A stretch of DNA of 64,000 nt, from NCBI GenBank assembly GCA_021801355.1, contig JAJYYB010000005.1, forward strand, positions 62,001 through 126,000, read 5' to 3'. The notes under the pieces are model-generated. The model was not told the DNA's origin, ran no database searches, and saw only the letters and a program-made list of their open reading frames with translations. Source of the stretch: Microcaldota archaeon (lineage in GTDB: Archaea > Micrarchaeota > Micrarchaeia > Micrarchaeales > Micrarchaeaceae). The translations under genes and the position numbers were made by a program. Below, piece after piece: positions 1 to 64,000 of this stretch. Position 1 is the first letter of the stretch. Each line of letters opens with the position of its first letter.

Positions 1-736
1 TATAAAAATCGTAATAGAAGCCGTCCTTGGAAACTGGCCCAACCAATACGAGTCTGTAACCCTTAATTTTCTTTTTGAAGGTCTGGAACGCCCTTATAGC
101 ATAGTCCTGCCTCTTGTTGGGTGACATTCTGGAAGGATAAAGGAAGTACTTGTCATCACCTTTATCGCAATAGAGTTCGTACTCCACTCCCCCGTTAAGC
201 ACTTCCGCGTCATCCCTGCCGAAATATTTCGAGATTCTTGACCTTATGTTGTCGCTATTCGCCACTATAAGCTCAAGTCTGCTAACGATTCTCCTGTCTA
301 TGCTGCGTACGGCCCTGGCTCCTAGCATGTAAACCGGCTTCTGGTAAAAGCTTTTCATCGATAGCCTGTAACCATAAAGGTCATATACGTCTCTAAGCGG
401 CGTATGGCAATACCAGAGCACCCTCTCATTTTTATTGCGTACCCAGTGGCTCGGGGCGATATGTGCATTCAGCACATCGTAATCCTCATCTATCTTCATT
501 CCATAGAAACCAAGGCCGTAATTAAGTCCCTGGGATACCCTGCCGTAAGGCAGGAGCCTGCCGAGCCCTCCATTTTTTATCACTTCCACGTCTAGATCAG
601 AGAACTCAGAAAAAGTGCCTTCCTCGTTGTATTCTGCAGTGTAAATCTTGGCCTTGTAATGCTGCGCTATCTTCAGTACCACGCGCTCACCTCCGCCTTT
701 GAGGGTGAGATTGGCTTGAGTCATAATCACCTTCAT
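1..736 (-). CDS. Glycosyltransferase family 4 (GT-B fold), 3' truncated by window edge
   Basis: Translating the minus strand from the ATG at 736 gives an uninterrupted 245-codon frame that runs off the window. The N-terminus (MKVIMTQANLTLKGGGERV) matches the start of GT4 family sugar transferases, with the Gly-rich acceptor loop GGGER. Further in are a WYCHTP segment, IVANSDNIRSRI and YPSRMSPNKRQ, the pattern of the inter-domain region and start of the nucleotide-sugar-binding domain. Expected role: transfer of a sugar from a nucleotide donor to a lipid-linked or surface glycan at the cytoplasmic face. The C-terminal EX7E region lies outside the window, so donor and acceptor cannot be guessed. 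AGGTGG just upstream of the ATG is a plausible ribosome-binding site. It is transcribed divergently from SRP54. Confidence 0.8.
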   Translation of the reverse strand, partial: MKVIMTQANLTLKGGGERVVLKIAQHYKAKIYTAEYNEEGTFSEFSDLDVEVIKNGGLGRLLPYGRVSQGLNYGLGFYGMKIDEDYDVLNAHIAPSHWVRNKNERVLWYCHTPLRDVYDLYGYRLSMKSFYQKPVYMLGARAVRSIDRRIVSRLELIVANSDNIRSRISKYFGRDDAEVLNGGVEYELYCDKGDDKYFLYPSRMSPNKRQDYAIRAFQTFKKKIKGYRLVLVGPVSKDGFYYDFY

Positions 737-784
737 TTAAGCCACCTGTGTAGTAACCCGAGCTGCAAGTTAATTTGAAGCAGA

Positions 785-799
785 TGCTAAATATAAAGC
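785..799 (+). promoter_or_regulatory. TATA-type promoter of the SRP54 gene
   Basis: CTAAATATAAAG lies about 40 bp before the ATG at 833, the usual TATA position for an archaeal transcript with a very short leader. No strong Shine-Dalgarno sequence precedes the ATG. Confidence 0.55.
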
Positions 800-832
800 T
801 TGTCTAACAATATAACCTATTGACTGATTTGC

Positions 833-2128
833 ATGGATTTGGGAGAGGGATTGAGGCATGCCATAGCCAAGCTTACGCGTTCTGTCATAATAGACGCCAA
901 GACGATAAAGGAGTTCTCGAAGGAGCTCCAGAAGAGCCTGCTTGGTGCAGATGTGGATGTGGAGCTGGTGCTCAAGTTCACCAAGGACATAGAGGATAAG
1001 GCGCTAAAGGTAAAGCCGCCATCAGGCGTAGCGCCTACCGATTACATAACCAACATGGTTTACGACGAGCTTGTCAAGCTGATGGGCTCCAGCTACGAAC
1101 CGCAGCTGAAGAGGCAGAGGATACTTATGATGGGGCTATACGGCTCCGGCAAGACCACCTCCTCTGCAAAGCTGGCAAAATACTACCAGGACAGGGGCCT
1201 GGGGGCAGCGGTCATATGCTGCGACGTTACCAGGCCTGCGGCTTACGAACAGCTTGAAACGTTGGCGAAACAGGCCAATGTCAGTTTTTTCGGCATAAAG
1301 GGCGAGAAGGACGCCGCCAGGATAGCAAAAGAGGGCGCCGAGAAATTCAAGGACAAGCAGGTCATAATATGCGATACCAGCGGCAGGAATGCACTTGACG
1401 ATAACCTCATAGGTGAGCTGAAGAGGGTAGATAGCGCCTTCAAACCCGATGAGAAGATACTGGTTATAAGCGCAGATACTGGTCAGATAGCCGGCAAGCA
1501 GGCGCGTGAATTCAACAGCGCAGTAAAGATATCCGGCGTCCTCGTAACAAAAATGGACGGCTCTGGGAAGGGGGGCGGCGCTCTCAGTGCAACAAACGCT
1601 GCCAATACAAAGATAATGTTCATAGGCATAGGGGAGAAGCTAGGCAACCTAGAACCATATAATGCGGAAAAGTTCATAGGCGGCCTGCTCGGCATACCCG
1701 ACATAGGTTCCTTAGTTGAGCATGTACAGGACGCCATAAAGGAAGCCGGCATAGCGCCCGAGGACTTGCAGGTAGACGAACTGAACTTTGAGACTTTCTA
1801 CACGCAGCTTAAGGCAATGAACAAGATGGGTCCTCTGAAAAACGTTTTCGGGATGATGGGCGCCCCTGACGTGCCAAAGGAAATAGCCGAGCAGGGAGAG
1901 GAGAAGCTCAACAAGTACAAGGTGATAATCGCCTCAATGACGAAGGAGGAGCGCCTGAACGAGAAGGTGCTGCATGACACCGACAGGATAAGGCGCATTG
2001 CTCTTGGCAGCGGTACAAAGGAGAAGGACGTTCACGACCTTATATCGGATTTCAGCAAAATGAAGAAGATGTTCTCATCGCTAAAGAACGATCGCGGATT
2101 CAAGAAGAAATTCGCTAAGTTCATGTGA
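833..2128 (+). CDS. srp54: Signal recognition particle 54 kDa GTPase (SRP54/Ffh)
   Basis: The 431-residue protein has the N-G-M layout. A helical N domain covers residues 1-95. The G domain has the P-loop GLYGSGKTT at 101-109, DTSGRN as G3 (usually DTAGR) and TKMDGSGKGGG as G4. The Met-rich M domain starts near residue 300. The motif RIRRIALGSG near the C-terminus corresponds to the SRP-RNA-binding helix-turn-helix. It binds signal peptides at the ribosome, pairs with FtsY and delivers nascent chains to SecYEG; SecY is encoded 3.6 kb downstream. It is slightly shorter than typical archaeal SRP54 (about 440-450). The Ala-to-Ser change in DTSGR is conservative. No SRP RNA was found in the window. 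Confidence 0.96.
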   Translation: MDLGEGLRHAIAKLTRSVIIDAKTIKEFSKELQKSLLGADVDVELVLKFTKDIEDKALKVKPPSGVAPTDYITNMVYDELVKLMGSSYEPQLKRQRILMMGLYGSGKTTSSAKLAKYYQDRGLGAAVICCDVTRPAAYEQLETLAKQANVSFFGIKGEKDAARIAKEGAEKFKDKQVIICDTSGRNALDDNLIGELKRVDSAFKPDEKILVISADTGQIAGKQAREFNSAVKISGVLVTKMDGSGKGGGALSATNAANTKIMFIGIGEKLGNLEPYNAEKFIGGLLGIPDIGSLVEHVQDAIKEAGIAPEDLQVDELNFETFYTQLKAMNKMGPLKNVFGMMGAPDVPKEIAEQGEEKLNKYKVIIASMTKEERLNEKVLHDTDRIRRIALGSGTKEKDVHDLISDFSKMKKMFSSLKNDRGFKKKFAKFM

Positions 2129-2159
2129 CTTTGCTTGCGCAAACGAGACATGGTTCAGC

Positions 2160-2210
2160 GTTTTCTTGGCTTCATTTTCTTCATTTTCTTTACTATTTTT
2201 CTTGGCATTT
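2160..2210 (+). terminator. T-tract terminator after SRP54
   Basis: Several runs of four to five T on the plus strand follow the SRP54 stop within 80 bp. Oligo-T clusters without a strong hairpin are the usual archaeal intrinsic termination signal. Confidence 0.4.
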
Positions 2211-2346
2211 TATCACATTAATCTCGCTGTAAACATTTTTATTTTATCATATCAGATATTTAAGGTAGAGCTTACGAATTGGGTACAATAGCGCTCCCGA
2301 GCGAAACTTTCAATTTCTCCGAAATGCGGATTGCAACACGGATTTT

Positions 2347-3450
2347 ATGGACGTCAAAAGCGAAGCGCTTTCAAGCAAACTCGAGGAGCTTGAGGAGGAG
2401 TACTCAAAGACGAAGATAAACAAGGCTACCAACAAGCACGTAGGCGCTCTCCGCGCAAAGATAGCAAAAGTTAAGCGTGACATAGTAGAATCCGGCAAAA
2501 GGTCCGCAGGGACGGGCTTCTTCGTAAAGAGGAGCGGTGACGCGACAGTTGCTCTTATGGGCTTCCCGAATGTCGGAAAATCGTCTCTGCTAAATGCAAT
2601 CTCTAATGCCAAATCAAAGACATCGACACATGCGTTCACCACGTTGACTGTAGTCCCGGGCACAATGATTTACAGGGCCGCACACATACAAATCTTCGAT
2701 TTGCCTGGCATAATAGAGAATGCGCACAAGGGCTTGGGCGGCGGCCGCACAGTGATATCCGCAATGAAATCAACAGACCTAATAGTATTCGTGATCGATG
2801 TCAGGTCGCCAGACCAGATTGGCATACTTCTGAACGAGCTCAGGGCCCTTAATGTATTTGTAAACAAAGCCAAGCCCAAGGTGTACATAAAGCAGTCTAT
2901 ATCCTATCCAAAGGTGATTGTAGAAATAAATAAGTCAAGGATAAGCAGCAGGGACATAGAGACCATATGCAACGGCTTCGGGATATACCAGGCGCATGTC
3001 AAGATAGAAAGCGAGCTTGACGAGGACGAGTTCATATCAATTGTCGCTGGCAGATCGTTTTATATGGATGCCATAGCTTTTCTGAACAAGATAGACCTGA
3101 ATCCGAAATACAAAACTGTAGCAGACTACATAGCATCAAAATACGGCATAAAGGTAATACCAATAAGCGCCACCAACATGACCAACCTGGAAGAAGTACG
3201 AGATGCGATTTACAGGAAGCTTGACATAATAACCATACACCTTAAGCCGAAGTCCCCGGCTGAACCAGTAACTCCGATGATACTGAAGTGGCACTCTACA
3301 GTCAGGGACGCAGCAAGCAGGATACACACTGAAATAGCGGATGAAATAAAGGCAGCTTGGGTGACTGGTCCCAGCGTAAAATTCCCTAACCAGAGGGTGG
3401 GTGCAGACCATGTGCTTCAGGATGGAGACACTGTCACTTTCATAAAATGA
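2347..3450 (+). CDS. DRG-family GTPase with C-terminal TGS domain
   Basis: This 367-residue protein belongs to the developmentally regulated GTP-binding (DRG) branch of the Obg superfamily. The basic helical N-terminus contains KTKINKATNKHVG, typical of DRG proteins. G1 is GFPNVGKSS at 72-80, G3 is DLPGI near 118, G4 is FLNKID near 245 and G5 is ISATN. A helical S5D2L-type insert lies between G3 and G4, and the last ~75 residues form a TGS domain. DRG proteins act on ribosomes during translation. The substrate step in archaea is not settled. A TATA-like ATATTTAAGG sits at about 2256-2265. The reading frame is complete with all GTPase motifs intact. Confidence 0.93.
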   Translation: MDVKSEALSSKLEELEEEYSKTKINKATNKHVGALRAKIAKVKRDIVESGKRSAGTGFFVKRSGDATVALMGFPNVGKSSLLNAISNAKSKTSTHAFTTLTVVPGTMIYRAAHIQIFDLPGIIENAHKGLGGGRTVISAMKSTDLIVFVIDVRSPDQIGILLNELRALNVFVNKAKPKVYIKQSISYPKVIVEINKSRISSRDIETICNGFGIYQAHVKIESELDEDEFISIVAGRSFYMDAIAFLNKIDLNPKYKTVADYIASKYGIKVIPISATNMTNLEEVRDAIYRKLDIITIHLKPKSPAEPVTPMILKWHSTVRDAASRIHTEIADEIKAAWVTGPSVKFPNQRVGADHVLQDGDTVTFIK

Positions 3451-3661
3451 AATCTAACGCCATATAGTAAGTTGACAAATAGAAGTAAAACGGAGAAATA
3501 AAAGTTAAGCAACGAATTTCTGGAAATGGCTTGTATAGGAAAATCCACTGTAACTTCATGCAAGCGGAGAAGGAAACAGGTCTTTCTAGATCAAATGTCA
3601 ACTCCCTATAATGCCATACAGTTCAGAAAGTAATAAATGCTTTGACTGGAATATTGGGCTT

Positions 3662-4138
3662 ATGGCGATCAAGTACTGGGAATACGAAGACGCACCGCTA
3701 AAGGAGAAGCTCAAAAACGTAAACGTAAAAGAGATTGCAAAAATATTTTTTGATAACGAAACAGAGGCTTACAGGCTTGCCGTGTTGCTACTTCAGGTCA
3801 AAAAGGACGGCACAATGCGCCTCAAGGACGTGCCTCAATCAATACCTATAGCTACTGCGAAACGGTACCTCGACTTCGCTGTTCAGACTGGTTTGCTAAA
3901 GCATGAGGACAATGCATACGCGCTTACCGATAGGTTCTCAAAGCCTTTCAGGAACATAGCCGTATACATAAAGGAGTGGATGGACAGCAAGGCAGAAGAG
4001 GATTTGGCCTTAGAGTTCCCAAACGCAAGAACGGATAAGCAGCGCAAAAGAGGTGGAAAGCAAATAGTTAGGGAACTAAATGAAGTGGAAGGCTCATTGC
4101 AGAAGCACGAGGCAGAAAATGCGGATGCTAAGGCTTAA
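3662..4138 (+). CDS. Small protein with predicted winged-helix-like N-terminal region, unknown function
   Basis: I do not recognise a family. The open frame begins at 3611, but the ATG at 3662 (MAIKYWEYED) looks the better start, since the 17 residues before it look non-coding. Residues from there contain an alpha-helical stretch with the pattern of a winged helix: a region around RLKDVPQSIPIATAKRYLDFAVQTGLLKHEDNAYALTDR reads like helix-turn-helix plus wing. The C-terminal third is charged (KQRKRGGK, then acidic). A DNA-binding or adaptor role is inference only. It stands alone between the DRG GTPase and tRNA-Arg, on the opposite strand from the tRNA. Confidence 0.6.
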   Translation: MAIKYWEYEDAPLKEKLKNVNVKEIAKIFFDNETEAYRLAVLLLQVKKDGTMRLKDVPQSIPIATAKRYLDFAVQTGLLKHEDNAYALTDRFSKPFRNIAVYIKEWMDSKAEEDLALEFPNARTDKQRKRGGKQIVRELNEVEGSLQKHEAENADAKA

Positions 4139-4162
4139 TCATAAAATCAGAACGCTATAAGT

Positions 4163-4253
4163 CGGGCCCGGCGGGATTTTCATACATTGTATTTTGAACC
4201 CGCGACCATCAGATTAGAAGTCTGCCGCTCTATCCAACCTGAGCTACGGGCCC
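4163..4253 (-). tRNA. tRNA-Arg(UCU) with a 16-nt insertion in the T-loop
   Basis: Read on the minus strand, the acceptor stem GGGCCCG/CGGGCCC is perfect, followed by discriminator G. The D-arm is GCTC...GAGC, and the anticodon loop CTTCTAA gives UCU. The T-stem GCGGG/CCCGC is perfect, but the T-loop (4176-4198) is 23 nt instead of 7. It starts TTCAA and ends AAAT, so about 16 nt are inserted. The insert can fold as ATAC-AAT-GTAT. Non-canonical tRNA micro-introns of this size, including in the T-loop, are known in archaea and are removed by the bulge-helix-bulge endonuclease. Position 27:43 is a G-A mismatch. CCA is not encoded. The last base of the TatD stop codon is tRNA base 1, suggesting co-transcription. 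Confidence 0.85.
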
Positions 4254-5050
4254 TAATAGCGCATAAATCCTTTCTCCTTGTTAATATTAAAGAATTTCTT
4301 CGTATTTGCCGTAATCGTTTGCGCTATCCTCCCGTAGTCTATCCCCTTTATACCGCCTATCATCCTGACAACACGTTCGACGTCCTTCGGTGTTGAGCCC
4401 ACTACTGGCGAATCCGTTTCAGCAAGGAATCTATCAACCGGCACATCATTTATTACCCTCTTCCTCTTCGCCGATTCTATCGGCGGTATGGATATCATGT
4501 AGCCCCTATCCATGGCAACCTTTGCATCTTTGACATCCCCTTCGAAGAAATGCAGTTGCACAGCAAGAGATTTCCTATCTTCAAGAATGGATAGAACTTC
4601 GTCCATAGCTTTCCTTGAGTGTACGCATACCGGGAGCTTGAGCTCCTCTGCTAAGTCCAAGAACGCCTCAAAGATGCGCTTCTGCGCTGTCCTATTCTTC
4701 GCATCCTCCGCTATCATATAATCCAAGCCTATCTCGCCTATGGCCACAACACGCTTTGCGTTCTCCCTTATGAGCTTCAGGTTAAATTCTAACTCGCCTT
4801 TTTGAAGGCTGTTCGCATATTCTGGTCCTATTCCCAGTGCCGGGAAGATGTGCTTCCCATCCGCCATTTCGAGCGATTTTAGGTTCGATTTCGTGTCCAC
4901 CCCGTCAGTCACTATCGTGGCTACTCCGTATTCTACCGCATCTTCTATCAAACCAGCGTCTCCTATTAAGTCAAGGTGAGAGTGCGCATCTGCTAGCTCC
5001 ACTTTCGTTTTTTGACCAAGATCAAACTCTTTTAACATCGTAGTGCGCAT
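4253..5050 (-). CDS. TatD-family metal-dependent hydrolase
   Basis: The 265-residue amidohydrolase-fold protein has the TatD signatures in order: the HxH metal ligands in DAHSHLD, GEIGLDY with the bridging Glu, VHSRKA, a late His in QLHFFEG and ETDSP. The family includes 3'-5' DNA/RNA exonucleases and D-aminoacyl-tRNA deacylases; the exact substrate is not predictable. ATG codons at 5050 and 5038 are both possible starts. It is transcribed directly into tRNA-Arg, sharing one base. The divergent membrane-protein gene to its right shares the intergenic region. Confidence 0.9.
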   Translation of the reverse strand: MRTTMLKEFDLGQKTKVELADAHSHLDLIGDAGLIEDAVEYGVATIVTDGVDTKSNLKSLEMADGKHIFPALGIGPEYANSLQKGELEFNLKLIRENAKRVVAIGEIGLDYMIAEDAKNRTAQKRIFEAFLDLAEELKLPVCVHSRKAMDEVLSILEDRKSLAVQLHFFEGDVKDAKVAMDRGYMISIPPIESAKRKRVINDVPVDRFLAETDSPVVGSTPKDVERVVRMIGGIKGIDYGRIAQTITANTKKFFNINKEKGFMRY

Positions 5051-5078
5051 TGTTGCACCTCGTGCTCATGACTGATGC

Positions 5079-5091
5079 AAGTATAAATATC
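5079..5091 (+). promoter_or_regulatory. TATA-type promoter for the 5164 gene and secY
   Basis: AAGTATAAATATC is a strong archaeal TATA box about 75-85 bp before ATG 5164. It lies downstream of the TTG at 5050, which argues that the longer frame starting at 5050 is not translated in full. Confidence 0.5.
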
Positions 5092-5163
5092 TGCATTGGA
5101 CTAAAGGATTGGGGCAGTCAAACTATAAAATATCATATCACTGCTGTTGCCGCACTTGATGGA

Positions 5164-5694
5164 ATGCATAAGATATACAACACTTTCAGGCAGATCTACA
5201 GGCCAAAATACATAATGCTCAACATTGCCATATTGGTCATGTATTACCTTATTTTCAATGCTCTGCTTTCGTTGCAGGAGGGGCCGATACCAATACTTTC
5301 GATGTCACCTTATACTGTTTACGCTCTGCTGGTCACCGCCTCAATAACGCTTACTATGTCGGTTTACTCGATAAGGAATACGAGGCGCAACTATGCGAGC
5401 ATAACGGCTTCAGGAGCCAGCATAACCACTACGGTAGTAGGTAGCATAGTGAGCGGTTGTGGCTGTTCTGCACCTTTGGTCTTCACGCTTTTCTCAATCT
5501 TCGGCACCTCCAGCGAGGCCGTGCCAGTTTACACTTTTTTCGTGAATTACTCGACCCAGCTCTTTCTAGCAATGACAGTTATAAACGTGCTCGTAACCTT
5601 CTACTACCTTAAGAGGTTCTCCACTGCGGCATGCAGGGTTACGCGGAAGGCAGCAAAGAAACCACATGCGACTGCAAAAGGTATTAAATCTTAG
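5164..5694 (+). CDS. Four-helix membrane protein upstream of secY, unknown
   Basis: The frame is open from a TTG at 5050. The ATG at 5164 (MHKIYNTFRQ) is preferred because a TATA box lies between the two. The 176-residue product has four hydrophobic segments (about residues 18-36, 50-67, 85-108 and 127-147) and a Lys/Arg-rich tail. The third helix carries the unusual motif SGCGCSAPL, whose two cysteines and glycines could bind a metal or cofactor. I cannot name a family. It ends 36 bp before secY on the same strand and is probably co-transcribed, so a role at the membrane or translocon is possible but unproven. Confidence 0.7.
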   Translation: MHKIYNTFRQIYRPKYIMLNIAILVMYYLIFNALLSLQEGPIPILSMSPYTVYALLVTASITLTMSVYSIRNTRRNYASITASGASITTTVVGSIVSGCGCSAPLVFTLFSIFGTSSEAVPVYTFFVNYSTQLFLAMTVINVLVTFYYLKRFSTAACRVTRKAAKKPHATAKGIKS

Positions 5695-5730
5695 CACTAA
5701 AACCTCTCTATCACATTCGGTGCACATGAA

Positions 5731-7200
5731 ATGGTACTAGAATTCATGGACAATGTGTCCAGATTCATGCCTTCAATCAAGTCCCCAGCTAAGCCGCTGT
5801 CGCTCAGAGAGAAGATGATGTGGACCGTTGGCATACTCGCTGTCTATTTTCTGCTCTACAACACCTACGTTTACGGAGTCAGCGCTGCACAGATAAGCCA
5901 ACCGTTGGAGCAACTCATAAGCATAATATTCGCCGCCAGGATTGGCAGCCTCATAACAGTGGGCATAAGCCCCATAGTGCTGTCCAGCATAGTGCTGCAA
6001 CTGCTCTCAGGTTCGGACATACTGAAAATAGACATGAATGACATGGCCCAGAAGGCCAGGTTCCAGACTCTGCAGAAGACAGCAGCAATAGCTATCGCGG
6101 TTATAGAGTCGATAATATACGTTTCGACTTCTTACGTAACTGTAGCTTCGCCCGCTTATGTCGGGATTGTAACAATACAGCTCATAATCGGCGCTCTGAT
6201 AATAATAATGCTTGACGAGATGATGACCAAGTACGGCATCACCTCCGGCATCAACCTCTTCATAGCAAGTGGAGTTTCATACGCCATAATCGCCGGCACT
6301 GTTGGCATAATCATACCTGAAGCGATAACGGCCATACAGAGCGGCGGCACCTCAGCTATATCGAGTGCGCTCCTGGCGTTCGGCCCGCTGATATTTTCGA
6401 TTCTAGTATTCTTGGTGAGCATATACGCCTATGAGACAAAGGTCGAGCTGCCTCTGGCGTTCGAACAGCTAAGGGGCGTAGGAGGAAGGCTCCCGATACC
6501 TTTCCTGTACGTCAGCGTGCTCCCAGTCATCCTCGCCTCCTCATTGGAGCTAAGCCTCACGGTCTGGCTCAGGTTCCTCAACGGGGTGACCGGTAGCCTT
6601 GGCAATATCGCCAAGTTCATAGCTCTTTACAGCAATGTCTCATCCACAGGCGGTACTTCATTGCAGCTCACCGGTGGGCTTGCATACCTAATATCTCCGT
6701 CATTCCCTCTGCCTTATTCTGGGGCGTACGGCGGGGTAGGAGGATACGCCGATTACATAAGTTATTTCCTTACAACTGATACGGCAAAGTTGTACATGCC
6801 ATGGGGCGGCTTCGTTTTCATACCTGAATGGATTCACGTCATAATCTACGTGCTTGCACTGGTAGTGCTGTGCGTGGTGTTCGGCAAGTTCTGGATAGAG
6901 ATGACCGGCCAGAGCCCTAAGAACATGGCAGAGCAACTGGGCGAGATGGGATGGCAGATACCAGGTTTCAGGCGCGATCCAAGAATTGTGGAGAGCGTGC
7001 TGAACAAATACATACCCACTATAACCGTGCTCGGTAGCATATTCGTAGGGTTGCTTGCTGCTCTTGCAACGCTTAGCGGAGCCGTTGGTTCAGGCATGGG
7101 GATACTCCTCACGGTAGGTATAATATATATGGTCTACCAGCAGTTGGAGCAGGAGCGGCTTTACGACACCTATCCTATACTGAACAAGATAGCGAAGTAG
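5731..7200 (+). CDS. secY: Preprotein translocase subunit SecY
   Basis: The 489-residue polytopic protein has ten hydrophobic helices. The N-terminal region and the plug and lateral-gate segments match archaeal SecY: VGISPIVLSSIVLQLLSGSD after TM2, and KVELPLAFEQLRGVGGRLPIP before TM6. A late loop with WIEMTGQSPKNMAEQLGEMGWQIPGFR is the C4/C5 cytosolic region contacting SRP receptor and ribosome. It forms the protein-conducting channel with SecE and SecG/Sec61beta, neither of which is visible nearby. In many archaea secY precedes adk in the ribosomal cluster. Here it is about 22 kb from adk-DUF106-eL34, so the ancestral cluster has been split. Confidence 0.97.
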   Translation: MVLEFMDNVSRFMPSIKSPAKPLSLREKMMWTVGILAVYFLLYNTYVYGVSAAQISQPLEQLISIIFAARIGSLITVGISPIVLSSIVLQLLSGSDILKIDMNDMAQKARFQTLQKTAAIAIAVIESIIYVSTSYVTVASPAYVGIVTIQLIIGALIIIMLDEMMTKYGITSGINLFIASGVSYAIIAGTVGIIIPEAITAIQSGGTSAISSALLAFGPLIFSILVFLVSIYAYETKVELPLAFEQLRGVGGRLPIPFLYVSVLPVILASSLELSLTVWLRFLNGVTGSLGNIAKFIALYSNVSSTGGTSLQLTGGLAYLISPSFPLPYSGAYGGVGGYADYISYFLTTDTAKLYMPWGGFVFIPEWIHVIIYVLALVVLCVVFGKFWIEMTGQSPKNMAEQLGEMGWQIPGFRRDPRIVESVLNKYIPTITVLGSIFVGLLAALATLSGAVGSGMGILLTVGIIYMVYQQLEQERLYDTYPILNKIAK

Positions 7201-7209
7201 CGAAGAGCT

Positions 7210-7287
7210 TTATGAAAGCTCCCCGACTCGCCTCTTCTGGGCCCTTTTAAGTCGTTTCCTGCGCTTTTTCTTCCACTTCCAGCGCAT
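7210..7287 (-). CDS. rpl41e: 50S ribosomal protein eL41 (L41e), 25 residues
   Basis: Minus-strand ATG 7287 to TAA 7210 encodes 25 residues beginning MRWKWKKKRRKRLKR and ending VGELS. This is the highly basic Trp/Arg/Lys single-helix signature of eL41, normally 24-26 residues and routinely missed by gene callers. GGGAAGG directly before the ATG is a ribosome-binding site, and CATTTTATAAGG about 50 bp upstream is a TATA box. The gene is convergent with secY, whose stop lies 10 bp away. eL41 sits at the subunit interface as part of an inter-subunit bridge. An in-frame GTG at about 7323 would give a longer form starting upstream of a duplicated block. Confidence 0.88.
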   Translation of the reverse strand: MRWKWKKKRRKRLKRAQKRRVGELS

Positions 7288-7310
7288 CCTTCCCTTTTTC
7301 TTCCACTTCC
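7264..7310 (-). repeat. 30-bp-period tandem duplication across the eL41 start codon
   Basis: The 17-mer CTTTTTCTTCCACTTCC (plus strand) occurs at 7264-7280 and again exactly 30 bp away at 7294-7310. Thirty bp is ten codons, so the upstream copy is in frame with eL41 and would encode a second KWKKK block ahead of the ATG. Confidence 0.85.
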
Positions 7311-7528
7311 TTGGGATGCTTCCCAATAACACACCTTATAAAATGTCCAGAATAGGTTTTATTTGATAGTTTAATAAAGGTTGCTCTTACCATTTGCAAA
7401 AGCGCAGATTTGATTTTTTGCAGCTATATATCCAATTTTTACTTTGATACGAAAGAAAGAGCAGCACACATCCCCCGCACATAACTTATAAATCCTTAAT
7501 TATGCCCATGTATTGTCAAGTTGATGCT

Positions 7529-9226
7529 ATGAAAATTTTGCAGCTCGATGTCGATAATATAAAGTACGAGCTCATAAAACCAGAGGCTAGCGTTTACGAG
7601 CAGAGCGACGAGAAGTCAGTATCGGTAGACGACGCAGTCGCATTGCTGGTCAGCGTCGAAATGGGTGACGACGATTCTGTGGCGGAAAAGGCCGTCAACG
7701 AAACCCTGGATTTCATGTCAAAGAACAAGCGGCAGAGACTAGTTATCTATCCATTCGCGCACCTGAGCAACAACCTCTTAGAGCCGAAGGAGGCGATGCG
7801 CCTAATAGCACACATGCAGGAAATAGCGTCTTCAAAGGTGGATTCGAAAAAGGCGCCTTTCGGATGGAACAAGGGCCTCACCCTTGTGATAAAGGGGCAT
7901 CCACTTGCAGAGATGTCGCGTTCATACGGCGATGCGGAAGTTAAGAAAGAAGCTAGAACTGCCGTACCACACAGGAAAATCGATACCTCAATAGTCAGAA
8001 AGAGCGACTTCTCAGGGTTGCCGGAAACCGATCACAGGACCATAGCAGAGAAGCTCGATCTTTTCAGCTTTCAAGAGGTCTCCCCAGGAATGGTTTACTG
8101 GCACAGGAATGGTCTTGTAGTATATAGGGAGCTGGTAGGGCTGGTGAGGGAAATGCTCAGGAAATACGAGTACCAGGAGGTAAGCACTCCCAGCCTTGCC
8201 AACGTGGCACTATGGCATGTCAGCGGACACATAGACCATTACAGGGACAACATGTTCATGTTCGGTTCGGAGAGCGAGCAGCTCGGCATGAAACCGATGA
8301 ACTGCCCATCTACTATTCTTATATTCAAATCCAGGAAATGGAGTTACCGCGAACTGCCGTTCAGGACCGCTATTTTCGATAGGCTCTACAGGAATGAGAT
8401 AAGCGGCGCCCTAACAGGTCTATTCAGAGTGAGAGAGTTCTCACAAGACGATGGCCACATATTCATCGCAGAGGAGCAGCTGGCAGGAGAACTTACCAAG
8501 GTACTGGCGCTGGTCAGCGAGGTCTACAAGACTTTCGGTATGACTTTCAAGGCGAAGTTGTCAACCATGCCGGATGACCACATGGGGGATGAGATGCTTT
8601 GGGAAAAAGCTACAACCGCGCTCATAGAGGCTCTGAAGGCAAACAATCTCAGCTATGTAACAAAGGAGAAGGAAGGCGCCTTTTACGGCCCTAAGATAGA
8701 CTTTGACGTATTCGATTCAATGGGTAGGGATTGGCAGTGCGCAACGATACAAATCGACTACCAGCTGCCTATACGCTTCAAGCTTGAATACACCGGAGAG
8801 GACGGAAAGCAGCATACGCCTGTGATGATACACCGGGCGATACTTGGGTCCCTTGAGAGGTTCCTTGGCGTGCTCATAGAGCACTACCAAGGGAAGTTTC
8901 CTGTCTGGCTCTCACCACAGCAGGTCAAGGTCATATCAATATCAGAGCAGGCCAACTCCTACGCCGAGTCGGTTTACGCAAAGCTCAAGGACAGCATGCT
9001 GCGCGTTGAACTCGATTCTGGGGACCGCACCCTTGAATACAAGATACGTGATGCGCAGATGCAGAAGATCCCTTACATGATAGTTGTCGGGAAGAAAGAG
9101 TCAGACTCCGGAATGATCACGATAAGGGACAGAAGCGGAAAGCAGAAGCGCGATGTCAAACTTGAAGACTTTGTGGGCATGGTGAAGGGGCAGATAGAGA
9201 GCAGGTCAGACTCGCTCCTCCAATAA
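7529..9226 (+). CDS. thrS: Threonyl-tRNA synthetase, archaeal type with editing domain
   Basis: This protein charges tRNA-Thr. Residues 1 to ~140 form the archaea-specific DTD-like editing domain that removes mischarged Ser. The class II catalytic core follows, with the zinc-ligand Cys region MKPMNCPS, RNEISGALTGLFRVREF (motif 2) and MIHRAILGSLERF (motif 3). The anticodon-binding domain is last. The open frame reaches back to ATG 7502. However, a TATA box (ACTTATAAATCC, 7483-7494) lies only about 10 bp before that codon, and archaeal ThrRS proteins start MKIL-like, so ATG 7529 is chosen (565 residues). All catalytic motifs are intact, so charging and editing are predicted in one polypeptide. 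Confidence 0.95.
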   Translation: MKILQLDVDNIKYELIKPEASVYEQSDEKSVSVDDAVALLVSVEMGDDDSVAEKAVNETLDFMSKNKRQRLVIYPFAHLSNNLLEPKEAMRLIAHMQEIASSKVDSKKAPFGWNKGLTLVIKGHPLAEMSRSYGDAEVKKEARTAVPHRKIDTSIVRKSDFSGLPETDHRTIAEKLDLFSFQEVSPGMVYWHRNGLVVYRELVGLVREMLRKYEYQEVSTPSLANVALWHVSGHIDHYRDNMFMFGSESEQLGMKPMNCPSTILIFKSRKWSYRELPFRTAIFDRLYRNEISGALTGLFRVREFSQDDGHIFIAEEQLAGELTKVLALVSEVYKTFGMTFKAKLSTMPDDHMGDEMLWEKATTALIEALKANNLSYVTKEKEGAFYGPKIDFDVFDSMGRDWQCATIQIDYQLPIRFKLEYTGEDGKQHTPVMIHRAILGSLERFLGVLIEHYQGKFPVWLSPQQVKVISISEQANSYAESVYAKLKDSMLRVELDSGDRTLEYKIRDAQMQKIPYMIVVGKKESDSGMITIRDRSGKQKRDVKLEDFVGMVKGQIESRSDSLLQ

Positions 9227-9244
9227 GTTAATCTCAGTGCTTTC

Positions 9245-9859
9245 ATGACGCTTATCATCCTTGTAAGGCATGGGCAGAGCCAGACCAATGTGCAGGGCAT
9301 ACTCAGCGATTCTTACGAAAGGTATCCGCTCTCCGAGAACGGAGTCATACAAGCCCAGACGGTGGCGAAGGAACTCGCACAGAAGCTCAAGGTGTCGAAG
9401 CTCTACTCCAGCCCTGTGTTCAGGGCGCGCCAGACCGCTGATATAATAGGCAAGGCTGTCGGCAAGGAGGTCATTCTGGACAGCAGGCTCAAGGAGCGCG
9501 GCTGGGGCCTTATGGAAGGGAAGTCGGCGATGCTCGGGGCCTGGAGGTTCAACATGTCAAAGGCGGAGGCGGAAACCGTAGAGACATGGGACTCTATAAA
9601 ACGCAGAGTCAACGAATTCGCGGATGATGCCGCAAAAGACGGAGGCGTTGTAGTAGGCGTAAGCCACGTTGATACTATAGCAGCGCTTGCAGTTCGCGGC
9701 TTCGGAATAAAAGACGGCGAGCTGAGCATATACGCCCTGGTCTCGCCATTCGCTGCAATTAGCGTGTTCGGCTTCGATGGCGACTTCAAGGTAATAGCCA
9801 CAGGTCTGCCGATAATCCCTGATTCAGTTTTGGAGATGGCCAAGCCATATATGGATTAG
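9245..9859 (+). CDS. Histidine phosphatase / phosphoglycerate-mutase-like protein
   Basis: The 204-residue protein has the histidine phosphatase signature LVRHGQSQTN at its N-terminus (His nucleophile in RHG). The second Arg region is SPVFRARQTA, the catalytic Glu region is LKERGWGLMEGKS, and the second His is in VSHVDTI. The superfamily includes cofactor-dependent phosphoglycerate mutase and many sugar or nucleotide phosphatases. Length and motifs do not separate these. It begins 18 bp after thrS on the same strand and may be co-transcribed. Its end abuts the antisense RNase P RNA. Confidence 0.88.
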   Translation: MTLIILVRHGQSQTNVQGILSDSYERYPLSENGVIQAQTVAKELAQKLKVSKLYSSPVFRARQTADIIGKAVGKEVILDSRLKERGWGLMEGKSAMLGAWRFNMSKAEAETVETWDSIKRRVNEFADDAAKDGGVVVGVSHVDTIAALAVRGFGIKDGELSIYALVSPFAAISVFGFDGDFKVIATGLPIIPDSVLEMAKPYMD

Positions 9860-10096
9860 TAGTGGCAGGCCGTAGCCCTCTTTCTGTTTTAGGCAGCATT
9901 AGACTGAGCGGCTTAAAGCCTTGCATACTCACAGTGCTTGCATCGGCGCGTTTAATCCATCGCGGCACGCTCGTCGTGTCATCGCTTCATGTGCCGTCCT
10001 GGTGTCGTTTCTGTTCCGAATAGGGCATTGAACCCTTCGCACTCTGTATGAGAGGAGCTTCCTCCTTTCGGTAGGCTGCCCGCCTGCCACCGCATA
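9860..10096 (-). ncRNA. rnpB: RNase P RNA, compact archaeal form
   Basis: Read on the minus strand, the ends pair perfectly: GTGGCAGGC (10082-10090) with GCCTGCCAC (9862-9870), forming P1. P2 is GGGCAGC with GCTGCCT. Conserved blocks follow in the right order: AGGAGGAAGCTCC (CR-I), GAACAGAAACGACACC (the archaeal CR-II/III-like ACAGAAACGA block), GATGACACG, and near the 3' end AACAGAAAGAGGGCTACGG (CR-V, pairing in P4). The role is 5' maturation of tRNAs with archaeal protein subunits. About 236 nt is short for an archaeal RNase P RNA (commonly near 300), so some specificity-domain helices are probably reduced. Its own TATA lies about 20-25 bp upstream. Confidence 0.85.
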
Positions 10097-10105
10097 CTCA
10101 TAAGG

Positions 10106-10122
10106 CTATTAAATATTTAGAG
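10106..10122. promoter_or_regulatory. Shared bidirectional TATA region between RNase P RNA and the BofA-like gene
   Basis: CTATTAAATATTTAGAG is nearly symmetric. Read leftwards it lies about 20-25 bp before the predicted 5' end of the RNase P RNA; read rightwards it lies about 30 bp before ATG 10143. Confidence 0.5.
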
Positions 10123-10142
10123 CTTAAGATTAGCGTGGTTAA

Positions 10143-10424
10143 ATGGTCCTTGGACTCGCGAGCGGTATAGTTGGCGAAGTGATAATAGTAGCGCTCATAG
10201 CTGCAGTGCTTTTCGTGATATTCAAGCTCAGCAGCATGTTTCTAAAGCTGGTTTTCGGGATAATAATAAATAGCATAGCAGGCCTGGTAGCGATTGTTGC
10301 GCTTGATTACATATTCAATATGGGGATAACGATAGGACTGGCAACTCTGCTGCCATCCGCCATATTCGGGTTGCCCGGTGTCGGGACTATAGTCATACTT
10401 AAGCTGCTTGGTGTCCAGATATAG
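10143..10424 (+). CDS. BofA-like (sigma-K processing inhibitor family) membrane protein
   Basis: The 93-residue protein is almost wholly hydrophobic with about three membrane segments. The NSIAGLVAI...N.GITIGLATLLPSAIFGLPGVGTIVILKLLGV pattern matches the BofA family (pro-sigma-K processing inhibitor), which occurs in many archaea lacking sporulation. Its archaeal role is unknown; a regulator of intramembrane proteolysis is inference from the bacterial member. The ATG has no strong ribosome-binding site and lies close to a TATA box, which is consistent with a leaderless or short-leader message. Confidence 0.7.
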   Translation: MVLGLASGIVGEVIIVALIAAVLFVIFKLSSMFLKLVFGIIINSIAGLVAIVALDYIFNMGITIGLATLLPSAIFGLPGVGTIVILKLLGVQI

Positions 10425-10435
10425 AGAACCAGTAA

Positions 10436-10636
10436 TCATTCGCGCATAGCCAGACGTATGTCAGAAACTTCGATCGTCTTCCTCTTCGCGTGCTTCGAAA
10501 GCTTAACGGCCTTGGACGCTGTGTCAAAAGCCAGTTTGTTCATGTACTTCTGCATCTCGACTATCGCCTCCTTGCTTATCCTCTCGGCGCCGGCCTCCTT
10601 CATTATCTTTCTTACAACCGCATCGGATACATACAT
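10436..10636 (-). CDS. Archaeal histone
   Basis: The 66-residue protein is a single histone fold: helix 1 (SDAVVRKIMKEAG), the RISKEA loop, the long helix 2 (AIVEMQKYMNKLAFDTASKAVKLSKHAKRKTI) and VSDIRLAMRE as helix 3. It would dimerise, wrap DNA and compact the chromosome. Length matches HMfB-type archaeal histones with no tail. A strong TATA (rev. of ATATAAATAG) lies at about 10681-10690, some 45 bp upstream. The BofA-like gene is convergent, 11 bp away. Confidence 0.95.
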   Translation of the reverse strand: MYVSDAVVRKIMKEAGAERISKEAIVEMQKYMNKLAFDTASKAVKLSKHAKRKTIEVSDIRLAMRE

Positions 10637-10680
10637 GAGAACACGCGTAGAAAATTGAGTTGCAGATAGATGGTTTAGTA

Positions 10681-10692
10681 GAATATAAATAG
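10681..10692 (-). promoter_or_regulatory. TATA-type promoter of the histone gene
   Basis: On the minus strand CTATTTATATTC lies about 45 bp before the histone ATG. Confidence 0.5.
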
Positions 10693-10724
10693 TTTACCGA
10701 ATTCTGTACGCACAATATTCTGGC

Positions 10725-13529
10725 TCAGACCGACCAGTATTTTTTTGTGCGTATGAATGTGCGTTGCGCCTCAAGGAGGTCTATGTAAAAGAGCCGCTCG
10801 TCCCGCCTCAACATCATCAGAGCGCGCGCTGCGCTCTTCGCCCCTACGCCATACGTTGAAAGCGCCACAGCAGCTTTGCCGCCATACGATTCGAACAGGC
10901 TCGCTTCCTTAAGCGCCGATTGAAGTGCCGCTTTTTCACTTGCGGTCAGTTTCTTCCCTTCGGCCCTCTTTTTTACCGCCCTCTCGTAATCTTCCTCATA
11001 TCTAGCTATCATAGGGCTTTTGCATGAAGGGCAGCTGAGCTTCTTGTGGTCCTTTATCTCAGCCACTTTTCTGGTGAACGAGAAACCGCAATATGTGCAT
11101 ACCAACTTTATGTCCTTTGATAGTATCGAGCCTGCGAACGAGTTGACTACCTCGCTGTCAGGTGTAAGAGGCAGTACAAGTTCCCTTGTGTAATACGCCG
11201 AACTTATTATTGCTTCTGTCAATGGTGACATTGAAGGCAGGTCAATGACGCGTATGTGGGTCTTGCCGCTAGACACATCTCCTAGGAACGCCCTGAGGTT
11301 GTCTATGTCGAAATAGTTGTCCATCAGCTCCCTCTCCGTCTCCTTGTATACCGGGGAGTCTGCTAGCACCTTGAGCATCCTCTTCACTATGGATTTTGAA
11401 ACGGTAGCAGTCCTATCTATCACTCCAAACAGCTTTGCAACTGACACGAACTTGTACCTGAAGAGCTCACTTTCCTGCGTCGCAGAACTAAGCACATGCT
11501 CTATGTTGCCTGGAGCCAGCGAAATAAGTAGCTGCTTCAGGTCTATCTGCTCACCTGTGCCGAGTTCAAGGAATATAGCATAAGGCGATGTCTTCACGTT
11601 TATGCTGTGCCCAAACCTAAGCGTTATATGGTGGGTTATCAATTTTGACAGCGCGTCGTTACCTAGCGAACCCAACCATGTGTATATGGCCGAGTACTCG
11701 CTTCCTCTCTCTATTATCACCGATCCATCGGGATTCCAGAACTTACGCTGTTTCTCAATAAAATCATTCATTGATGTTGAAGTGTCGCTATCCTCGAACT
11801 CGCTGCTCTCGGATACCTTGCCGCAGCCGAGTAGCCCAGCGACATTTTTAGCCACCTCTCGACTTACCGGTATGTCCTCTCCGCTCCAGTCGGGTATCGC
11901 TGCATCCAAATCACTGCTTGGTTCAACTCTTACTACATCTTCCTCTATGCTTACTACTTTCCATGGAAGGCCTTTCGTTATGAATACGCTGCCTTCATCT
12001 ATCGAGCCCGAGACGAATTTTTCATCTAGCGATGAGATGAACTTGTTGTCTATGATGTTTCTTATGGCGAAGCGCTTTGTGTCAGGTATCACGCTTAGGT
12101 GGTCATAATAGAACATCCTAGTCCGCGGACTTCCTATTATGTTGCTGCCATCAAATCTTATGATGTGCTGCCCAGACATAAACTTGACAAGTCCTAAGAA
12201 CTCATCCTTCTGCATCCCCTCATAAACATACGCCCCGTTTATTATGCTCAATGCGCTCTCCAAATTGCATCCCCTCTTCAGCAGCGCACTGTCAAGCGCT
12301 ATTCCGCATATCTGGCTGACAAGCACATCAAGTGCGTTTTTCTGGACTTTGAATCCTTCAAGTACGCCCTGCACTGCGTTAGATGAGACCGAAACGGACT
12401 CGACTGCATCCATCATATTGACTCCTACTATCACGCCTTCAGAAACGCCTTTCTCAGAATGTCCGCTTCTGCCAACTCTCTGCACAAGCCTGAGCGCCTG
12501 ACGCGGCGATCCGTACTGAAGCACTAGGTCTATCTTGCCAACGTCTATCCCGAGCTCCAACGAGCTAGTCGCTATTATGCTTTTAAGTTCACCGCGCTTG
12601 AAAGCGTTCTCAACTTCAATCCTTTCCTCCCTGTTCAATGAGCTATGGTGCACGCCTATGCCCCCGAAAGGCTTCACCGAATTGAGGTAAACCAGTTTGC
12701 TACCCAATGCCTCTACAATCTGCCTTGTATTAGCAAATATCAGCACTGATTTTGACCGTGAAACATAACCTGCTATCGCTCCAAGCCTAGCTACGGCCTC
12801 GTTGTCAAGTCCGAATCGGTCGGCCACAGCTCCAAGATCATGCCCGTGATGTCTCGGCATAACTACCTTCAGCCTGAAGCTTTTTTGTGCCCCTGAAGTC
12901 ACGATCTCGCAGTCCCTCTTGTTGCATAGGAATTTCCTTATCACTTCTGGATCGCTTACGGTTGCGCTTATCCCTATCCTCTGGAATCCTGGCGAAAGCT
13001 GCTCAAGCCTCTCAAGAGCTATGGATAGCTGTGCACCTCTCTTATTGTGGTAAAGCTCGTGTATCTCATCTATCACAACTGTCTTGACGTTCTTCAGCGC
13101 TAGCCCCATTTGCTTGGTCGGGAGTATGCTTTGCAGGGTTTCCGGAGTCGTTATGAGGATCTGGGGCGCGACCCTTGCCTGCCGGCTCCTCTCGCTTTGC
13201 GTTGTGTCCCCGTGCCTCACTGCTATGCTTATCCCGAGCTTGCTGCATATGGACTCAAGCCTGCCAACCATGTCCCTGTTGAGCGCCCTCAACGGCGTTA
13301 TGTACAATACGCATATGCCTGCCGGTGGCTCGCCATAGCCTTTAATCATCTTTAGCAGCGGCAGGACCGCGGCCTCCGTCTTTCCTGCCCCGGTAGGCGC
13401 TATAAGCACTGCGTTGCTACGTTTCTCAAGCAGAGGCATTGCCCTTTTCTGGATTTCTGTGAAGCTACCGTATCTTTCAAGGAAAAGCTCATAAGGGTCT
13501 ATCGCCATCACTTCTTTCCACGCCTCCAC
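10725..13529 (-). CDS. lhr: Lhr-type superfamily 2 helicase with C-terminal zinc motif
   Basis: This 934-residue ATP-dependent helicase has Walker A APTGAGKTEAA near residue 42, the DEIH box (VIDEIHELY), motif III SATVSDPE and motif VI VQRVGRSGH. That arrangement, plus a winged helix and a long Lhr-specific C-terminal region, identifies the Lhr family (3'-5' translocase linked to DNA repair and RNA processing). A CxxC...CxxC pair (CTYCGF / CPSCKS) near residue 810 is a probable zinc site. The final ~90 residues include a helix-hairpin-like GVGAKSAARAL. The start overlaps the end of the upstream surface-protein gene by 22 bp, so the two are likely co-transcribed despite unrelated roles. Confidence 0.92.
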   Translation of the reverse strand: MEAWKEVMAIDPYELFLERYGSFTEIQKRAMPLLEKRSNAVLIAPTGAGKTEAAVLPLLKMIKGYGEPPAGICVLYITPLRALNRDMVGRLESICSKLGISIAVRHGDTTQSERSRQARVAPQILITTPETLQSILPTKQMGLALKNVKTVVIDEIHELYHNKRGAQLSIALERLEQLSPGFQRIGISATVSDPEVIRKFLCNKRDCEIVTSGAQKSFRLKVVMPRHHGHDLGAVADRFGLDNEAVARLGAIAGYVSRSKSVLIFANTRQIVEALGSKLVYLNSVKPFGGIGVHHSSLNREERIEVENAFKRGELKSIIATSSLELGIDVGKIDLVLQYGSPRQALRLVQRVGRSGHSEKGVSEGVIVGVNMMDAVESVSVSSNAVQGVLEGFKVQKNALDVLVSQICGIALDSALLKRGCNLESALSIINGAYVYEGMQKDEFLGLVKFMSGQHIIRFDGSNIIGSPRTRMFYYDHLSVIPDTKRFAIRNIIDNKFISSLDEKFVSGSIDEGSVFITKGLPWKVVSIEEDVVRVEPSSDLDAAIPDWSGEDIPVSREVAKNVAGLLGCGKVSESSEFEDSDTSTSMNDFIEKQRKFWNPDGSVIIERGSEYSAIYTWLGSLGNDALSKLITHHITLRFGHSINVKTSPYAIFLELGTGEQIDLKQLLISLAPGNIEHVLSSATQESELFRYKFVSVAKLFGVIDRTATVSKSIVKRMLKVLADSPVYKETERELMDNYFDIDNLRAFLGDVSSGKTHIRVIDLPSMSPLTEAIISSAYYTRELVLPLTPDSEVVNSFAGSILSKDIKLVCTYCGFSFTRKVAEIKDHKKLSCPSCKSPMIARYEEDYERAVKKRAEGKKLTASEKAALQSALKEASLFESYGGKAAVALSTYGVGAKSAARALMMLRRDERLFYIDLLEAQRTFIRTKKYWSV

Positions 13530-15541
13530 TTATTCTGCTCCTCATCGCGCCTTGCCAGCTCCCTTACCGCAAGAACTATAGCAGCGAATATTACGATTAC
13601 GGCTATTATTGCATCAGGTGTTATGAAGCTCAGCTTGGCGTCTGTACCATTAGCTACGTTGACCTTCTCTGTGAAAAGGAAGTCGCTAATGTTGCCGCTC
13701 AATTGGCCGTAAGGCAGTCCATTAAAATTCATCACGCCAGTCGGGCCCAGATGGGAGACTAGTTTGGTGCCGTTCTTGAAAGTCACATCGATGCTTGCGT
13801 TCACAGGCAGTCCGAGCCAGCTTACGGCTGCCACAGTAACATTGTATACCGGAAGCTTGACCACTATGGTGTTCGCATGTGTGACGCTTATGCTCTTGTT
13901 GATGCCTATGTTTACTCCGTCGAATCCAACGCTCTGCACCTCATAGTTCCCATTGGCGTAAAGGAATGTCGGGCCTGTAACAACCTGGTTTGAAACCGTG
14001 TAGTATTGAACGCCATCCAAATGCCCTCCGTACGCATTGGTGGCGCTGAAATTAGTGAGATACTGTTCTGCGTATTCAGCATGCACGAAAAGCGGCCCTA
14101 TAACGTTGAATGTGAATGCTAGGCCGCTGTAACCGTTGCTCCATCCGCTGAACTCCATCCTGCTGTTCCGGCTTATAGTAACCGTGCTGGTGTTGGCGCG
14201 CACAACGGCAAGAGCGCCTGCATCGTACCATCCGGACCCGAAAGTCTGCCCATAGATGCTTGTTGCGTTGATCAGATACTGCACGTCCCAGTTAGCGCTA
14301 ATGTTGATAGGTGATGTCATCTTGACCTCCCCGCTGATCGCATTGGTTCCGGTGCTCCATCCGGCGAAGATCGCCCTTTTGGAATATCCTAATGTCAGGT
14401 CGCTTTGGTTAACCGCAAATACTGCCTCTGCGCCTGAATTATACCAGCTGCCCCCTGGCACGTCTATAGAGCCTGCATACTGCGAGCTGACATTCAGTTT
14501 ATACTGTGTCTGCCATATGGCATTCTCCTCTATGTCGCCATACATGCTTATCAAAGGGCTGCTCTCGTTTCCTGTATAAGAGCCATAGCCCTCACCCCTC
14601 CATCCTTCAAATACATCCCTAACGCCCGGCGATACGTTTATCTCCGCAGGCTCGCTTATCCTAACGTTATCGTAAGCGGTGTAATTGTAAGCACTGCTCG
14701 TGTTCTGCACGCTTGAGACTATGCTAAGCTTATATCCGGTTCCCCAGAGCTGGCTTCCGTCCCTGGGTATGGGGACGTTCGAGCCTACCTCAAAATAATC
14801 TGTATACTGCCCTATCTCCTTTACCCCGTATGGGTTTGCCAGGGCCGTCTGGCTTCCCTTGCCGTAGCCTATGTTGGCGTAACCGTACTGCACGGTCTGG
14901 AACCCCCCGTTGTTCATCGACTCAAGATTCTTGAACTGCACGGCCTGCATCCTTGTAGTGTTGCTCCTGGCGTCCGCGTATTCCGCTATTGCTTCAGGCG
15001 CGTTCATGCCCGAGGCGGGGGCCCCAAGATAAACCCTGCCTACAATGTTGCCGTTGAAGTAGAAACTCCATGTGTTCCCGCTTGCTTCGAAAGAATAGGT
15101 GTTAAAGGTTCCGTTGGCGCCTGCAGAATCAGAAGGTCCGTAGCCGCCGAAAAATGTATTGTTTGCCGCATTAGGCGGGAAATACTCCCAGAACCAAGAC
15201 GGCTCGCCTGATGTGAGATAAACGCCGCTCGAACATGTGGCGTTACCATTGAAGTCCTCTGTGCAATTGTTCGGATAATAGCCTGTTGCGTTTGGCACCA
15301 CATAACCAATCTGCAGGAAAGCGCCGTTTGATAGGTCCTCGCCCACCCAGTATCCAAACGAACCATAGGTTGATGATTGCGGTGTTATGGTCTGTATAGA
15401 CACCTTTGCGCCAGTGTTGTAATAGGCGCCTCCACCTCCCGTAATGCCACTCTGGAACCAGTATACTGCGTTGGCTTGCGCTACAAGCGCACCAAAAACA
15501 ATAATCGCAGCAAGAATGCCTACTGGGCTACACCCTCTCAT
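13508..15541 (-). CDS. Secreted, C-terminally anchored surface protein with InlB-like repeats
   Basis: From ATG 15541 the protein has 677 residues. It starts with a classic signal peptide (MRGCSPVGILAAIIVFGALVAQANA). A lectin-like beta-rich N-terminal half follows, then three repeats of about 70 residues with the core Y-N-x-S-x-Y-G...G-x-W-Y-x-x-G-A-x-A-x-x-x-A...F-x-G-W-S-x-G. This is reminiscent of the divergent InlB B-repeat. A single C-terminal helix (AIIAVIVIFAAIVLAV) and a basic tail anchor it in the membrane. It is rich in N-x-S/T sites. A surface or adhesion role is inferred. The frame is open to 15595, but the extra N-terminus overlaps the upstream gene and lacks signal character. 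It overlaps dtdA by 14 bp and lhr by 22 bp. Confidence 0.8.
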   Translation of the reverse strand: MRGCSPVGILAAIIVFGALVAQANAVYWFQSGITGGGGAYYNTGAKVSIQTITPQSSTYGSFGYWVGEDLSNGAFLQIGYVVPNATGYYPNNCTEDFNGNATCSSGVYLTSGEPSWFWEYFPPNAANNTFFGGYGPSDSAGANGTFNTYSFEASGNTWSFYFNGNIVGRVYLGAPASGMNAPEAIAEYADARSNTTRMQAVQFKNLESMNNGGFQTVQYGYANIGYGKGSQTALANPYGVKEIGQYTDYFEVGSNVPIPRDGSQLWGTGYKLSIVSSVQNTSSAYNYTAYDNVRISEPAEINVSPGVRDVFEGWRGEGYGSYTGNESSPLISMYGDIEENAIWQTQYKLNVSSQYAGSIDVPGGSWYNSGAEAVFAVNQSDLTLGYSKRAIFAGWSTGTNAISGEVKMTSPINISANWDVQYLINATSIYGQTFGSGWYDAGALAVVRANTSTVTISRNSRMEFSGWSNGYSGLAFTFNVIGPLFVHAEYAEQYLTNFSATNAYGGHLDGVQYYTVSNQVVTGPTFLYANGNYEVQSVGFDGVNIGINKSISVTHANTIVVKLPVYNVTVAAVSWLGLPVNASIDVTFKNGTKLVSHLGPTGVMNFNGLPYGQLSGNISDFLFTEKVNVANGTDAKLSFITPDAIIAVIVIFAAIVLAVRELARRDEEQNKWRRGKK

Positions 15542-16343
15542 AATCAATACCGAGTTCTTTAAGCTTGTCCAGTACCATATTCCTCTTATCAGCATTTATG
15601 CTTTTCCACTCAACAAGAGCGAGTTCCGGCGGCATGTCGGACCTTTTCATCGCTTGCTGGAGCATGTCGGTCTCTGCCACATAGTATTTAGGCATTATAT
15701 GCGCGAACGCATAGCCCTTCTCCATGGCTAGCTGCGTCGCCCTGCCTGAATAGTGCAGTCCGCCTATATGCACCACAATTTTGCTGTATCCGGAAGTGTC
15801 ATTCTCAGGGTGCGTGAACCTGAACGCCGCATCAGCCAGCGCGCTCCTCAGTTTTGTGCTGTCCATCGCCTCCTGGTTGCCGCCCAGCTCGGCGAAGAAC
15901 GACGGAGTTTTTAGCAGCGGACCATGGTGCGTTGCCTCATACACAACCTGCGCATCGCTTCCCGCTTCAGATGCCGCCGCTTTCAAGCATCTCATGAACC
16001 TCAGCATATTCACAGGCGAGGAGACGCCCAGCTCTTTCGGCCTGCCGCCAAGCTCAGCTGCAGTTCCCCAGTTGCCTTCAGGATGCACGGTGAAGGCGGT
16101 CACGCCCTTGGCGCTCCTGTGCCTGCTCAAGAAAACTATAAGGTCAGCTTTCACCAAGCCCTCAACGTAATCCGCATTCACAAGGCTTGTGCCTAACTCT
16201 ATCATCTCTATGCCATCGCCCTGGATGAAGTGCCTGTTGCCATTTATCTCCATGTCATGCTCCATTCCAAGGAGGCTCTTAAGCTCATCTGCAACACCGA
16301 GCGACACCGAATCCTCAATGGAATAGGCGAACAGCAGTTTCAT
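15528..16343 (-). CDS. dtdA: D-aminoacyl-tRNA deacylase, archaeal DtdA type
   Basis: The 271-residue protein matches the archaeal/plant DtdA (GEK1) family. Signatures seen are FLSRHRSAKGVTAFTVHPEGN, ELGGRPKELGVSSP, YEATHHGP with LKTPSFFAELGG, and VHIGGLHYSGRATQLA. It hydrolyses D-amino acids wrongly attached to tRNA and uses zinc. Length is usual for the family (about 270). It is the first gene of a three-gene minus-strand run overlapping the surface protein and then lhr. The nuo operon is divergent to the right. Confidence 0.92.
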   Translation of the reverse strand: MKLLFAYSIEDSVSLGVADELKSLLGMEHDMEINGNRHFIQGDGIEMIELGTSLVNADYVEGLVKADLIVFLSRHRSAKGVTAFTVHPEGNWGTAAELGGRPKELGVSSPVNMLRFMRCLKAAASEAGSDAQVVYEATHHGPLLKTPSFFAELGGNQEAMDSTKLRSALADAAFRFTHPENDTSGYSKIVVHIGGLHYSGRATQLAMEKGYAFAHIMPKYYVAETDMLQQAMKRSDMPPELALVEWKSINADKRNMVLDKLKELGIDYERV

Positions 16344-16444
16344 ACCAGATCACGTGAATTCCGTAAGAAGCAGTTTGAAGCTGAAGACTAAATTAGTACG
16401 GCAATTAATATAAAGATTCAACGAGCATATATAGCGGTGCAGGA

Positions 16445-16801
16445 ATGCTCTATAATTATGTGGCGCTGTTGGTATTCATAGTAATGGCTCTTTTCATACC
16501 ATACTCACTTCTTCTGACGTCAATCATGCTGAGGCGACGCATCCCAAGGAACAAGGTCAAGAACGCTCCATACGAGAGCGCCGAGGAGCCAATAGGCAGC
16601 AGCAAGGTCGTCCAGATAGAATACCTGCCGATATTCGCACTTTTCCTGCCTTTCGAGATAATATCAGTGATAATGCTGCTCTGGGCATATGTGGCGCAGC
16701 AGGTCAGCTACATCTCCGGTCTGGAAATGCTTGGTCTGATAGTTGTGGCAATGGTATTTGGACTTATAGCATACAAGTTTATAAGTGATAAGAATGTCTG
16801 A
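16445..16801 (+). CDS. nuoA: NADH:quinone oxidoreductase subunit A
   Basis: The 118-residue protein has three membrane helices with NAPYESAEEPIGSSK in the loop after helix 1, equivalent to the conserved PYE(C/S)G loop of NuoA/ND3 near the quinone site. The Cys of that loop is replaced by Ser, as in some bacteria. It is the first gene of nuoABCD. The last 8 bases overlap the nuoB start, so translation is coupled. A TATA-like stretch (TTAATATAAAG) lies about 40 bp upstream. Confidence 0.92.
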   Translation: MLYNYVALLVFIVMALFIPYSLLLTSIMLRRRIPRNKVKNAPYESAEEPIGSSKVVQIEYLPIFALFLPFEIISVIMLLWAYVAQQVSYISGLEMLGLIVVAMVFGLIAYKFISDKNV

Positions 16802-17474
16802 TGAGTCTGTCATGGCGTCGGACCTGCAGAGGAAGGTGCCAAACGCGCCTTATACTGTAGAGCAGTTCATGAATGCAGAGAAGGAGATGACCAAGCTGCT
16901 TACCGAATCAGCTTCGGAAGAGCAGGAGTCAAAGATGCCTGTGAACGCGGTCTTTGCAAAACTCAGCGAGATATCAAAGAGCATGCCATTGGCAAAGGAC
17001 ATGATACAATGGAGCCGTTCCAACTCCCTATGGCCGATGCAGTTCGGGTTAGCGTGCTGCGCTATAGAGCTTATGGATTTCGCGGCCTGCAGGATAGACG
17101 CGGAGCGAAAGGGCTATCTGCTTTTGAGGGGCACCCCAAGGCAATGCGATGTAATGATTGTTGCAGGTTGGGTCACTAAGTCCATGGTCCCAAGGATAAA
17201 GCGCCTGTACGAACAAATGGCATCGCCCAAATACGTGGTTGCATTCGGCGAATGTGCCACTTCGGGTGGACCATGGTGGGAGAGCTACAACATAATGCAG
17301 GGGATAGACCAAGTGCTCCCTGTTGACGTTTACGCGTGCGGATGTCCTCCGAAGCCGGAGAACCTCTTCGCTGCTCTTATGAAACTGCAGGACAAAATAG
17401 GTGGTAGGGTTGCAGGAAATAACGAGAGAAGCATTAGCGAAAACATGCAAAGACATGAAGGAGAAAGGGTTTGA
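16794..17474 (+). CDS. nuoB: NADH:quinone oxidoreductase subunit B (N2 cluster)
   Basis: The 226-residue protein (ATG 16794; a GTG at 16785 is less likely) carries all four ligands of the terminal N2 [4Fe-4S] cluster: the tandem Cys in GLACCAIE, the Cys in FGECATSGGPW, and the Cys in ACGCPPKPE. The N-terminal ~60 residues are an acidic and polar extension not found in short NuoB proteins. It passes electrons from the peripheral arm to quinone at the interface with NuoD. The stop overlaps the predicted nuoC start by 74 bp. Confidence 0.95.
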   Translation: MSDESVMASDLQRKVPNAPYTVEQFMNAEKEMTKLLTESASEEQESKMPVNAVFAKLSEISKSMPLAKDMIQWSRSNSLWPMQFGLACCAIELMDFAACRIDAERKGYLLLRGTPRQCDVMIVAGWVTKSMVPRIKRLYEQMASPKYVVAFGECATSGGPWWESYNIMQGIDQVLPVDVYACGCPPKPENLFAALMKLQDKIGGRVAGNNERSISENMQRHEGERV

Positions 17475-17781
17475 TTATCTCAACAAGATAACGGCCGTTG
17501 ACTATGTAACTTACATAGAGGTAGTGTATATGCTGTATAACACCTCGACGAAGCACCTTGAGATACTTAAAGTCAAGCTCGATCCGAACGATGCCGCGAT
17601 AGAGAGCGTCATGGACATATACAAGGCAGCTGACTGGTACGAGCGCGAGATGTCCGAGATGTTCGGGATAAAGATAAAGGGAAGGGACGCCAAGCGCCTG
17701 CTCCTTGAAGAGTGGAACGGTGTGGAATTTCCTTTAAGAAAGAGCTTCCTGTGGGGCAAGCCGTATAAAAAGGCGGATTGA
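17401..17781 (+). CDS. nuoC: NADH:quinone oxidoreductase subunit C (30 kDa)
   Basis: The 126-residue protein has the NuoC core: GFDYLNKITAVDY, LKVKLDPNDAAIESVMDIYKAADWYEREMSEMFGI and the end LRKSFLWGKPY. This corresponds to the DWxEREaYDMFGI signature. It is a minimal version. Starting at GTG 17401 gives the first helix (LQEITREALAKTCKDMKEKG) that the family expects. The only in-frame ATG, 17455, would remove it. The start lies inside nuoB and the stop overlaps nuoD by one base (TGATG). Confidence 0.9.
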   Translation: MVGLQEITREALAKTCKDMKEKGFDYLNKITAVDYVTYIEVVYMLYNTSTKHLEILKVKLDPNDAAIESVMDIYKAADWYEREMSEMFGIKIKGRDAKRLLLEEWNGVEFPLRKSFLWGKPYKKAD

Positions 17782-18878
17782 TGTCTGTTGTAAGAATTAA
17801 CGTAGGTCCTATACACCCTAGCACTCACGGAGTGCTGCGCCTAGTGGTCGACGTGGACGGTGACACCGTGAAGCTGGTCGAGCCGCACATAGGCTTCCTG
17901 CACAGGGGCGTCGAAAAGCTGTGCGAGACTAGGATGTACATGCAGAGCCCATCGTACATGGAGAAGCTAGATTACATAGCGCCGCTTGCATGGGATGAAC
18001 TTTATGTTGCTGCGGTTGAACAGGCAATGGGGACGCCTGTAAAGGACGGGGCGCAATACGCTAGGGTGATACTCCTCGAATTCCAGAGGATAGCCAGCCA
18101 CTTGCTGTGGATAGGTACGCTCGCAAACGACCTGGGCCAACTGATTACCGCTTTCATGTGGGCATTCAGGGATAGGGCCAAGGTCATAAAGCTGCTCGAG
18201 GACGTCTCCGGGAGCAGGATGTTCTATGTCAATATGAGGCTCGGGGGCCTTTACCAGCCCCTGCCGGACGACTTCAAGGAGCGGTCATACGGGCTCATAG
18301 ACTATCTTGACAGGACAATGCCCGAATACCTGGATGTATTGGACAAGAACGAGGTCTTCATAGACAGGACCAAGAATGTAGGCGCGCTCAGCAGGGACGA
18401 TGCGATAAACTATGGGGTCTCGGGCCCCGTGCTAAGGGCTTCCGGAGTCAGAGAGGACGTACGGCGTTCCCAGCCGTATTACATATACGACAAGCTAAAG
18501 TTCGACATACCTGTGATGAGGAATGGCGACTGCTTCGACAGATATAGGGTGCGCTACGAAGAGATACTGCAGAGCACCAAGATAATAAGGCAGGCGCTAG
18601 CGATGATGCCTGACAACGCTGACGTTGTAGGTGCACCGATAAAGCTCATAGGCCCGGCAGCGAAGCCTGATCCTGTAGTGATGAGGAGGGAGATACCCAG
18701 GGGCGAAGGCCTTATATACATGATACCTGACAAGCAGAGGCCGTACAGAATATCGCTCCGCTCCCCAACATTCATAAATCTGGCGGTGCTGCCGAAGCTT
18801 TGCGAAGGCGTCAAGTTCGCTGACATATTTGCGATAATGGGCAGCCTGGACCTTGTACTGGCTGAGATAGACCGGTAA
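17781..18878 (+). CDS. nuoD: NADH:quinone oxidoreductase subunit D (49 kDa)
   Basis: The 365-residue protein shows the quinone-pocket signature GPIHPSTHGVLRL near the N-terminus, followed by HIGFLHRGVEKL, the Tyr/Asp-rich region YMEKLDYIAP, and the C-terminal VLAEIDR ending typical of NuoD and [NiFe]-hydrogenase large subunits. The hydrogenase Ni-binding CxxC pairs are absent, as expected for complex I. The gene ends the block: the next gene is prefoldin beta, so NuoH, I, J-N and the NADH-dehydrogenase module NuoEFG are not encoded here. Confidence 0.95.
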   Translation: MSVVRINVGPIHPSTHGVLRLVVDVDGDTVKLVEPHIGFLHRGVEKLCETRMYMQSPSYMEKLDYIAPLAWDELYVAAVEQAMGTPVKDGAQYARVILLEFQRIASHLLWIGTLANDLGQLITAFMWAFRDRAKVIKLLEDVSGSRMFYVNMRLGGLYQPLPDDFKERSYGLIDYLDRTMPEYLDVLDKNEVFIDRTKNVGALSRDDAINYGVSGPVLRASGVREDVRRSQPYYIYDKLKFDIPVMRNGDCFDRYRVRYEEILQSTKIIRQALAMMPDNADVVGAPIKLIGPAAKPDPVVMRREIPRGEGLIYMIPDKQRPYRISLRSPTFINLAVLPKLCEGVKFADIFAIMGSLDLVLAEIDR

Positions 18879-18903
18879 ACTCTAATACTTAATAAGTGAT
18901 CGA

Positions 18904-19242
18904 ATGGAAAAAGAGCAGCTTGAGAGGATTACAAAGGACTATCAGCTAATACAGGAGCAGCTTCAGGCGCTCGCGATGCAGAAGGAGCAGTTCTCGGGCC
19001 AGAGGGTCGAGTTTAAGGAGGCGCTTGAGTCGCTTGAAAAGTCAACGGGCAAGATATTCTACGCGATAGGAGGGGCGATGGTCGAGTCGACAAAAGAGGC
19101 CGCTATCAAGGACATAAAGGGTAAGCAGGATTCGACCGAGATGCGTCTCTCTATAATTACGAAGCAGTTCGATGAGCTCTCCAAGAAGGAGCAGGCCCTA
19201 AGGGCAGAGATTACGAACGCGCTCAAGGCGGCAGGCCAATGA
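18904..19242 (+). CDS. pfdB: Prefoldin subunit beta
   Basis: The 112-residue protein has two long coiled-coil helices joined by a beta-hairpin region (STGKIFYAIGGAMVES). It begins MEKEQLERITKDYQLIQEQLQALAMQKEQ, the family pattern. Four beta and two alpha subunits form the jellyfish-shaped hexamer that hands unfolded chains to the thermosome, which is encoded at 30175-31845. It sits 25 bp after nuoD and 4-13 bp before the DHH gene, suggesting read-through transcription. Confidence 0.93.
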   Translation: MEKEQLERITKDYQLIQEQLQALAMQKEQFSGQRVEFKEALESLEKSTGKIFYAIGGAMVESTKEAAIKDIKGKQDSTEMRLSIITKQFDELSKKEQALRAEITNALKAAGQ

Positions 19243-19255
19243 CGCCGTGTTAAAT

Positions 19256-20254
19256 ATGAAAACCCTAAACGGGATGGAGGAGCTTGTACCGGTCCTTATC
19301 AGATACAAGTCCGTGAATGTGCTAATGACTTTCCATTCAAGGGGCGATATAGATTCCGTATCCTCAGCGTTCGCTCTTTCCGAGTTCTTCGACCGCGCCA
19401 CGATCGCAACGTCGGACACCATATCCCAGAGCGCGGCGCGCATACTAAAAAGGACAGGGTTCGGGGCGGAAACGGTCGACAACAAGTTCCCCGACGGCGC
19501 TCAGGCAGTAATCCTTCTCGACGCGAACAATTTTGAGGAGTGCGGCGGATTCAGGCAGAAGCTGGAATCTTTCAATGGCCCAATAATAGTGATAGACCAC
19601 CATGCGCCAAACGCCATACAGATGGATAACGTCTACATGTTCGATGACGAATCGTTCAACTCTACCGCAAGCATAGTCTACGAATTGCTAAAGGTGCTTC
19701 ATGTAAAATTGGATCGCCACACCGCCAAGCTTCTCGCCGCAGGTGTCATATCGGACTCGGCAGAGCTTAAGAACGCAACCGCAGACACATTCGTGCAGAT
19801 CGGCGAGCTTTTGAACGCCGCGAAGATAGATTATCAAGAACTGCTTGATGAGATAGTCCATATATCAGACACTGGTACTAGGGCCGAAGCGATTGAGGAT
19901 CTTATGGGCGCCACAGTTGTGATACGCGAAGACACTCTGTTCATATTTGGGATGACGCACGGCAGGGCCAACATAGTTGCCGATAATGCAATGAGGCTGG
20001 GCGCAGATGTGGCGCTTTTCCAATCCGGAGGCGGCAAGGACGTGTCGTTCTCAGCGAGGCTGCGTCCGCCTCTTGACAAACGTTACGGCATACACCTCGG
20101 CAAGCTGCTAAAGGATCTGGCCCCAATAATAGGCGGCACCGGAGGCGGCCACCCGTGCGCAGCAGGCGCTTACGGCAGCAGAGCAGAAAACGCTCATGAG
20201 TTCATCGATGAGTTCAACCAGAGGATACTAGACATGGTGAAAAGCCGTAAGTGA
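19256..20254 (+). CDS. DHH-family phosphoesterase (RecJ/NrnA-like)
   Basis: The 332-residue protein has the DHH motifs: HSRGDIDSVSSAFALSEFF (motif I), LLDANNFEECG (II), VIDHHAP (III) and ISDSAELKNATADT (IV). A C-terminal DHHA1 domain ends GGTGGGHPCAAGAYG. The family includes single-strand nucleases and nanoRNases or cyclic dinucleotide phosphodiesterases. Its short size points to a nanoRNase-like or archaeal RecJ-like enzyme. ATG 19256 is preferred over GTG 19247. The next gene (Mre11-like) starts 7 bp after its stop, so a DNA-processing operon is plausible. Confidence 0.88.
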   Translation: MKTLNGMEELVPVLIRYKSVNVLMTFHSRGDIDSVSSAFALSEFFDRATIATSDTISQSAARILKRTGFGAETVDNKFPDGAQAVILLDANNFEECGGFRQKLESFNGPIIVIDHHAPNAIQMDNVYMFDDESFNSTASIVYELLKVLHVKLDRHTAKLLAAGVISDSAELKNATADTFVQIGELLNAAKIDYQELLDEIVHISDTGTRAEAIEDLMGATVVIREDTLFIFGMTHGRANIVADNAMRLGADVALFQSGGGKDVSFSARLRPPLDKRYGIHLGKLLKDLAPIIGGTGGGHPCAAGAYGSRAENAHEFIDEFNQRILDMVKSRK

Positions 20255-20260
20255 GTAGCG

Positions 20261-21484
20261 ATGAAAATAGGCATAATATCCGACCTGCACATCGGCTATG
20301 AAAGATTTTCACAGGACGCTTACCTTCAGGCGAAGGAGGCTCTTGAGCGCGCCGCTTCGATGGCCGATGCACTGATAATACCCGGGGACGTTTTCGACAA
20401 GAGGGCGCCAAAGCCAGAAACCATGGCAGAGGCAATAAACATATTCAGGGCTCTTTCGAGAAGACAGTGGGACGCTAAGGTCGTATCTTTCACCAGCAAG
20501 CCAGGCGCCGATAACAGCGCATACACAGACGTACCTATCGTTGCGATTTCAGGGACGCATGAGAGGACCGCCGAGGGCAAGGAGAACGCGCTCAGGCTGT
20601 TGAGTCTGGCCGGCCTTCTCGTGGACACGAGCGAAGCGACCACTGTGCTACAGATGGGAGATGAGAAAGTCGCCGTGTTCGGGCTCGGAGGCGTGTCAGA
20701 GGAGCGCGTTAAGGAGAAGCTGGATGAGCTTGCTCCAAAGCCTGTGGCCGGTGCCTTCAACATATTCATGTTCCACCAATCCACTTACGAGCTCCTGCCT
20801 TTCAGCAGCGAATTCATACATTACGATGACCTGCCAACCGGCTTTGACTTGTACGTCAACGGCCATATACACAGCAGAGTGGAGGCGTACGTCCATTCAA
20901 AGAGGCTGCTCATACCGGGAAGTACCGTGCTCACCCAGCTCAAGGAGGGCGAGCAGGAGAGCAAGGGATTCATCGTTTTCGATACAAAGACAGGGGACTA
21001 CAGCTTTGAGCGCATAAACTCGAGGCCTTTCGTGGCCAGGCACATAAAGATCGACGAAGCCACGCCCAAGAGTCTCATGTCCGCATGTGAGGTCGGGATA
21101 GAAGGAATAATAAGCGTTTGCGAGGCAAAGCCCATAATAAAGCTCTATTTGGAGGGCACGATAAAAGGAGGCTTCTCGGCGAGCGACATGCCGTTCCGTT
21201 CCCTTAGCATAAAATATTCTGCAACCGCGTTTCTCGATATAGATTCATCTGGATTGAGGAATACTGAGGTTGATAGAAACATACAGGAATTGAGGGAAGG
21301 GAAGATAGGCGAGCTTTCGATAAGGGAACTGGGCATGAGTATGCTTGGCGCAAAGCTCAGGGACGCAAAGTTCGATCCGAACATAGATTTCCAGGAGCTT
21401 TTCAACATCCTTGCCGAACCTACTTCAAAGGAAAAGCTGCTCATTGAGGCGCTCGAGTATATCTCCAAGAAAACCGTCCAATGA
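20261..21484 (+). CDS. Mre11/SbcD-like metallophosphoesterase
   Basis: This calcineurin-like nuclease has DLHIG (motif I), GDVFDK (II), SGTHE (III), FMFHQS (IV) and NGHIHSR (V), followed by a capping region and a helical C-terminus that in Mre11 binds Rad50. Total length is 407. Motif III is GTHE, where canonical Mre11 has GNHD/E. The metal-ligand Asn is replaced by Thr, so the two-metal site is altered. No Rad50, HerA or NurA gene is nearby. The most likely role is DNA-end processing, but the active-site change leaves substrate and activity open. It follows the DHH gene by 7 bp. Confidence 0.85.
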   Translation: MKIGIISDLHIGYERFSQDAYLQAKEALERAASMADALIIPGDVFDKRAPKPETMAEAINIFRALSRRQWDAKVVSFTSKPGADNSAYTDVPIVAISGTHERTAEGKENALRLLSLAGLLVDTSEATTVLQMGDEKVAVFGLGGVSEERVKEKLDELAPKPVAGAFNIFMFHQSTYELLPFSSEFIHYDDLPTGFDLYVNGHIHSRVEAYVHSKRLLIPGSTVLTQLKEGEQESKGFIVFDTKTGDYSFERINSRPFVARHIKIDEATPKSLMSACEVGIEGIISVCEAKPIIKLYLEGTIKGGFSASDMPFRSLSIKYSATAFLDIDSSGLRNTEVDRNIQELREGKIGELSIRELGMSMLGAKLRDAKFDPNIDFQELFNILAEPTSKEKLLIEALEYISKKTVQ

Positions 21485-21621
21485 GCGCGGTGCCATTCTG
21501 CACTAACCAGAAACAATCATTTACCAACTAATACGAAGGTAGGGGATAGCAATAAAAACACCAAATGCGTGAGTTAAGCCATAGGTATCTGAAATTCAAC
21601 TTATACGACCAGGTTGTTTAC

Positions 21622-21804
21622 ATGGAATACGACAGATGCAAGAATTGTGGACACATAATTGCGGAGCGCAATAAGAGTATATGGCATGTAGGCGAATACC
21701 CTGGCTATTCGGATATATGCCAGGAATGGGGCTGCCTATGCAGGAGGCCAGAAAGCTCCAAGATCGAGAATCCAAAAACCGCCGACATTGTATCCATAGC
21801 ATGA
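21622..21804 (+). CDS. Small Cys-rich protein, unknown
   Basis: The 60-residue product from ATG 21622 has CKNCGH near its start and CQEWGCLC in the middle, consistent with a single structural zinc site. No family is recognised. The frame extends to ATG 21565, but a TATA-like ACTTATACG lies about 25 bp before 21622, which favours the shorter form. It lies between the Mre11-like gene and the Ntn-hydrolase pair. Confidence 0.5.
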   Translation: MEYDRCKNCGHIIAERNKSIWHVGEYPGYSDICQEWGCLCRRPESSKIENPKTADIVSIA

Positions 21805-21850
21805 AGAGCTATAGACATCTAATTTTGGGCTCTTCAGGCTATAGAATCAA

Positions 21851-21861
21851 TTTAAATACTT
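21851..21861 (+). promoter_or_regulatory. TATA-type promoter of the first Ntn-hydrolase gene
   Basis: TTTAAATACTT lies about 35 bp before ATG 21894. The same 11-mer precedes the second paralogue at 23178-23188. Confidence 0.6.
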
Positions 21862-21893
21862 GAGCCAGCATAGATACATCTGGGTAAGATTTC

Positions 21894-23051
21894 ATGACCA
21901 CGATTTCTAATGTTAGCTATAAGGACGGCAGGGTCATTGCATCTGATAGTAAGGCGACCATGATGCTGGATGATTACGACGTTACTGTAAAGAAGATACT
22001 GCAGGTAGAAGGCACGAACATAATAATCGAGATAGCCGGCGACGCAGGAGTTGCGTTCAAGGCTGTGAACGCGATAGGAAAGATAATGGAGAAGTACCCT
22101 AAGGATGACATAGAGCCGCACATAGGCGAGATAAAAGCAAGTCTCGCCAAGATAACCAAGAAACTAAAGGAAGACGCGAGCAGGAATGCTGCATTATTCC
22201 TCCAGGAGCCCCAAGGAACGCTTGCCGGTCTTATAATATCTCAGAATGTGAACGGTGTCGTAAAGTCGTTCAAGGCGCAGATATCGGTCTCTTATTCGCC
22301 GGATGTGACTTTCGCCCAGAAGGACGCGAAGCATATCAAAGAGGTGGTGGACTGGAATTATCGGTCAAAGACGGAAGTTGTCAAGTTAAAGGACGGCCAG
22401 AGCATAGCGATCGGGCCTGATCCAAGGTCGCAGTCCGTGCTTGATCAGCTGATAAAAAGCTACGATGGAGCAGACCTTACGCAGGAAGACGCGAAGGCGA
22501 TAAATTTCGCACTTATACGCACTTTCATAGAAAGGAACAAGGGCGTCGGCTGGCCCGTAGAGGAGTGGGATGTAAACAAGGCGAGCGCGGATCCAAAGTT
22601 ACTAAGTAGGGCGGTAAGATCCACAGATATGGACGCAAAGACCAAGGATTACGTAGATCACCTCGTGCCGCTTGCTTACGCATCCCTTGACGTAGAGGTT
22701 CTGAAGATAGAGGCAAAGAGCTTCTCTTATATACTTAACAAGGTGCTCAAGAAGCAGAATGACATAAAGAGCGGGAACTTCGCCGCCAGCAAGGAGGATT
22801 CAAAGCAGGTCGATGACATAGCGGAAAAGTATACCAAATCGCTCGCCCAGGTAACTGGAGAGCTGGAAAAGGCCAAGGAAACGCTAGAATCGGAGCAGGA
22901 CAAGGCAAAGTACTACATAAAGCAGCGCAATTCGCAGACCATGCAGCAGCCCGCCAATATCGCCTCTCAGGAACCTGCGAAAAAGCAGATTGACACGCCT
23001 GCGGCAAACCTAAGGCACGAAAGCCTAAAGAAGAGCAGGCAGCCGTATTAA
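21894..23051 (+). CDS. Proteasome-fold Ntn-hydrolase-like protein, paralogue 1
   Basis: The 385-residue protein starts MTTISNVSYKDGRVIASDSK. Counting the Thr after Met as residue 1, an Asp falls at 17 (ASDSKAT) and a Lys at 33 (VTVKKIL). These are the positions of the proteasome beta catalytic triad Thr1/Asp17/Lys33. IEIAGDAGVAFKAVNAI matches the substrate-loop and helix-1 region. Met aminopeptidase would expose Thr1 with no propeptide. The later Asp166/Ser169 pair is not evident (IERNKGVGWPV instead of ERDxxSG). Residues ~270-360 are a charged coiled-coil extension absent from proteasome beta subunits (about 200 residues). Peptidase, amidase or structural roles are all possible. A homologous gene follows 165 bp downstream. 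Confidence 0.75.
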   Translation: MTTISNVSYKDGRVIASDSKATMMLDDYDVTVKKILQVEGTNIIIEIAGDAGVAFKAVNAIGKIMEKYPKDDIEPHIGEIKASLAKITKKLKEDASRNAALFLQEPQGTLAGLIISQNVNGVVKSFKAQISVSYSPDVTFAQKDAKHIKEVVDWNYRSKTEVVKLKDGQSIAIGPDPRSQSVLDQLIKSYDGADLTQEDAKAINFALIRTFIERNKGVGWPVEEWDVNKASADPKLLSRAVRSTDMDAKTKDYVDHLVPLAYASLDVEVLKIEAKSFSYILNKVLKKQNDIKSGNFAASKEDSKQVDDIAEKYTKSLAQVTGELEKAKETLESEQDKAKYYIKQRNSQTMQQPANIASQEPAKKQIDTPAANLRHESLKKSRQPY

Positions 23052-23177
23052 GCTATCTGCCTAATTTTCTTTTTCCTTTCATTTGAATGCTTCAGGCATA
23101 GCCATGCCTATTGGGCGGCCACGCGGCCCAGGAAAGCGTCCGATATCACGAATCCGGACGACAAACTATACTTAAGG

Positions 23178-23188
23178 TTTAAATACTT
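23178..23188 (+). promoter_or_regulatory. TATA-type promoter of the second Ntn-hydrolase gene
   Basis: TTTAAATACTT about 30 bp before ATG 23216, identical to the box before the first paralogue. It indicates separate transcription from a shared promoter type. T-rich tracts at 23065-23082 probably terminate the upstream gene. Confidence 0.6.
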
Positions 23189-23215
23189 AATTAATTCATA
23201 ATCATTTCAGATTCG

Positions 23216-24082
23216 ATGACCGTAATCGCAGAAATACCTTACAAAGACGGCGTTCTGATAGTCGCTGACAGCAGGGCCACATTGGCCACGCCATTATTTG
23301 TAAACTACATTGACGACGAGCAGAAGGTCTATGTCGCTCCTGATAAGGAGGTCACGGTCGCGATAGCCGGAAGCGCAGTTCTAGGCAAGGACACGGCAAA
23401 GGCCTTGATAAAGTGCAAGTCTCTGCTACAACAGTATTGCATGGCAAAGGACAATTCCCAAGAAAAGCAGAATCTGGAGGACACAATAGCGTATGTGCTT
23501 AACGGCGCTTCAAAGGACGGGAATGTAGGATTCTCCGGCCTGCTGGTCAGCGTTCGCCTGCCAGATAACACCACTAAGATATTTACCATATGGGTGGGTG
23601 CACTGGGCACCGGGACAGCAAGGGACGTAAGGTTCGTCCAGGATTCAAAGAACGACGCTCTTGGAGTAGACAGGACGGTCCCAATCTACCTTAACGACTT
23701 GGTGAAGCAGAACTGCCCTGACAAGGACAAGAGGGATCTCGCTGATGCAATGGCCATAGCCTTCATGCTTGAAGACGCTTACATGGAGGAGCACTACCCG
23801 ATCAAGAACGGGCTAAAGAAGATATATGGTGTTGGCGGCGCCATAAGGGCGCACGCGATGAACAACACCGGGGATCAGATCGATATACTTATAAACAAGA
23901 GCGGAAGGAAGCAGATAGAAAACAAGTCTTATTCGGAGCTCAAGCAGTTCTTCGCCGAGAAGTTAGCTGAAGCCGAGAGGCAGAAGGCCGCTCAAACAGC
24001 ATCGCAAACCGCTGCAGCCGACCTACTGCGCACAGGAAACGAAGACAAGGAAGCGGAAAATAAAACCAAGAGCAAAAGCTGA
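23216..24082 (+). CDS. Proteasome-fold Ntn-hydrolase-like protein, paralogue 2
   Basis: The 288-residue protein starts MTVIAEIPYKDGVLIVADSRAT. Thr directly follows Met, and the Asp of VADSRAT again falls at position 17. The Lys of DEQKVYVAP is at 36, matching Lys33 after a three-residue insertion. VTVAIAGSAVLGKDTAKALI parallels the first paralogue. The C-terminal ~45 residues are Gln/Ala/Glu-rich and disordered-looking. Sequence identity with paralogue 1 is confined to the first ~60 residues, so the two diverged long ago or form a hetero-oligomer. The function is unknown; an N-terminal Thr hydrolase is inferred from the fold motif only. Confidence 0.75.
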   Translation: MTVIAEIPYKDGVLIVADSRATLATPLFVNYIDDEQKVYVAPDKEVTVAIAGSAVLGKDTAKALIKCKSLLQQYCMAKDNSQEKQNLEDTIAYVLNGASKDGNVGFSGLLVSVRLPDNTTKIFTIWVGALGTGTARDVRFVQDSKNDALGVDRTVPIYLNDLVKQNCPDKDKRDLADAMAIAFMLEDAYMEEHYPIKNGLKKIYGVGGAIRAHAMNNTGDQIDILINKSGRKQIENKSYSELKQFFAEKLAEAERQKAAQTASQTAAADLLRTGNEDKEAENKTKSKS

Positions 24083-24139
24083 GCGCAATCCTGGTCAGAC
24101 AAATGTTGATTAAAACTAATTAGCCGCAGCGCTGGGTTT

Positions 24140-24823
24140 TCACTTCTTACCAACGCGATCCGAAAAAAGCCTTATGAGGCGCCTGTCGCCCTTCTTCCTC
24201 GCTACGGTCTTAGCGTCCTGCCCTTTTTTATTCTTTATTCTCGCGTCGGCCCCGTTTTCAAGCAGGATTTTTGCTATCCCGACTTCGCCATTCTCTACTG
24301 CCACAAGAAGCGGTGCTTCAGAGTTCCCGTTTTTTGCATCAACATTGGCCCCATGCCTTACGAGAAGCCCCACGATATCCGCATCACCTACGCTCACCGC
24401 CCACATAAGCGGCGTGAATCCTATACGAGTGTCTTTCGCTTCCATATCCGCATCATGCCCGATCAGGTATTTTACCATAGCGGTTTGGCCGTTCTGTACG
24501 GCCCATGCCAGCGCAGTGGTGCCGTCGCTTTCCTCAGCGTTCACATCTGCACCGCGCTCAACCAGCAGCTTCGCAACGTCGCTCCTCTTGTACCTTACCG
24601 CCATTATGAGCGGCGTCCTCCCGCGTAGCTCCGCTCTAGCCTCAATCCTTGCTCCGTTATCAAGCAGGACTTTCGCCACATCTGTCAAGCCAAGCTGGGC
24701 TGCAAGCATCAGAGCGGTCAATCCCTCCTCAGTCCTCGCTTCGAGATCGGCTCCCTTCTTTATTAATACGCTCACCGCATCTTTGTCTCCGTTAGATACC
24801 GCATAAAACAGCTTATAGTTCAT
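24140..24823 (-). CDS. Ankyrin-repeat protein
   Basis: The 227-residue protein consists almost wholly of six 33-residue ankyrin repeats with the consensus G-x-T-x-L-x-x-A-x-x-x-G-x-x-x-x-V-x-x-L-L-x-x-G-A-D (for example TALMLAAQLGLTDVAKVLLDNGA). It has no signal peptide or membrane segment and ends in a Lys/Arg-rich tail. Ankyrin stacks bind proteins. In a likely host-dependent archaeon such proteins may act in interaction with partner cells, but no export signal is seen. Confidence 0.92.
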   Translation of the reverse strand: MNYKLFYAVSNGDKDAVSVLIKKGADLEARTEEGLTALMLAAQLGLTDVAKVLLDNGARIEARAELRGRTPLIMAVRYKRSDVAKLLVERGADVNAEESDGTTALAWAVQNGQTAMVKYLIGHDADMEAKDTRIGFTPLMWAVSVGDADIVGLLVRHGANVDAKNGNSEAPLLVAVENGEVGIAKILLENGADARIKNKKGQDAKTVARKKGDRRLIRLFSDRVGKK

Positions 24824-24931
24824 CTTACCATCCGGCCGAAGCTCAGGGCAACTAAACCTATGCTCTTAAGGCAAAAACAGGTAGCCGCCCAATAGCATAC
24901 AATATTGTTGCAGTCGAGCTACTACTTATAA

Positions 24932-25975
24932 TTATGCGCTGCTTGGCTTGATTATGATCGGCCCCTCATCTGAGAGCGCCTCACTGACTACCCTATCTAG
25001 ATCCCTGTAACCCCAGTTCTTGGTCATAAGGAATGTGTACGAAGCAAATATGCTGCCGAAGAATAGTCCGCCACCCAGTATAGAAGCCGTCCAACCCGAA
25101 GCTATGAAAGCTACCGCCACTGCGCCAACCGTCGCTCCCTCTATCAACTTGTCGACGAACGGATCCCTGCTAAGTTTCTCACGCATCTTTACGATATCTT
25201 CTATAGCCTCGTCAACGTATATCTCGGCGTTTTTAACGCCATAGCGTTCCATTGTCCGGATAACAAACTTCCTCTCGTCATTTTTATCGTCGTAGAATAC
25301 GCTAGTTAGCGCATTTACCAGCTCAACCCTGTTTCTGCCTGCGGTTGCAGCCGGCGCCAGGCTCTGAGTCGTCTGCCTGGCGTATTCGTTTTTGAGTATC
25401 CCTTCCATTGTCCTTGTGGCCTCCTTCTGGAGATGCCTATATCTCGTCATTACCGCTACAGTTCCTATCCCTACTGCAAGTATACCTGCGCCGCCTAGCA
25501 ACCCAAGAAGTCCGGCGCTCGTATGCACGGAGATAGAGGCTACGAGCCCCATAGTTCCCATGCTCAAAATCGTGTTTACGTAGCTCTCAAACCTCTTTAT
25601 ATTGTTGAGGCTGTGGAGAACGTGCTTCGCGTCATTTTCGGATATCTCTACACCCGCGCTCCTGAATTTTTCCTGTATAAAAGTAAGGTCTACAGGTCTT
25701 CTGTCTATTGTAGCGATCTGCATCTCCCCAAAAATCATCTGAGAGACCCATTTTGCTTTGCGTTCCGCTTCTATCGCAATGACGTCTTTCTTTGCCCCCG
25801 GCTCTTCATGCCTGAACATCGACTCAATGCGCTGCGTTGCCGATAACTGAACTGACTCCTTCTGTGCCTCAACCTGCTTGAGCGGATCATCGTGTTTCCT
25901 GATGCCAATGGAAGAATCGTTTGTCGCATGTGCCTTTGTGATTTTGTAGCTCGCCAAGATAATTACCCTCTCCAC
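24932..25975 (-). CDS. Membrane protein of unknown function with two hydrophobic hairpins
   Basis: The 347-residue protein has no recognisable family. A charged N-terminal ~125 residues precede two hydrophobic Gly/Ala-rich segments (about 140-160 and 163-182, GTMGLVASISV and LLGLLGGAGILAVGIGTVAV). A soluble helical region of ~95 residues follows, then a second hydrophobic pair (GAVAVAFIASGWTASILGGGLFFGSIFASYTF) near residues 285-320. The two halves may be a duplication (helical domain plus hairpin). It overlaps the upstream gene by 13 bp, so the two proteins are co-translated and may interact. Confidence 0.7.
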   Translation of the reverse strand: MERVIILASYKITKAHATNDSSIGIRKHDDPLKQVEAQKESVQLSATQRIESMFRHEEPGAKKDVIAIEAERKAKWVSQMIFGEMQIATIDRRPVDLTFIQEKFRSAGVEISENDAKHVLHSLNNIKRFESYVNTILSMGTMGLVASISVHTSAGLLGLLGGAGILAVGIGTVAVMTRYRHLQKEATRTMEGILKNEYARQTTQSLAPAATAGRNRVELVNALTSVFYDDKNDERKFVIRTMERYGVKNAEIYVDEAIEDIVKMREKLSRDPFVDKLIEGATVGAVAVAFIASGWTASILGGGLFFGSIFASYTFLMTKNWGYRDLDRVVSEALSDEGPIIIKPSSA

Positions 25976-26433
25976 TTCCTGAGCTTTTTCCTGAACTCCT
26001 TCATGTTACGGTCCAGCTCTTCATAATCCTGTATGAAAAAGTTGATCAGCCTTGTCTTGAGCACGTACCTGGCCATAAGCTTGTCCTGCTCGCTCAGCTG
26101 GTCGTTCGCATTTATCTCATCGCATACCCGCTGCACATCCTCGAACTTGACAGGGAACGCAAGCCCCATGTCATCTAGTGTAGAAGTGACGATCTCGCCT
26201 GCTTTATAAGAAGTCTTCATAAGCTCTATTCGCGTTTTGATGTCAATAGTTTTAAGTAACTTATCTCTTTTATCCTCAAATGATTCTACAATAGCATAAC
26301 AAAGGTTTATCTCGTCGCTATCGTGGTCCTTGTTCCTGTTATTCTTCACGTTTGCCAGCGCCTCATCTGACATGCGCTCCAGTGAATCAACTGCGGTCTT
26401 AAGGTCGGATATTTTGCGACTCTTATCAGCCAA
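25963..26433 (-). CDS. Soluble helical protein of unknown function
   Basis: The 156-residue, highly charged, apparently all-helical protein has no recognised motif. The ends are coiled-coil-like (DLKTAVDSLERMSDEALANV and LDRNMKEFRKKLRKW). It is the first gene of a two-gene operon with the hairpin membrane protein. A TATA (GTTTAAATACTC on the minus strand) lies about 45 bp upstream and resembles the box of the Ntn-hydrolase genes. Confidence 0.7.
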   Translation of the reverse strand: MADKSRKISDLKTAVDSLERMSDEALANVKNNRNKDHDSDEINLCYAIVESFEDKRDKLLKTIDIKTRIELMKTSYKAGEIVTSTLDDMGLAFPVKFEDVQRVCDEINANDQLSEQDKLMARYVLKTRLINFFIQDYEELDRNMKEFRKKLRKWRG

Positions 26434-26475
26434 ATAACCACCAATGTATGATGATAGAGGATAGTGTGTAAAATA

Positions 26476-26487
26476 GAGTATTTAAAC
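26476..26487 (-). promoter_or_regulatory. TATA-type promoter of the 25963-26433 operon
   Basis: GTTTAAATACTC on the minus strand, about 45 bp before the start codon; it shares TTTAAATACT with the boxes at 21851 and 23178. Confidence 0.5.
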
Positions 26488-26542
26488 CTTCCCTGCGTCG
26501 GTCATGCTCGGCGCCTGCTGGATAATGCGCTTCAAAGAACCG

Positions 26543-26815
26543 TTACTTCTGTGCCTTCTTGGGCGCTTCCCTCTTCATCCTCTCCACAGGCTCTTTCTCT
26601 TCCAACTCCAAGGCCTTATTGAGCAGCGCCTTGTCCTTAACGTCGACCATCTCGTTCAGGAACTCAAGGTGCCTTGGGTTGCACCTCCTGTCCCTTGGCC
26701 TTGCTGAGGTGACTATGTCCACGAAACCACCGTCCAATATCTTCGTCACAACAGCCCTCTTGCCCGCGTCCCTTCCATACTTCTTTATGCAGACCCTGCC
26801 TACTTCCAATAGCAT
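26543..26815 (-). CDS. rpl14e: 50S ribosomal protein eL14 (L14e)
   Basis: The 90-residue protein begins MLLEVGRVCIKKYGRDAGK and contains RRCNPRHLEFLNE, the KOW-like eL14 core. A Lys/Glu-rich helix closes it. It is last in the conserved archaeal order adk-DUF106-eL34-cmk-eL14, with cmk ending 10 bp upstream. The truB/cbf5 gene that often follows is absent. Confidence 0.95.
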   Translation of the reverse strand: MLLEVGRVCIKKYGRDAGKRAVVTKILDGGFVDIVTSARPRDRRCNPRHLEFLNEMVDVKDKALLNKALELEEKEPVERMKREAPKKAQK

Positions 26816-26824
26816 ATAATCAAC

Positions 26825-27352
26825 CTAAGCGAATTTTTTCTTATCCCTTTCAAGCGCTATAACTGATATTATCGAAACCATCTCCTGCGGCGTGAAGTTC
26901 TCGGTATTCAGCTCGATATCGAAGATCGAATGGTCCTTCAGGTCCACGCCGTACACTTTCTGCCAGCGCTTCAGGTTCCCCTGGTCCTTCTCCCTGAGAT
27001 AATCCTCTATGAACGTCCTGCCCTTCTGCTTGAGCTTCATGAGCCTCCTCGCCCTCTCCTTGTGACTCGCATTCAGCCATACCCTGAGTGTTGCGTCCTT
27101 TATGAACCATGCGCAGAGCCACGTGCTTATCACGCAGTTCTTGCCCTTGGCCATGTCTATGACCTGCTTGTCGAAGTCCTTCTCATAGCTCCTCGCCACG
27201 CTCTTCTGCATGCTCAGCAGCTCCTTCTCGTTAGCTGTGACGTCCTTGTAAGACTTCTGTATGTGGTCTATGTTCAGCTCCTTGGCCAGCATCTCCCCTA
27301 GTGTAGTCTTGCCGCTACCGCTCAAACCAGCCAAACAGATCCTTATCATCAT
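26825..27352 (-). CDS. cmk: Cytidylate kinase, archaeal type
   Basis: The P-loop near the N-terminus (CLAGLSGSGKTTLGEMLAKEL) and the short ~175-residue size match archaeal CMP kinase. WLCAWFIKDATLRVWLNAS and ERARRLMKLK are the core and LID-like Arg regions. It converts CMP/dCMP to the diphosphate. ATG 27352 is taken as start. A GTG at 27358 overlaps the eL34 stop and gives two more residues. It lies between eL34 and eL14, the usual archaeal neighbourhood. Confidence 0.9.
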   Translation of the reverse strand: MMIRICLAGLSGSGKTTLGEMLAKELNIDHIQKSYKDVTANEKELLSMQKSVARSYEKDFDKQVIDMAKGKNCVISTWLCAWFIKDATLRVWLNASHKERARRLMKLKQKGRTFIEDYLREKDQGNLKRWQKVYGVDLKDHSIFDIELNTENFTPQEMVSIISVIALERDKKKFA

Positions 27353-27357
27353 ACCCA

Positions 27358-27675
27358 CTAGTGAGCCACGAGCTGCAGCACGTATCTTCGCTGCTTTATG
27401 CTTATGTCGTTGAGCTTCATGTCCCCCTGCTCTACCCTGCTTCCAAGCGTTATTATGTTAGAGGTACAACCGGCGCACAGAACCCCGCCGAAGAGCCTGC
27501 TGTTGCTCCTGCGTGACCTGCCGCCCTTAATGCTTATACCGTTAAGTTCGGCATCGCATATGGCGCAGTGAGGCTGCGCGGACTTTGCACCCCTGTAATG
27601 GACTACGTTCCTGCCCTTTGAGGTTATCCTGTTTACTTTCTTTACACTGCGAGACCTATGCATAGGTTTAGGCAC
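27358..27675 (-). CDS. rpl34e: 50S ribosomal protein eL34 (L34e)
   Basis: The 105-residue protein has the MHRSRSVKKVNRIT N-terminus, VVHYRGAKSAQPHCAICDAEL and the second Cys pair in VLCAGCTSN, forming the eL34 zinc finger (CxxC...CxxC). A GTG at 27675 giving V/M-P-K-P fits the family start (MPxPxxRSRS). The ATG at 27663 and a GTG at 27684 are alternatives. A TATA box (TTATAAATATATT, minus strand) lies about 30 bp upstream, so the gene has its own promoter inside the cluster. Confidence 0.93.
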   Translation of the reverse strand: MPKPMHRSRSVKKVNRITSKGRNVVHYRGAKSAQPHCAICDAELNGISIKGGRSRRSNSRLFGGVLCAGCTSNIITLGSRVEQGDMKLNDISIKQRRYVLQLVAH

Positions 27676-27745
27676 TACAAACACCAGACACTAAAAAGCG
27701 TAAATATATTTATAAGAGAAACGTATTTAGATATAGCGCGATTTT

Positions 27746-28816
27746 TCAGGGCTGGCTCTTCAAACCGGCTTCTTTCTCTCGCTGCATCTCCTTCATCTTT
27801 CTACTATCGTAAATCAGCACTACTGCCGAAGTTATAAGCCCTAGTATGAGGATGGTGTAGAAGAAAAGCCCCTGATAGTTGAGTTGGAATATGAGGTCCG
27901 CAAGCCCTGTCGCGCCGCCTATGTTCCCTGTGAAGGTCACATATGATGCTCCTTGCTGTCCCGCTGCCGTCCTGCCTTCGCTTTCATAGCGTGCAACAAC
28001 TATGCATCCGCTGCTAACCTGGCTCGCGTTGACGGAACCAGAATTGCTGGTGGTGTTGCTTCCGCAGGCGCTTACCGATGACAGCTTGTATATAACACCG
28101 CCTGCTGACACATTCTGCGCGTAAGCGTAGTGCAATGCCTTGCCTGTCGGCGCGAATACCACTGGTAGCTCGCTGTTGCCATAAGAATAATTGTTAGAGT
28201 TGTAGGATACGTTGAGCTCGACTCCGCCCGATGCGTAATTGTCGCTTATGTCGGTGCTGAACGTCGCTCCGCTAGCATCGTATAGCCCTTCCACCGTGCA
28301 GTTGCCGGCTATTGAGTTGCCCGATATGCTGCCCGAGGTTACGTTCGACCCGCCCGTACACCCGTTGACTACTTTTGATAGCGAGTAATGCCCTGCGCTG
28401 GAACCGAACGAATAGGTGTAGGTTGCAGACCTGTTTACCGCGAGCACATACGGTGTTTGATAAGTTATGCCGTTTATCGCTACGGTTGCCCCACCGAATT
28501 CAAGCGGGAGTATGTAGTAGTAAAGCAGAAGGAAGATCGGTATTATGAGCATCGGCTTTAGGGAGCTGCGCATCTGTTCCGCAGCTATCGGCATCATCTC
28601 CTTGTTCTTAGCCATGATCGTCTCCTGGGGAGCCTTGTTCTTCATCATCTCCCTGAGCTCCTTGTTTATCTCATTCATCTTCAACCTGAGCTCCCTCACG
28701 TGCTTGGTGTTGACGAGCTTCCTCTGCATTGTCAAAGAGAGCCCAAGGTACAGCAGCGCTATAACGAGTATCGTTATCTCTGTGTAGAAAGGCATTACGA
28801 TTGTGGGTAGCGCCAA
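27746..28816 (-). CDS. YidC/Oxa1-like insertase (DUF106, Ylp1) with extra extracellular domain
   Basis: The 356-residue protein has the DUF106 layout. TM1 (EITILVIALLYLGLSLTM) is followed by a cytosolic coiled coil (LRLKMNEINKELREMMKNKAP...MAKNKEMMP) and TM2 (MLIIPIFLLLYYYIL). The final TM is near the C-terminus (FFYTILILGLITSAVVLI). Between TM2 and the last TM lies an inserted ~210-residue Ser/Gly/Asn-rich extracellular region built of two repeats, each with a Cys pair. Archaeal DUF106 proteins normally have only a short loop there. The core would insert membrane proteins; the insert's role is unknown. The position between adk and eL34 is the standard archaeal order. Confidence 0.88.
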   Translation of the reverse strand: MALPTIVMPFYTEITILVIALLYLGLSLTMQRKLVNTKHVRELRLKMNEINKELREMMKNKAPQETIMAKNKEMMPIAAEQMRSSLKPMLIIPIFLLLYYYILPLEFGGATVAINGITYQTPYVLAVNRSATYTYSFGSSAGHYSLSKVVNGCTGGSNVTSGSISGNSIAGNCTVEGLYDASGATFSTDISDNYASGGVELNVSYNSNNYSYGNSELPVVFAPTGKALHYAYAQNVSAGGVIYKLSSVSACGSNTTSNSGSVNASQVSSGCIVVARYESEGRTAAGQQGASYVTFTGNIGGATGLADLIFQLNYQGLFFYTILILGLITSAVVLIYDSRKMKEMQREKEAGLKSQP

Positions 28817-28829
28817 AGAATTACCCTAT

Positions 28830-29417
28830 CTACTTGAAGACCTCCTCAAGCACCTCCACGAATCTCTTGACTGACGTGTCAAGCATTCCCTGCTTGTTGT
28901 CTATCACATAAAGCGGTATGTTCAGTTTGAGCGAATAGTAGGAGAGCGATGAGAGGTTTATGGTGCGTTGCATGTCTATGAGCCTGCTGTCCTCCACCTC
29001 GCGCTTCCTGTTCTTATCATCCGCTGCCCTCCTTGTTAGTATGTCCTCTGTGCTCGAGTCTACGCACACTATGGCCTTGAGACCTTCCTTGAGCAGCATA
29101 GTCTCAGTGGCAGGCAGTCCCGGCACGTACCTGCCCTTCTGTTCGATAGAAGCGTGTGTGTCGACAACTACGTTACCTTCCATCCCTGCGATCGCGGAGA
29201 AAGTCGCCGTCCTCAGCTCGGTTATGCGTTCATTGGAAAGGTAACGTATCTCGTCCCTGTCCTTGGCCCAACCCTTCACCTTGACTATCTTCTCCATCAG
29301 GGTCCCGATAGTCACGTCATCGTACCTTATCTTTGCCAGCGCCTTGCTGCGCGCTATGAGCGTAGTCTTCCCAGCACCTGGGGTTCCGGTGACTATAATT
29401 ACCTTGTTCGCCATCAA
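28830..29417 (-). CDS. adkA: Adenylate kinase, archaeal AdkA type
   Basis: The 195-residue protein has P-loop VTGTPGAGKTTLIAR and the archaeal AdkA features: DTHASIEQKGRYVPGLPA (AMP-binding His/Arg region) and LTRRAADDKNRKRE (LID region). It interconverts ATP, AMP and ADP. Length equals the archaeal trimeric adenylate kinases (about 190). The DUF106 gene follows 13 bp downstream. A TATA-like AAATATTTAACA element lies some 40 bp upstream. Confidence 0.94.
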   Translation of the reverse strand: MMANKVIIVTGTPGAGKTTLIARSKALAKIRYDDVTIGTLMEKIVKVKGWAKDRDEIRYLSNERITELRTATFSAIAGMEGNVVVDTHASIEQKGRYVPGLPATETMLLKEGLKAIVCVDSSTEDILTRRAADDKNRKREVEDSRLIDMQRTINLSSLSYYSLKLNIPLYVIDNKQGMLDTSVKRFVEVLEEVFK

Positions 29418-29486
29418 AGCACCGCTTGGTTAAGCGTGTATAAAATCTTGCAGAAAATATTTAACATTATGCGCTTCTTACGGAAA

Positions 29487-30086
29487 TCATTTCTGCTTTA
29501 ATGCTTCACGCACTATTGAAGCTATCTCTGTGTGTATCTCATCCTGGCTCCTGTTCGCGTTTATCACGTGATATCCTGTTTTCCCCCTGCTTATCCTTGA
29601 GTAGGCGGAGCGCAGTTTTATGAGCATCTTCTTGCTTTCGAATATCTCCTTCTTGCTGTTCCTTGAAGCGAGCCTCTTCTCGGCCTCCTCGGGCGTTATG
29701 TCGAGTATGAACGTAATGTCTGCCTTTGGAAACTTGCTGTTCAACTGTGTGAGCCATCCGATCTCAAGTCCGGAAGCAGCGCCGTATACCCTTGTTGAGT
29801 CTATGTATCTGTCAGTTATGACAACCGCGCCATGATTTATCTTTGGCAGGATGAAATTAGCGACATGCCATGCCCTGTCGGCAACGAATAGCAGCTGCAT
29901 ATATCTCGGATCTGGCTCATGACTTACTTCGACCAGCTCCTTCCTGAGCAGTACGCCTGCGCTGCCTTCCTTTGTGGGCTCCCTTGTCAGTTCTACTATA
30001 ACCCCGCTTTTCGCCAAGCTTTCGGCCAGCAGCCTCGCCTGGGTGGACTTGCCAGAGCCGTCAATACCCTCAAAAGCTATCAACAT
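29487..30086 (-). CDS. tmk: Thymidylate kinase
   Basis: The 199-residue protein has FEGIDGSGKSTQARLLAE (P-loop), LTREPT (DR/DRE-type motif), DRYIDSTRVYGAA, and the LID region RLASRNSKKEIFES. These are standard TMP kinase motifs for dTMP phosphorylation to dTDP. It is the first gene upstream of adk on the minus strand, about 70 bp away, and downstream of the thermosome gene by about 90 bp, probably with its own promoter. Confidence 0.95.
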   Translation of the reverse strand: MLIAFEGIDGSGKSTQARLLAESLAKSGVIVELTREPTKEGSAGVLLRKELVEVSHEPDPRYMQLLFVADRAWHVANFILPKINHGAVVITDRYIDSTRVYGAASGLEIGWLTQLNSKFPKADITFILDITPEEAEKRLASRNSKKEIFESKKMLIKLRSAYSRISRGKTGYHVINANRSQDEIHTEIASIVREALKQK

Positions 30087-30174
30087 TCAAACCAACAGTG
30101 AATTAATTCAAGCCGTGGAGAAAACCACGGCATAAATAAAAAAGGAAGAGGAAGGAAAAGAAAGGTCTAAGACC

Positions 30175-31845
30175 TTATTCCATGTCCCCTCCGCCCATGC
30201 CACCGCCCATCCCTCCCATGCCTCCGGGGCCGCCCGCAGGCGCCTTGCCCTTCGAGCTTATCATGTCGTCAATCCTGAGGATTATTTCGGCAGCTTCGCT
30301 TGCGCTGAATATCGCCTGCTGCTTCATTATCGTGGGTTCGAACACTCCAAGCTTGTTCATGTCCCCTATGGCGTTCCTGTAAAGATCCACGCCATAAGTG
30401 CTTCCGTCCTTGGTCTTGTGCCTGCTCCTGAGCTGTACTAGAGTGTCTATAGCATCCATCCCAGCGCTCTCCGACAGGGTCTTGGGTATTATCTCCATTG
30501 CATCGGCGAACTTCTGTATCGCGAGCTGCTCCCTGCCTCCAACGTCACCTGCGTAGGCTCTGAGCGAATTAGCAAGGTCTATCTCTATGCTCCCTCCCCC
30601 TATTACGTACTTGCCGTTCTCTATAACGCTGGATATCGCGCCTATGACGTCCGTTATGGCTCTCTCGAGCTCGTCCAGAACCTGTGTCGAGCCCGCCCTC
30701 ACGAACAGAGTCACGCTCTTCGGGTCCTTGCATTTCTCCACGAAGACCATCTGCTCGCCGCTTATCTTGCGCTCCTCTACCACTCCTGCGAAACCGAGGT
30801 CGCTTGTGGTAAGGTCATCGAGGCTGGTAACCATCTTCGCGCCCGTTGCCCTGGCGAGCTTCTCTATGTCGCTCTTCTTGACCCTCCTGACTGCCATTAT
30901 GCCCTCCTTCGCGAGGTAGTGCTGTGCGACGTCGTCTATACCCTTCTGCGTGAAAAGCACCTTCGCGCCGCTCTTCTTTATCTTCGCGACCATGTCCTTT
31001 AGCATGGTTTCCTCCTGCTGCAGGAAAGCCTGCATCTGCTCCGGAGATGTTATCTCTATCTTTGCTTCCGTCTCGGTCTTCTCGATCTCGAGCGCTACAT
31101 CAAGAAGCGCTATCTTTGCGTCGTTCACGAGCTTCGGCATACCAGGATGCGCAACCTCTTTGTCTATGAGAACTCCGCTTATGAACTGCGTTTCTTCTAT
31201 GCTGCTTCCTACCTTCTTCTCGACCTTGACGAAGTCATGGTCTATAATGTACTTCTTGCCAGTCGCGTCCTTGTTCATTACCTGCTTAACCGCCCTTATC
31301 ACGAGCTTAGATATCTGGCCCTTTGTTGCCTCGTTGCCCACGTTCTTCGAGCCCAACGAAACCATCGCTATCTTCTGCAATGTCGCGTCATCCATGGGGT
31401 CTAGCGGCTTTGACCTTTCGCTCAGCACCTCTGATATCTTATCGGCGGCCATCTTGTAGCCCCTGACTATAGTTGTAGCGTGTATACCCTGCTCCAGCAG
31501 TTCGCCAGCGCCCTTGAGCAGCTCTCCTGCCAATATGACTACGCTGGTCGTACCGTCGCCTACCTGCTTGTCCTGGGTCTTCGCTATGTCTACCATTATC
31601 TTAGCGATAGGATGTTCGACGTTCATCTCTTCGAGTATGGTGGCCCCGTCGTTCGTTATTACGATGTCGCCAAGCTCGCTAACGAGCATCTTGTCCATCC
31701 CCTTAGGTCCCAATGTCGTCTTTACCGCGTTTGAAACCGCCACTGCAACAGCGATGTTGGTTCTCTGCGCGTCTCTTCCCAAAAGCCTTGACGATCCGTC
31801 CGGGAGCAACAGTACCTGTTGTCCGCCTAGTTGATTTTCTGCCAT
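30175..31845 (-). CDS. ths: Thermosome subunit (group II chaperonin)
   Basis: The 556-residue protein has [41 protein letters not shown] (ATP-binding) and the closing [19 protein letters not shown] tail typical of thermosomes. The equatorial, intermediate and apical domains are complete. It folds substrates delivered by prefoldin, whose beta subunit is encoded at 18904-19242. Only one subunit gene is visible in the window. A TATA-like GTATTTATATT (minus strand) lies at 31954-31965 and a second AT-rich box is near 31890. Confidence 0.97.
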
Positions 31846-31953
31846 AGATTACACCCTTTAAACAGCAAATTTAGCTCAGTTGTAAAATTACAATAAAAAG
31901 CTGCATGCATTGTTCATATACATATATGCATACAAGTTTAGATTACGCATAAA

Positions 31954-31965
31954 AATATAAATACC
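31954..31965 (-). promoter_or_regulatory. Candidate thermosome promoter
   Basis: GTATTTATATT preceded by AAG on the minus strand gives BRE plus TATA about 110 bp before ATG 31845, implying a leader of ~85 nt. The 31846-32028 gap has no gene. The minus-strand Mrp gene ends at 32029. Confidence 0.4.
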
Positions 31966-32028
31966 TTGCTGTGGTCCTCTGTGTATCAAATTTTCGCAGA
32001 TTGGACATCGTGCGGAATAAGACATAAA

Positions 32029-32850
32029 CTAGCCCTTTTTGGCACCGAGCCCATCCAAGATAGGGTCGAACATCTTTAGTATGTCCTTGCTTTCCATCGA
32101 TGGTATCCTGCCCTCGTCGCTGTTGGCGCTGAATGCTGTGTCCATCTTTACCGTGCCAAGCAACTTTGTGCCCAATGTGGCGACAACATCATCGGTGTTC
32201 TTGCTTGGCTTACCGCTCGACATATTCTCGACCACCCCGAGCAGCGCAACATTAAGGCGCCTTGCCATGAGCCCAGACCTGATCGAATTGACACCGGCTA
32301 TGCGCTGCGGGTTCGTCACTATTACAAAGCCGTCAAGGTCCAGGACCTGCATTATTGTGAGCGGCGCGTCGGATGTGCCTGGCGGCAGGTCTATCACCAG
32401 ATAGTCCAGCTCGCCCCAATCAGTGTTTTCGAAGAAGTCATAGAGCATCTTCACTATTATAGGGCCCCTCCATATGATCGGCTTCTGCGTATCGTCCACT
32501 ATCATAGCCGTGCTCGCGGCCTTTATTCCGTACTTCTCAATTGGCTTTAACGGGAAGCTTGATACATCCATCATCCTGTCTATACCAAGGAACATGGATA
32601 TGTTCGGGCAGTCTATGTCCGCGTCAAGCAGACCTACCTTGAACCCGCGTGCGCTCAGCGCATAGGCGGTATTTACCGAGACTGTGGTCTTGCCTACTCC
32701 GCCCTTCGCGCTGTAAATCCCGATCTTATGCTTCACGTTTGAGAGCTTCTCCTTTATCCTCTGCTTGGTCTTTATAACGCTCATGAACGATGGATGCGCA
32801 CCTGGCGGCAACTGGTTCTTGTGCTGGCCCGTTTCTTCAATCTCAGCCAT
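32029..32850 (-). CDS. Mrp/NBP35-family P-loop ATPase lacking the usual CxxC
   Basis: The 273-residue protein has the deviant Walker A motif YSAKGGVGKTTVSVN, DADIDCPNISMFLGI and YLVIDLPPGTSDAPLTI, the signature of Mrp/ApbC/Nbp35 Fe-S cluster carriers. After VVENMSS the family normally has C-x-x-C that holds a bridging 4Fe-4S cluster across the dimer. Here the sequence continues GKPSKNTDDV with no Cys. ATPase activity should remain but classical cluster binding should not. A ParA/MinD-like or divergent carrier role is therefore possible. It is followed by the thermosome gene 180 bp downstream. Confidence 0.88.
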   Translation of the reverse strand: MAEIEETGQHKNQLPPGAHPSFMSVIKTKQRIKEKLSNVKHKIGIYSAKGGVGKTTVSVNTAYALSARGFKVGLLDADIDCPNISMFLGIDRMMDVSSFPLKPIEKYGIKAASTAMIVDDTQKPIIWRGPIIVKMLYDFFENTDWGELDYLVIDLPPGTSDAPLTIMQVLDLDGFVIVTNPQRIAGVNSIRSGLMARRLNVALLGVVENMSSGKPSKNTDDVVATLGTKLLGTVKMDTAFSANSDEGRIPSMESKDILKMFDPILDGLGAKKG

Positions 32851-33022
32851 TTAAACGCTATCTATTGTTCATGAAAAGATTAAAAGGCAACCCTGCTTTT
32901 CGTATATGGATGTAAATCAACTTTTAATTACAGAATTAGCATGCTTCAAAAGCCAAAGCTTAAAATAATATGCGCCCATAAGATTAAATTAAACCTAATT
33001 ATTATTGGTAAGGGGGTATTGG

Positions 33023-33394
33023 ATGAAAATAAACGAATTAAAGGCAGGAGCTAGCAACGTCAGCATACAGGCGAAGGTAACAGAAAAGAGCGACCCTAGG
33101 GAAGTCATGTCAAAGTACGGGAAGAGGCTCAGCGTTGCGAATATAACTCTCGAGGACGAGTCCGGAACGATTGCAATGTCGCTATGGGGCGGAGACATAA
33201 ACGAGGTCAACGTAGGTGACACTGTAGAAATAACTAACGGTTACGTCGGGGAATTCAGGGGGACGCCGCAGCTTTCAACAGGCAAGTTCGGCAAGATCAA
33301 GGTAATCGAGAAGGGCACAGGAGGCGGAAAGGGCGATGACACGGGCCCTGAAGATGCAGGAATGGATTCGGAAATGGAAGCAGACGAGTCCTGA
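33023..33394 (+). CDS. Single OB-fold nucleic-acid-binding protein (RPA/SSB-like)
   Basis: From ATG 33023 the 123-residue product is one OB-fold (KINELKAGASNVSIQAKVTEK... LSVANITLEDESGTIAMSLWGGDINEVNVGDTVEITNGYVGEFRGTPQLSTGKFGKIKV) followed by a Gly-rich linker and an acidic tail (DSEMEADES). This is the layout of crenarchaeal-type single-OB SSBs. A good ribosome-binding site (GGGGG) lies 8 bp before the ATG. A TTG-started frame from 33005 adds six implausible residues. It is expected to bind single-stranded DNA. Confidence 0.9.
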   Translation: MKINELKAGASNVSIQAKVTEKSDPREVMSKYGKRLSVANITLEDESGTIAMSLWGGDINEVNVGDTVEITNGYVGEFRGTPQLSTGKFGKIKVIEKGTGGGKGDDTGPEDAGMDSEMEADES

Positions 33395-33402
33395 ATTTAA
33401 TT

Positions 33403-34515
33403 TCAGTTTTTCTTGCTTTTCCTTTTTGCTAATCGCTTGAGCTCCTTAGCGGTAGGGTTCCAGTAGCGCAGCGTATAGAACAAGAACACGCCACCTATCA
33501 GGACTCCGAACCAGAGCGAAGCTATCCTAGTCATTATCGTTATGGCAGAGCTGTCGTACGCGTTGAAATGCAGCACGCTACCAAGCATAGCGACAAGCGC
33601 CCCGTCCGTCACCCCTATGTTGCCAGGCAACGAAGTTACCGATCCAATCACCTGGGCGGTGTAGTAGATAAGAACAGTATGGCCGAGCGGCACCACCGGA
33701 GCAACCAGCACGAATGATGTCTGTGTCACAGCAAGAATCACAAAATATAGAGAGAGAGAGTAGAGTATCGCTGAAGGTATCGTGAACATCATTGAAACCA
33801 GATATGTCCTTGGGCTGTTCAATTTGCTTTGGGAAGCGAAATACTCCTCGCCATAAATCGTGATCATCTCCAGATACTCGCTTTTTTTCATAAGCTTCTT
33901 TAGGAGCTTGAAGAACCAGTCGTTAAGCACGAAGAACGCAGGCATTATTGATATAAAATCGGCAACCACCACTATGAGCAAGAACTGGTTGAAATATACC
34001 GCAGCTGCAAGGGCCACCACTGCCATACCGAGAAAGTCTGTCACCGTGTCCATTGCAACTATGGGCAAAACCTGGAATACCTTTATTTTAGTTATTCTGC
34101 TAAGCGTGTAAGCGGTTACTACGCGGCCGATTTTTCCGGGCGTCAGGTCCATAGAGTAAAGTGACAGATACACCGCAAGGTTTTTCTTGAGCGAAACCTT
34201 TATCCCAAGCTTCCTCATGAAATAAGTCCACTTGCCAAAGCTTATAAGATAGCCTATGAAAACTGACAGGAATGCAAGTGCATAAAGATACAGGTTTGAG
34301 CTCAGTATCGCTTCAACGACCTGCTGTATGCCGCCGATAAATCCCAGAGCAATGAAAACGAGAAGGCTTACAAGGAAAACAATTCCCACAGTCCCTATGA
34401 CCTTGTTTATCGCGCTCTTGTACTCCTCCGCAGTCATGCTTTTGGTATGGGTTATGGTGAACCAGAAGTTCCTCTTCTTCTTTCCAACCGCAGGTTTCTC
34501 ATCCATGTGAATCAT
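33403..34515 (-). CDS. Flippase-like membrane protein (LPG-synthase TM / UPF0104 family)
   Basis: The 370-residue protein has about eight membrane helices. It shows the family pattern around YLSLYSMDLTPGKIGRVVTAYTLSRI (the PGKxGE-like motif after helix 3) and GHTVLIYYTAQVIGSVTSLPGNIGVTDGALVAML. The family includes lysylphosphatidylglycerol synthase membrane domains and archaeal AglD-type proteins used in glycolipid handling. The divergent GT2 gene next door supports a role in transferring or flipping lipid-linked sugars. The C-terminus is Lys/Arg-rich. Confidence 0.85.
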   Translation of the reverse strand: MIHMDEKPAVGKKKRNFWFTITHTKSMTAEEYKSAINKVIGTVGIVFLVSLLVFIALGFIGGIQQVVEAILSSNLYLYALAFLSVFIGYLISFGKWTYFMRKLGIKVSLKKNLAVYLSLYSMDLTPGKIGRVVTAYTLSRITKIKVFQVLPIVAMDTVTDFLGMAVVALAAAVYFNQFLLIVVVADFISIMPAFFVLNDWFFKLLKKLMKKSEYLEMITIYGEEYFASQSKLNSPRTYLVSMMFTIPSAILYSLSLYFVILAVTQTSFVLVAPVVPLGHTVLIYYTAQVIGSVTSLPGNIGVTDGALVAMLGSVLHFNAYDSSAITIMTRIASLWFGVLIGGVFLFYTLRYWNPTAKELKRLAKRKSKKN

Positions 34516-34636
34516 TCGCAGAAAGTCTTCAATCGCATAACGTCTTATGGGTTAAAAGATAAATACTTTAATAAACTGATTAATTAGGTAAGACAAGCTA
34601 TATTTAACATCGATAGCCGGTTTTTAGATTGGTCTG

Positions 34637-35338
34637 ATGCCGAAGATAAGCGTCATAATACCTGCCTTAAACGAGGAAAAATACATAGCGTATCCCCTGC
34701 TCGGCCTAGCGAGGCAGTCGTTCAAGGACTTCGAGACAATAGTGGTCGACGGGGGCAGCAAGGACAGGACCAGGGAGATCGCAAGGAAGTATCATGCCAA
34801 AGTGATCACTGAACATCGCCCCGGCATAGGCCTAGCAAGGAATTCCGGCGCGAAAGTCTCCAAGGGAAGGATACTGGTATTCCTTGATGGGGACACAAAG
34901 CCTGGCAAGCACCTGCTCATGGACTACTACGAGGCAATGTCAGGCGATGCGATAGCGGCAACAGGCCCGATATACCCTTTGGAAAAGACCAACAAGCGCA
35001 TATCTATCGGCTACAAGATAGTCTCCATCGTGATGGTTAAGCTGAGCATAAAGCTGGGCATGCCGAGCGTAGTCGGCTCGAACTTCGTTGTACGCAAGGA
35101 CGTCTTCCTGAAGGTCAAGGGCTTCAATTCAAAGCTTATGACTTATGAGGACTGGGACCTTTCTATAAGGCTCAAAAAGTACGGTAGAATAAAGTTCGTG
35201 GACAGCGCCTATGTGCACACAAGCGCGAGAAGGGTGGCTGCGTGGGGCATAATCAAGTATTTCACCTATCACGTAGGCAACATGATAAGGTACACATTCA
35301 CCAAGACTGCGAAAAGCGATTACGGATACATAAGATGA
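34637..35338 (+). CDS. Glycosyltransferase family 2
   Basis: The 233-residue protein has the GT-A fold signatures KISVIIPALNEEKYI, VVDGGSKDRT, LARNSGAKVSKGRILVFLDGDT (DxD metal site) and TYEDWDLSIRLKKYG (catalytic ED). No membrane anchor beyond a short hydrophobic stretch is seen. It is divergent from the flippase-like gene, an arrangement common for archaeal polyisoprenyl-phosphate sugar synthesis. Donor sugar unknown. Confidence 0.92.
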   Translation: MPKISVIIPALNEEKYIAYPLLGLARQSFKDFETIVVDGGSKDRTREIARKYHAKVITEHRPGIGLARNSGAKVSKGRILVFLDGDTKPGKHLLMDYYEAMSGDAIAATGPIYPLEKTNKRISIGYKIVSIVMVKLSIKLGMPSVVGSNFVVRKDVFLKVKGFNSKLMTYEDWDLSIRLKKYGRIKFVDSAYVHTSARRVAAWGIIKYFTYHVGNMIRYTFTKTAKSDYGYIR

Positions 35339-35361
35339 GCCGTAGGCAAAATGATAAGCCG

Positions 35362-36312
35362 TCAGACCGCGATGCTCTTAAGATAAGGCGCATCACAAAC
35401 ATTCGCCGGCTTGTCGTGTGTCATTGCACATATCTGTGCGGTGAAAACGTTCGCGGCGCCTATTATCGAGAGCGACTGGGTTGTATTGACATCGGTAAGG
35501 TTCGCTATCACACCTTGCCAAGTATGTTGGTATACGACCTGCGGGTCTATCGGAGCCCCTCCCTGGACCGATATGTTACCGAAATCTATGAATGGTATGC
35601 CGCCCTTGTCTGGTTCGTTTGGATTGTTAAGGTCAACCTGGTTAAAAAGCTGGTTTTCAAACGCTGTCGGCGTCTGCAACACCTCATAACCGTCCAATCC
35701 TGAGCTATAGTTGGCGGGTTGGTTTGTGGTCTCCTCAACAGACACGAGACTTACAACATTGCTAGAGTACGTCGAGTTGTAGAAAGTGAAAGTCGGGCTG
35801 CTTGCATAAACGTCGCTTGCACTTGACGTCATATAGTGCAAAGATGTGAACGTCCCGAACCGCATAAGCGCAAGCACCACACCCCATCTTGTCACTGCGC
35901 AGTAAGGGCAGAACTCTGCACCTATGTATACTATTGCGGGCGTGCCGTTGAATGTGAGGGGGGTGAGGTTGCTTCCGGCTCTCACAGGGCTGCTGCTTAC
36001 CAATCCTACTCCCACCTTGGCCGCAAGTGTGGCGTTGTTCGCTATGTTGCTGAGCTGCGACAGAACCGTTGCATTGACTGGGCTATTATCGAATTCTGCG
36101 AGGGCAGAATAAGTTGGCTCGCCATTCAGGTAAGAAAACGCAACTCCGGCCATTATGACGAGTATTACTATGCCTATGTAAATAAGTTTACGGTTTGCAG
36201 TTCGCTTTCCCTCAACTGTACTATTAGCTACTGCGCCATGCCCGCGCATTTCCTTTTCAGCCTTTAAAACATCATTTTTTACATCAGTGCTTGCAGCTTC
36301 CATAAAAATCAC
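35362..36312 (-). CDS. DUF929 membrane-anchored thioredoxin-like protein
   Basis: The 316-residue protein has an N-terminal membrane helix (LIYIGIVILVIMAGVAFSYL, about residues 44-63). The extracytoplasmic domain includes YIGAEFCPYCAVTRWGVVLAL, a thioredoxin-type CxxC in the DUF929 context. Two further cysteines near the C-terminus (QICAMT, NVCDAP) could form a structural disulfide. DUF929 is common in acidophilic archaea, and the fold suggests an extracytoplasmic redox or disulfide role. Substrate unknown. Confidence 0.85.
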   Translation of the reverse strand: MIFMEAASTDVKNDVLKAEKEMRGHGAVANSTVEGKRTANRKLIYIGIVILVIMAGVAFSYLNGEPTYSALAEFDNSPVNATVLSQLSNIANNATLAAKVGVGLVSSSPVRAGSNLTPLTFNGTPAIVYIGAEFCPYCAVTRWGVVLALMRFGTFTSLHYMTSSASDVYASSPTFTFYNSTYSSNVVSLVSVEETTNQPANYSSGLDGYEVLQTPTAFENQLFNQVDLNNPNEPDKGGIPFIDFGNISVQGGAPIDPQVVYQHTWQGVIANLTDVNTTQSLSIIGAANVFTAQICAMTHDKPANVCDAPYLKSIAV

Positions 36313-36410
36313 ACGTTATGACAAACTTATTGCATATAGCGCCGAAATCATTATATTTACTAAGCAATTTGCAAACTAAAGCTTTTATACTAATCGCAGG
36401 CAGCAATCGA

Positions 36411-37028
36411 CTATTTTATCGCTGCGCTAGGGATAATCTTTTTTACAATGTTATTCACGACCCCGTTTATCCTGTCCTTGTAGCGTAGCAGTGCATAAGA
36501 TACTGCAATGCTGATCAAAACACCGGCTATCACGTCTGTAAGGTAGTGTTCGCCAAGGTACACTCTCCCAAACAGTATAAGGAGCAGCCATACTAGATAA
36601 AGTATCCTCAGGTAATTGTACTTCCTGAGAAAGAGCGTAAGGCCGCTAAGCACAGTTGCATGCGCGCTAGGGAACGAGAAGCTAGTCTCGCATAAATTTG
36701 ATGGTATCCAAGTTATCTCTCCGACTATGGAGCATGGCCTTGGCTCCATCACTATAAATTTTATTATATCGGCTACTACATATAGCAGCACGGCGGCCAC
36801 GATAAAGGAAAAAGCGTCCATATCCTTCTTGAAGTACAAGTAAAGCGCAACCAGCGGTATGACCACAAGGAAGCTGCCTGATAGCGCCGACATTATTGCG
36901 GTAAGCGTAGTGCTCGAGAGCCCATTTGCTACCTGGAATGCCCATACGTTTATACCAAGGCTGCTGACATTATATGCTTGCAAAATGATTTGCATCAATA
37001 TTGGCCCGAGTGCCATTGAATCTACCAA
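36411..37028 (-). CDS. PAP2-family membrane phosphatase
   Basis: The 205-residue protein has five to six membrane helices and the three phosphatase motifs: KFIVMEPRP (K-x6-RP), PSAHAT (PSGH-like) and RVYLGEHYLTDVIAG (SR-x5-H-x3-D, with the Ser/Arg slightly altered to GRVYLGEHYLTD). The family dephosphorylates isoprenyl or lipid diphosphates. It may recycle polyisoprenyl carriers used by the nearby glycosyltransferases. Confidence 0.9.
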   Translation of the reverse strand: MVDSMALGPILMQIILQAYNVSSLGINVWAFQVANGLSSTTLTAIMSALSGSFLVVIPLVALYLYFKKDMDAFSFIVAAVLLYVVADIIKFIVMEPRPCSIVGEITWIPSNLCETSFSFPSAHATVLSGLTLFLRKYNYLRILYLVWLLLILFGRVYLGEHYLTDVIAGVLISIAVSYALLRYKDRINGVVNNIVKKIIPSAAIK

Positions 37029-37142
37029 AACCAGTTAAGATTGCCAAATCAGATGCACATACTGTTGCATAGCGTGCAAAGTCTGGCATCCGATGCTGCA
37101 CAAATAAGTTTATATAGATAAAATTAAATAGTGAAAGGGCAA

Positions 37143-37279
37143 GGGGTTGTGGCGTAATTTGGCAGCGCAGCGGACTCCAGATGTTTATTAACTTTTGAGC
37201 TAAACGCGATGATGAGAATCTGGAATGCAAATTCAGTGGAAGTAATCCGCTAGTCAGGGTTCAAATCCCTGCAACCCCA
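37143..37279 (+). tRNA. tRNA-Trp(CCA) with a 64-nt intron after position 37
   Basis: The acceptor GGGGTTG pairs with CAACCCC; the discriminator is A. The D-arm is GCGT/GCGC. Anticodon stem GCGGA/TCCGC has loop C-T-CCA-G then intron then A. T-arm CAGGG-TTCAAAT-CCCTG is standard. The intron is 37181-37244 at the canonical 37/38 site. It contains a perfect box C (ATGATGA, 37209-37215) followed by ATCTGGA, complementary to the anticodon region TCCAGAT. In euryarchaea the tRNA-Trp intron is a C/D guide RNA for methylation of its own anticodon loop. A clear box D (CTGA) is not seen here. Confidence 0.93.
37181..37244 (+). other. tRNA-Trp intron, possible relic C/D guide
   Basis: It contains box C ATGATGA (37209-37215) and a 7-nt match to the anticodon region, but no CTGA box D or D'. 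The complementarity may also be part of the bulge-helix-bulge splicing structure. Confidence 0.6.
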
Positions 37280-37327
37280 AACTTTTCTATCAAGCCTTCA
37301 ATGGTAAGTATTATCTTGGCAAATTAT

Positions 37328-39085
37328 CTAGTCTCTCGAATACTTCCTGAAGACGCTGCTCATCCTTACGATACCCAAGTACCTATTGTGATCCGCCACA
37401 GCGCACCATGTGGCTTTGTTTCTTACCATTGCCTTCCATGCTGCATCCGCCGTGCTATCCATTGGTACATGTTTTATCCGCTTTAACACTGAAACTACTT
37501 TACCGTGCTCATTATTTTCACTCATGCGCACCACATCTTCAAGATACGCCGCACCAAGCAACCTGCCGCGCCCATCGACTATTGGTGCGGATGCCATATC
37601 ATTGGTCTTCATGAATTCCTCAGCGAAACCTGGTCTTGCATCTGGTTTAAGCGCCATGTTCCTTGTAATTACTCTATTCACCTTTACTTTCTTCATAAGT
37701 GGGCTGTAATACTCGCTTATGTGGGCTGGCGAATCTAGCCGGGTAGCTACCTGGGCCCTGTATATAGAATCCTTACCAGACACTATCAGCGCTATTGCTA
37801 TGCTGAACATAGCGGCCGGAAGCAGCGCTATTGTACCTGTCATCTCGATTACCATAACAGTAACGGCTATCGGGACCTTCCCTGCAGCGCCAAAAAACGA
37901 AAGCATTCCTATCACAGCGAATGCCCCAACTAGCGATATCGGCATAAGTTCAGGGAAAAATGTGGCGAATAATAGCGCAATGCATACTCCTATTGAGCTG
38001 CCTGCGAACATTCCAGGTGCAAACACACCTCCGGATCCGCCTGATGCGACCGAAGCCGAAGCCGCCACCATCTTCATTATCGCCAGCACTAAGAAGAACA
38101 GCACTAATGGCATCCCAAATGTGTTCACAAATGCATTAAAGTCACCCGACATCATCAATTGCATCCATCCATAACCTATGCCTGCAACTTCTGGAAATGC
38201 CAATACTATGGCGCCTGTGCCTATGGCACCTATTGCGGGTTTCATATAATTCTTTACTTTTAGGTCCCTGAACTTTTCACGCACAAAGTAGAACATCTTT
38301 ATGTAAAACCTAGCAAAAGCACCGGTGAATATGCCTACGACTACCAAAAATGGCAGTATGTAAGGCGTGAATACGTAATTCAATATACTAGAATTTATCT
38401 CGAAGATGGGGCTGTAACCTGCAAAAGCTCCAAGTATGGTGTAACCAATCACGCTTGCTATTATTGATGGGAAGATTACCTCGGTTTCCATATCCCTCCT
38501 GTACAATATCTCAGCCGATAGAAGCGCTCCCCCAAAAGGTGCTCTGAATATCGCTCCTATTCCTGCTCCCATAGCTATCGCAGTCATATTCCGTCTGTCG
38601 CTCTTGCTTATATCCAAATACTTGGATATAATATTGCCTATCCCGGCAGCGACCTGCGCAGTAGGTCCCTCCCTGCCTGCGCTCCCCCCACTGCCTATAG
38701 TCAATGCTGCAGTCAGCAGCTTTACAAGAGGCACTCTGCGTCTTATATTGCCTCCTTCATTATGGTATGCATTTATTACCGCATCGCTACCGTGCCCCTC
38801 CGTTTCAGGCGCGAATTTGTAAACTATAACGCCCGATATCAATGCACCTACGAATATGCTAACAGGAAGAAGCCAATAGTTCTGCACAAAGAACGTATAC
38901 GCCAATGAGCCTCCCTCACCTACCGGAAGCGGCAGATTGTACCCTACAAAATCTGACATAAAGAGATCCTGTACCAATATGATCCCATAATATATCGCTA
39001 TTGATACGAATCCTACTACTATCCCTATTATTATGCCTATTATCGTCCATTTCTTCAATGAATCCATGTTGCGAAGGTTAAGCAT
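37328..39085 (-). CDS. ClC-family chloride channel/transporter with C-terminal CBS domains
   Basis: The 585-residue protein has the ClC selectivity motifs in order: GSGGSAGREGP (with the GxxGREGP gating Glu), GAIFRAPFGGAL and GSGGVFAPGMFAGS (GxFxP). A cytosolic pair of CBS domains follows from about residue 455 (VNRVITRNMALKPDARP... and SVLKRIKHVPMDSTADAAWKAMV). The proton-Glu position indicates the H+/Cl- exchanger side of the family cannot be excluded. CBS domains sense nucleotides. A role in acid tolerance is plausible in an acidophile. Confidence 0.93.
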   Translation of the reverse strand: MLNLRNMDSLKKWTIIGIIIGIVVGFVSIAIYYGIILVQDLFMSDFVGYNLPLPVGEGGSLAYTFFVQNYWLLPVSIFVGALISGVIVYKFAPETEGHGSDAVINAYHNEGGNIRRRVPLVKLLTAALTIGSGGSAGREGPTAQVAAGIGNIISKYLDISKSDRRNMTAIAMGAGIGAIFRAPFGGALLSAEILYRRDMETEVIFPSIIASVIGYTILGAFAGYSPIFEINSSILNYVFTPYILPFLVVVGIFTGAFARFYIKMFYFVREKFRDLKVKNYMKPAIGAIGTGAIVLAFPEVAGIGYGWMQLMMSGDFNAFVNTFGMPLVLFFLVLAIMKMVAASASVASGGSGGVFAPGMFAGSSIGVCIALLFATFFPELMPISLVGAFAVIGMLSFFGAAGKVPIAVTVMVIEMTGTIALLPAAMFSIAIALIVSGKDSIYRAQVATRLDSPAHISEYYSPLMKKVKVNRVITRNMALKPDARPGFAEEFMKTNDMASAPIVDGRGRLLGAAYLEDVVRMSENNEHGKVVSVLKRIKHVPMDSTADAAWKAMVRNKATWCAVADHNRYLGIVRMSSVFRKYSRD

Positions 39086-39474
39086 GAAACAGCCTCATCC
39101 AAAAATCTATATTGAGCAGCAGCTTTAAACAAGCTCCCTTTCCATCAAAACCTTTACTGCAACTCTTGTCCACCAAATTTTGAGGTGCCAGTCCGCAGTT
39201 GCTAAATATGTAATTAATCTGAGGGTTTCAGTAAAAGTGTACAGGAATACATGGTATAGACAGCCGAAGGCATAGCAAAACGTCAATTTTACTCAGAAAT
39301 TTGACATGCACTTTTGCCCGCCAAATTTTCATGCATCAATATGTAGAAGCGCGAATACAGCTTAATCCTACTACTTAATTTGTGTGAGTATGTCACTAAA
39401 CTCTTACTGCAAGAACATTAGCATAAGACTAGACCCCGTAGCAGATTCTGCGTATGTGGCTATAGTTGCGTCAG
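39086..39474. other. Intergenic region with one inverted repeat
   Basis: No gene or RNA is recognised in these 389 bp. An inverted repeat, GTCAATTTT...AAATTTGAC, at 39281-39304 has one mismatch and a 6-nt loop and may be a terminator or operator. The region separates the ClC gene start from the end of the surface-protein gene (both minus strand). Confidence 0.5.
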
Positions 39475-41448
39475 TTAACATGAAGCAAGCCCAAATGCCA
39501 TATCAACTCCTGCATATTGCGTCCCAGAATTGCTGCAACCATTTGATGAACTCACCGACCACGAGTAACTTCCCATAAAATAATCGCCGAATTCATAAGA
39601 TGTAGTCGAGCTGCTAAGTTTACCACTGGAGCTGCCATCCCATATTGCGGTCCATGTATCCCCATTTGGGAGACCGTATTGACTAATTACAACTTCACAT
39701 GTATAAGGGCCGGCATTAATTGTACTACCTGCTTGGGCATAACCCAATTCGCTAGTGCAACCATTTGTGCTGTCCGCCCCGCTGTCTGCGTAAGGGAAAG
39801 AGTACGCTATTATATAATTGCCCGGAGGAGTTGACCAACTCTTTGAATCGGATATTGTGGAAGGAGGTATCACTCCAGAGACAGAATTCCCATCGTACGA
39901 CATACTAACGGTGTAGTAAGCGGCATTACTTGGGCTATTAAGGTCATTCAGATTCAAAGTTGTTACACATGGGGCCGTTAATGAGAATACTATATTTTCT
40001 GGTGAGCCAGCAGGTAAAGAGCTAGAAGCTGGGTTGGGGGAATAAGTCGCAGTGCCGCCACCTCCACACGCTATTGACACTGAAGAGACACTAAAAGAAT
40101 AAGAACCGGGGCTTGTGGAAAAGCTGATTGTTGAGGTATCTGAAGACTGTGTTTCACCATCGTATGTAACTGACCATGCTGCACTGGCTGGCAATCCGGA
40201 TTGTGTGAAAGTTGTCATGCATGTGGATGAAGATTCAGTGAAGGTTATGGTTGTCACTGAATTGTAATACTCGGCGTAGCCACTCAATTCTCCTGAATTT
40301 GAAGTACCCTGATAATTAGAGTTACTGTAAGCCGTCGGGTAATACACAGTCGTGCATCCTGCGGATGTCACTGATACTTGGGATACGCTGAAACTAAAGT
40401 CGTCATACATATAGCTTGATGAATAAGAGTTGCTTTCATTAAATGATACGCTTACTTGCGTTAGAAAATTGGTGCTTGACGCTGATTGGGTATACGCGCC
40501 ATAAGTCACTGACCAAGTATACGTGCTGCCAGATGGCAAACCCGATTCCTGAAATTCAGCATAACAGTTTGAACCACACCCACCTCCTCCAGAAGGCTGC
40601 ACAGTAGACGTCGAAGTGGAGCTTGTAGTTGCTGTTGAGCTTGTAAGAGTAGACGTCGAAGTGGAGCTTGTAGTTGCTGTTGAGCTTGTAATTATCGATA
40701 TGCTGGTCGAAGAACTTGTAGTAGATATATATGTGGTTGTAAATGTAGTGACGCTATCAAGCGAAGCGCCGCTGTTCCTCACGTTTATCGTACCCAACTT
40801 CTGGTAGTTAGTAGGCGTTGTGCATGGCAATGAAGTACAGTAGCCCAGCCAAATATATCCATTGAACTGCTGCCCGACGCTCGCATTGGTTGGTATTCCG
40901 CTGATGTTAAACCTCTGCGCACCGTTTATCGGTGAGTTTATGAAGTCTACTGTCGCGAATTGGCCGGAGTTGAGCCTGCCAAGTTCTACCGCGTTAGCGG
41001 CAGAGAAGTTCTGCGGCAGTCCCGATGCATCAGACAGTTGACTCTGCGATGCGACGAACACCCAGTCACCGTAATACAACTGGCCCGAGTCCTGTGATAT
41101 GGTGAAAGTTATAGTGTTAGAAAGGTACGTAGGATTAGAACAGGAGTACCCCTGCTGCGCTATGCATACGTCTGGGCCTGCTGTGCCTCCTCCTATCAGC
41201 CCAAGGGACACTAGTATGCTGAGCACTATCGCTATAATCAGTATAGCCCAACCATACGTAATCAGATACTCGATCGTCGACTGTGCAGTGACCTTTGTTG
41301 CGCGGTTCTTATATGATTGGGAATCGTTATAATAGTTTAATTGCACCTTCCTCGTGGGCATTGAAACACCGCGTTTAAATGTGAAAGCAGGCTGGTGCGA
41401 TTGTTTTTTGCGTGAAAAAATGCGTACTGCCAAAGTCATGCTGTTCAC
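39475..41448 (-). CDS. Class III signal peptide surface protein with Thr/Ser linker and Ig-like repeats
   Basis: The frame is 657 residues. Near residue 55 is the archaeal pilin-type (class III) signal motif KVTAQSTIEYLITYGWAIL and a hydrophobic helix, so it is probably processed by an archaeal prepilin peptidase. A globular head domain (~90-230) is followed by a Thr/Ser-rich stalk (TSSTSTSTLTSS, two tandem units). At least four repeats with the core F-x-x-S-G-L-P-x-x-x-x-W-x-V-x-Y follow, each with S-x-x-x-S-Y-x-F-S-V. The start could be ATG 41361 or ATG 41448. It is thought to be an adhesin or pilus-like subunit; target unknown. Confidence 0.8.
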   Translation of the reverse strand: MNSMTLAVRIFSRKKQSHQPAFTFKRGVSMPTRKVQLNYYNDSQSYKNRATKVTAQSTIEYLITYGWAILIIAIVLSILVSLGLIGGGTAGPDVCIAQQGYSCSNPTYLSNTITFTISQDSGQLYYGDWVFVASQSQLSDASGLPQNFSAANAVELGRLNSGQFATVDFINSPINGAQRFNISGIPTNASVGQQFNGYIWLGYCTSLPCTTPTNYQKLGTINVRNSGASLDSVTTFTTTYISTTSSSTSISIITSSTATTSSTSTSTLTSSTATTSSTSTSTVQPSGGGGCGSNCYAEFQESGLPSGSTYTWSVTYGAYTQSASSTNFLTQVSVSFNESNSYSSSYMYDDFSFSVSQVSVTSAGCTTVYYPTAYSNSNYQGTSNSGELSGYAEYYNSVTTITFTESSSTCMTTFTQSGLPASAAWSVTYDGETQSSDTSTISFSTSPGSYSFSVSSVSIACGGGGTATYSPNPASSSLPAGSPENIVFSLTAPCVTTLNLNDLNSPSNAAYYTVSMSYDGNSVSGVIPPSTISDSKSWSTPPGNYIIAYSFPYADSGADSTNGCTSELGYAQAGSTINAGPYTCEVVISQYGLPNGDTWTAIWDGSSSGKLSSSTTSYEFGDYFMGSYSWSVSSSNGCSNSGTQYAGVDMAFGLASC

Positions 41449-41921
41449 GTGCGCTTAGAATCACTCACAAAACTATATGCAATTTTAACATCTTGGGTCG
41501 CAAATGCGTACATAAGTTTGTCCCCTATGGCGCGCAACATACCTTCAAGTTTGTCATTATACAGTACAGCCCGCCGCCAGCCATCATGCTCTATTTCCAC
41601 AATATAAACCCATGTACCGAGTTGACTGCTAGCCTCATTGTCTATTTTTATGTCTACTGAAATGAGCTTTCGGATTTCTGATGGCAACGCGTCGACCATT
41701 TCTTTGGCTTGTTTAAGCGCATTGTATGCAGAAGGAATCGGCGCAGGGACAGAATAGCGATATGATCCAAAAATCACACCCCTATCAGGGAGTTCGCTGT
41801 ACTTGAATCCTATGTCTAGTTTGCTGCTGAGCAGCGCCTTTACCAAGTGCTTTTGTCTCTCACTCAGTTCATACTCCTGTTGATTCTGGGTTACATGGTA
41901 TTCTATGCATTTTGTAGCCAT
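41445..41921 (-). CDS. Hypothetical protein, soluble
   Basis: The 158-residue protein starts at ATG 41921. It has no recognised domain. A helical N-terminal region (NQQEYELSERQKHLVKALLSSKL) and a mixed alpha/beta core (GVIFGSYRYSV, GTWVYIVEIEHDGWRRAVLYN) are predicted by pattern only. It overlaps the start of the surface-protein gene by 4 bp, suggesting a two-gene operon and possibly a shared function in surface assembly. Confidence 0.65.
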   Translation of the reverse strand: MATKCIEYHVTQNQQEYELSERQKHLVKALLSSKLDIGFKYSELPDRGVIFGSYRYSVPAPIPSAYNALKQAKEMVDALPSEIRKLISVDIKIDNEASSQLGTWVYIVEIEHDGWRRAVLYNDKLEGMLRAIGDKLMYAFATQDVKIAYSFVSDSKRT

Positions 41922-42030
41922 CAAAATCCCGTTTATATGCCAAACAATCTTATGATATTGGTAAGAATGTATTTAGCTTTTATGACACAAATGGTACTAA
42001 TTTAAGCTAAACTGCAACATATGTGACATA

Positions 42031-42630
42031 ATGACCATAGCCGATACTGTAAGGATGTACCTGATTAGTAGGCCGCACACGCTACTGGCCGTAGAAAGCA
42101 ACATAGTGAATTACAGCGCGCTTGCAAGGGAGATATGCAGTGCGCTCAACATAAACAATTACGCCGCGGTAAAAGCTTGTATATACCGGTATGCGGTTAA
42201 GACACGCAGAATCAATGAGAATACCGAAAGGCGTTCTTTGGATCTGTTCTCCGGCAATCGCCTGACGCTGCTGGATGGTATAGCTGTAATAATATCACGC
42301 GAGGAATTGAACGTCAAGCACAACGCCGAGGTAAGGCTTGGGTCTTATTACGCTTACTTCGCTGAGAGCGGTACAGCAAGGAAGATGACAAAAACTGATA
42401 AATCGAAAATAATAAAGATAAGAGACTCCTGTTCTGCGCTGGTACTTTACTCCGGTCCACAACTAGAAAACGCAATTGGAGCCCTGTCGTTCCTTACATC
42501 GTTGTTGGCCGGGCAGAACATAAACATCATAGAAACAATATCGTGTTATACAGAGACAATCTTCGTCGTCGACAGGAAGGATGCTTTCAGAAGCTACGAA
42601 TTGCTCTCGGCTTTGACAAGAATGCACTGA
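42031..42630 (+). CDS. Protein with N-terminal HTH-like region and C-terminal ACT-like domain
   Basis: The 199-residue protein has an N-terminal ~60-residue helical region that looks like a winged helix (YSALAREICSALNINNYAAVKACIYRYAVKTRR) and a C-terminal domain ending NIIETISCYTETIFVVDRKDAFRSYELLSAL, typical of ACT ligand-binding folds. Such fusions act as small-molecule-responsive regulators. The ligand is unknown. It stands alone. Confidence 0.65.
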   Translation: MTIADTVRMYLISRPHTLLAVESNIVNYSALAREICSALNINNYAAVKACIYRYAVKTRRINENTERRSLDLFSGNRLTLLDGIAVIISREELNVKHNAEVRLGSYYAYFAESGTARKMTKTDKSKIIKIRDSCSALVLYSGPQLENAIGALSFLTSLLAGQNINIIETISCYTETIFVVDRKDAFRSYELLSALTRMH

Positions 42631-42881
42631 GTTGCTATAATCGTGATTACATAATAGCGTATTCAGTCTACATTGGTGCGTGATTAGTATGAAAATAGGT
42701 TTTCTTGCATGGTAACACCGTAGTAAATCGCTCAACACTCGGCACTTCAATCATATGTGTACGTTGTGAATCCAAGTATTAGTAGCCGGAGTTGTATTAC
42801 TTTTCATGGTGCTGTAAAAGGTAAAATAACGTGGCCAAATATGCGCAAAACAAAAGTGAGCTTTAGTACCTAATAATTTAG

Positions 42882-42899
42882 AAAACCTTTTAAGGTTTT
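42882..42899 (+). promoter_or_regulatory. Palindromic promoter/operator before lemA
   Basis: AAAACCTT-TT-AAGGTTTT is an 8-bp inverted repeat with 2-bp centre whose central TTTTAA doubles as a TATA box about 30 bp before ATG 42924. The 293-bp gap (42631-42923) otherwise shows no gene. Confidence 0.45.
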
Positions 42900-42923
42900 A
42901 ATGCGAGCATAATAACGATTCTT

Positions 42924-43565
42924 ATGGGTCTTTTACTAGATATAATCGGCATTGTGATAGTGCTGATACTGGTATTCATAGTAATACTATACAACGGTTT
43001 CGTGCAGAAGAGGAACAGGGTGCAGGATGCATGGGCGCAGATCGAGGTTCAACTGAAGAGGAGATACGACCTGATACCTAACCTGATAGAGACAGTCAAG
43101 GGCTATGCCAAATACGAGAAGAGCGTCTTCACGCAGGTCACGCAGCTCAGAAGCTCCCTGGTTACCGGCTCGGTCCAGGACAAGGCCCAGGCGAACAACA
43201 TGCTAAGCTCTACGCTGAAGTCCATTTTCGCAGTCGCAGAGAACTATCCGGATCTTAAGGCTTCTGATAACTTCAAGAACCTGCAGCAGCAGCTTGCCGA
43301 TACAGAGGACCGCATAGCTTTCGTAAGGACTTCATACAACGATTACGTGCTCGACTACAACAATGCGCTACAGGAGTTTCCTGGCAACGTATTCGCTGGC
43401 ATGCTCAACTTCCAGAAGGGTGACTTCTTCCAGGCCCCTCCTGAGGCAGAACAGCCGGTCAAGGTCGACTTCAGCGACCTAGGCGGATCCCAGCAGACAC
43501 AGCCGTCCGCTCCGGCATCTTCAAGGAAGGGTGCGAAGAAGCCCAAGGCCCCGCCATCGAGCTAG
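42924..43565 (+). CDS. lemA: LemA-family membrane protein
   Basis: The 213-residue protein begins with one membrane helix (LLLDIIGIVIVLILVFIVILYNGFV), followed by the LemA signature QKRNRVQDAWAQIEVQLKRRYDLIPNLIETVKGYAKYEK and helices through AFVRTSYNDYVLDYNNALQEFPGN. A Pro/Ser/Lys-rich tail closes it. LemA commonly occurs with HtpX. The next gene, 16 bp downstream, is HtpX, so the pair is probably a membrane quality-control operon. Confidence 0.93.
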   Translation: MGLLLDIIGIVIVLILVFIVILYNGFVQKRNRVQDAWAQIEVQLKRRYDLIPNLIETVKGYAKYEKSVFTQVTQLRSSLVTGSVQDKAQANNMLSSTLKSIFAVAENYPDLKASDNFKNLQQQLADTEDRIAFVRTSYNDYVLDYNNALQEFPGNVFAGMLNFQKGDFFQAPPEAEQPVKVDFSDLGGSQQTQPSAPASSRKGAKKPKAPPSS

Positions 43566-43580
43566 CTAAAGTGAAAATAA

Positions 43581-44486
43581 ATGGCTAGCTTCTTCGATGA
43601 AATAGCAAGGAACAGGCTAAAGTCGATAATACTGATGCTACTATTCGGAGTGCTGTTCACTTTCATAATATTCTTCGTAGTTCTGTTGCTTGGCGGTGGC
43701 ATAGCCGGACTCTTCGTAGGCGCAGCGCTTGTGTTGCTGTATGCGTTGTTCGTATACTTCACTGGCGACAAGCTTGTGCTGAAGATGTCTCACGCCAAGG
43801 AAGCCGACAAGAACGATTACTCAGTGCTATACGGCATAGTTGAGGGCATTACCTCCGCAGCTCTGCTGCCAATGCCAAAAGTTTACATAATAGATGATCC
43901 TAACCCGAACGCATTCGCTACGGGGCGGAACAAGAAAATATCTGCAATAGCCGTTACCACAGGCCTGCTCAGTATGATGAACAAGAGGGAGATAGAGGGC
44001 GTAATAGCACACGAGACATCACACATAAGCAATAATGACATACAGTTCATGATGATTGCGGTTATCTTCGCAGGCGCGATAGGCATAGCTGCAGCTTTCA
44101 TAAGGACAATGTTCTTCTTCGGTGGCATGCCAATAGGGGGCCGCGGCCGTGGAAACTCCGGCATCATACTCCTAATAGGTCTTATAGTTGGCCTTCTCGC
44201 ACCTTTGTTTGCGATGCTCATAAGGCTTGCCATATCAAGGAGGCGCGAGTACATGGCAGACGCAAACGGCGCCAGGCTGATCAGGGATCCTCAGGGCCTC
44301 GCCTCGGCTCTCAAAAAGATACAGGCTTATACGGCAAAGCCGGCAGCCAGGCCTGTTAAGAACGCGAATGAGATAAGCGCACCGCTGTACTTCTCAAACC
44401 CGCTCAACGGAAAGAGTGTAAGCAACCTCTTCTCAACGCATCCTCCGATAGACGAGAGGATAAAGAGGTTGGAAAGCATGTATTGA
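43581..44486 (+). CDS. htpX: HtpX-like M48 membrane metallopeptidase
   Basis: The 301-residue protein has the zinc motif HETSH in VIAHETSHISNND, a third ligand Glu in RREYMADANGARL, and four membrane helices (two N-terminal, two after the zinc motif). It degrades misfolded membrane proteins at the cytosolic face. All catalytic residues are intact. It is the second gene of the lemA-htpX pair. Confidence 0.95.
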   Translation: MASFFDEIARNRLKSIILMLLFGVLFTFIIFFVVLLLGGGIAGLFVGAALVLLYALFVYFTGDKLVLKMSHAKEADKNDYSVLYGIVEGITSAALLPMPKVYIIDDPNPNAFATGRNKKISAIAVTTGLLSMMNKREIEGVIAHETSHISNNDIQFMMIAVIFAGAIGIAAAFIRTMFFFGGMPIGGRGRGNSGIILLIGLIVGLLAPLFAMLIRLAISRRREYMADANGARLIRDPQGLASALKKIQAYTAKPAARPVKNANEISAPLYFSNPLNGKSVSNLFSTHPPIDERIKRLESMY

Positions 44487-44530
44487 GCAATTCGCATAAC
44501 AATATATTCGTTCGCTGCTAAAACGAATTA

Positions 44531-45400
44531 GTGACATATTTGATCCTCATACTACTCTTCCTTGAGATTTTAATAGCTAGCATTGTGGCCGGGTTCTTTG
44601 GGGCAATAGCGGGGCTGGGCGGGAGCATAGTAATAATCCCTGTGCTGACGCTTCTCTTTGGGTATCCTATCGTATACGCGACAGGGGCTGGCCTGGTGGC
44701 GACTATCGCCACCTCGAGCAGTTCTGCGAGCTACTATGTGAAGAACAAGATCTCCAACATAAAGATAGGCATGTCGCTCGAGATAGCGACCACCGCAGGC
44801 GCGATAATAGGTGCATTGATATCGGCGTTCCTTTACGCTAGCCATCTCACATACCTGATATTCATAACGTTCGGGATAGTCCTGATACTCACCATAATAC
44901 CAAACCTCAGCAGGCTTTCATTGGAAAAATTTGAGAGGGTGGCAGCAAAGCCCGACTGGTCCACCGAATTCTTCCAGTTGCGCGGCGAATATTTCGACCC
45001 ACAACTCAACAGTAATATAACCTATATGGGGGTCAGGTGGTGGCTTGGCGAAGCAATCATGTTCGTTGCAGGCGTGCTCTCCGGCCTTCTAGGCATAGGT
45101 TCCGGCGTGCTCAAGGTTCTTGGCATGGATGGTGCAATGAAGCTGCCGATAAAAGTCACTACCACAACAAGCAACTTCATGATAGGCGTTACTGCGGCAA
45201 CCGGCAGTGCGATATACTGGTCACTCGGTTACATACAGCCTTTTGCTGCGGCTTCAACTGCCATAGGCGTTGTGATAGGTTCATACTTTGGCTCTAAGTT
45301 GCTGCCAAACATGCACGGTAACAGCATAAGAATCATATTTCTGGTCATACTAGGCTTCGGCGGCATAGAAATGATATTAAGAGGGTTTGGGGTGGCATAA
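44531..45400 (+). CDS. TauE/SafE-family anion exporter
   Basis: The 289-residue protein begins at GTG 44531 and has eight membrane helices in two halves. Each half carries the TauE/SafE motif: FFGAIAGLGGSIVIIPVLTLL and SGLLGIGSGVLKVLGM. It is a transporter of sulfite, sulfonates or related organic anions across the membrane. The DUF1634 gene begins exactly at its last base, so they are co-translated. Confidence 0.88.
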   Translation: MTYLILILLFLEILIASIVAGFFGAIAGLGGSIVIIPVLTLLFGYPIVYATGAGLVATIATSSSSASYYVKNKISNIKIGMSLEIATTAGAIIGALISAFLYASHLTYLIFITFGIVLILTIIPNLSRLSLEKFERVAAKPDWSTEFFQLRGEYFDPQLNSNITYMGVRWWLGEAIMFVAGVLSGLLGIGSGVLKVLGMDGAMKLPIKVTTTTSNFMIGVTAATGSAIYWSLGYIQPFAAASTAIGVVIGSYFGSKLLPNMHGNSIRIIFLVILGFGGIEMILRGFGVA

Positions 45401-45801
45401 TGACTATAGAGAATGTTATGAGCATGGGGCTAAAGATCGGGGTTACTATCAGCGTACTCCTAATAATGTTCGGCGTAGTCTTGCTGTTCTCAGAATCAAG
45501 CAGCGGCAGTCTATCAATAAATACCATAGCGCTAAGCAATTCTTCCGTTAATTCCGCGTCGTTTAGCCTTGGCTCTGTTATCAAAGATACGATGCGGTTA
45601 CAGGGTCTTGGATTCATATTCCTGGGGCTTGCAGTACTCATAGCAACTCCTGTAGTAAGAGTTATACTATCCATACTGTTTTTCGTAGAAGAGGAGAATT
45701 GGCTATACGTATTTATAACGATCCTGGTGCTTTTCAATCTCCTCTTCGCCATACTTATAGTTCCCAGCCTAATAAGCACAAAGGTCGTGGTGCCTAGTTA
45801 A
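45400..45801 (+). CDS. DUF1634 membrane protein, TauE partner
   Basis: The 133-residue protein has three membrane helices (GLKIGVTISVLLIMFGVVLLF; GLGFIFLGLAVLIATPVVRVILSILFFV; YVFITILVLFNLLFAILIVPSL). DUF1634 proteins are almost always encoded next to TauE/SafE transporters. The ATG overlaps the TauE stop by one base, which is the expected coupling. Function is unknown beyond this association. Confidence 0.8.
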   Translation: MTIENVMSMGLKIGVTISVLLIMFGVVLLFSESSSGSLSINTIALSNSSVNSASFSLGSVIKDTMRLQGLGFIFLGLAVLIATPVVRVILSILFFVEEENWLYVFITILVLFNLLFAILIVPSLISTKVVVPS

Positions 45802-45822
45802 ACCATAAGAAAGTCGCTTTCG

Positions 45823-46551
45823 CTATACGCTTAGCGGTTTTACTCCGAGGTACCTGTGCCTGCCCATAATCGAGGCTTCAAAAGTCCGGCTGTCGAATCC
45901 TGCGTCCTTCATTATCTGTACGAACTTGTCCTTCTCGAATAACCCGAGTTCCTGGACATCCACGTAGTAGTCTATCCCCCTATTGGCTTCGGCTACAAGA
46001 TAATGCTCTTCTAGGATAGATACGTTACCACGTATCCTTGAAAAGCCGAGCCTGGCTATCTTTAGCCCTTCAAGCTCGGAGGTCCTGAGGTGCACCTTGC
46101 CGACCTTGAACTGTTTTCTGGTAAACCAGCCATCTATTATCAGCACGCCGCCTGGCTTTAGCATGTTGTAAAAATTTGCTATTGTCATCTTCAATTTTGC
46201 ATATGTTTTGACATAGCCTATTGCGCTGAACAGTACCACTATAGCGTCGAACTTAGCGCCTAAACTTAAGCTCATCATGTCGCCTCTGATGAACTTAACG
46301 CCCTTCACCCTGTCCCTCGCTATCCGCAGCATCTCTTCATTAAGATCCACGCCTGTGCAATCGAAAGATTTCTTGAGGTATAAAAGATGCCTCCCTGTCC
46401 CACAACCTACGTCCAGTAACGAATTGCCATCAGATTTCTTATACTTCCTTATGAGCGCGTTCAGTTCCAGAGCTTCATTTCTGTAGTCCTTAAAAGAGTA
46501 GATCGTATCATAATACTTGGCTAACTCCTTGTACTGTTTCATTGTGCCCAT
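45823..46551 (-). CDS. Class I SAM-dependent methyltransferase
   Basis: The 242-residue protein starts at ATG 46551. SAM motif I is LLDVGCGTGRHLLYL; motif II is FDCTGVDLNEEMLRIA, motif III FDAIVVLFSAIGYV and motif IV MLKPGGVLIIDGWF. The C-terminal part includes a two-stranded insertion. No substrate is predictable; the sequence resembles general methyltransferase type 11/25. Divergent from the triosephosphate isomerase gene, whose start lies about 50 bp away, so the promoters overlap. Confidence 0.85.
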   Translation of the reverse strand: MGTMKQYKELAKYYDTIYSFKDYRNEALELNALIRKYKKSDGNSLLDVGCGTGRHLLYLKKSFDCTGVDLNEEMLRIARDRVKGVKFIRGDMMSLSLGAKFDAIVVLFSAIGYVKTYAKLKMTIANFYNMLKPGGVLIIDGWFTRKQFKVGKVHLRTSELEGLKIARLGFSRIRGNVSILEEHYLVAEANRGIDYYVDVQELGLFEKDKFVQIMKDAGFDSRTFEASIMGRHRYLGVKPLSV

Positions 46552-46599
46552 TGCATCACCACAATAAGATAACATGTCATTTCTTTATGTTTATTAAGT

Positions 46600-47427
46600 T
46601 TGCTTGACATTAATAAATCGGATGATTATCTGTCCAAAGGCAATAACACAGTAGTATGCAACTGGAAGGCGTACCTCGGCGTCCAGGAATCGATAGATCT
46701 AGCATCGGCACTTTCTAAGTGGTCTAGAGAAAACGAGCATTCCTCTGATATAATAGTATCACCATCCCATGCATCTCTTTATCCTGTAGCAAAACTGCTT
46801 GAAGGCGCTGGAATAAGCTTATGCGCCCAGAACATTGATATCGAGAAGCCCGGAGCCTATACCGGTGCGCTATCCGCGGACCTATTAGAGGAGATAAGGT
46901 GCAAGTATGTTATGCTGGGGCATTCGGAGATACGCTCAGGCAAATCATTGGGCGTGCCAGAAGACGATTCCCTCATATCCAAAAAGTTTGCAGTCTGCAT
47001 GCGCGGCAAACTCAATCCTATACTATGCATAGGCGAAACGATGCAGGAGAGGAGCTCCGGTAAGACGCTTGAAGTACTGAAACGCCAAACATTGGTCGGC
47101 ATGGGAAAAATGCCCGATAAGATTCCTGCATCAAAAACGATTTACTTAGCATACGAGCCGGTTTGGGCGATAAGCTCCAATAAGACAAAAGAGACAGCCA
47201 TACCAGATCAGATAAACAAGATTGTGACGAAGCTGCTCGATGCGGTAGAGAAGGAGTCCGGCACTAATATCTTGTCGCGTATAAAGATACTTTATGGAGG
47301 CAGTGTTGATTCAAGAAACATAGCATCATATGCCAGCCAAAGCGAAATAGACGGTGTGCTTATAGGCGGAATGAGCACGAGCATCTCAAAGATTACTGCC
47401 ATGCTAAAAGAAATAGAGGCTAAGTGA
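46600..47427 (+). CDS. tpiA: Triosephosphate isomerase, bacterial/eukaryotic-type length
   Basis: About 270 residues: catalytic Lys in CNWKAY, electrophilic His in LGHSEIR, and Glu in AYEPVWAI with loop 6 modified (SSNKTKETA instead of GTGKTATP). The phosphate loop GGSV and LIGGMS follow. It interconverts dihydroxyacetone phosphate and glyceraldehyde 3-phosphate. Archaeal TIMs are about 225 residues and read YEPPELIGTG; this one has the longer bacterial form, suggesting acquisition by transfer. The only in-frame start is TTG 46600; no ATG is available until well inside the protein. Confidence 0.9.
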   Translation: MLDINKSDDYLSKGNNTVVCNWKAYLGVQESIDLASALSKWSRENEHSSDIIVSPSHASLYPVAKLLEGAGISLCAQNIDIEKPGAYTGALSADLLEEIRCKYVMLGHSEIRSGKSLGVPEDDSLISKKFAVCMRGKLNPILCIGETMQERSSGKTLEVLKRQTLVGMGKMPDKIPASKTIYLAYEPVWAISSNKTKETAIPDQINKIVTKLLDAVEKESGTNILSRIKILYGGSVDSRNIASYASQSEIDGVLIGGMSTSISKITAMLKEIEAK

Positions 47428-47680
47428 TCGGAAGCGGCATCTTGCGCTTCCGCAGTAGCTCTTCCTCCTCCACGCTCAGCTTTATCGATAACCCGCTCTG
47501 CTTTTTAACAAGGTAATTCAAGTGGTTAAGGTAGCACGCGTACGCATCCTTATTCCCCTTGCTGATCTCATACCTGTATATCTTGCATAAGTTGCACTCA
47601 TGGATTCTTTTCGGGGTTGAATCCGATCCGTAAATCTGTATTATTACGTCCCTATTCTTGTTTGCAGCCAAAGCCTTCAC
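47420..47680 (-). CDS. Small hypothetical protein
   Basis: The 86-residue protein starts at GTG 47680. It has a CNLC motif and a third Cys (AYACYLNHLNYL) that could bind a metal. No family is recognised. Its 3' end overlaps the end of tpiA by 8 bp, convergent. Confidence 0.5.
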   Translation of the reverse strand: MKALAANKNRDVIIQIYGSDSTPKRIHECNLCKIYRYEISKGNKDAYACYLNHLNYLVKKQSGLSIKLSVEEEELLRKRKMPLPIT

Positions 47681-47816
47681 TAAAATTTAGTATTGGTGTG
47701 CTGTTAATATAACTGTTTAGTTGCATGCCGAAACGCTTAAAAGCAGTTTATGCGCCCAACCTTGCGTAAGCCAGATTTAACTGTTTCCGAAGCTACCCGA
47801 AGACAAGGCCGATAAT

Positions 47817-48080
47817 GTGGATATATCTCTAATAACTACGATAATAGGTCTAATGGCCGGTTCATTGACCACGTTCTCATATTTGCCACAGCTGATAAAG
47901 GCCATAAAAACCAAATCCACGAAGGACCTTTCCACTCACTGGCTGTATGCGCTTACAATCGGCCTTTTCTTCTGGATAGCGTATGGTTATCTCATATCTT
48001 CAATACCAGTTGTATTGTTCAATGTGATATTGGCTTTCATAACAATCTGGCTTTTAGTACTTAAGGCGAAATACAAGTGA
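47817..48080 (+). CDS. SemiSWEET/PQ-loop membrane protein
   Basis: The 87-residue protein starts at GTG 47817 (an ATG two bases upstream is out of frame). It has three membrane helices and one PQ loop: TFSYLPQLIKAIKTKSTKDLSTHWLYALTIGLFFWIAYG. This is the SemiSWEET half-transporter, which dimerises to move sugars. It lies between tpiA/hypothetical and mevalonate kinase. Confidence 0.88.
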   Translation: MDISLITTIIGLMAGSLTTFSYLPQLIKAIKTKSTKDLSTHWLYALTIGLFFWIAYGYLISSIPVVLFNVILAFITIWLLVLKAKYK

Positions 48081-48163
48081 AACTGACGGTCTTAGGATTC
48101 GCAGATAAGTCTCCAAGCGAATCGTATCAATAAATAATAATATTGCGCCTCGAAGGAATAAGC

Positions 48164-49201
48164 ATGGAAGTTAAAGCCCCAGGCGTGGTCAAACTACTTG
48201 GCGAACACGCCGTAGTATACGGGAAACTGGCTTTGGCGGTAGCAATAGACGTTTACGCAAAAGTGTCAGTAGAGCAGAACGGCACGAGCGGCATTGAAAT
48301 AGTGCTCTCCGATCTTGGGAACCGATCAATGGAATTCAAGGAGGACGAACTGGAAGAACTTTTCGTGAGTTTCAAAGCGAGGTCGAGCCTGAAGGAATAC
48401 ATCGAACAGAATTCGGCAATATGGCCGGCGATTCTTCCTTACGCCACGATAACATCAAGGCTTATCTCACAACTTCACTTAAAGACAGGCGGGCTGCGCC
48501 TTTCAATAAATTCCGAAATACCTGTTCGGAAGGGCTTTGCAAGCAGCGCAGCCTGTTCCGCTGCATTTACTGTCGCGCTCCTTAATGCCTCAAAAGCTAG
48601 CGTAGACGACCGCACGGTGATCGAGCTTGCGAGGGATGGCGATCGTGTCATACATCAAAGCGAGGGTGCCGGGGCGATAGATGTAAGCACGTCATATTAC
48701 GGGGGATACGTGAGCTACAGCAATTCAACCGGAGCACGTAAAGAGGAAATAGAGGCACAGATACCCCTCCTTCTGGTGGATACGGGCCCTAAGAAAAGCA
48801 CCGCAGAAATGGTAGGCAAGGTAGCCGAGCTTTACAAGGATGACAAGGCCAATACCGAAAGCATGCTGAACGAGTTGGAAAAATGTTCTATAAATGGGAT
48901 TCGCGCATTGAAGGCAAACGATATGGTAAAACTTGGAAGTTGCATGTTCGAGGCGCATTCTGTACTATCAAAACTTGGCGTATCGAGCGACGGTCTCGAC
49001 AGTTTTGTCGGGTTCGCCAAGCAAAATGGATTTTATGGGGCAAAGCTCAGCGGAGGAGGCGGAGGCGGCGGAGCTATCGGTCTATGTAAGAATCCAGACA
49101 AGATGGCTGCGCTGGCAAGCAAATCAAGATTCGCAGCTTCTAAGATAGCTACAACGATGATCGGGGCAAGGAGCTTCTATTTAAATAAATCAGGTAAATA
49201 A
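48164..49201 (+). CDS. mvk: Mevalonate kinase
   Basis: The 345-residue GHMP kinase (ATG 48164) has the N-terminal motif MEVKAPGVVKLLGEHAVVYGKLALAVAID. The P-loop-like motif is RKGFASSAACSAA and the third GHMP motif is LSGGGGGGGAIG. It phosphorylates mevalonate at C5 for archaeal lipid isoprenoid synthesis. The frame reaches back to 48143, but those residues are less likely. The next gene, 17 bp downstream, is the decarboxylase of the same pathway. Confidence 0.92.
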   Translation: MEVKAPGVVKLLGEHAVVYGKLALAVAIDVYAKVSVEQNGTSGIEIVLSDLGNRSMEFKEDELEELFVSFKARSSLKEYIEQNSAIWPAILPYATITSRLISQLHLKTGGLRLSINSEIPVRKGFASSAACSAAFTVALLNASKASVDDRTVIELARDGDRVIHQSEGAGAIDVSTSYYGGYVSYSNSTGARKEEIEAQIPLLLVDTGPKKSTAEMVGKVAELYKDDKANTESMLNELEKCSINGIRALKANDMVKLGSCMFEAHSVLSKLGVSSDGLDSFVGFAKQNGFYGAKLSGGGGGGGAIGLCKNPDKMAALASKSRFAASKIATTMIGARSFYLNKSGK

Positions 49202-49218
49202 GATTTTAGTGCGATATT

Positions 49219-50277
49219 ATGTTAGATAAGATATATACGGCGCGCGGCTCCCCAAACATCGCACTGATAAAATATTGGGGGCGCAGGGACGACGCCTTGA
49301 ACCTGCCAAATAACTCTTCAATAAGCATGACTTTGGACGATAACCTGAACACCACAACCAGCATAATATTCTCTGATAAGATAAAGTCAGATGCAGTATA
49401 TATAAACGGGTCAAGGCAGGACAGCGGTGCTCTCATGAGCGAGAAGTTGAGCTTCACAATCAGCATAATAAACAAGATGAAAGAGCTGGCAGGCACGAAG
49501 TCTAATTTCTTAATGGTCTCAAAGAATTCGTTTCCATCGGATGTCGGTCTCGCTTCGAGCGCTTCTGGAGCCGCTACGCTTGTTTATGTTGCAAACACAG
49601 CGCTTGAATTGAAGTTGCCGGGGAAGGAGCTCTCAAAAATAGCAAGGCAAATAAGTGGAAGCGCATGCAGGAGCATTTTCGGCGGGATAGTAAGATGGGA
49701 CAGGGGCTTGATGCCGGATGGCTCGGACTCATTCGCCGAGCAGATAGTTCCAAAGGAGTACTGGGCAGACCTTATCGATGTTATAGCGATAACGAGCCAG
49801 TCGAAGAAGAAGGTGCCATCGAGCGAGGGCCATAAGATTACGGTAAAGACGAGCCCGCTATACAGGAATAGGCCTTCATTCGCAGAGGACGGCGTAAAGA
49901 GGTCAATCGATGCGATAAAGAAGAAGGATTTCGACACTCTTGCAGAGCTCATAATGCGTGACAGCAATAACATGCATGCCACCATGCTGGATTCGTGGCC
50001 GCCTATAATGTACCTCAATGACGTTTCAAGAGAGATAATCAATGCGGTTGATGGGCTCAACAAGGCACACGGGCAGAACGTAGCTGCGTACACTTTCGAT
50101 GCAGGGCCAAACGCTCATATAATAACGCTGCAGAAGCATTCCGCAGAAATAAAAGAGGCGCTGTCAAAGATACCAGGCGTCCAAAACGTTATGGTTTCAG
50201 AGATGGGTTCAGGGCCAAGCATTTCTGAGGAGCGCCTCATAAGCGACGAGATGCTGGCTGCCAACGAAACCGCATAA
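49219..50277 (+). CDS. mvaD: Diphosphomevalonate decarboxylase
   Basis: The 352-residue GHMP protein begins with the family hallmark SPNIALIKYWGRRDDALNLPNNSSISMTLDD. LASSASGAATL is the nucleotide loop and SGSACRSIFGGIVRW the substrate region. The catalytic Asp lies in TFDAGPNAHI. It produces isopentenyl diphosphate from mevalonate diphosphate with ATP. A few archaea use this enzyme; others use phosphomevalonate decarboxylase plus isopentenyl phosphate kinase. The sequence fits the classical family; the true substrate (mono- or diphosphate) would need assay. Co-transcribed with mvk. Confidence 0.88.
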   Translation: MLDKIYTARGSPNIALIKYWGRRDDALNLPNNSSISMTLDDNLNTTTSIIFSDKIKSDAVYINGSRQDSGALMSEKLSFTISIINKMKELAGTKSNFLMVSKNSFPSDVGLASSASGAATLVYVANTALELKLPGKELSKIARQISGSACRSIFGGIVRWDRGLMPDGSDSFAEQIVPKEYWADLIDVIAITSQSKKKVPSSEGHKITVKTSPLYRNRPSFAEDGVKRSIDAIKKKDFDTLAELIMRDSNNMHATMLDSWPPIMYLNDVSREIINAVDGLNKAHGQNVAAYTFDAGPNAHIITLQKHSAEIKEALSKIPGVQNVMVSEMGSGPSISEERLISDEMLAANETA

Positions 50278-50281
50278 CGGG

Positions 50282-51208
50282 CTACGGTACTATGAGGGTG
50301 CCCGATTTCCTCTCAAGTATATCGTCGAGCTTGAAAAGGTTCCCGATGTAAGCCTCTTTTCCTCCGTTTTCTATGAATTTTATGCAAGCTTCAACCTTTG
50401 GCTTTATGCTGCCGCTCTGGAAAGAATCGAGCGATTTTGAAAGTTCGCCAGCCTTTATCTTGATAATTTTGGAGTCCTTATCGTAATAGTCCCTGTAAAC
50501 GTACTCTGCATCCGTTAAGATTATCAGCTTATCCGCCCCAAGCTCGTCTGCTATAACCTGGCTTGTTAGGTCCTTGTCTATTACGGCGCTCACTCCTTCA
50601 ATGATGTTTTTACTCTTGGCTACCGGTATGCCGCCTCCGCCGCCTGCTATAACCACTCTGCCATCGTCCAATAGCCGCCTTATCGCATCAATTTCCATTA
50701 TCTCCAATGGTTTAGGTGATGCCACAACGCGCCTATAAGAGCCTCCTTGCTCCACATAATCGAATTTTCCTTCCTTTAACTTCCCATCCAACTCGTCTTT
50801 AGAATAAAACGGGCCCACGGGCTTAGACGGCCTGCTGAAAGCAGCATCCTTAGCATCAACCAATACGTGCGTAAGTATAACTCCTACGCCTATCTTAACC
50901 CTTTTTCTCTTGAGTTCATTTGCTATGGCGGATTCCAGCATGCTTCCCACGAAAGCCTGCGTCTCAGCCGTGAGTATATGCAAAGGGAGCGGCGATACTG
51001 ACGCGCCCGCATACTCGTTCCTTAAAAGCTCCTCCCCTACTTGGGGGCCGTTCCCATGAGTTATAACGAGCTTTATCTTTCGCCTAGAGATCAGCGAAGC
51101 GATGCTTTTTGCCGATTCCTTAACATTCTTGTATTGGTTGGAAAAGCTGGCCTCTTCGCCACGCTTAAGTATTGCGTTACCGCCCAGCGCAAGCACGACA
51201 ACCTCCAT
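50282..51208 (-). CDS. arcC: Carbamate kinase
   Basis: From ATG 51208 the 308-residue protein (family usual ~310) has ALGGNAILKRGE, VITHGNGPQVG, KPVGPFY, VVASPKPLEIMEI, VIAGGGGGIPV and DKDLTSQVIADELGADKLIILTDAEYV, the amino-acid-kinase-fold carbamate kinase signature. It makes ATP from carbamoyl phosphate, or the reverse. The longer frame up to 51376 is a hydrophobic run that overlaps the divergent HAD gene and is not credible. No arginine deiminase or ornithine carbamoyltransferase is nearby. The 3' end is convergent with mvaD, 5 bp away. Confidence 0.92.
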   Translation of the reverse strand: MEVVVLALGGNAILKRGEEASFSNQYKNVKESAKSIASLISRRKIKLVITHGNGPQVGEELLRNEYAGASVSPLPLHILTAETQAFVGSMLESAIANELKRKRVKIGVGVILTHVLVDAKDAAFSRPSKPVGPFYSKDELDGKLKEGKFDYVEQGGSYRRVVASPKPLEIMEIDAIRRLLDDGRVVIAGGGGGIPVAKSKNIIEGVSAVIDKDLTSQVIADELGADKLIILTDAEYVYRDYYDKDSKIIKIKAGELSKSLDSFQSGSIKPKVEACIKFIENGGKEAYIGNLFKLDDILERKSGTLIVP

Positions 51209-51284
51209 AAGCTCACTATAATCGCAAATAAATATAACTCTAATAAGCAGTAGGCTATAAAGTCTTATACCAAAGAGATGCCGC

Positions 51285-51881
51285 ATGATTAAACTAATAA
51301 TATTCGATGTCGGAGGAGTAATAATACACTTCAATGACGAGCTATATAAACACGATATAACAAAAAGGTTCGGCATAAGCTACTCCGCCCTGTCAAAAGT
51401 CATCGATCCGTTGCTTTCCGAAATGGACGTTGGCGGAGCCTCGCTAGCGCAACTTGAAAGCGCAATGCACAAGAAGTTCGGCCTGAGCAAAAAGGATCTG
51501 GCCTGGAACGAGACCTACCAGAAAATCGCAAGAGTGGACTACAAGATGATAAGCCTGATAAGGAGGCTGTCCAAGAGGTATAAGATAGCCATGTTGACCA
51601 ACACGTGCAGGAGCCGGTACGTTTACTCGCTCAACAGGTTCATAGATAAGGATATCTTCCACGGTAGGTTCGCTTCGTGCTACCTCCGCATGAGGAAACC
51701 AGATAAACAGATATTCGATCACGTGATTAGTATGATGGGCTGCGGCCCTGACGAAGCGCTGTTCATAGACAATATGAAAACAAACATCAACGGCGCAGTA
51801 AAGGCAGGGATAAAAGGGGTACTGTTCACGGATCAGGAGAAGTTACTTAAGGACCTCAAGAGGCTGGGGATAAAGGCATAA
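51285..51881 (+). CDS. HAD-superfamily hydrolase
   Basis: The 198-residue protein has motif I FDVGGVIIHF (nucleophile Asp; the second catalytic Asp of DxD is Gly, as in the D-x-G HAD subset), motif II MLTNTC, motif III RMRKPDKQIF and motif IV LFIDNMKTNINGAVKAGIKGVLF. This resembles the HAD-IA/epoxide-hydrolase N-terminal type. Substrate unknown. It is separated from the proline dehydrogenase gene by 5 bp. Confidence 0.85.
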   Translation: MIKLIIFDVGGVIIHFNDELYKHDITKRFGISYSALSKVIDPLLSEMDVGGASLAQLESAMHKKFGLSKKDLAWNETYQKIARVDYKMISLIRRLSKRYKIAMLTNTCRSRYVYSLNRFIDKDIFHGRFASCYLRMRKPDKQIFDHVISMMGCGPDEALFIDNMKTNINGAVKAGIKGVLFTDQEKLLKDLKRLGIKA

Positions 51882-51886
51882 AAGGC

Positions 51887-52747
51887 GTGAACCACTGCAT
51901 GAGAATCGGTGATGCGGCAGAACGTATAATAGCAGGCAGGTGGATAGCAGGAGCCAGCATCATGGATGCCATAGAGCGTTCAAAAAGGCTGAACGCGTCA
52001 GGGATAAAGGCCGTAATAAATTACCTGGGAGAGGAGTTCGACGATGAAGAGGATGTAACCGATGCGGTGAACACATATCTAATGCTAATAAGAGAAATAA
52101 GCCGCACGCACATAAAGGCCGACATCTCAATGAAAGCTTCACAGATAGGTCTTAGGATAAGCAGATCCAAATTCACTGATAACTTCTCAAAGATAGTAAA
52201 ATTTGCAGATGGCAAAAAGGTATTCGTTTGGCTGGATATGGAGAACGCAAACGACGTTGGTGCAACAATAGCAGCCTATAGCTCTCAATTACGCAAGAAT
52301 CATAACATAGGCATATGTATACAGTCCTACCTGAAGCGCAGTTCTTCCGACATAAAGAGGCTTCTGAAAATTGGCGCGGCCATAAGGCTGGTAAAGGGCG
52401 CGTATTCAGCTGATCCTAGCGCTGCATACCAAACGAGACAAGATACCACGATAAACTACATCAAATTGATGAAGTATCTTTTCCTTAATTCCAAGTCTTT
52501 TGTAATAGCGACGCACGACGCGGAGATAATATCAGCGGCAAAGAAGCTTAACGCGGATAACAAAAGGCGGGTGTGGTACGCCATGCTCAATGGGATAAGG
52601 AACAGCTACGCAATAAAACTGGCAGCGCGGCGTGAAAACGTAGAAATCTACGTGCCTTTCGGAAGGCGATGGGTAAGTTATTCATACAGAAGGCTTAAAG
52701 AGGCAAGCAATCTTTCTTTAGTCCTGAGATCGCTCTTTAGCGGTTAA
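51887..52747 (+). CDS. Proline dehydrogenase (PRODH)
   Basis: The 286-residue protein has the PRODH barrel motifs: HIKADISMKASQIGLRIS, VWLDMEN, GICIQSYLKRSS, GAAIRLVKGAYSADP, FVIATHDAEI, WYAMLNGIR and VEIYVPFGRRWVSYSYRRLKEASNLS (the RRLxExxxN substrate-binding motif). It would oxidise proline to pyrroline-5-carboxylate with FAD and pass electrons to quinone. The following gene makes the reverse reduction. The P5C dehydrogenase domain of PutA is not present. Confidence 0.88.
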   Translation: MNHCMRIGDAAERIIAGRWIAGASIMDAIERSKRLNASGIKAVINYLGEEFDDEEDVTDAVNTYLMLIREISRTHIKADISMKASQIGLRISRSKFTDNFSKIVKFADGKKVFVWLDMENANDVGATIAAYSSQLRKNHNIGICIQSYLKRSSSDIKRLLKIGAAIRLVKGAYSADPSAAYQTRQDTTINYIKLMKYLFLNSKSFVIATHDAEIISAAKKLNADNKRRVWYAMLNGIRNSYAIKLAARRENVEIYVPFGRRWVSYSYRRLKEASNLSLVLRSLFSG

Positions 52748-52784
52748 GCAAAACCCGTATTATATCCATTCTAAACAAACTGAT

Positions 52785-53594
52785 ATGAAACCAGTGATGG
52801 TAATGAAGGCCAAGAGCAGTATAGGGATAATAGGGGTAGGCACAATAGGTTCGATAATAGCCGAAAGGCTGATAAGCAAGGGCTATACCGTCTACGGCAG
52901 CAGAAGGAGCAAGTTCAAGTTCAGCGGAATGCATACGACAACAGACAATCGCATGCTTATCAAGAATTCTGACATAATAATAATCGCCACAAAGCAAAAG
53001 GACGTCAAGGAGCTCGGCAGCAGCATAAACTCCGCTTTGGGGCGGAAGCTTGTGATATCCATCATGGCAGGCGTAAGCATAAGCCAGATAGAGCGCATCC
53101 TTGGCGGGAAAATGGTTTCGCGCGCGATGACGAACATAGCGTTCAGCGACGGCCGGGCGATATCCGCCTTCTGCTGCAATAAAATGCTCTCCAAGAGCGA
53201 TAAGGCCTTAATAAAAACCATATTGAGCACCGGAGGCGAGGTGATAGAAATAGAGGAGAAGCTAATGGACCCTTTCACAGTAATTGATAGCTGTGCCGTG
53301 GCTTTCTATTCGATGTTGCTAAATAGCATCAATGTATCCGCTTCCAAAACCCTAGGGTTCGACCCGAAGCTAGCGAAATGGATAATATTGAACACAATGC
53401 GCGCCACTCTCGAGAAGGCATCAAGCCACGATACATTCGAGGAGATGATACACCAGGTCAGCACTAAAGGGGGCATGACGGATGCAGGCCTGAATGTGCT
53501 TAAGGAAGGCGACCTCTACGGGCTTGTTGACAAGGCTTATGGCGCAGCTCTAAAAAGGGGCCTGGAGCTGAGCTCGATAGCCGAGCAGTCCTAG
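52785..53594 (+). CDS. proC: Pyrroline-5-carboxylate reductase
   Basis: The 269-residue protein has the N-terminal Rossmann motif SIGIIGVGTIGSIIAERLISKGYTVYGS, KPKDV-like IIIATKQKDVKEL, and LVISIMAGVSISQIERILG. The C-terminal dimer domain contains DAGLNVLKEGDLY near the end (the family reads TxxAL.L.E...). It reduces P5C to proline with NAD(P)H. It follows the proline dehydrogenase gene by 37 bp. ProRS follows after 67 bp. Confidence 0.88.
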   Translation: MKPVMVMKAKSSIGIIGVGTIGSIIAERLISKGYTVYGSRRSKFKFSGMHTTTDNRMLIKNSDIIIIATKQKDVKELGSSINSALGRKLVISIMAGVSISQIERILGGKMVSRAMTNIAFSDGRAISAFCCNKMLSKSDKALIKTILSTGGEVIEIEEKLMDPFTVIDSCAVAFYSMLLNSINVSASKTLGFDPKLAKWIILNTMRATLEKASSHDTFEEMIHQVSTKGGMTDAGLNVLKEGDLYGLVDKAYGAALKRGLELSSIAEQS

Positions 53595-53661
53595 AATTGC
53601 ATAATATAAAGATTTTATCGAACAATAGGTATAATCTGTACCTTAAGCGGGCAGCGGTGTT

Positions 53662-55131
53662 TTGATGGCCAAGGATTCCTCCGGCAAGGAAGAAAAGAAA
53701 ATGGGCATTACGGCCAAGAAGGAGGCCGACTTTTCCGAGTGGTACGTCCAAATACTGATAAATTCCGGTTTCATAGATTACAGCGACGTATCCGGCGCAA
53801 TAGTCTTCAAGCCTGATAGCTACTTCGTATGGGAGGGCATACAGAGGGCCGTTGACCCGTTGTTCAAGAAGGAAGGGATACAAAACGTTTATTTCCCTTT
53901 ATTCATACCTGAAAAGCTGCTGAACAAGGAGAAGGAGCACATAGAGGGCTTTTCTGCCGAGGTGGCTTGGGTTACCGAAGCCGGAAGTTCGAAACTGGAT
54001 GAAAAGCTTGCCGTAAGGCCGACTTCCGAGACCATAATGTACGCGTCATATTCGAAATGGATAAGGTCATGGAGGGACCTCCCCCTGCGACTGAACCAGT
54101 GGAACAATGTCGTGAGATGGGAATTCAAGCACCCTGTGCCTTTCCTCCGCACTAGGGAATTCCTGTGGAATGAAGGCCATACTGCATTCGCAACAAAGGA
54201 GGAGGCGGATGCGGAACGCGACCCCATACTCGGTATCTACGAACACGTCCTTAAGGATTACATGGCGCTTCCATACGTCAAGGGCAAGAAGACGCCAAGC
54301 GAAACCTTTCCCGGCGCATTGGGCACTTACAGCCTTGAGCATCTTTTGCCGAGCGGCAGGGCGCTCCAGGGCCCAGACTGGCACAGCGACGGCCAGAACT
54401 TCTCAAAGGCCTTCGATATCTCGTTCCTAAGCAAGGAAGGCAAGAAAGAATACGTCTACCAGAACACATTTGCAATAAGCACGAGGGAGATAGGGGTGAT
54501 GGTCGCCACGCATAGCGATAACAAGGGCCTGGTGATACCACCAAGGCTTGCAAGGATCCAGGCAGTAATAATACCGATATACAACAACGAAAACAAGGTA
54601 GAGGTGCTCAAGTATGCGGCCCAGATACATGATTCAATAAAAGACGATTTCAGGGTAATGCTTGACGATGACGATTCATATTCGCCAGGGTGGAAGTTCA
54701 ACCAGTACGAGATGACAGGCGTACCGGTGCGCGTGGAAGTAGGCAAGAGGGACTTGGATGCGCAAAAGGCTGTTCTCGTAAGAAGGGACAATGGGGTGAA
54801 GGAGGCTGTAGATGTCGCTAGCATCAAGGGGAAAATAAATGAGGCATTGGAAAGCATGCACAGGAATCTCTACGACAAGGCAAAGGCGTTCATGGACGCC
54901 AATACTATAGCAGTGCAAACTTACGACGAGCTAAAGAAGCGTGCCGATAAAGGCGGCTTCATGCAAACTCCATGGTGCGGTTCGGAGGCTTGCGAAGCAA
55001 AAATAAAGGAAGAAACGGGATTAAAGGGCACCAACATGCCGTTCGAAGCGCAAGACAAGGCAAAAGGCAAAAAGTGCGTATATTGCGGGAATGAAGCCAA
55101 GTCCATTGTAAACTTTGCAAAGTCCTATTAA
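53662..55131 (+). CDS. proS: Prolyl-tRNA synthetase, archaeal/eukaryotic type
   Basis: The 489-residue protein has the class II motifs (VVRWEFKHPVPFLRTREFLWNEGHTAFA for motif 2) and the C-terminal zinc-binding domain with C..C...CxxC (TPWCGSEACEAKI and KKCVYCGN). It lacks the bacterial editing insertion. The start is ATG 53662 or the ATG three bases on. It charges tRNA-Pro and ends a proline-related cluster (PRODH, P5C reductase, ProRS). Confidence 0.96.
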   Translation: MMAKDSSGKEEKKMGITAKKEADFSEWYVQILINSGFIDYSDVSGAIVFKPDSYFVWEGIQRAVDPLFKKEGIQNVYFPLFIPEKLLNKEKEHIEGFSAEVAWVTEAGSSKLDEKLAVRPTSETIMYASYSKWIRSWRDLPLRLNQWNNVVRWEFKHPVPFLRTREFLWNEGHTAFATKEEADAERDPILGIYEHVLKDYMALPYVKGKKTPSETFPGALGTYSLEHLLPSGRALQGPDWHSDGQNFSKAFDISFLSKEGKKEYVYQNTFAISTREIGVMVATHSDNKGLVIPPRLARIQAVIIPIYNNENKVEVLKYAAQIHDSIKDDFRVMLDDDDSYSPGWKFNQYEMTGVPVRVEVGKRDLDAQKAVLVRRDNGVKEAVDVASIKGKINEALESMHRNLYDKAKAFMDANTIAVQTYDELKKRADKGGFMQTPWCGSEACEAKIKEETGLKGTNMPFEAQDKAKGKKCVYCGNEAKSIVNFAKSY

Positions 55132-55137
55132 GCGCAC

Positions 55138-57309
55138 TCAATTTTCTTCAAATGTTATATTGTCTATCGCTACAATGTTAGACTCATTTTTGGTCTGTAT
55201 GTAACCGTCAAAGAAGCCTATTACGTTGCCCTGCTGGCCCTTTATCAGCCTCATTTTTACGGAGTAAAGTTTCGGTTGCGTACCAACCTCAATTGTATAG
55301 TTAAGGTGAGGCGCATCTGGTACCGCCGGATAGTACTGTATCGATAGCTCCTGCGGCTCTTCTGCGAAAGCCTCAAAGTTCATTGTAGCATTCAGGTAGG
55401 TGCCATTAACTTGTGTCTGGTTTCCGGCTGCCGGCGCATAAGTTACGATCACACCGTATTTGTTTGCCGGAGTCCACCATGTCGTGTTCACACCATCAAT
55501 ATCATATGCCAATTGGCCCCAGTACTCAGGTTCATAGTAGCTTATGAACTGCCTATAAAGGTTCGTGGATAGCGCCTTCTGCGTCGAGAAGATGGTTATG
55601 TTCCTGTCCGCATATATCGGCGAGCCGAACGTCCTGTTAAGCAGGTAGTACACCGTACCAAAAGCTTGCTGCGTATAAGCTCCGTCCTCAAGTATAATGA
55701 ATGCGGTCTTGTAATCCGAGAGCGTCTTTAGCGATTGCAGCGTATAATTCTCATTTATAGGAGATGTGTAAGGGCCATTGTAATAGCTAGCATTGTCGTA
55801 TGTAGCCAAATAGGTCGCTTCTGTTATCAGCGGCATGCTGAATAGAGTCAAAGAGTCCAGAGGCGTCTCCCTGGCCACGAAGCCCCCAACCAGCGGCTTG
55901 TCCATCGCAGATATGTAATACTCGGCCAAACCGTCATATATGTAATTCGGTATCGGCGATGCTGGCAGTACCAGGAATGAATAGTTCCCATTAAGCGAGC
56001 CAAGGCTGCTTATGGCCTGCGGTATGTAGGTGCTTGAAGTGGGCATTTGACCTACAAATGGCAGACCAAAACTCTCCAAGATGTACAAAATGATTACGAT
56101 CGACAAAAACCCGTATACATACCTGTTATCTAGGTTCTTGGATCGCATTTTCGCCAGTATGTCAGCAGTACCCAGGGCCGCAATCAAGCCTATAAATAGT
56201 GAACTCATGAAGTTGAACCTGTCCGGCTCCCTTATCACGTTTAAAATCGGCACGCTTTTCAGCAGCAGGTACGGTCCTGGTATGCCTGTGACCGTATTGC
56301 CTATTGTTATGTAAGGCCCTAAAGATAGCAGAATGAATATCAAGAGCATTGCGAACCACATGGCTGATTTTCTCCATGACTTGCGCAAGTGTACCGCCAT
56401 TAGGAAAAGTGCCGTATACCCAATGTAGCATATCCTGTCTATAAGCCCGGCCTGCAAAATGTTAGTATTGAAACTGAAACTTCCCAAATAAAACAGGTAA
56501 TTAGGTACGAAAAACGACAAAATATTGGCGCTCCACCCGATATTGTTGCTGATTGTGTTCTGCTGCATCACCACGCTTAAGCCGCCGTTACTGAATAGCG
56601 CCTGGGCGATAGGTATTATGCCCCAACTTCCCAATACGGATGCGGTGACAAACATTAATAGCAAGGAAATGGCGAACCGCTTATTGAAAACAAATGCCCT
56701 TTTGCTCTTCTGCAGCGCATAAAATACTATGATCAGCATGGCTGCAAGCAATGCCATCAGGCACTCCTCGGGTTCATCCATAAACACGATTAAAACCAGC
56801 GTCGCTCCTGCAGCCATGGGCCAGATTTTAGTGTCTCCCTCAAGTAGGTTCCTCATGAAAAAATACAGAAATAAGGCCATCCAGCCTACGAAGAAGAAAT
56901 CCATCCCGGTTATGTGCCCGGTGTGCAGTGCGCTGAAATCGAAAATCGCGCCGCCAACAAACGAAGCAAGCTGATTTTTCGTTATATACTCTATGAAGAT
57001 GAATGCGCAAAGCCCGCTTACAGCAAATCCCAAGAAAAATAGCACGTTGTATGCGAAACCTATGCTAACCAGCTGCAATGGTATCGACAATAGGCCGTCT
57101 ATGGGGGACGATGGCTGGTAAGCCATGTTTACTCCTATGGGCCAGAAGATAATCCTGGTCGTTGAGAATAATTGCCCACCCAGGTTAGTAACTGCGTATT
57201 TGGCCCACCACAAGTACCAGATATACTGGTACACATCACCGCTTTTGCCTATAACATTACTGGTTATATTGCCTATGAACGGCAGATACAGGACTAGCGC
57301 TATAAACAT
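55138..57309 (-). CDS. Large polytopic membrane protein, GT-C/YfhO-like
   Basis: The 723-residue protein has about 11-12 membrane helices in the first ~430 residues and a soluble extracytoplasmic domain after them. The first extracytoplasmic loop contains GKSGDVYQYIWYLWW and a WPIGVNMAY region typical of GT-C and YfhO-type proteins where an acidic residue binds the polyprenyl-sugar. FMDEPEECL and LNVIREPDRFNF resemble conserved cytosolic loops. The C-terminal half is rich in Tyr and N-x-S/T. It may be a glycosyltransferase of the surface glycan; no acceptor is known. Upstream in-frame codons lack an ATG, so ATG 57309 is used. Confidence 0.75.
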   Translation of the reverse strand: MFIALVLYLPFIGNITSNVIGKSGDVYQYIWYLWWAKYAVTNLGGQLFSTTRIIFWPIGVNMAYQPSSPIDGLLSIPLQLVSIGFAYNVLFFLGFAVSGLCAFIFIEYITKNQLASFVGGAIFDFSALHTGHITGMDFFFVGWMALFLYFFMRNLLEGDTKIWPMAAGATLVLIVFMDEPEECLMALLAAMLIIVFYALQKSKRAFVFNKRFAISLLLMFVTASVLGSWGIIPIAQALFSNGGLSVVMQQNTISNNIGWSANILSFFVPNYLFYLGSFSFNTNILQAGLIDRICYIGYTALFLMAVHLRKSWRKSAMWFAMLLIFILLSLGPYITIGNTVTGIPGPYLLLKSVPILNVIREPDRFNFMSSLFIGLIAALGTADILAKMRSKNLDNRYVYGFLSIVIILYILESFGLPFVGQMPTSSTYIPQAISSLGSLNGNYSFLVLPASPIPNYIYDGLAEYYISAMDKPLVGGFVARETPLDSLTLFSMPLITEATYLATYDNASYYNGPYTSPINENYTLQSLKTLSDYKTAFIILEDGAYTQQAFGTVYYLLNRTFGSPIYADRNITIFSTQKALSTNLYRQFISYYEPEYWGQLAYDIDGVNTTWWTPANKYGVIVTYAPAAGNQTQVNGTYLNATMNFEAFAEEPQELSIQYYPAVPDAPHLNYTIEVGTQPKLYSVKMRLIKGQQGNVIGFFDGYIQTKNESNIVAIDNITFEEN

Positions 57310-57514
57310 GTATATAAGGCCGATTTCTGCGAGCCTAATAAGGCGCGCCTTCGTTTCGCTATCTAATAATAATTGCTTCGTTTCATCTCCCTAATGCCGA
57401 TTCCCTACGGACCAGCAGACTAAGTGCCTGTAACTATTTTTTACCATTAGCCAAGTAATGTATATATTAAAAGTTATTTTAATAGTATTCACAATACAAT
57501 CAGTAAACTGCTTT

Positions 57515-57587
57515 AGCCCCGTCGTCTAGTGGCCAAGGACAGCGGGCTTTGGACCCGCGAACATCGGTTCGAATCCGGTCGGGGCTA
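57515..57587 (+). tRNA. tRNA-Gln(UUG), intact, integration site of an element
   Basis: Acceptor AGCCCCG/CGGGGCT, anticodon stem GCGGG/CCCGC with loop CTTTGGA (anticodon TTG), T-arm ATCGG-TTCGAAT-CCGGT and discriminator A. No intron. CCA is not encoded. Its 3' 57 nt are duplicated at 62225-62281, so the gene is the attachment site of the element whose integrase starts 21 bp downstream. Confidence 0.95.
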
Positions 57588-57597
57588 ATCCGGATTT
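57531..57597 (+). repeat. attL: tRNA-Gln 3' segment, direct repeat with 62225-62291
   Basis: 57531-57588 (GGCCAAGGAC... to GGGGCTAA) is identical to 62225-62282. One mismatch (T versus C) then CCGGATTT match again, giving about 67 bp. Confidence 0.93.
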
Positions 57598-57607
57598 TCG
57601 ACAGCAC

Positions 57608-58492
57608 TTGTCGTCGTTCGAATCCGGCAAGCAAGCGAAAGACATTTTAAGCAAACCGTTCGGATCGGTAGCCAAATCCGAACTAGAAAGAGTTAAGAAG
57701 GAGTTGGAAGAACTCCTGCCAAAATTGGGCAAGAAGGACATCAAGGTACTTCGCTCAATCATCTACCAACATTGGCAGAAGAGGTTCCGAAAGAACCACC
57801 CGCCAAAGTATGGTAGCATCAACAAAGGGTTCAACGATCAGGAGTTCCAGAAGTTCTTCAGGGCAATAGACAACGACAGGTTCTGCCTATTGTTTTTGTA
57901 CCAAGCGCAGCTTGGGCTAAGGATAGGCGAGGCGGTACGCGTCAACATAAAGGACATGGACTTGGAGACAAGGGAACTGACGCTAAGAACGGAAAAGGTG
58001 CAGACCGTGGACGTGCTACTCATACCTGTGCCGCTCTTCCAACAGACGTTGGCTTTCATAAAAGCCCACGCGAGCAGGATAGAGCAGGCGCAGGGATACC
58101 TGTTCTTCAAGGATAAGGGTGGCAGCGAGCGGGCGGAGCCATACTTTGACACCAACTACGCAAGGAACGCGTTTTGCAGGTATGTAAGGCTGGCCGGGCT
58201 GGACAGCGTATATGCAGAAAGCGATGAGCCGGCGGGCAAGCCTGGCCGAAGGCTGCACAGGCTGACAACGCACAGCTTAAGGCACTACGCGATTACCAGC
58301 TTCGCCAAGCACGCCAATGGGAACATCTTCTTGGCCAGCAAGTTTGCTAGGCACCACAATCCAAGGAACACCATGACCTACATCAACACCAACAAGGAGG
58401 AGCTTTACCAGCAGATAGATGGGGCGTTCGGAATCGGCCAAGCTATGGCTCTAAAGCTCAAGGTTTCCAAGAGCGAAAATGTATCATCATAA
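57608..58492 (+). CDS. int: Tyrosine recombinase (integrase)
   Basis: The 294-residue protein has the full active-site set: Arg105 (LGLRIGEA), Lys130 (LRTEKVQ), His222-x-x-Arg225 (HSLRH), His249/250 (ARHHNP) and nucleophile Tyr258 (MTYIN). A ~90-residue N-terminal helical core-binding region precedes. It recombines attP with the tRNA-Gln gene. Because the gene is intact, it is not the SSV type that is split on integration. The only start is TTG 57608 or a later codon; the first codons repeat GTTCGAATCCGG of the tRNA T-arm (57616-57627). Confidence 0.93.
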   Translation: MSSFESGKQAKDILSKPFGSVAKSELERVKKELEELLPKLGKKDIKVLRSIIYQHWQKRFRKNHPPKYGSINKGFNDQEFQKFFRAIDNDRFCLLFLYQAQLGLRIGEAVRVNIKDMDLETRELTLRTEKVQTVDVLLIPVPLFQQTLAFIKAHASRIEQAQGYLFFKDKGGSERAEPYFDTNYARNAFCRYVRLAGLDSVYAESDEPAGKPGRRLHRLTTHSLRHYAITSFAKHANGNIFLASKFARHHNPRNTMTYINTNKEELYQQIDGAFGIGQAMALKLKVSKSENVSS

Positions 58493-58546
58493 ACAGACCG
58501 AAATAGCGAAATCCAAAAGATGGTTTTTACTTTACATGCCCAGTCA

Positions 58547-58672
58547 ACTTTATCTGGCTATTGGCAATCAGATAAAGTTCAGCTTCGACGTAAAAATTTT
58601 AAGGCCCAAAATTTTACGTCGAGCGACTTTACATTGAATATACGTCATGTTCAGATAAAGAAACAGGTAAAG
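58547..58672. repeat. Iterons I: four CAGATAAAG sites
   Basis: ACTTTATCTG at 58547-58556 is the perfect inverted copy of CAGATAAAGT at 58569-58578 (12-bp spacer). A third copy, CAGATAAAG, lies at 58652-58660, and a variant CAGGTAAAG at 58664-58672. They flank the long hairpin and probably bind an element-encoded regulator, excisionase or replication factor. Confidence 0.7.
58585..58622. repeat. Long perfect-stem inverted repeat
   Basis: TCGACGTAAAAATTTT (58585-58600) and AAAATTTTACGTCGA (58608-58622) pair over 15 bp with one bulged A; the loop is AAGGCCC. It lies between iterons of family I, about 95 bp after the integrase stop. It could be a terminator, a recombination site or an origin hairpin. 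Confidence 0.75.
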
Positions 58673-58698
58673 TTCCTGTTATCAAAAATATGAAATGC

Positions 58699-58846
58699 GA
58701 CTTGGAACAAATTTTGAACTTGGAACAAAATTTCCAAATCGTTCCAAGTCGAGCCTTCGACGGCAAGGCCAAAAAGGCCGTTTTTCTGTCGTCGGGCGCC
58801 TCGCCATTATGAAAGTATGTTGTTTTGTAGCATTTCGTTCCAAGTC
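58699..58846. repeat. Iterons II: four GACTTGGAAC sites
   Basis: Direct copies at 58699-58708 and 58717-58726 (first base A instead of G), inverted copies GTTCCAAGTC at 58741-58750 and 58837-58846. Between the inverted copies is a GGCC-AAAAA-GGCC-G hairpin followed by TTTTT (58767-58785), a terminator-like structure. Confidence 0.7.
58767..58785 (+). terminator. Hairpin plus T-tract in the element control region
   Basis: GGCC-AAAAA-GGCC then G and five T. Orientation fits transcription from the left, possibly from the integrase side. Confidence 0.45.
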
Positions 58847-58855
58847 GCCCTGCAC

Positions 58856-59110
58856 CCGCCCCTAAGCCAGCTCCGCTGGCGCTCGGCAGGCTGTGGGCGG
58901 CTGTTTGCTTTGCTAGAAGGCTGCCCTTGCCCCCACCAAGGGCAGCCGCTTAAGCTAGCCGGGCGCCTTCGGTTGCGAAGGCTAGCCCAGCTCATAGGTA
59001 TCTTTAAGGCTCATGGGAGCCGACTGCCTAAGTTGTTAGGCTTGCAGCTCATTGGAGCGACCCCACGTAAGATGAGCATGGCGAGGCTTACGTGCTGGGT
59101 TTAAGGACAA
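58856..59110 (+). ncRNA. GC-rich multi-hairpin region, candidate structured RNA of the element
   Basis: At least seven stem-loops lie in tandem. CCGCCC/GGGCGG (58856-58861 with 58895-58900) encloses GCCAGC-tcc-GCTGGC (58866-58880). GGCTGCCCTTG/CAAGGGCAGCC is an 11-bp perfect stem with 7-nt loop (58919-58947), itself enclosed by GCTAG/CTAGC. GCCTTCG-GTTG-CGAAGGC is at 58965-58982, GGCTC-ATGG-GAGCC at 59008-59021, GCCTAA-GTTG-TTAGGC at 59026-59041, GCTC-ATTG-GAGC at 59047-59058, and CACGTAAG/CTTACGTG at 59064-59094. GC content is far above the AT-rich cargo. No match to tRNA, 5S, SRP or RNase P RNA was recognised. Strand is uncertain, because the stems fold on either strand. Confidence 0.5.
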
Positions 59111-59131
59111 GGCTTAAAGCATCTCACCGCC

Positions 59132-59935
59132 ATGACTATTAAACGGGGCTATTTTATGGGGGAGAAAAATTATGGATTGGACAGGGAAAACCGATTGCAG
59201 GAAAAAGTCCGTCATATTTTAGGTTTAGTATCTCAGCATTCCGTAGAATGGCAAACGGGCTGGGGCTACTATATAAACATAAAAGAAGAATTTGGAGAGA
59301 TAGGCAGAATAGGGTTTACTCTCAATCATGATAGGTCTCGTTTAGATTTAGGTATGCATTTCGGTGATACCTTAGAGCAGGCAAAAGAACTTTATTCTAA
59401 TCAAAATGTAAAATATGAAGATTTCGCATCACTAGCGCCTGATTTTGAACCGCATCCGAATCTTCACGTTGGTATACCATACCCGGGCCCATTTACGCAT
59501 ATTGCATGGTTTAAAACGCCTAAAGGACGAGAAAGAGAATATTTTGAGTATTGGAGAAAAAACTGGTCCGGACTAAAAGCGGATGAAAGGGAGTATATCC
59601 TCGATGCTTTAAAAGAGCTGGTTGATAATAAATTAATAAACGAAATAGGGCATCCTAATAAGTATTGGATTGACCAACTTAGACTGCCAATCCGCAGCCG
59701 CGAAGAGATAACTATCGAAGATGCAGTAAATAAGCCAGAGGGTGATTACCCGATGCTCGTTATTAGACCGGCATATGCAGTAGTAGTTTATGAATATTGT
59801 ACTGTGGAGGACGTGCTAAAGAAGGAAGGTGAAGAAATCGCCAGCGATTTAAGAACAAAGATTTCAAAATGTTTTGAAACCGTATTGAAAAAGAAGCCGT
59901 TCTATCTGGCTGAGGGACAAAACCACTCTATTTGA
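59132..59935 (+). CDS. Element cargo protein 1, unknown
   Basis: The 267-residue protein (ATG 59132; ATG 59156 is an alternative beginning MGEKNYGLDRENR) has no recognised family. It is soluble and mixed alpha/beta by pattern, with aromatic-rich segments (SVEWQTGWGYYINIKEEFG, GPFTHIAWFKT, YFEYWRKNWSG). Base composition is clearly more AT-rich than the chromosome, pointing to recent transfer. The next gene starts 4 bp after its stop, so an operon is likely. Confidence 0.7.
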   Translation: MTIKRGYFMGEKNYGLDRENRLQEKVRHILGLVSQHSVEWQTGWGYYINIKEEFGEIGRIGFTLNHDRSRLDLGMHFGDTLEQAKELYSNQNVKYEDFASLAPDFEPHPNLHVGIPYPGPFTHIAWFKTPKGREREYFEYWRKNWSGLKADEREYILDALKELVDNKLINEIGHPNKYWIDQLRLPIRSREEITIEDAVNKPEGDYPMLVIRPAYAVVVYEYCTVEDVLKKEGEEIASDLRTKISKCFETVLKKKPFYLAEGQNHSI

Positions 59936-59939
59936 AGCT

Positions 59940-60188
59940 ATGGCAGAACTATCATGGTTAAAAGGACGAGACTATATTATGACGGGCGAGAATGATAAGA
60001 ATGTTAAACCCGATGCGCATGCAATTCTACCTGATACTAAATGGGCCGCTACTGAAGAAGGCAGCGGATACCGCACCTGTAGAAGCACGCTGGATTATCA
60101 CAAAGGCAGCGGAAACACCACTAGAAATCCTAAAGGAGCTGGCGCAGGACAAGTCACAATAAAATTATTAGATTTTAGTTTTAGCTAA
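59940..60188 (+). CDS. Element cargo protein 2, small, unknown
   Basis: The 82-residue open frame starts 4 bp after the previous gene. No motif is recognised. It is Gly/Lys/Asp-rich with low complexity (GSGNTTRNPKGAGAGQ), so it may be disordered or a decayed gene. Confidence 0.4.
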   Translation: MAELSWLKGRDYIMTGENDKNVKPDAHAILPDTKWAATEEGSGYRTCRSTLDYHKGSGNTTRNPKGAGAGQVTIKLLDFSFS

Positions 60189-60303
60189 CTTATACGATTG
60201 GTGAATATATACGCAAAAGCAGAAAGGACAACTAAGGGCATTTTGCCATATAAACGAATTTAGCAAAAGTAAGGGATCGCCCGGCTTAACACACTTGCCT
60301 CAA

Positions 60304-61482
60304 ATGATAGCTTTTTGTGAGCCACTTGCTTTATGGTCTCCATCTTTTAAATGGATGGAGTACAAGAAGTGCCCAGTAAGTTCCGAAGAGCTATTGCGCT
60401 ATATCAAAACTGGTCATGTGCGAGTTTTTGGGCGTAAAAAATGGTTAACGGATGAGGCTTTCAGAAACACGCATTACAAAAATAATCCAGATTGGAGTAA
60501 AGCAGCACTTTGGACCGCATATGATGATGATCTTCTTAAAATCTACGACAAAGACCTGAACAGGAAAAAGGAGGAAAGACGTGTCTGTTCAGTACCTGAT
60601 GCAATAGGGTCAGAATATGCAGATAGGGCTTTAAAGCAACCTAATAACCTAGCAGTAAGAGAGGCAAAAAATCTTATACGCAGGAATCAAGTTCCGGGTG
60701 ATTGGGACAGAGGATATAGAAATAAACCGAATATGCCACTTAATAAAAAGGTACACGAAGTACTTACCAATTCTTACAATAACATTTTAGCACGAAAACA
60801 AACTCAATCAGATTTGATGATTTTCCCAGTGGATTATATACCGCCACTTTTTGTAGGAGCTTCAAGAAATCTTTCCAAGTATAAAGAAGGCGATATTAAT
60901 ACTTTACAACTTGACCAATTTCTTAGCGAATGCGTTAATATTTTAAGCTCGTTGAAAACTTTTTCTAACGAGTGGACACTTAACCGATTTATGAATAGTA
61001 GACATAGAAAAGAATTAATAGATTGGTACGATAGGGCGTGCGAACCCACCTCTCCTTTAATAAAGGACGCATCGCTATTAAACCAAAAAGAAGTAAATTA
61101 TAATACGGTAAAAGCATTATACGACATGATAGACAAAGGGCTGATTAATGAAGAAGAGGGGATAATGGCCTTGGTGCCCAAAGATCCATACCACGCGACC
61201 ATTAGTATGGTTAGGGCCATAACGGAGATTGTAGCTATCGCCGTTGCGCCATTAGGCTTCGCAGTAGCTTATGCACCATTAGTTGTTCACCTTATCGAAG
61301 TTGGGAATAATTATTTGGAAGTTACGAGTAGAAAACCTGTGTCTTCTGCAAGATATAGAGGTATACAGGCACCTTTCATAGCACAAACGGGAGGTGGTGC
61401 TACTCTTATGCAAATAAAACGCATGAGAAACTCCCTTAAGAAACAACTTGATGAATTAAAAAATCAAAAATACAAATTATGA
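60304..61482 (+). CDS. Element cargo protein 3, unknown
   Basis: From ATG 60304 the 392-residue protein (frame from TTG 60295) begins MIAFCEPLALWSPSFKWMEY. No family can be named. It is charged and soluble-looking except for one hydrophobic stretch near residues 305-335 (ITEIVAIAVAPLGFAVAYAPLVVHLI), which may be buried or membrane-inserted. It ends in a coiled-coil-like basic tail. AT-rich like its neighbours. Function unknown; a defence or interference role is only a guess from its setting in a mobile element. Confidence 0.65.
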   Translation: MIAFCEPLALWSPSFKWMEYKKCPVSSEELLRYIKTGHVRVFGRKKWLTDEAFRNTHYKNNPDWSKAALWTAYDDDLLKIYDKDLNRKKEERRVCSVPDAIGSEYADRALKQPNNLAVREAKNLIRRNQVPGDWDRGYRNKPNMPLNKKVHEVLTNSYNNILARKQTQSDLMIFPVDYIPPLFVGASRNLSKYKEGDINTLQLDQFLSECVNILSSLKTFSNEWTLNRFMNSRHRKELIDWYDRACEPTSPLIKDASLLNQKEVNYNTVKALYDMIDKGLINEEEGIMALVPKDPYHATISMVRAITEIVAIAVAPLGFAVAYAPLVVHLIEVGNNYLEVTSRKPVSSARYRGIQAPFIAQTGGGATLMQIKRMRNSLKKQLDELKNQKYKL

Positions 61483-61504
61483 TAATAGATTTTCGGTGTT
61501 TATA

Positions 61505-61888
61505 ATGCAAAAAATAGAACTAACTAAGATTTCGGGAAAGGACGATCCAAGGGGTGAGATATTTAATCTAAGTCTTCCGGCGAAGGGTGTCATAAACATT
61601 CAGACCACAAAGAAAGGTTATGGCCGCGGAGGGCACAGCCATAGTTATAACGAAACATTCCTAGTTATTACCGGTAAAGTTGAGTATCATACTGGGATAA
61701 TAAGTAAAGAGCGTATAATTACATTCGGACCGGGTTCTGTAATTCAGACTACGCCAAAAGAACCTCACTACTTAGTAGCTAAAAAATTCTCGGTACTAAT
61801 AGAAATTCGGCCTTCTGGCACTAAATATAAAGCCAAAAATTACGAGCCATATCGGAGTAGGGTATTAAAATTAATGGATGGGTACTAA
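61505..61888 (+). CDS. Cupin-domain protein (element cargo)
   Basis: The 127-residue protein (ATG 61505) has the cupin motif 1 GGHSHSYNETFLVITGKVEYH (metal ligands H-x-H...E) and a motif 2 remnant with EPHYLV. A single small cupin could be a sugar isomerase, a dioxygenase or a sensor; context does not decide. Co-directional with the other cargo genes. Confidence 0.8.
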   Translation: MQKIELTKISGKDDPRGEIFNLSLPAKGVINIQTTKKGYGRGGHSHSYNETFLVITGKVEYHTGIISKERIITFGPGSVIQTTPKEPHYLVAKKFSVLIEIRPSGTKYKAKNYEPYRSRVLKLMDGY

Positions 61889-62084
61889 AAAATACCTGTT
61901 TATGACCTTCTGCTAATGTGTCTGGGCAGAAGTTACCTGAAAACCATCTAATTTTTCATAGAAGCTTTTGTACATTGGCTTTTTTTGGCGGAAACCTTTT
62001 ACGAAAAGTTTGCAAAAAGTCTGGGTACGCTAGGCGACATTTTGGAAATGCTCGACGGAAACACTAGGCGCGTTTTTGGCTAAC

Positions 62085-62110
62085 CGTTCGGAACCAGTAG
62101 TGTCCGAACG
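62085..62110. repeat. Inverted repeat near attR
   Basis: CGTTCGGA (62085-62092) and TCCGAACG (62103-62110) pair over 8 bp with a 10-nt spacer, about 115 bp before attR. The 61889-62224 gap has no gene; this may be an integrase or excisionase arm site. Confidence 0.5.
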
Positions 62111-62224
62111 ATATGTGCTTATAAAGCTTGGCCACGCTAAAGATGTGTTCGATTCCGAGCTTTTTTGGCTTGGGATTTTGTTGTTTTTGTCGTGAGAAAA
62201 TGGAGCTAGAAACGTCAGAAGCTA

Positions 62225-62291
62225 GGCCAAGGACAGCGGGCTTTGGACCCGCGAACATCGGTTCGAATCCGGTCGGGGCTAACCCGGATTT
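62225..62291 (+). repeat. attR: duplicated tRNA-Gln 3' segment
   Basis: The 57-bp tRNA 3' part is identical to 57531-57587, with flanking CCGGATTT also shared. It lacks the acceptor 5' strand and D-arm start, so it is not a functional tRNA. Confidence 0.93.
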
Positions 62292-62362
62292 TTGAGGTAG
62301 CTGAAATAAAAACAATTAAATATAAAATGCACCTTAATGATTAGTGGCAGGGTAGATGCGTT

Positions 62363-63508
62363 ATGGATGAAGAAAGCACTATTGACGCGAATAAGGCTTG
62401 GGCGCGAAGAGAGGAGGTCATCGACAAGGGGTTGGAGCGGCGCGGCGTGGCAACAGAAAATGAGTCGTATATACGCTATAAAGATAAAAATTTCACTGCC
62501 GCGCGCAACTTAACTGGCATGTTTGCCGATAAAGCGTCAGGACTTATTAATGAGATGTCCGAATACGACGAACCCTATCGTCTAAAGATGATAGAGGAAT
62601 TCAATATGCATGTATTCGGCGACTGCGAAAAAAATTCGGGCGAGGACGCAGTAAAGGCATACTACGCGCTTCTGGATGACAAGGCTTTCATGGAGAAAGC
62701 AAGCGAGCTCATCAGCCAATCCATGGATCCGGCCAATATGCCCAAAGACGCCAAAAGAAATTTTCAGCAATATGGCTTTGGAAATAAAAAATGGGTTGAT
62801 GATGAAGCAATTGATTATATGACCCACGGGCTGATTAGCCGCATGAAGGCAAAAGGGATGGGCGAAGATGAGCAACTGGCTGTCCGAGCGATCTTCTATT
62901 CACAGCTGATGATGGACTTGGAGACGTCTATAAAAAAGGAGCAGGACGCGGAAAAGGCGGCTGAAGCCGCAAGGGAAGCTAGGGAACAGCGGAAAACCGA
63001 AAAGTTCGGAGCCGCGTATGACTTTGCTGACAAATATTATGATGAAGCATACGAGGTATATCGTGATCTTGTGAACCCAGTGGGAGGCATGCCATCTGGT
63101 GGCAGTCGTCCTAGCGGCGGGATTGATAATATGCGGGAGCGCCTTAGCGTGGTGCAGAGGTTCAATCAGCACGCCTTCGCGGATTGTGCGGCCAAATCTA
63201 GCGAATCTTCAGCAAACGCATACAATGCGCTCTTGAAGGACAAGGCTTTCATTGACAAAGCAGATAAACTCGTGGCCAAGGCAATAAAGTCCAAGAATCT
63301 GCATGATGTGCCAGATTATTTAATGGCCAAGTTTCGTTCTCATGGTTACGGACATGATGCAGAGGTTGACAACTGGGTGCTCTGGTCTATCGTTCAGCAT
63401 AACAACATAGATGTCGGAAATTATGAAGAACAGAACGTCATCCGCTGTATATTGATGTCAAGGTTGCTAACAGATTACGAGAAAGCTCTAAAAAAGAAGT
63501 TGGGTTAA
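62363..63508 (+). CDS. Protein with internally duplicated unknown domain
   Basis: The 381-residue protein consists of two ~115-residue copies of one helical domain, at about residues 71-195 and 257-380, joined by a charged coiled coil and Gly/Ser-rich linker (MPSGGSRPSGG). Copies align in FN-HxF-DC, AY-ALL-DKAF, YG-GN/H and FYSQLMMDLE/MSRLLTDYE. No family is recognised. It lies just outside attR and is followed by a degenerate T-arm copy, so it may belong to an older, decayed element. Confidence 0.7.
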   Translation: MDEESTIDANKAWARREEVIDKGLERRGVATENESYIRYKDKNFTAARNLTGMFADKASGLINEMSEYDEPYRLKMIEEFNMHVFGDCEKNSGEDAVKAYYALLDDKAFMEKASELISQSMDPANMPKDAKRNFQQYGFGNKKWVDDEAIDYMTHGLISRMKAKGMGEDEQLAVRAIFYSQLMMDLETSIKKEQDAEKAAEAAREAREQRKTEKFGAAYDFADKYYDEAYEVYRDLVNPVGGMPSGGSRPSGGIDNMRERLSVVQRFNQHAFADCAAKSSESSANAYNALLKDKAFIDKADKLVAKAIKSKNLHDVPDYLMAKFRSHGYGHDAEVDNWVLWSIVQHNNIDVGNYEEQNVIRCILMSRLLTDYEKALKKKLG

Positions 63509-63547
63509 TAAGCCCTGACTAAGTTAACCTTGTCGTCGCAAAATGAA

Positions 63548-63572
63548 CGGTTCGAATGCGATTTAGGCTAAC
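63548..63572 (+). repeat. Degenerate third copy of the tRNA-Gln T-arm
   Basis: CGGTTCGAAT then CG, then GGCTAAC at fixed spacing, matching the tRNA 3' end with five or six mismatches over about 25 bp. It lies 40 bp after the duplicated-domain gene. The rest of the 63509-63841 gap holds a TATA-like element at about 63609-63621, a CTAAGA-TTC-TCTTAG hairpin and no clear gene. Confidence 0.5.
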
Positions 63573-63841
63573 AAACTCAATTAATGTTAGCGATAACTGG
63601 TAAACACGCTTATATAAATTTTAAGCGATAAGTAAGAGTTTAAAATTGTTACCGCCAGCCGATCTAAGATTCTCTTAGCACACCTACTGCGTTTAAAATC
63701 CTTACATGGCGACGGTTCTTGGATGACCTACCAAAATTTCCAGCGTCACCAAATTTTTATCGTCTCGTAACTTTATTAAACTCTTATACCAATAAGAAAC
63801 TATTAATTCGTGGCTTTCGCTGTGATATATTGACAAAACAC

Positions 63842-64000
63842 GTGCCTAAAGTCTGGATTAACTGCGCAGTCAGCTTGGATGGTAAACTGGCCTTCGCCTC
63901 CGGGCGCCGCGCTAACCTATCCGGCCCAAATGACATGCGCCGCGTCCAGCGCATAAGGAGTGCGAGCGATGCGATACTGGTAGGTGTTGGCACAGTGATA
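63842..64000 (+). CDS. RibD-type pyrimidine reductase, 3' truncated by window edge
   Basis: Translating from GTG 63842 gives 53 codons with no stop. The sequence PKVWINCAVSLDGKLAF and MRRVQRIRSASDAILVGVGTV match the archaeal 2,5-diamino-6-ribosylamino-pyrimidinone 5'-phosphate reductase (RibD C-terminal/DHFR-like fold) of riboflavin synthesis, with the NADPH-binding GVGTV. A TTG twelve bases upstream is an alternative start. The C-terminus lies outside the window. Confidence 0.8.
   Translation, partial: MPKVWINCAVSLDGKLAFASGRRANLSGPNDMRRVQRIRSASDAILVGVGTVI

Follow-up and report, generated by a model that had tools for sequence, protein, structure and literature searches.

A predicted 16-nt bulge-helix-bulge intron at position 59/60 in the T-loop of tRNA-Arg(UCU) from a Micrarchaeota archaeon

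We propose that a Micrarchaeota archaeon has a functional tRNA-Arg(UCU) gene, present in one copy, whose T-loop contains a 16-nt bulge-helix-bulge (BHB) intron at position 59/60 that would be spliced by EndA and RtcB. We put the probability of this reading at roughly 0.94. The intron is of a known kind (a BHB intron at 59/60); the points of interest are its wide spread in the phylum and a possible transfer of introns between tRNA genes. More tentatively, BHB introns in the T-loop may be found throughout the order, be biased towards arginine tRNAs, and spread between isoacceptor genes; in this genome, a UCG intron may have overwritten a longer UCU intron while leaving the exons unchanged. We would give this fuller picture somewhat less than even odds. 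The gene lies in a window of 64,000 nt (the whole stretch of DNA that we analysed), which is part of an assembly of 1.07 Mb in 21 contigs that is 96% complete.

The tRNA-Arg(UCU) gene and its predicted intron

The earlier note on this DNA had described a tRNA-Arg(UCU) with a perfect T-stem and a T-loop of 23 nt, and the sequence confirms this, at 4253..4163 on the minus strand. The acceptor stem has 7 base pairs (GGGCCCG/CGGGCCC), and the T-stem has 5 (GCGGG/CCCGC) and closes the 23-nt loop, which is TTCAAAATACAATGTATGAAAAT. Outside the T-loop, the cloverleaf is regular except that the anticodon stem begins with a G-A pair, which the identical exons of other members of the genus also have. The features of the locus are listed in window coordinates, with their basis in parentheses:

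4163..4253, minus strand: tRNA-Arg(UCU) gene including the intron, 91 nt, or 75 nt if spliced; G1 is 4253 and the discriminator G73 is 4163
4216..4218, minus strand: anticodon TCT, in the loop CTTCTAA (sequence, and ARAGORN on the spliced form)
4199..4203, minus strand: 5' strand of the T-stem, GCGGG, which is the outer helix h of the BHB (sequence)
4195..4198, minus strand: exon half of the central helix H, TTCA, T54 to A57 (sequence; pairing of H in interrupted T-loops, below)
4192..4194, minus strand: bulge AAA at the 5' splice site (sequence; the cut position is predicted from the BHB rules)
4177..4192, minus strand: predicted 16-nt intron at 59/60, ATACAATGTATGAAAA (sequence and in-silico splicing)
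4183..4191, minus strand: intron hairpin h', TAC-AAT-GTA (pair probabilities of 0.91-0.93; h' also pairs in relatives)
4179..4182, minus strand: intron half of helix H, TGAA (sequence and comparison with relatives)
4176..4178, minus strand: predicted bulge AAT at the 3' splice site, whose last T would be T60 of the mature tRNA (sequence)
4171..4175, minus strand: 3' strand of the T-stem, CCCGC (sequence)
4253..5050, minus strand: ORF for a TatD-related DNase, directly upstream on the same strand (PF01026, E = 3.3e-52; synteny in three genomes of the genus)
3611..4138, plus strand: conserved ORF of 175 amino acids that flanks the tRNA on its other side (syntenic in the genus; no Pfam match)

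The TatD-family ORF and the tRNA share one base on the same strand: 4253 ends the stop codon of the ORF and is G1 of the tRNA. The letters at this junction are the same in three other genomes of the genus (G002, G003, and G004).

Unspliced, the gene is not called by ARAGORN, and its match to Rfam RF00005 is weak (31.9 bits, with the T-arm skipped). If the 16 nt are removed in silico, then ARAGORN calls tRNA-Arg(tct), and a complete standard tRNA results. The ends of the intron are uncertain by about 1 base because of runs of A, and the mature sequence is the same either way.

A strict hBHBh' motif fits the T-loop (TTCA-AAA-TAC-AAT-GTA-TGAA-AAT), with the T-stem as h, an H of 4 base pairs, two 3-nt bulges, and h'. 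In a BHB, the cut falls after the second base of each bulge. Cuts placed by this rule would excise 16 nt at 59/60, and the loop that is left would be TTCAAAT. In the precursor, the T-stem, the TTCA/TGAA helix, and the small intron hairpin would form the strict motif; the epsilon-type EndA would cut each of the 3-nt bulges once, and RtcB would ligate the exons, which would bring back this 7-nt loop. The intron is very probably cut out by the organism's splicing enzyme.

Modelling of the BHB, which had been suggested as a check, gave a divided answer: the strict hBHBh' pairing can form, but it is not the minimum-energy fold of the T-arm (-8.0 kcal/mol for the BHB and -9.8 for the best fold, a difference of 1.8). 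In the best predicted fold, the hairpin is lengthened to 4 base pairs and TTCA and TGAA are unpaired; the pair probabilities for H are just 0.10-0.13. Because energy folding favours the variant with H open, the BHB reading rests on conservation and not on predicted stability.

For helix H, we searched this genome and 40 relatives (41 genomes) with a pattern that does not require TGAA. This gave 84 matches, of which 6 are intact tRNAs with a chance match downstream and 78 are interrupted T-loops. All four positions of H pair in 72 of the 78, and pairing is incomplete in the other 6. The pairs are mostly TTCA/TGAA (54 interrupted loops) or TTCA/TGGA (14); loops with TTCG have CGAA in one case, CGAG in one, and letters that do not pair in two. 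For h', the mean run of pairs beside the bulges is 2.92 base pairs across 48 sequences, as compared to a mean of 1.02 and a maximum of 1.67 with shuffled partners (2000 shuffles; this is not a probability, as the 48 sequences are related). If h' is slid by one or two bases, then the mean run is at most 0.63. The run is 3 base pairs or more in 25 of the 48 sequences, and there is no run in 4.

Exons are constant and introns change within the genus

The tRNA-Arg(UCU) gene is flanked by the TatD-family ORF and the 175-amino-acid ORF in G002, G003, and G004 as it is in the window. The exons are identical in all four genomes and the introns differ: the UCU intron is 16 nt in our genome and 27 nt in the other three. 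(Our genome, G002, and G004 agree at all 52 exon bases that precede the inner T-stem and at the 8 that follow it.) Constant exons around a differing insert are as expected if the insert is spliced out. As the exons stay the same and the introns do not, these close relatives make the turnover and transfer of introns traceable.

We considered whether the UCU intron was copied from the genome's own UCG isoacceptor, by a short conversion tract or by transposition, and replaced a longer ancestral intron. This concerns only the history of the intron and is compatible with splicing. The UCU and UCG introns of this genome are both 16 nt and are identical at 14 of 16 positions; both differences are in the hairpin loop (AAT or GAG). 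The UCU intron is closer to the UCG intron of its own genome than to its own orthologues of 27 nt. The T-stem sequences that flank the introns are the same in the two genes, and the UCG introns of G002 and G004 are 16 and 17 nt. On the other side, chance likeness is not negligible among short introns that are constrained by the BHB, the comparison is post hoc and involves few bases, and the 27-nt intron may have been shortened independently. Another member of the genus (G001) has a UCG tRNA with a T-loop intron of 28 nt and no match for UCU, and this also counts against a transfer. That UCG gene lies just after a homologue of TatD, which is a further hint of exchange among arginine tRNA genes. 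The simplest reading is that the intron moved from the UCG gene to the UCU gene within this lineage, though this is post hoc and depends on few bases, and we consider it an even bet.

There is precedent for this in other archaea: for Thermoproteales, the sections of PMC4090602 that we cite report tRNAs of different kinds with similar introns, and intron transposition between tRNAs was described in the same group (Fujishima 2010, as cited in the relevant parts of PMC4090602, PMC3293823, and PMC3218864). The likeness is that near-identical introns occur in different tRNAs of one genome. As compared to the Thermoproteales as these parts present them, a single pair is involved here, Arg UCU with Arg UCG, with the introns at the same position and in another phylum. 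If the transfer is real, then intron movement between tRNA genes has been caught at the scale of a single genus.

T-loop introns in the phylum

The earlier note had placed T-loop introns mainly in some Thermoproteales and a few DPANN, but we find them to be widespread in this phylum. In a sample of 295 genomes from the phylum, a strict pattern for T-loop introns matched 117, with 98 of 161 in the order and 19 of 134 elsewhere (a split that we counted by eye). As the pattern calls for TGAA and for GGG/CCC in the inner T-stem, its counts are too low and it is biased towards tRNAs with this stem. It also matched 25 of 41 close genomes. A control with the reversed pattern had 0 hits in every row of the phylum sample. 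Synteny, recurrence, and the lack of control matches rule out a chance insert in the T-loop.

We ran ARAGORN on 48 distinct sequences from the 54 matches in the close genomes (5 were not included and 1 was a duplicate). After in-silico splicing, 41 of the 48 gave a tRNA with an isotype: 31 Arg, 8 Ala (GGC), and 2 Lys. The bias towards arginine may be partly a product of the pattern's stem requirement. The other 7 look like tRNA-Ser(GGA) with a second intron, and 6 of these are called as Ser(gga) once both introns are removed; the seventh (L052) was not matched by our two-intron expression.

Among public genomes, 42 contigs match the Arg(UCU) gene. Most are labelled as Micrarchaeota, including the complete genome ARM-1 (AP024486.1), in which the T-loop insert of this gene is 13 nt long, and the other labels are Woesearchaeota (2), Marsarchaeota (2), Thermoplasmatota (1), and bacterium (1). 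These labels, together with the EndA identity given below, are our basis for placing the genome in Micrarchaeota. After splicing, 40 of the 42 are called as Arg(tct). The two that are not are L115, with a Woesearchaeota label, and L126, with a Thermoplasmatota label. Before splicing, ARAGORN made no call in any of the 42, and it missed 47 of the 48 sequences above. Essential tRNA genes, mainly for arginine, are thus hidden from ARAGORN across this lineage, and claims of tRNA losses or gaps need care.

Our literature search found nothing on T-loop introns in Micrarchaeota, though earlier work on the EndA of ARMAN may well report some. The position itself is known: 59/60 is among the non-canonical archaeal intron sites that are listed in the portion of PMC4090602 that we used, and permuted tRNAs of Thermofilum are joined at 59/60 (from the relevant portion of PMC3218864). 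Our intron shares the position and the BHB geometry with these, as well as the expectation that it is a substrate of EndA. The same portion of the review (PMC4090602) names Crenarchaeota and Nanoarchaeota as rich sources of introns; in contrast, we find at least 5 tRNAs with T-loop introns in a member of Micrarchaeota, and such introns recur across the order.

Splicing enzymes

The genome encodes an epsilon-type EndA, which answers a question about the type of endonuclease that had been raised along with the intron. It is a single three-unit protein of 388 amino acids, and residues 6-388 align to the epsilon2 EndA of ARMAN-2 (Ca. Micrarchaeum acidiphilum; 4fz2) with E = 2.2e-175 and 249 of 381 positions identical. 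The two proteins thus have 65% identity over their length, and they share the catalytic residues Y236, H251, and K282 as well as Y160 and K161 of the ASL. (Y160 was read by eye from the alignment.) The genome also encodes the ligase RtcB (E = 5.7e-167).

The epsilon-type EndA of ARMAN-2 is reported to have broad specificity (in the excerpts of PMC6379350 and PMC12397907 that we cite) and to cut both BHB and BHL introns (PMC12397907, same excerpt). The substrates assayed in that excerpt were pre-tRNA-Ile(UAU) and pre-tRNA-Cys(GCA); here, the candidate substrate is a T-loop intron. The tRNAs described here would be a natural set of substrates for this type of enzyme outside of the anticodon loop.

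In favour of the claim that about 16 nt of the T-loop must be removed are the BHB anatomy, the result of splicing in silico, conservation, and the fact that the genome encodes both EndA and RtcB. The accompanying claim that a broad-specificity endonuclease is needed is not shown: the motif is a strict hBHBh', whose shape makes no such demand. Of 116 genomes sampled in the phylum, 114 have a match to epsilon-type EndA, whereas T-loop introns of the strict pattern are concentrated in one order. This permissive enzyme therefore does not, on its own, explain where T-loop introns are frequent.

We also note that at one locus (G056:C26:3895-5039) EndA is split between two neighbouring frames, one matching residues 8-182 of the single-chain form and the other residues 191-388. 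The only match in family f12 (G059 and G088) was a shorter EndA, with 39-40% identity.

Alternative explanations and the tRNA genes of this genome

T-loop introns might be kept because they protect the 3' halves of tRNA genes from integrating elements. The genome has eight att-like fragments of tRNA 3' halves, and the tRNAs that have T-loop introns are the source of none of them. This could easily be due to chance, as there are just 5 such tRNAs. Also, no second UCU copy or fragment was matched in the 20 genomes whose UCU gene is intact. Protection from integrases is thus unsupported, and we think it improbable.

A still less probable alternative is that our tRNA-Arg(UCU) gene is a pseudogene or a silent copy and that AGA codons are served by another tRNA-Arg(UCU). 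A second copy could be missing from a 96% complete assembly in 21 contigs. However, we found no second UCU gene, intact or otherwise, which had been named as a finding that would count against the intron: there is no other UCU tRNA among the 49 Rfam tRNA hits in this genome (E of 1 or less), and a pattern search of the genome found no UCU match with an intact T-loop. The identity of the exons in four genomes of the genus also argues for a functional gene. Across the order, 40 genomes have an interrupted Arg(UCU) gene, 20 have an intact one, and none has both (of 158 genomes, 98 of which match neither pattern, so this survey is incomplete). In 8 ORFs of the window, 114 of 163 arginine codons are AGA (25) or AGG (89).

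It is least probable of all, and very unlikely, that the insert is retained in the mature tRNA as an enlarged T-loop: the minimum-energy fold is a simple extended T-arm hairpin, but inserts in Arg(UCU) genes are anywhere between 12 and 38 nt long and change in sequence while the exons are constant within the genus, the intron half of H is conserved and would have no role in a retained loop, and contacts between the T-loop and the D-loop would be lost.

Besides the spliced tRNA-Arg(UCU) that we propose, four further tRNAs in this genome have T-loop introns:

tRNA-Arg(UCG): 16 nt
tRNA-Arg(CCU): 36 nt
tRNA-Leu(CAA): 15 nt
tRNA-Ser(GGA): 17 nt, with a second intron of 12 nt in the anticodon loop

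The pattern picked up tRNA-Ser(GGA), which Rfam did not detect at E = 1. No tRNA-His, tRNA-Pro(UGG), or tRNA-Pro(GGG) was recognised among the 49 Rfam hits; these genes are possibly hidden by introns or absent from the assembly.

Other tRNA-related observations

The eight 3'-half fragments (L039, L040, L043, and L045-L049) are of Ala, Glu, Gln, and Lys types. Each is preceded by a similar short leader with words like CTAGA or GCTA. They are probably the att sites of one family of elements that uses many tRNAs.

The window contains an integrated element of about 4.7 kb (57514-62281, plus strand) that starts with an intact tRNA-Gln(UUG) and also holds a cupin-like ORF. Its other features are:

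57608-58492: ORF of the phage integrase family (PF00589)
59132-59935 and 60295-61482: cargo ORFs (no Pfam match)
62225-62281: tRNA-Gln 3' fragment that closes the element

Two odd tRNAs elsewhere in the genome were read by eye: L035 (G000:C7:5051-5350) and L044 (G000:C21:137207-137492). One resembles Ser(CGA) with an insert before the anticodon, and the other resembles Leu(UAA) with an insert in the D-arm. Finally, a tRNA at 37143-37279 of the window (plus strand) has a long insert in the anticodon loop. By eye, the loop looks like that of Trp(CCA), while ARAGORN calls the tRNA Arg(cct). Its intron contains GATGATGA, which we take to be a box C-like motif, as in the archaeal Trp introns that bear guide RNAs.

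What the first reader, a model, noticed from the sequence alone, without database searches (positions are those of the whole stretch)
58856..59110. GC-rich multi-hairpin RNA candidate inside an archaeal integrative element
Seen directly: at least seven tandem stem-loops with perfect stems of 4-11 bp within 255 bp, one enclosed by a second stem, and two carrying the same GTTG loop. The surrounding element DNA is AT-rich. No coding sense is convincing and no match to tRNA, 5S, SRP or RNase P RNA motifs was recognised. Inference: the element expresses a structured RNA, for example a regulator, packaging or replication signal, or a guide-like RNA.
Basis: partly seen in the sequence, partly recalled or inferred. 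Interest (0 to 1): 0.78.

Follow-up and report, generated by a model that had tools for sequence, protein, structure and literature searches.

The report
Structured RNA of micrarchaeal integrative elements
Next to the integrase gene of small mobile DNA elements in tiny symbiotic archaea (Micrarchaeota) lies a conserved sequence, seen here in 65 genomes, that almost certainly folds as an RNA no catalogue lists, so these elements appear to carry an RNA part of unknown function alongside their integrase and changeable cargo genes.

Summary
The hairpins are real, and they are only the 3' half of a longer structured block (about 58,526-59,106). The block lies just downstream of a tyrosine integrase in a 4.8-kb element inserted in tRNA-Gln of a Micrarchaeota genome. 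A covariance model from four relatives finds the 3' domain in 26 of 85 genomes of the family. A refined model finds it in 65 of 164 genomes of the order (34 of 54 genera) and in none of 137 other genomes of the phylum. In 74 aligned copies 95% of pairs hold (75% in shuffles) and 40 of 44 pairs show two-sided changes. G.U outnumbers A.C mismatches 186 to 35, so the integrase-coding strand is the folded one. The 5' half holds 1-3 units, each with a 9-10 nt tag repeated in direct and inverted copies; tags differ between units. An integrase lies upstream on the same strand for 49 copies and on the opposite strand for none. Rfam and the phage, plasmid and viral collections have no match. Best reading: a new non-coding RNA family, a core part of these elements. 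Transcription and function are unproven. Guide RNA, integrase 3'-UTR, cargo leader and chance repeats are disfavoured; a folded single-stranded DNA site remains possible.

The parts
57514..57588 (+). tRNA-Gln(TTG), integration target; its 3' part is the left attachment repeat
   Evidence: ARAGORN and Rfam; direct repeat with 62225-62295, 97% over 71 bp
57608..58492 (+). tyrosine recombinase (integrase) gene of the element
   Evidence: Pfam PF00589, E 1e-10; relatives upstream of 49 of 74 RNA copies
58526..58676 (+). tag unit A: T1 58529-58538, T2 58547-58556 (loop of CCAGT/ATTGG), T1' 58569-58578, S hairpin about 58586-58621, T3' 58652-58660, T4' 58664-58673; tag ACTTTATCTG
   Evidence: direct sequence; unit detection and inner-stem test, control
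58696..58849 (+). tag unit B: T1 58700-58708, inner stem 58709-58716/58726-58733 with second tag copy in its loop, T1' 58740-58750, S hairpin about 58759-58794, last inverted tag about 58836-58846; tag ACTTGGAAC
   Evidence: direct sequence
58846..58899 (+). P1: outer stem enclosing the CCAGC/GCTGG hairpin
   Evidence: minimum-energy fold; inverted copy in L028
58919..58947 (+). P3: 11-bp hairpin with loop GCCCCCACC; stem covaries
58955..58991 (+). P4: hairpin with GTTG loop (optional; absent from many relatives)
58996..59004 (+). AGGTATCTT strand, pairs with AAGG at 59103-59106 to close the 3' domain (U.G wobble here, CCUU in relatives)
   Evidence: helix 4, helix 3 (96-97% paired)
59008..59021 (+). 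P5: GGCTC-ATGG-GAGCC hairpin (optional)
   Evidence: direct sequence; alignment
59026..59041 (+). P6: GCCTAA-GTTG-TTAGGC hairpin
   Evidence: 97-98% paired
59047..59058 (+). P7: GCTC-ATTG-GAGC hairpin
59060..59106 (+). P8 and closing AAGG; 3' end of the conserved block
   Evidence: blastn similarity to relatives mostly ends at 59,048-59,143
59132..61888 (+). cargo of this element: 267-aa, 82-aa and 395-aa proteins (no Pfam match for the 267- and 395-aa ones) and a 130-aa cupin protein
62225..62295 (+). partial tRNA-Gln copy, right attachment repeat

Best explanation
It is the gene of a structured non-coding RNA, about 580 nt here, that is a core part of a family of tRNA-inserted integrative elements of Micrarchaeota. 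Shown: conserved covarying structure, folded strand, fixed order tRNA - integrase - (small, often toxin-antitoxin-like genes) - RNA - variable cargo. Inferred: it is transcribed as its own unit. Inferred, about 0.35: it acts in trans for the element itself (control of excision, copy number or transfer) as a self-folding and possibly self-associating RNA. In that model the 3' domain is the constant scaffold, and each 5' unit shows its tag in a loop that kisses the inverted tag of the same or another molecule.
For: Covariation: 97.0% of cells paired against 78.9% shuffled, 48 of 61 pairs with two-sided change; 95.0% against 75.1%, 40 of 44 pairs, score 0.443 against 0.141 in 73 distinct copies, slid controls at most 0.082. 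A model from 4 relatives finds 26 of 85 family genomes, E down to 5e-24 outside the genus; the refined model finds 65 of 164 order genomes and 0 of 137 others. Strand: G.U 186 against A.C 35, 68 of 69 informative copies and 27 of 34 pair columns lean the same way; U.G is the commonest type at some pairs. Integrase upstream on the same strand 49, opposite 0. Own unit: 20 of these copies have small genes, mostly on the opposite strand, between integrase and RNA, and 22 of 70 first downstream ORFs are on the opposite strand. Tag units: 42 of 71 RNA copies against 0 of 64 and 0 of 64 control regions; inner stem and tag-flanking stem exceed shuffles (1 and 0 of 301 as high).
Against: No transcript data. 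No promoter is constant: TATA-like sequences precede some copies only. Distances of RNA and integrase correlate weakly (Mantel 0.134, 19 of 999 permutations as high), so no tight co-evolution with the integrase. The consensus fold is strong on both strands (-42.1 against -38.8 kcal/mol). The wobble bias could be partly due to models built on the + strand. Kissing between the loop tag and the last inverted tag is inferred from complementarity, not tested. Function in trans is not tested.
Confidence: 0.62

Rival explanations
1. It works as folded single-stranded DNA: a recombination, transfer or replication site (like an integron attC, an oriT or a single-strand origin) used when the element is excised or copied.
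For: Tyrosine integrase next door, cargo replaced at the 3' end of the block, second core modules between cargo genes in L030 and L022 and weakly L024, repeated flipping of hairpin loops, no shared replication or transfer gene seen in the cargo.
Against: G.U favoured over A.C more than 5 to 1 and U.G dominant at some pairs, expected for RNA more than DNA; only 2-3 of about 70 loci have more than one core, so no cassette array; unit and multi-helix complexity exceeds known attC sites (own knowledge).
Confidence: 0.2
2. It is a cis-regulatory region: a long 3' UTR controlling integrase mRNA (as lambda sib) or a 5' leader of the cargo genes.
For: In 24 copies it follows the integrase within 600 bases; 48 of 70 first downstream ORFs are on the same strand, median distance to the first same-strand ORF 135 bases.
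Against: 20 copies have other genes between integrase and block, mostly on the opposite strand; 22 of 70 first downstream ORFs point the other way; some copies have no integrase nearby.
Confidence: 0.13
3. Its tags are guides that direct the integrase to its tRNA target, as bridge RNA directs IS110.
For: Variable tags in a constant scaffold next to a recombinase gene.
Against: Tags or their complements are within 50-60 bases of the target tRNA in 0 of 37 units; one tag occurs with Val, Leu and Glu targets, and Gln and Pro elements share a tag; weak co-evolution.
Confidence: 0.02
4. A cluster of palindromic repeats (REP or MITE-like) with no function for the element.
For: Palindromes flip orientation and the tag units vary in number.
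Against: One fixed place and orientation in 49 elements, constant order of helices, covariation across 34 genera.
Confidence: 0.03

Closest known systems
GOLLD and ROOL RNAs (large ornate RNAs of phages and prophages; PMC12286853)
   Same: Large structured RNA of a mobile element, near tRNA genes, constant 3' region with a variable 5' region (GOLLD), kissing-loop complementarity, function unknown.
   Different: No Rfam match; archaeal; tied to an integrase; tag units with three direct and three inverted copies. Oligomer formation not tested.
STAXI motif (PMC2864571)
   Same: Tandem pseudoknot-like repeats near integrase genes; the authors likewise weighed single-stranded DNA against RNA.
   Different: Described from bacteria; no Rfam match here; no long constant 3' domain described.
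IS110 bridge RNA
   Same: Non-coding structured sequence beside a recombinase gene.
   Different: Different recombinase class; tags do not match the target.
Integron attI/attC sites
   Same: Structured single strand next to a tyrosine integrase, with variable cargo behind it.
   Different: As a rule one block per element; G.U bias; integrase sits at a tRNA attachment site.
SSV/pNOB8-type archaeal integrative elements (review PMC8371274)
   Same: Tyrosine integrase inserted at a tRNA gene.
   Different: That review has no occurrence of 'hairpin', 'RNA structure' or 'DPANN'.

Membership tests
Any family of Rfam 15 | score at or above the gathering threshold | tested here: not met
   only tRNAs; best other match in the block Twister-sister 17.7 bits, threshold 34
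GOLLD / ROOL | match to the family's covariance model | tested here: not met
   not listed up to E 10 and 0.5
GOLLD / ROOL | homo-oligomeric RNA complex | not testable with these tools
   needs native gels or cryo-EM
STAXI motif | match to the family's covariance model | tested here: not met
Bridge RNA (guide of a recombinase) | variable segment matches the integration target | tested here: not met
   0 of 37 tags near the target tRNA
Integron attC array | repeated folded sites, one per gene cassette | tested here: not met
   second core in only L022, L030 and weakly L024
New family proposed here | covariation supporting the structure in diverse copies | tested here: met
New family proposed here | transcribed in cells | not testable with these tools
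   no RNA-seq available
tRNA-targeting tyrosine-integrase element | integrase with direct attachment repeats in a tRNA gene | tested here: met
   PF00589; 71-bp repeat at 57.53 and 62.23 kb

The most novel reading that the evidence does not exclude
A two-part mobility system: a tyrosine integrase plus an obligatory, tag-coded, self-associating RNA that replaces replication or transfer proteins (an RNA-based replicon or RNA-assisted recombinase) in elements that otherwise share no gene besides the integrase.
Probability: 0.13. Interest if true: 0.93.

Novelty: new variant of a known kind. Interest (0 to 1): 0.74.

Why it matters
Micrarchaeota are tiny symbionts, and I found no paper in the library on integrative elements or structured RNA of theirs. 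An RNA family with over 100 copies in 34 genera, at a fixed place in elements whose only shared protein is an integrase, gives a handle on how such minimal elements persist and spread. Its repeated tags, the same within a unit and different between units, look like a natural set of orthogonal RNA interaction codes that can be tested in vitro.

Tried and rejected
Known RNA families: none. Tags as guides to the tRNA target: rejected. A UUCG-tetraloop argument for RNA: dropped, because on inspection most loops are UUC triloops. A constant TATA box before the first tag: not supported. Shared cargo protein as partner: none found, cargo is diverse. Presence in IMG/VR, phage or plasmid records: none by exact patterns, blastn or the integrase. 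Circular contigs showing a free element: none of nine short contigs or contig pieces had overlapping ends. Tight co-evolution of RNA and integrase: only weak. MAFFT on all variants misaligned the last helix, so the model was built from one variant and extended.

Full report
What was checked. The finding names 255 bp (58856-59110) of tandem hairpins. They are there, seven or more, two with GTTG loops. The region is 60% GC against 39% in the cargo behind it. Folding one sequence alone is only mildly unusual (z -2.2 on the + strand, -3.6 on the - strand), so the question was decided by comparison.

Setting. The window is part of contig C3 of a 1.07-Mb genome. The nearest named records holding the integrase are Candidatus Micrarchaeota metagenome assemblies. 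A tRNA-Gln at 57514-57588 and a partial copy at 62225-62295 bracket a 4.8-kb element. The element holds a tyrosine recombinase gene (PF00589, E 1e-10), the hairpin block and a small cargo.

The block is larger than reported. blastn against relatives shows conservation from about 58,500 to 59,110 and a second half upstream of the reported one. The 5' half has two units here, one to three elsewhere. Each unit holds a 9-10 nt tag in direct and inverted copies around a second hairpin. Tags differ between units but agree within a unit: ACTTTATCTG, ACTTGGAAC, ACTAAAGACC, CTCTACATG and others. Such units were detected next to 42 of 71 copies and in 0 of 64 and 0 of 64 control regions of the same loci. 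In many units a second tag copy sits in the loop of a small stem between the paired tags (for example AAATTTTG[AACTTGGAA]CAAAATTT in unit B). That stem, and a stem flanking the last inverted tag, are longer than in shuffled combinations (1 and 0 of 301 shuffles as high). This suggests, but does not prove, that the loop tag pairs with an inverted tag in the same or another molecule.

Covariation of the 3' domain. A model from four relatives finds the window copy at 136.9 bits and 26 of 85 genomes of the family. On 34 aligned copies, 97.0% of cells pair (shuffled 78.9%) and 48 of 61 pairs show changes on both sides. A refined model finds 65 of 164 genomes of the order, 34 of 54 genera, and none of 137 further genomes of the phylum. 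On 74 copies, 95.0% of cells pair (75.1% shuffled), 40 of 44 pairs have two-sided changes, and the covariation score is 0.443 (0.141 shuffled; slid controls at most 0.082). These alignments were fitted to the structure, which favours it. The first, unfitted alignment already gave 8 pairs with two-sided changes among 4 sequences.

Strand. Wobble pairs G.U number 186, A.C mismatches 35. Counted per copy, 68 lean to G.U and 1 to A.C; per pair column, 27 and 7. U.G is the commonest type at one pair of the last domain helix and G.U equals G.C at its neighbour. This points to a folded + strand and, because wobbles are tolerated and even preferred, to RNA more than DNA. The models were built on the + strand, which may add some bias. 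Consensus folding of both strands differs little (-42.1 against -38.8 kcal/mol).

Gene order. Of 74 copies, 49 have the integrase upstream on the same strand and none on the opposite strand; 24 lie within 600 bases. In 20 more, small genes lie between, often toxin-antitoxin-like by eye (HicAB-, RelE-like) and mostly on the opposite strand. The block is therefore not simply the integrase 3' UTR. The first ORF behind it points the same way in 48 of 70, so it is not simply a leader. tRNA targets include Gln, Leu, Glu, Ala, Pro, Lys and Val. Cargo differs freely: AIPR with DpnII-type restriction-modification, MrcB/NucS-like nuclease with methylase (Pfam), and by eye HNH-like, ParA-like and secreted proteins. 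No protein besides the integrase is widely shared.

What it is not. Rfam has no match. Phage, plasmid and IMG/VR searches are empty. Tags do not occur near the target tRNA (0 of 37) and the same tag goes with many targets, so they are not target guides. RNA and integrase distances correlate weakly (0.134; 19 of 999 permutations as high), which argues against a tight RNA-integrase partnership.

Mechanism. Most likely an independent non-coding RNA that serves the element itself. I put about 0.35 on a trans-acting, self-associating RNA controlling excision, copy number or transfer; this step is inference. The main rival is a folded single-stranded DNA site. In its favour: cargo changes right behind the block, core-only modules sit between cargo genes in L030 and L022, and hairpins flip orientation. 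Against it: the wobble bias and the usual single copy.

Known relatives by behaviour. GOLLD and ROOL are ornate RNAs of phages near tRNA genes; GOLLD has a constant 3' and a variable 5' region, and both use kissing loops (PMC12286853). STAXI is a tandem pseudoknot near integrases (PMC2864571). Neither matches by covariance model. Papers searched show no such RNA in Micrarchaeota, within a library that lacks most subscription journals.

Noticed in passing
L032:7273-8540: An IS110-family transposase gene (by eye, 319 aa) is inserted inside the hairpin block; another insertion of about 1.3 kb splits the integrase gene of the same element.
   Followed up: partly
L021, L022, L072, L075, L082, L115, L117, L118, L127 (P3); L028 (P1): Hairpin loops appear in reverse-complement orientation (GCCCCCACC against GGTGGGGGC) while stems are kept: palindrome flipping, perhaps by template switching.
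   Followed up: partly
L030:612-767, L022:5410-5521, L024:8790-8899: Solitary copies of only the last helices (core) lie between cargo genes, same orientation as the main block (the L024 one is weak).
   Followed up: partly
L121, L124, L125, L133 upstream of the block: Copies without integrase upstream share a conserved stretch of about 200 bases (AACCCCGATTAAGCACATTTGCC...TTTATATAGACGCCGGGTGCGG) before the first tag.
   Followed up: no
L023:6741-11977; L031:7822-10236: Cargo looks like defence genes: AIPR, DpnII endonuclease, N6/N4 methylases, ParB-N-like protein; MrcB/NucS-like nuclease.
   Followed up: partly
window 37143-37279: Rfam finds a tRNA spread over 137 bases, probably intron-containing; ARAGORN misses it. 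A weak tRNA-like match lies at 4195-4253 (-).
   Followed up: no
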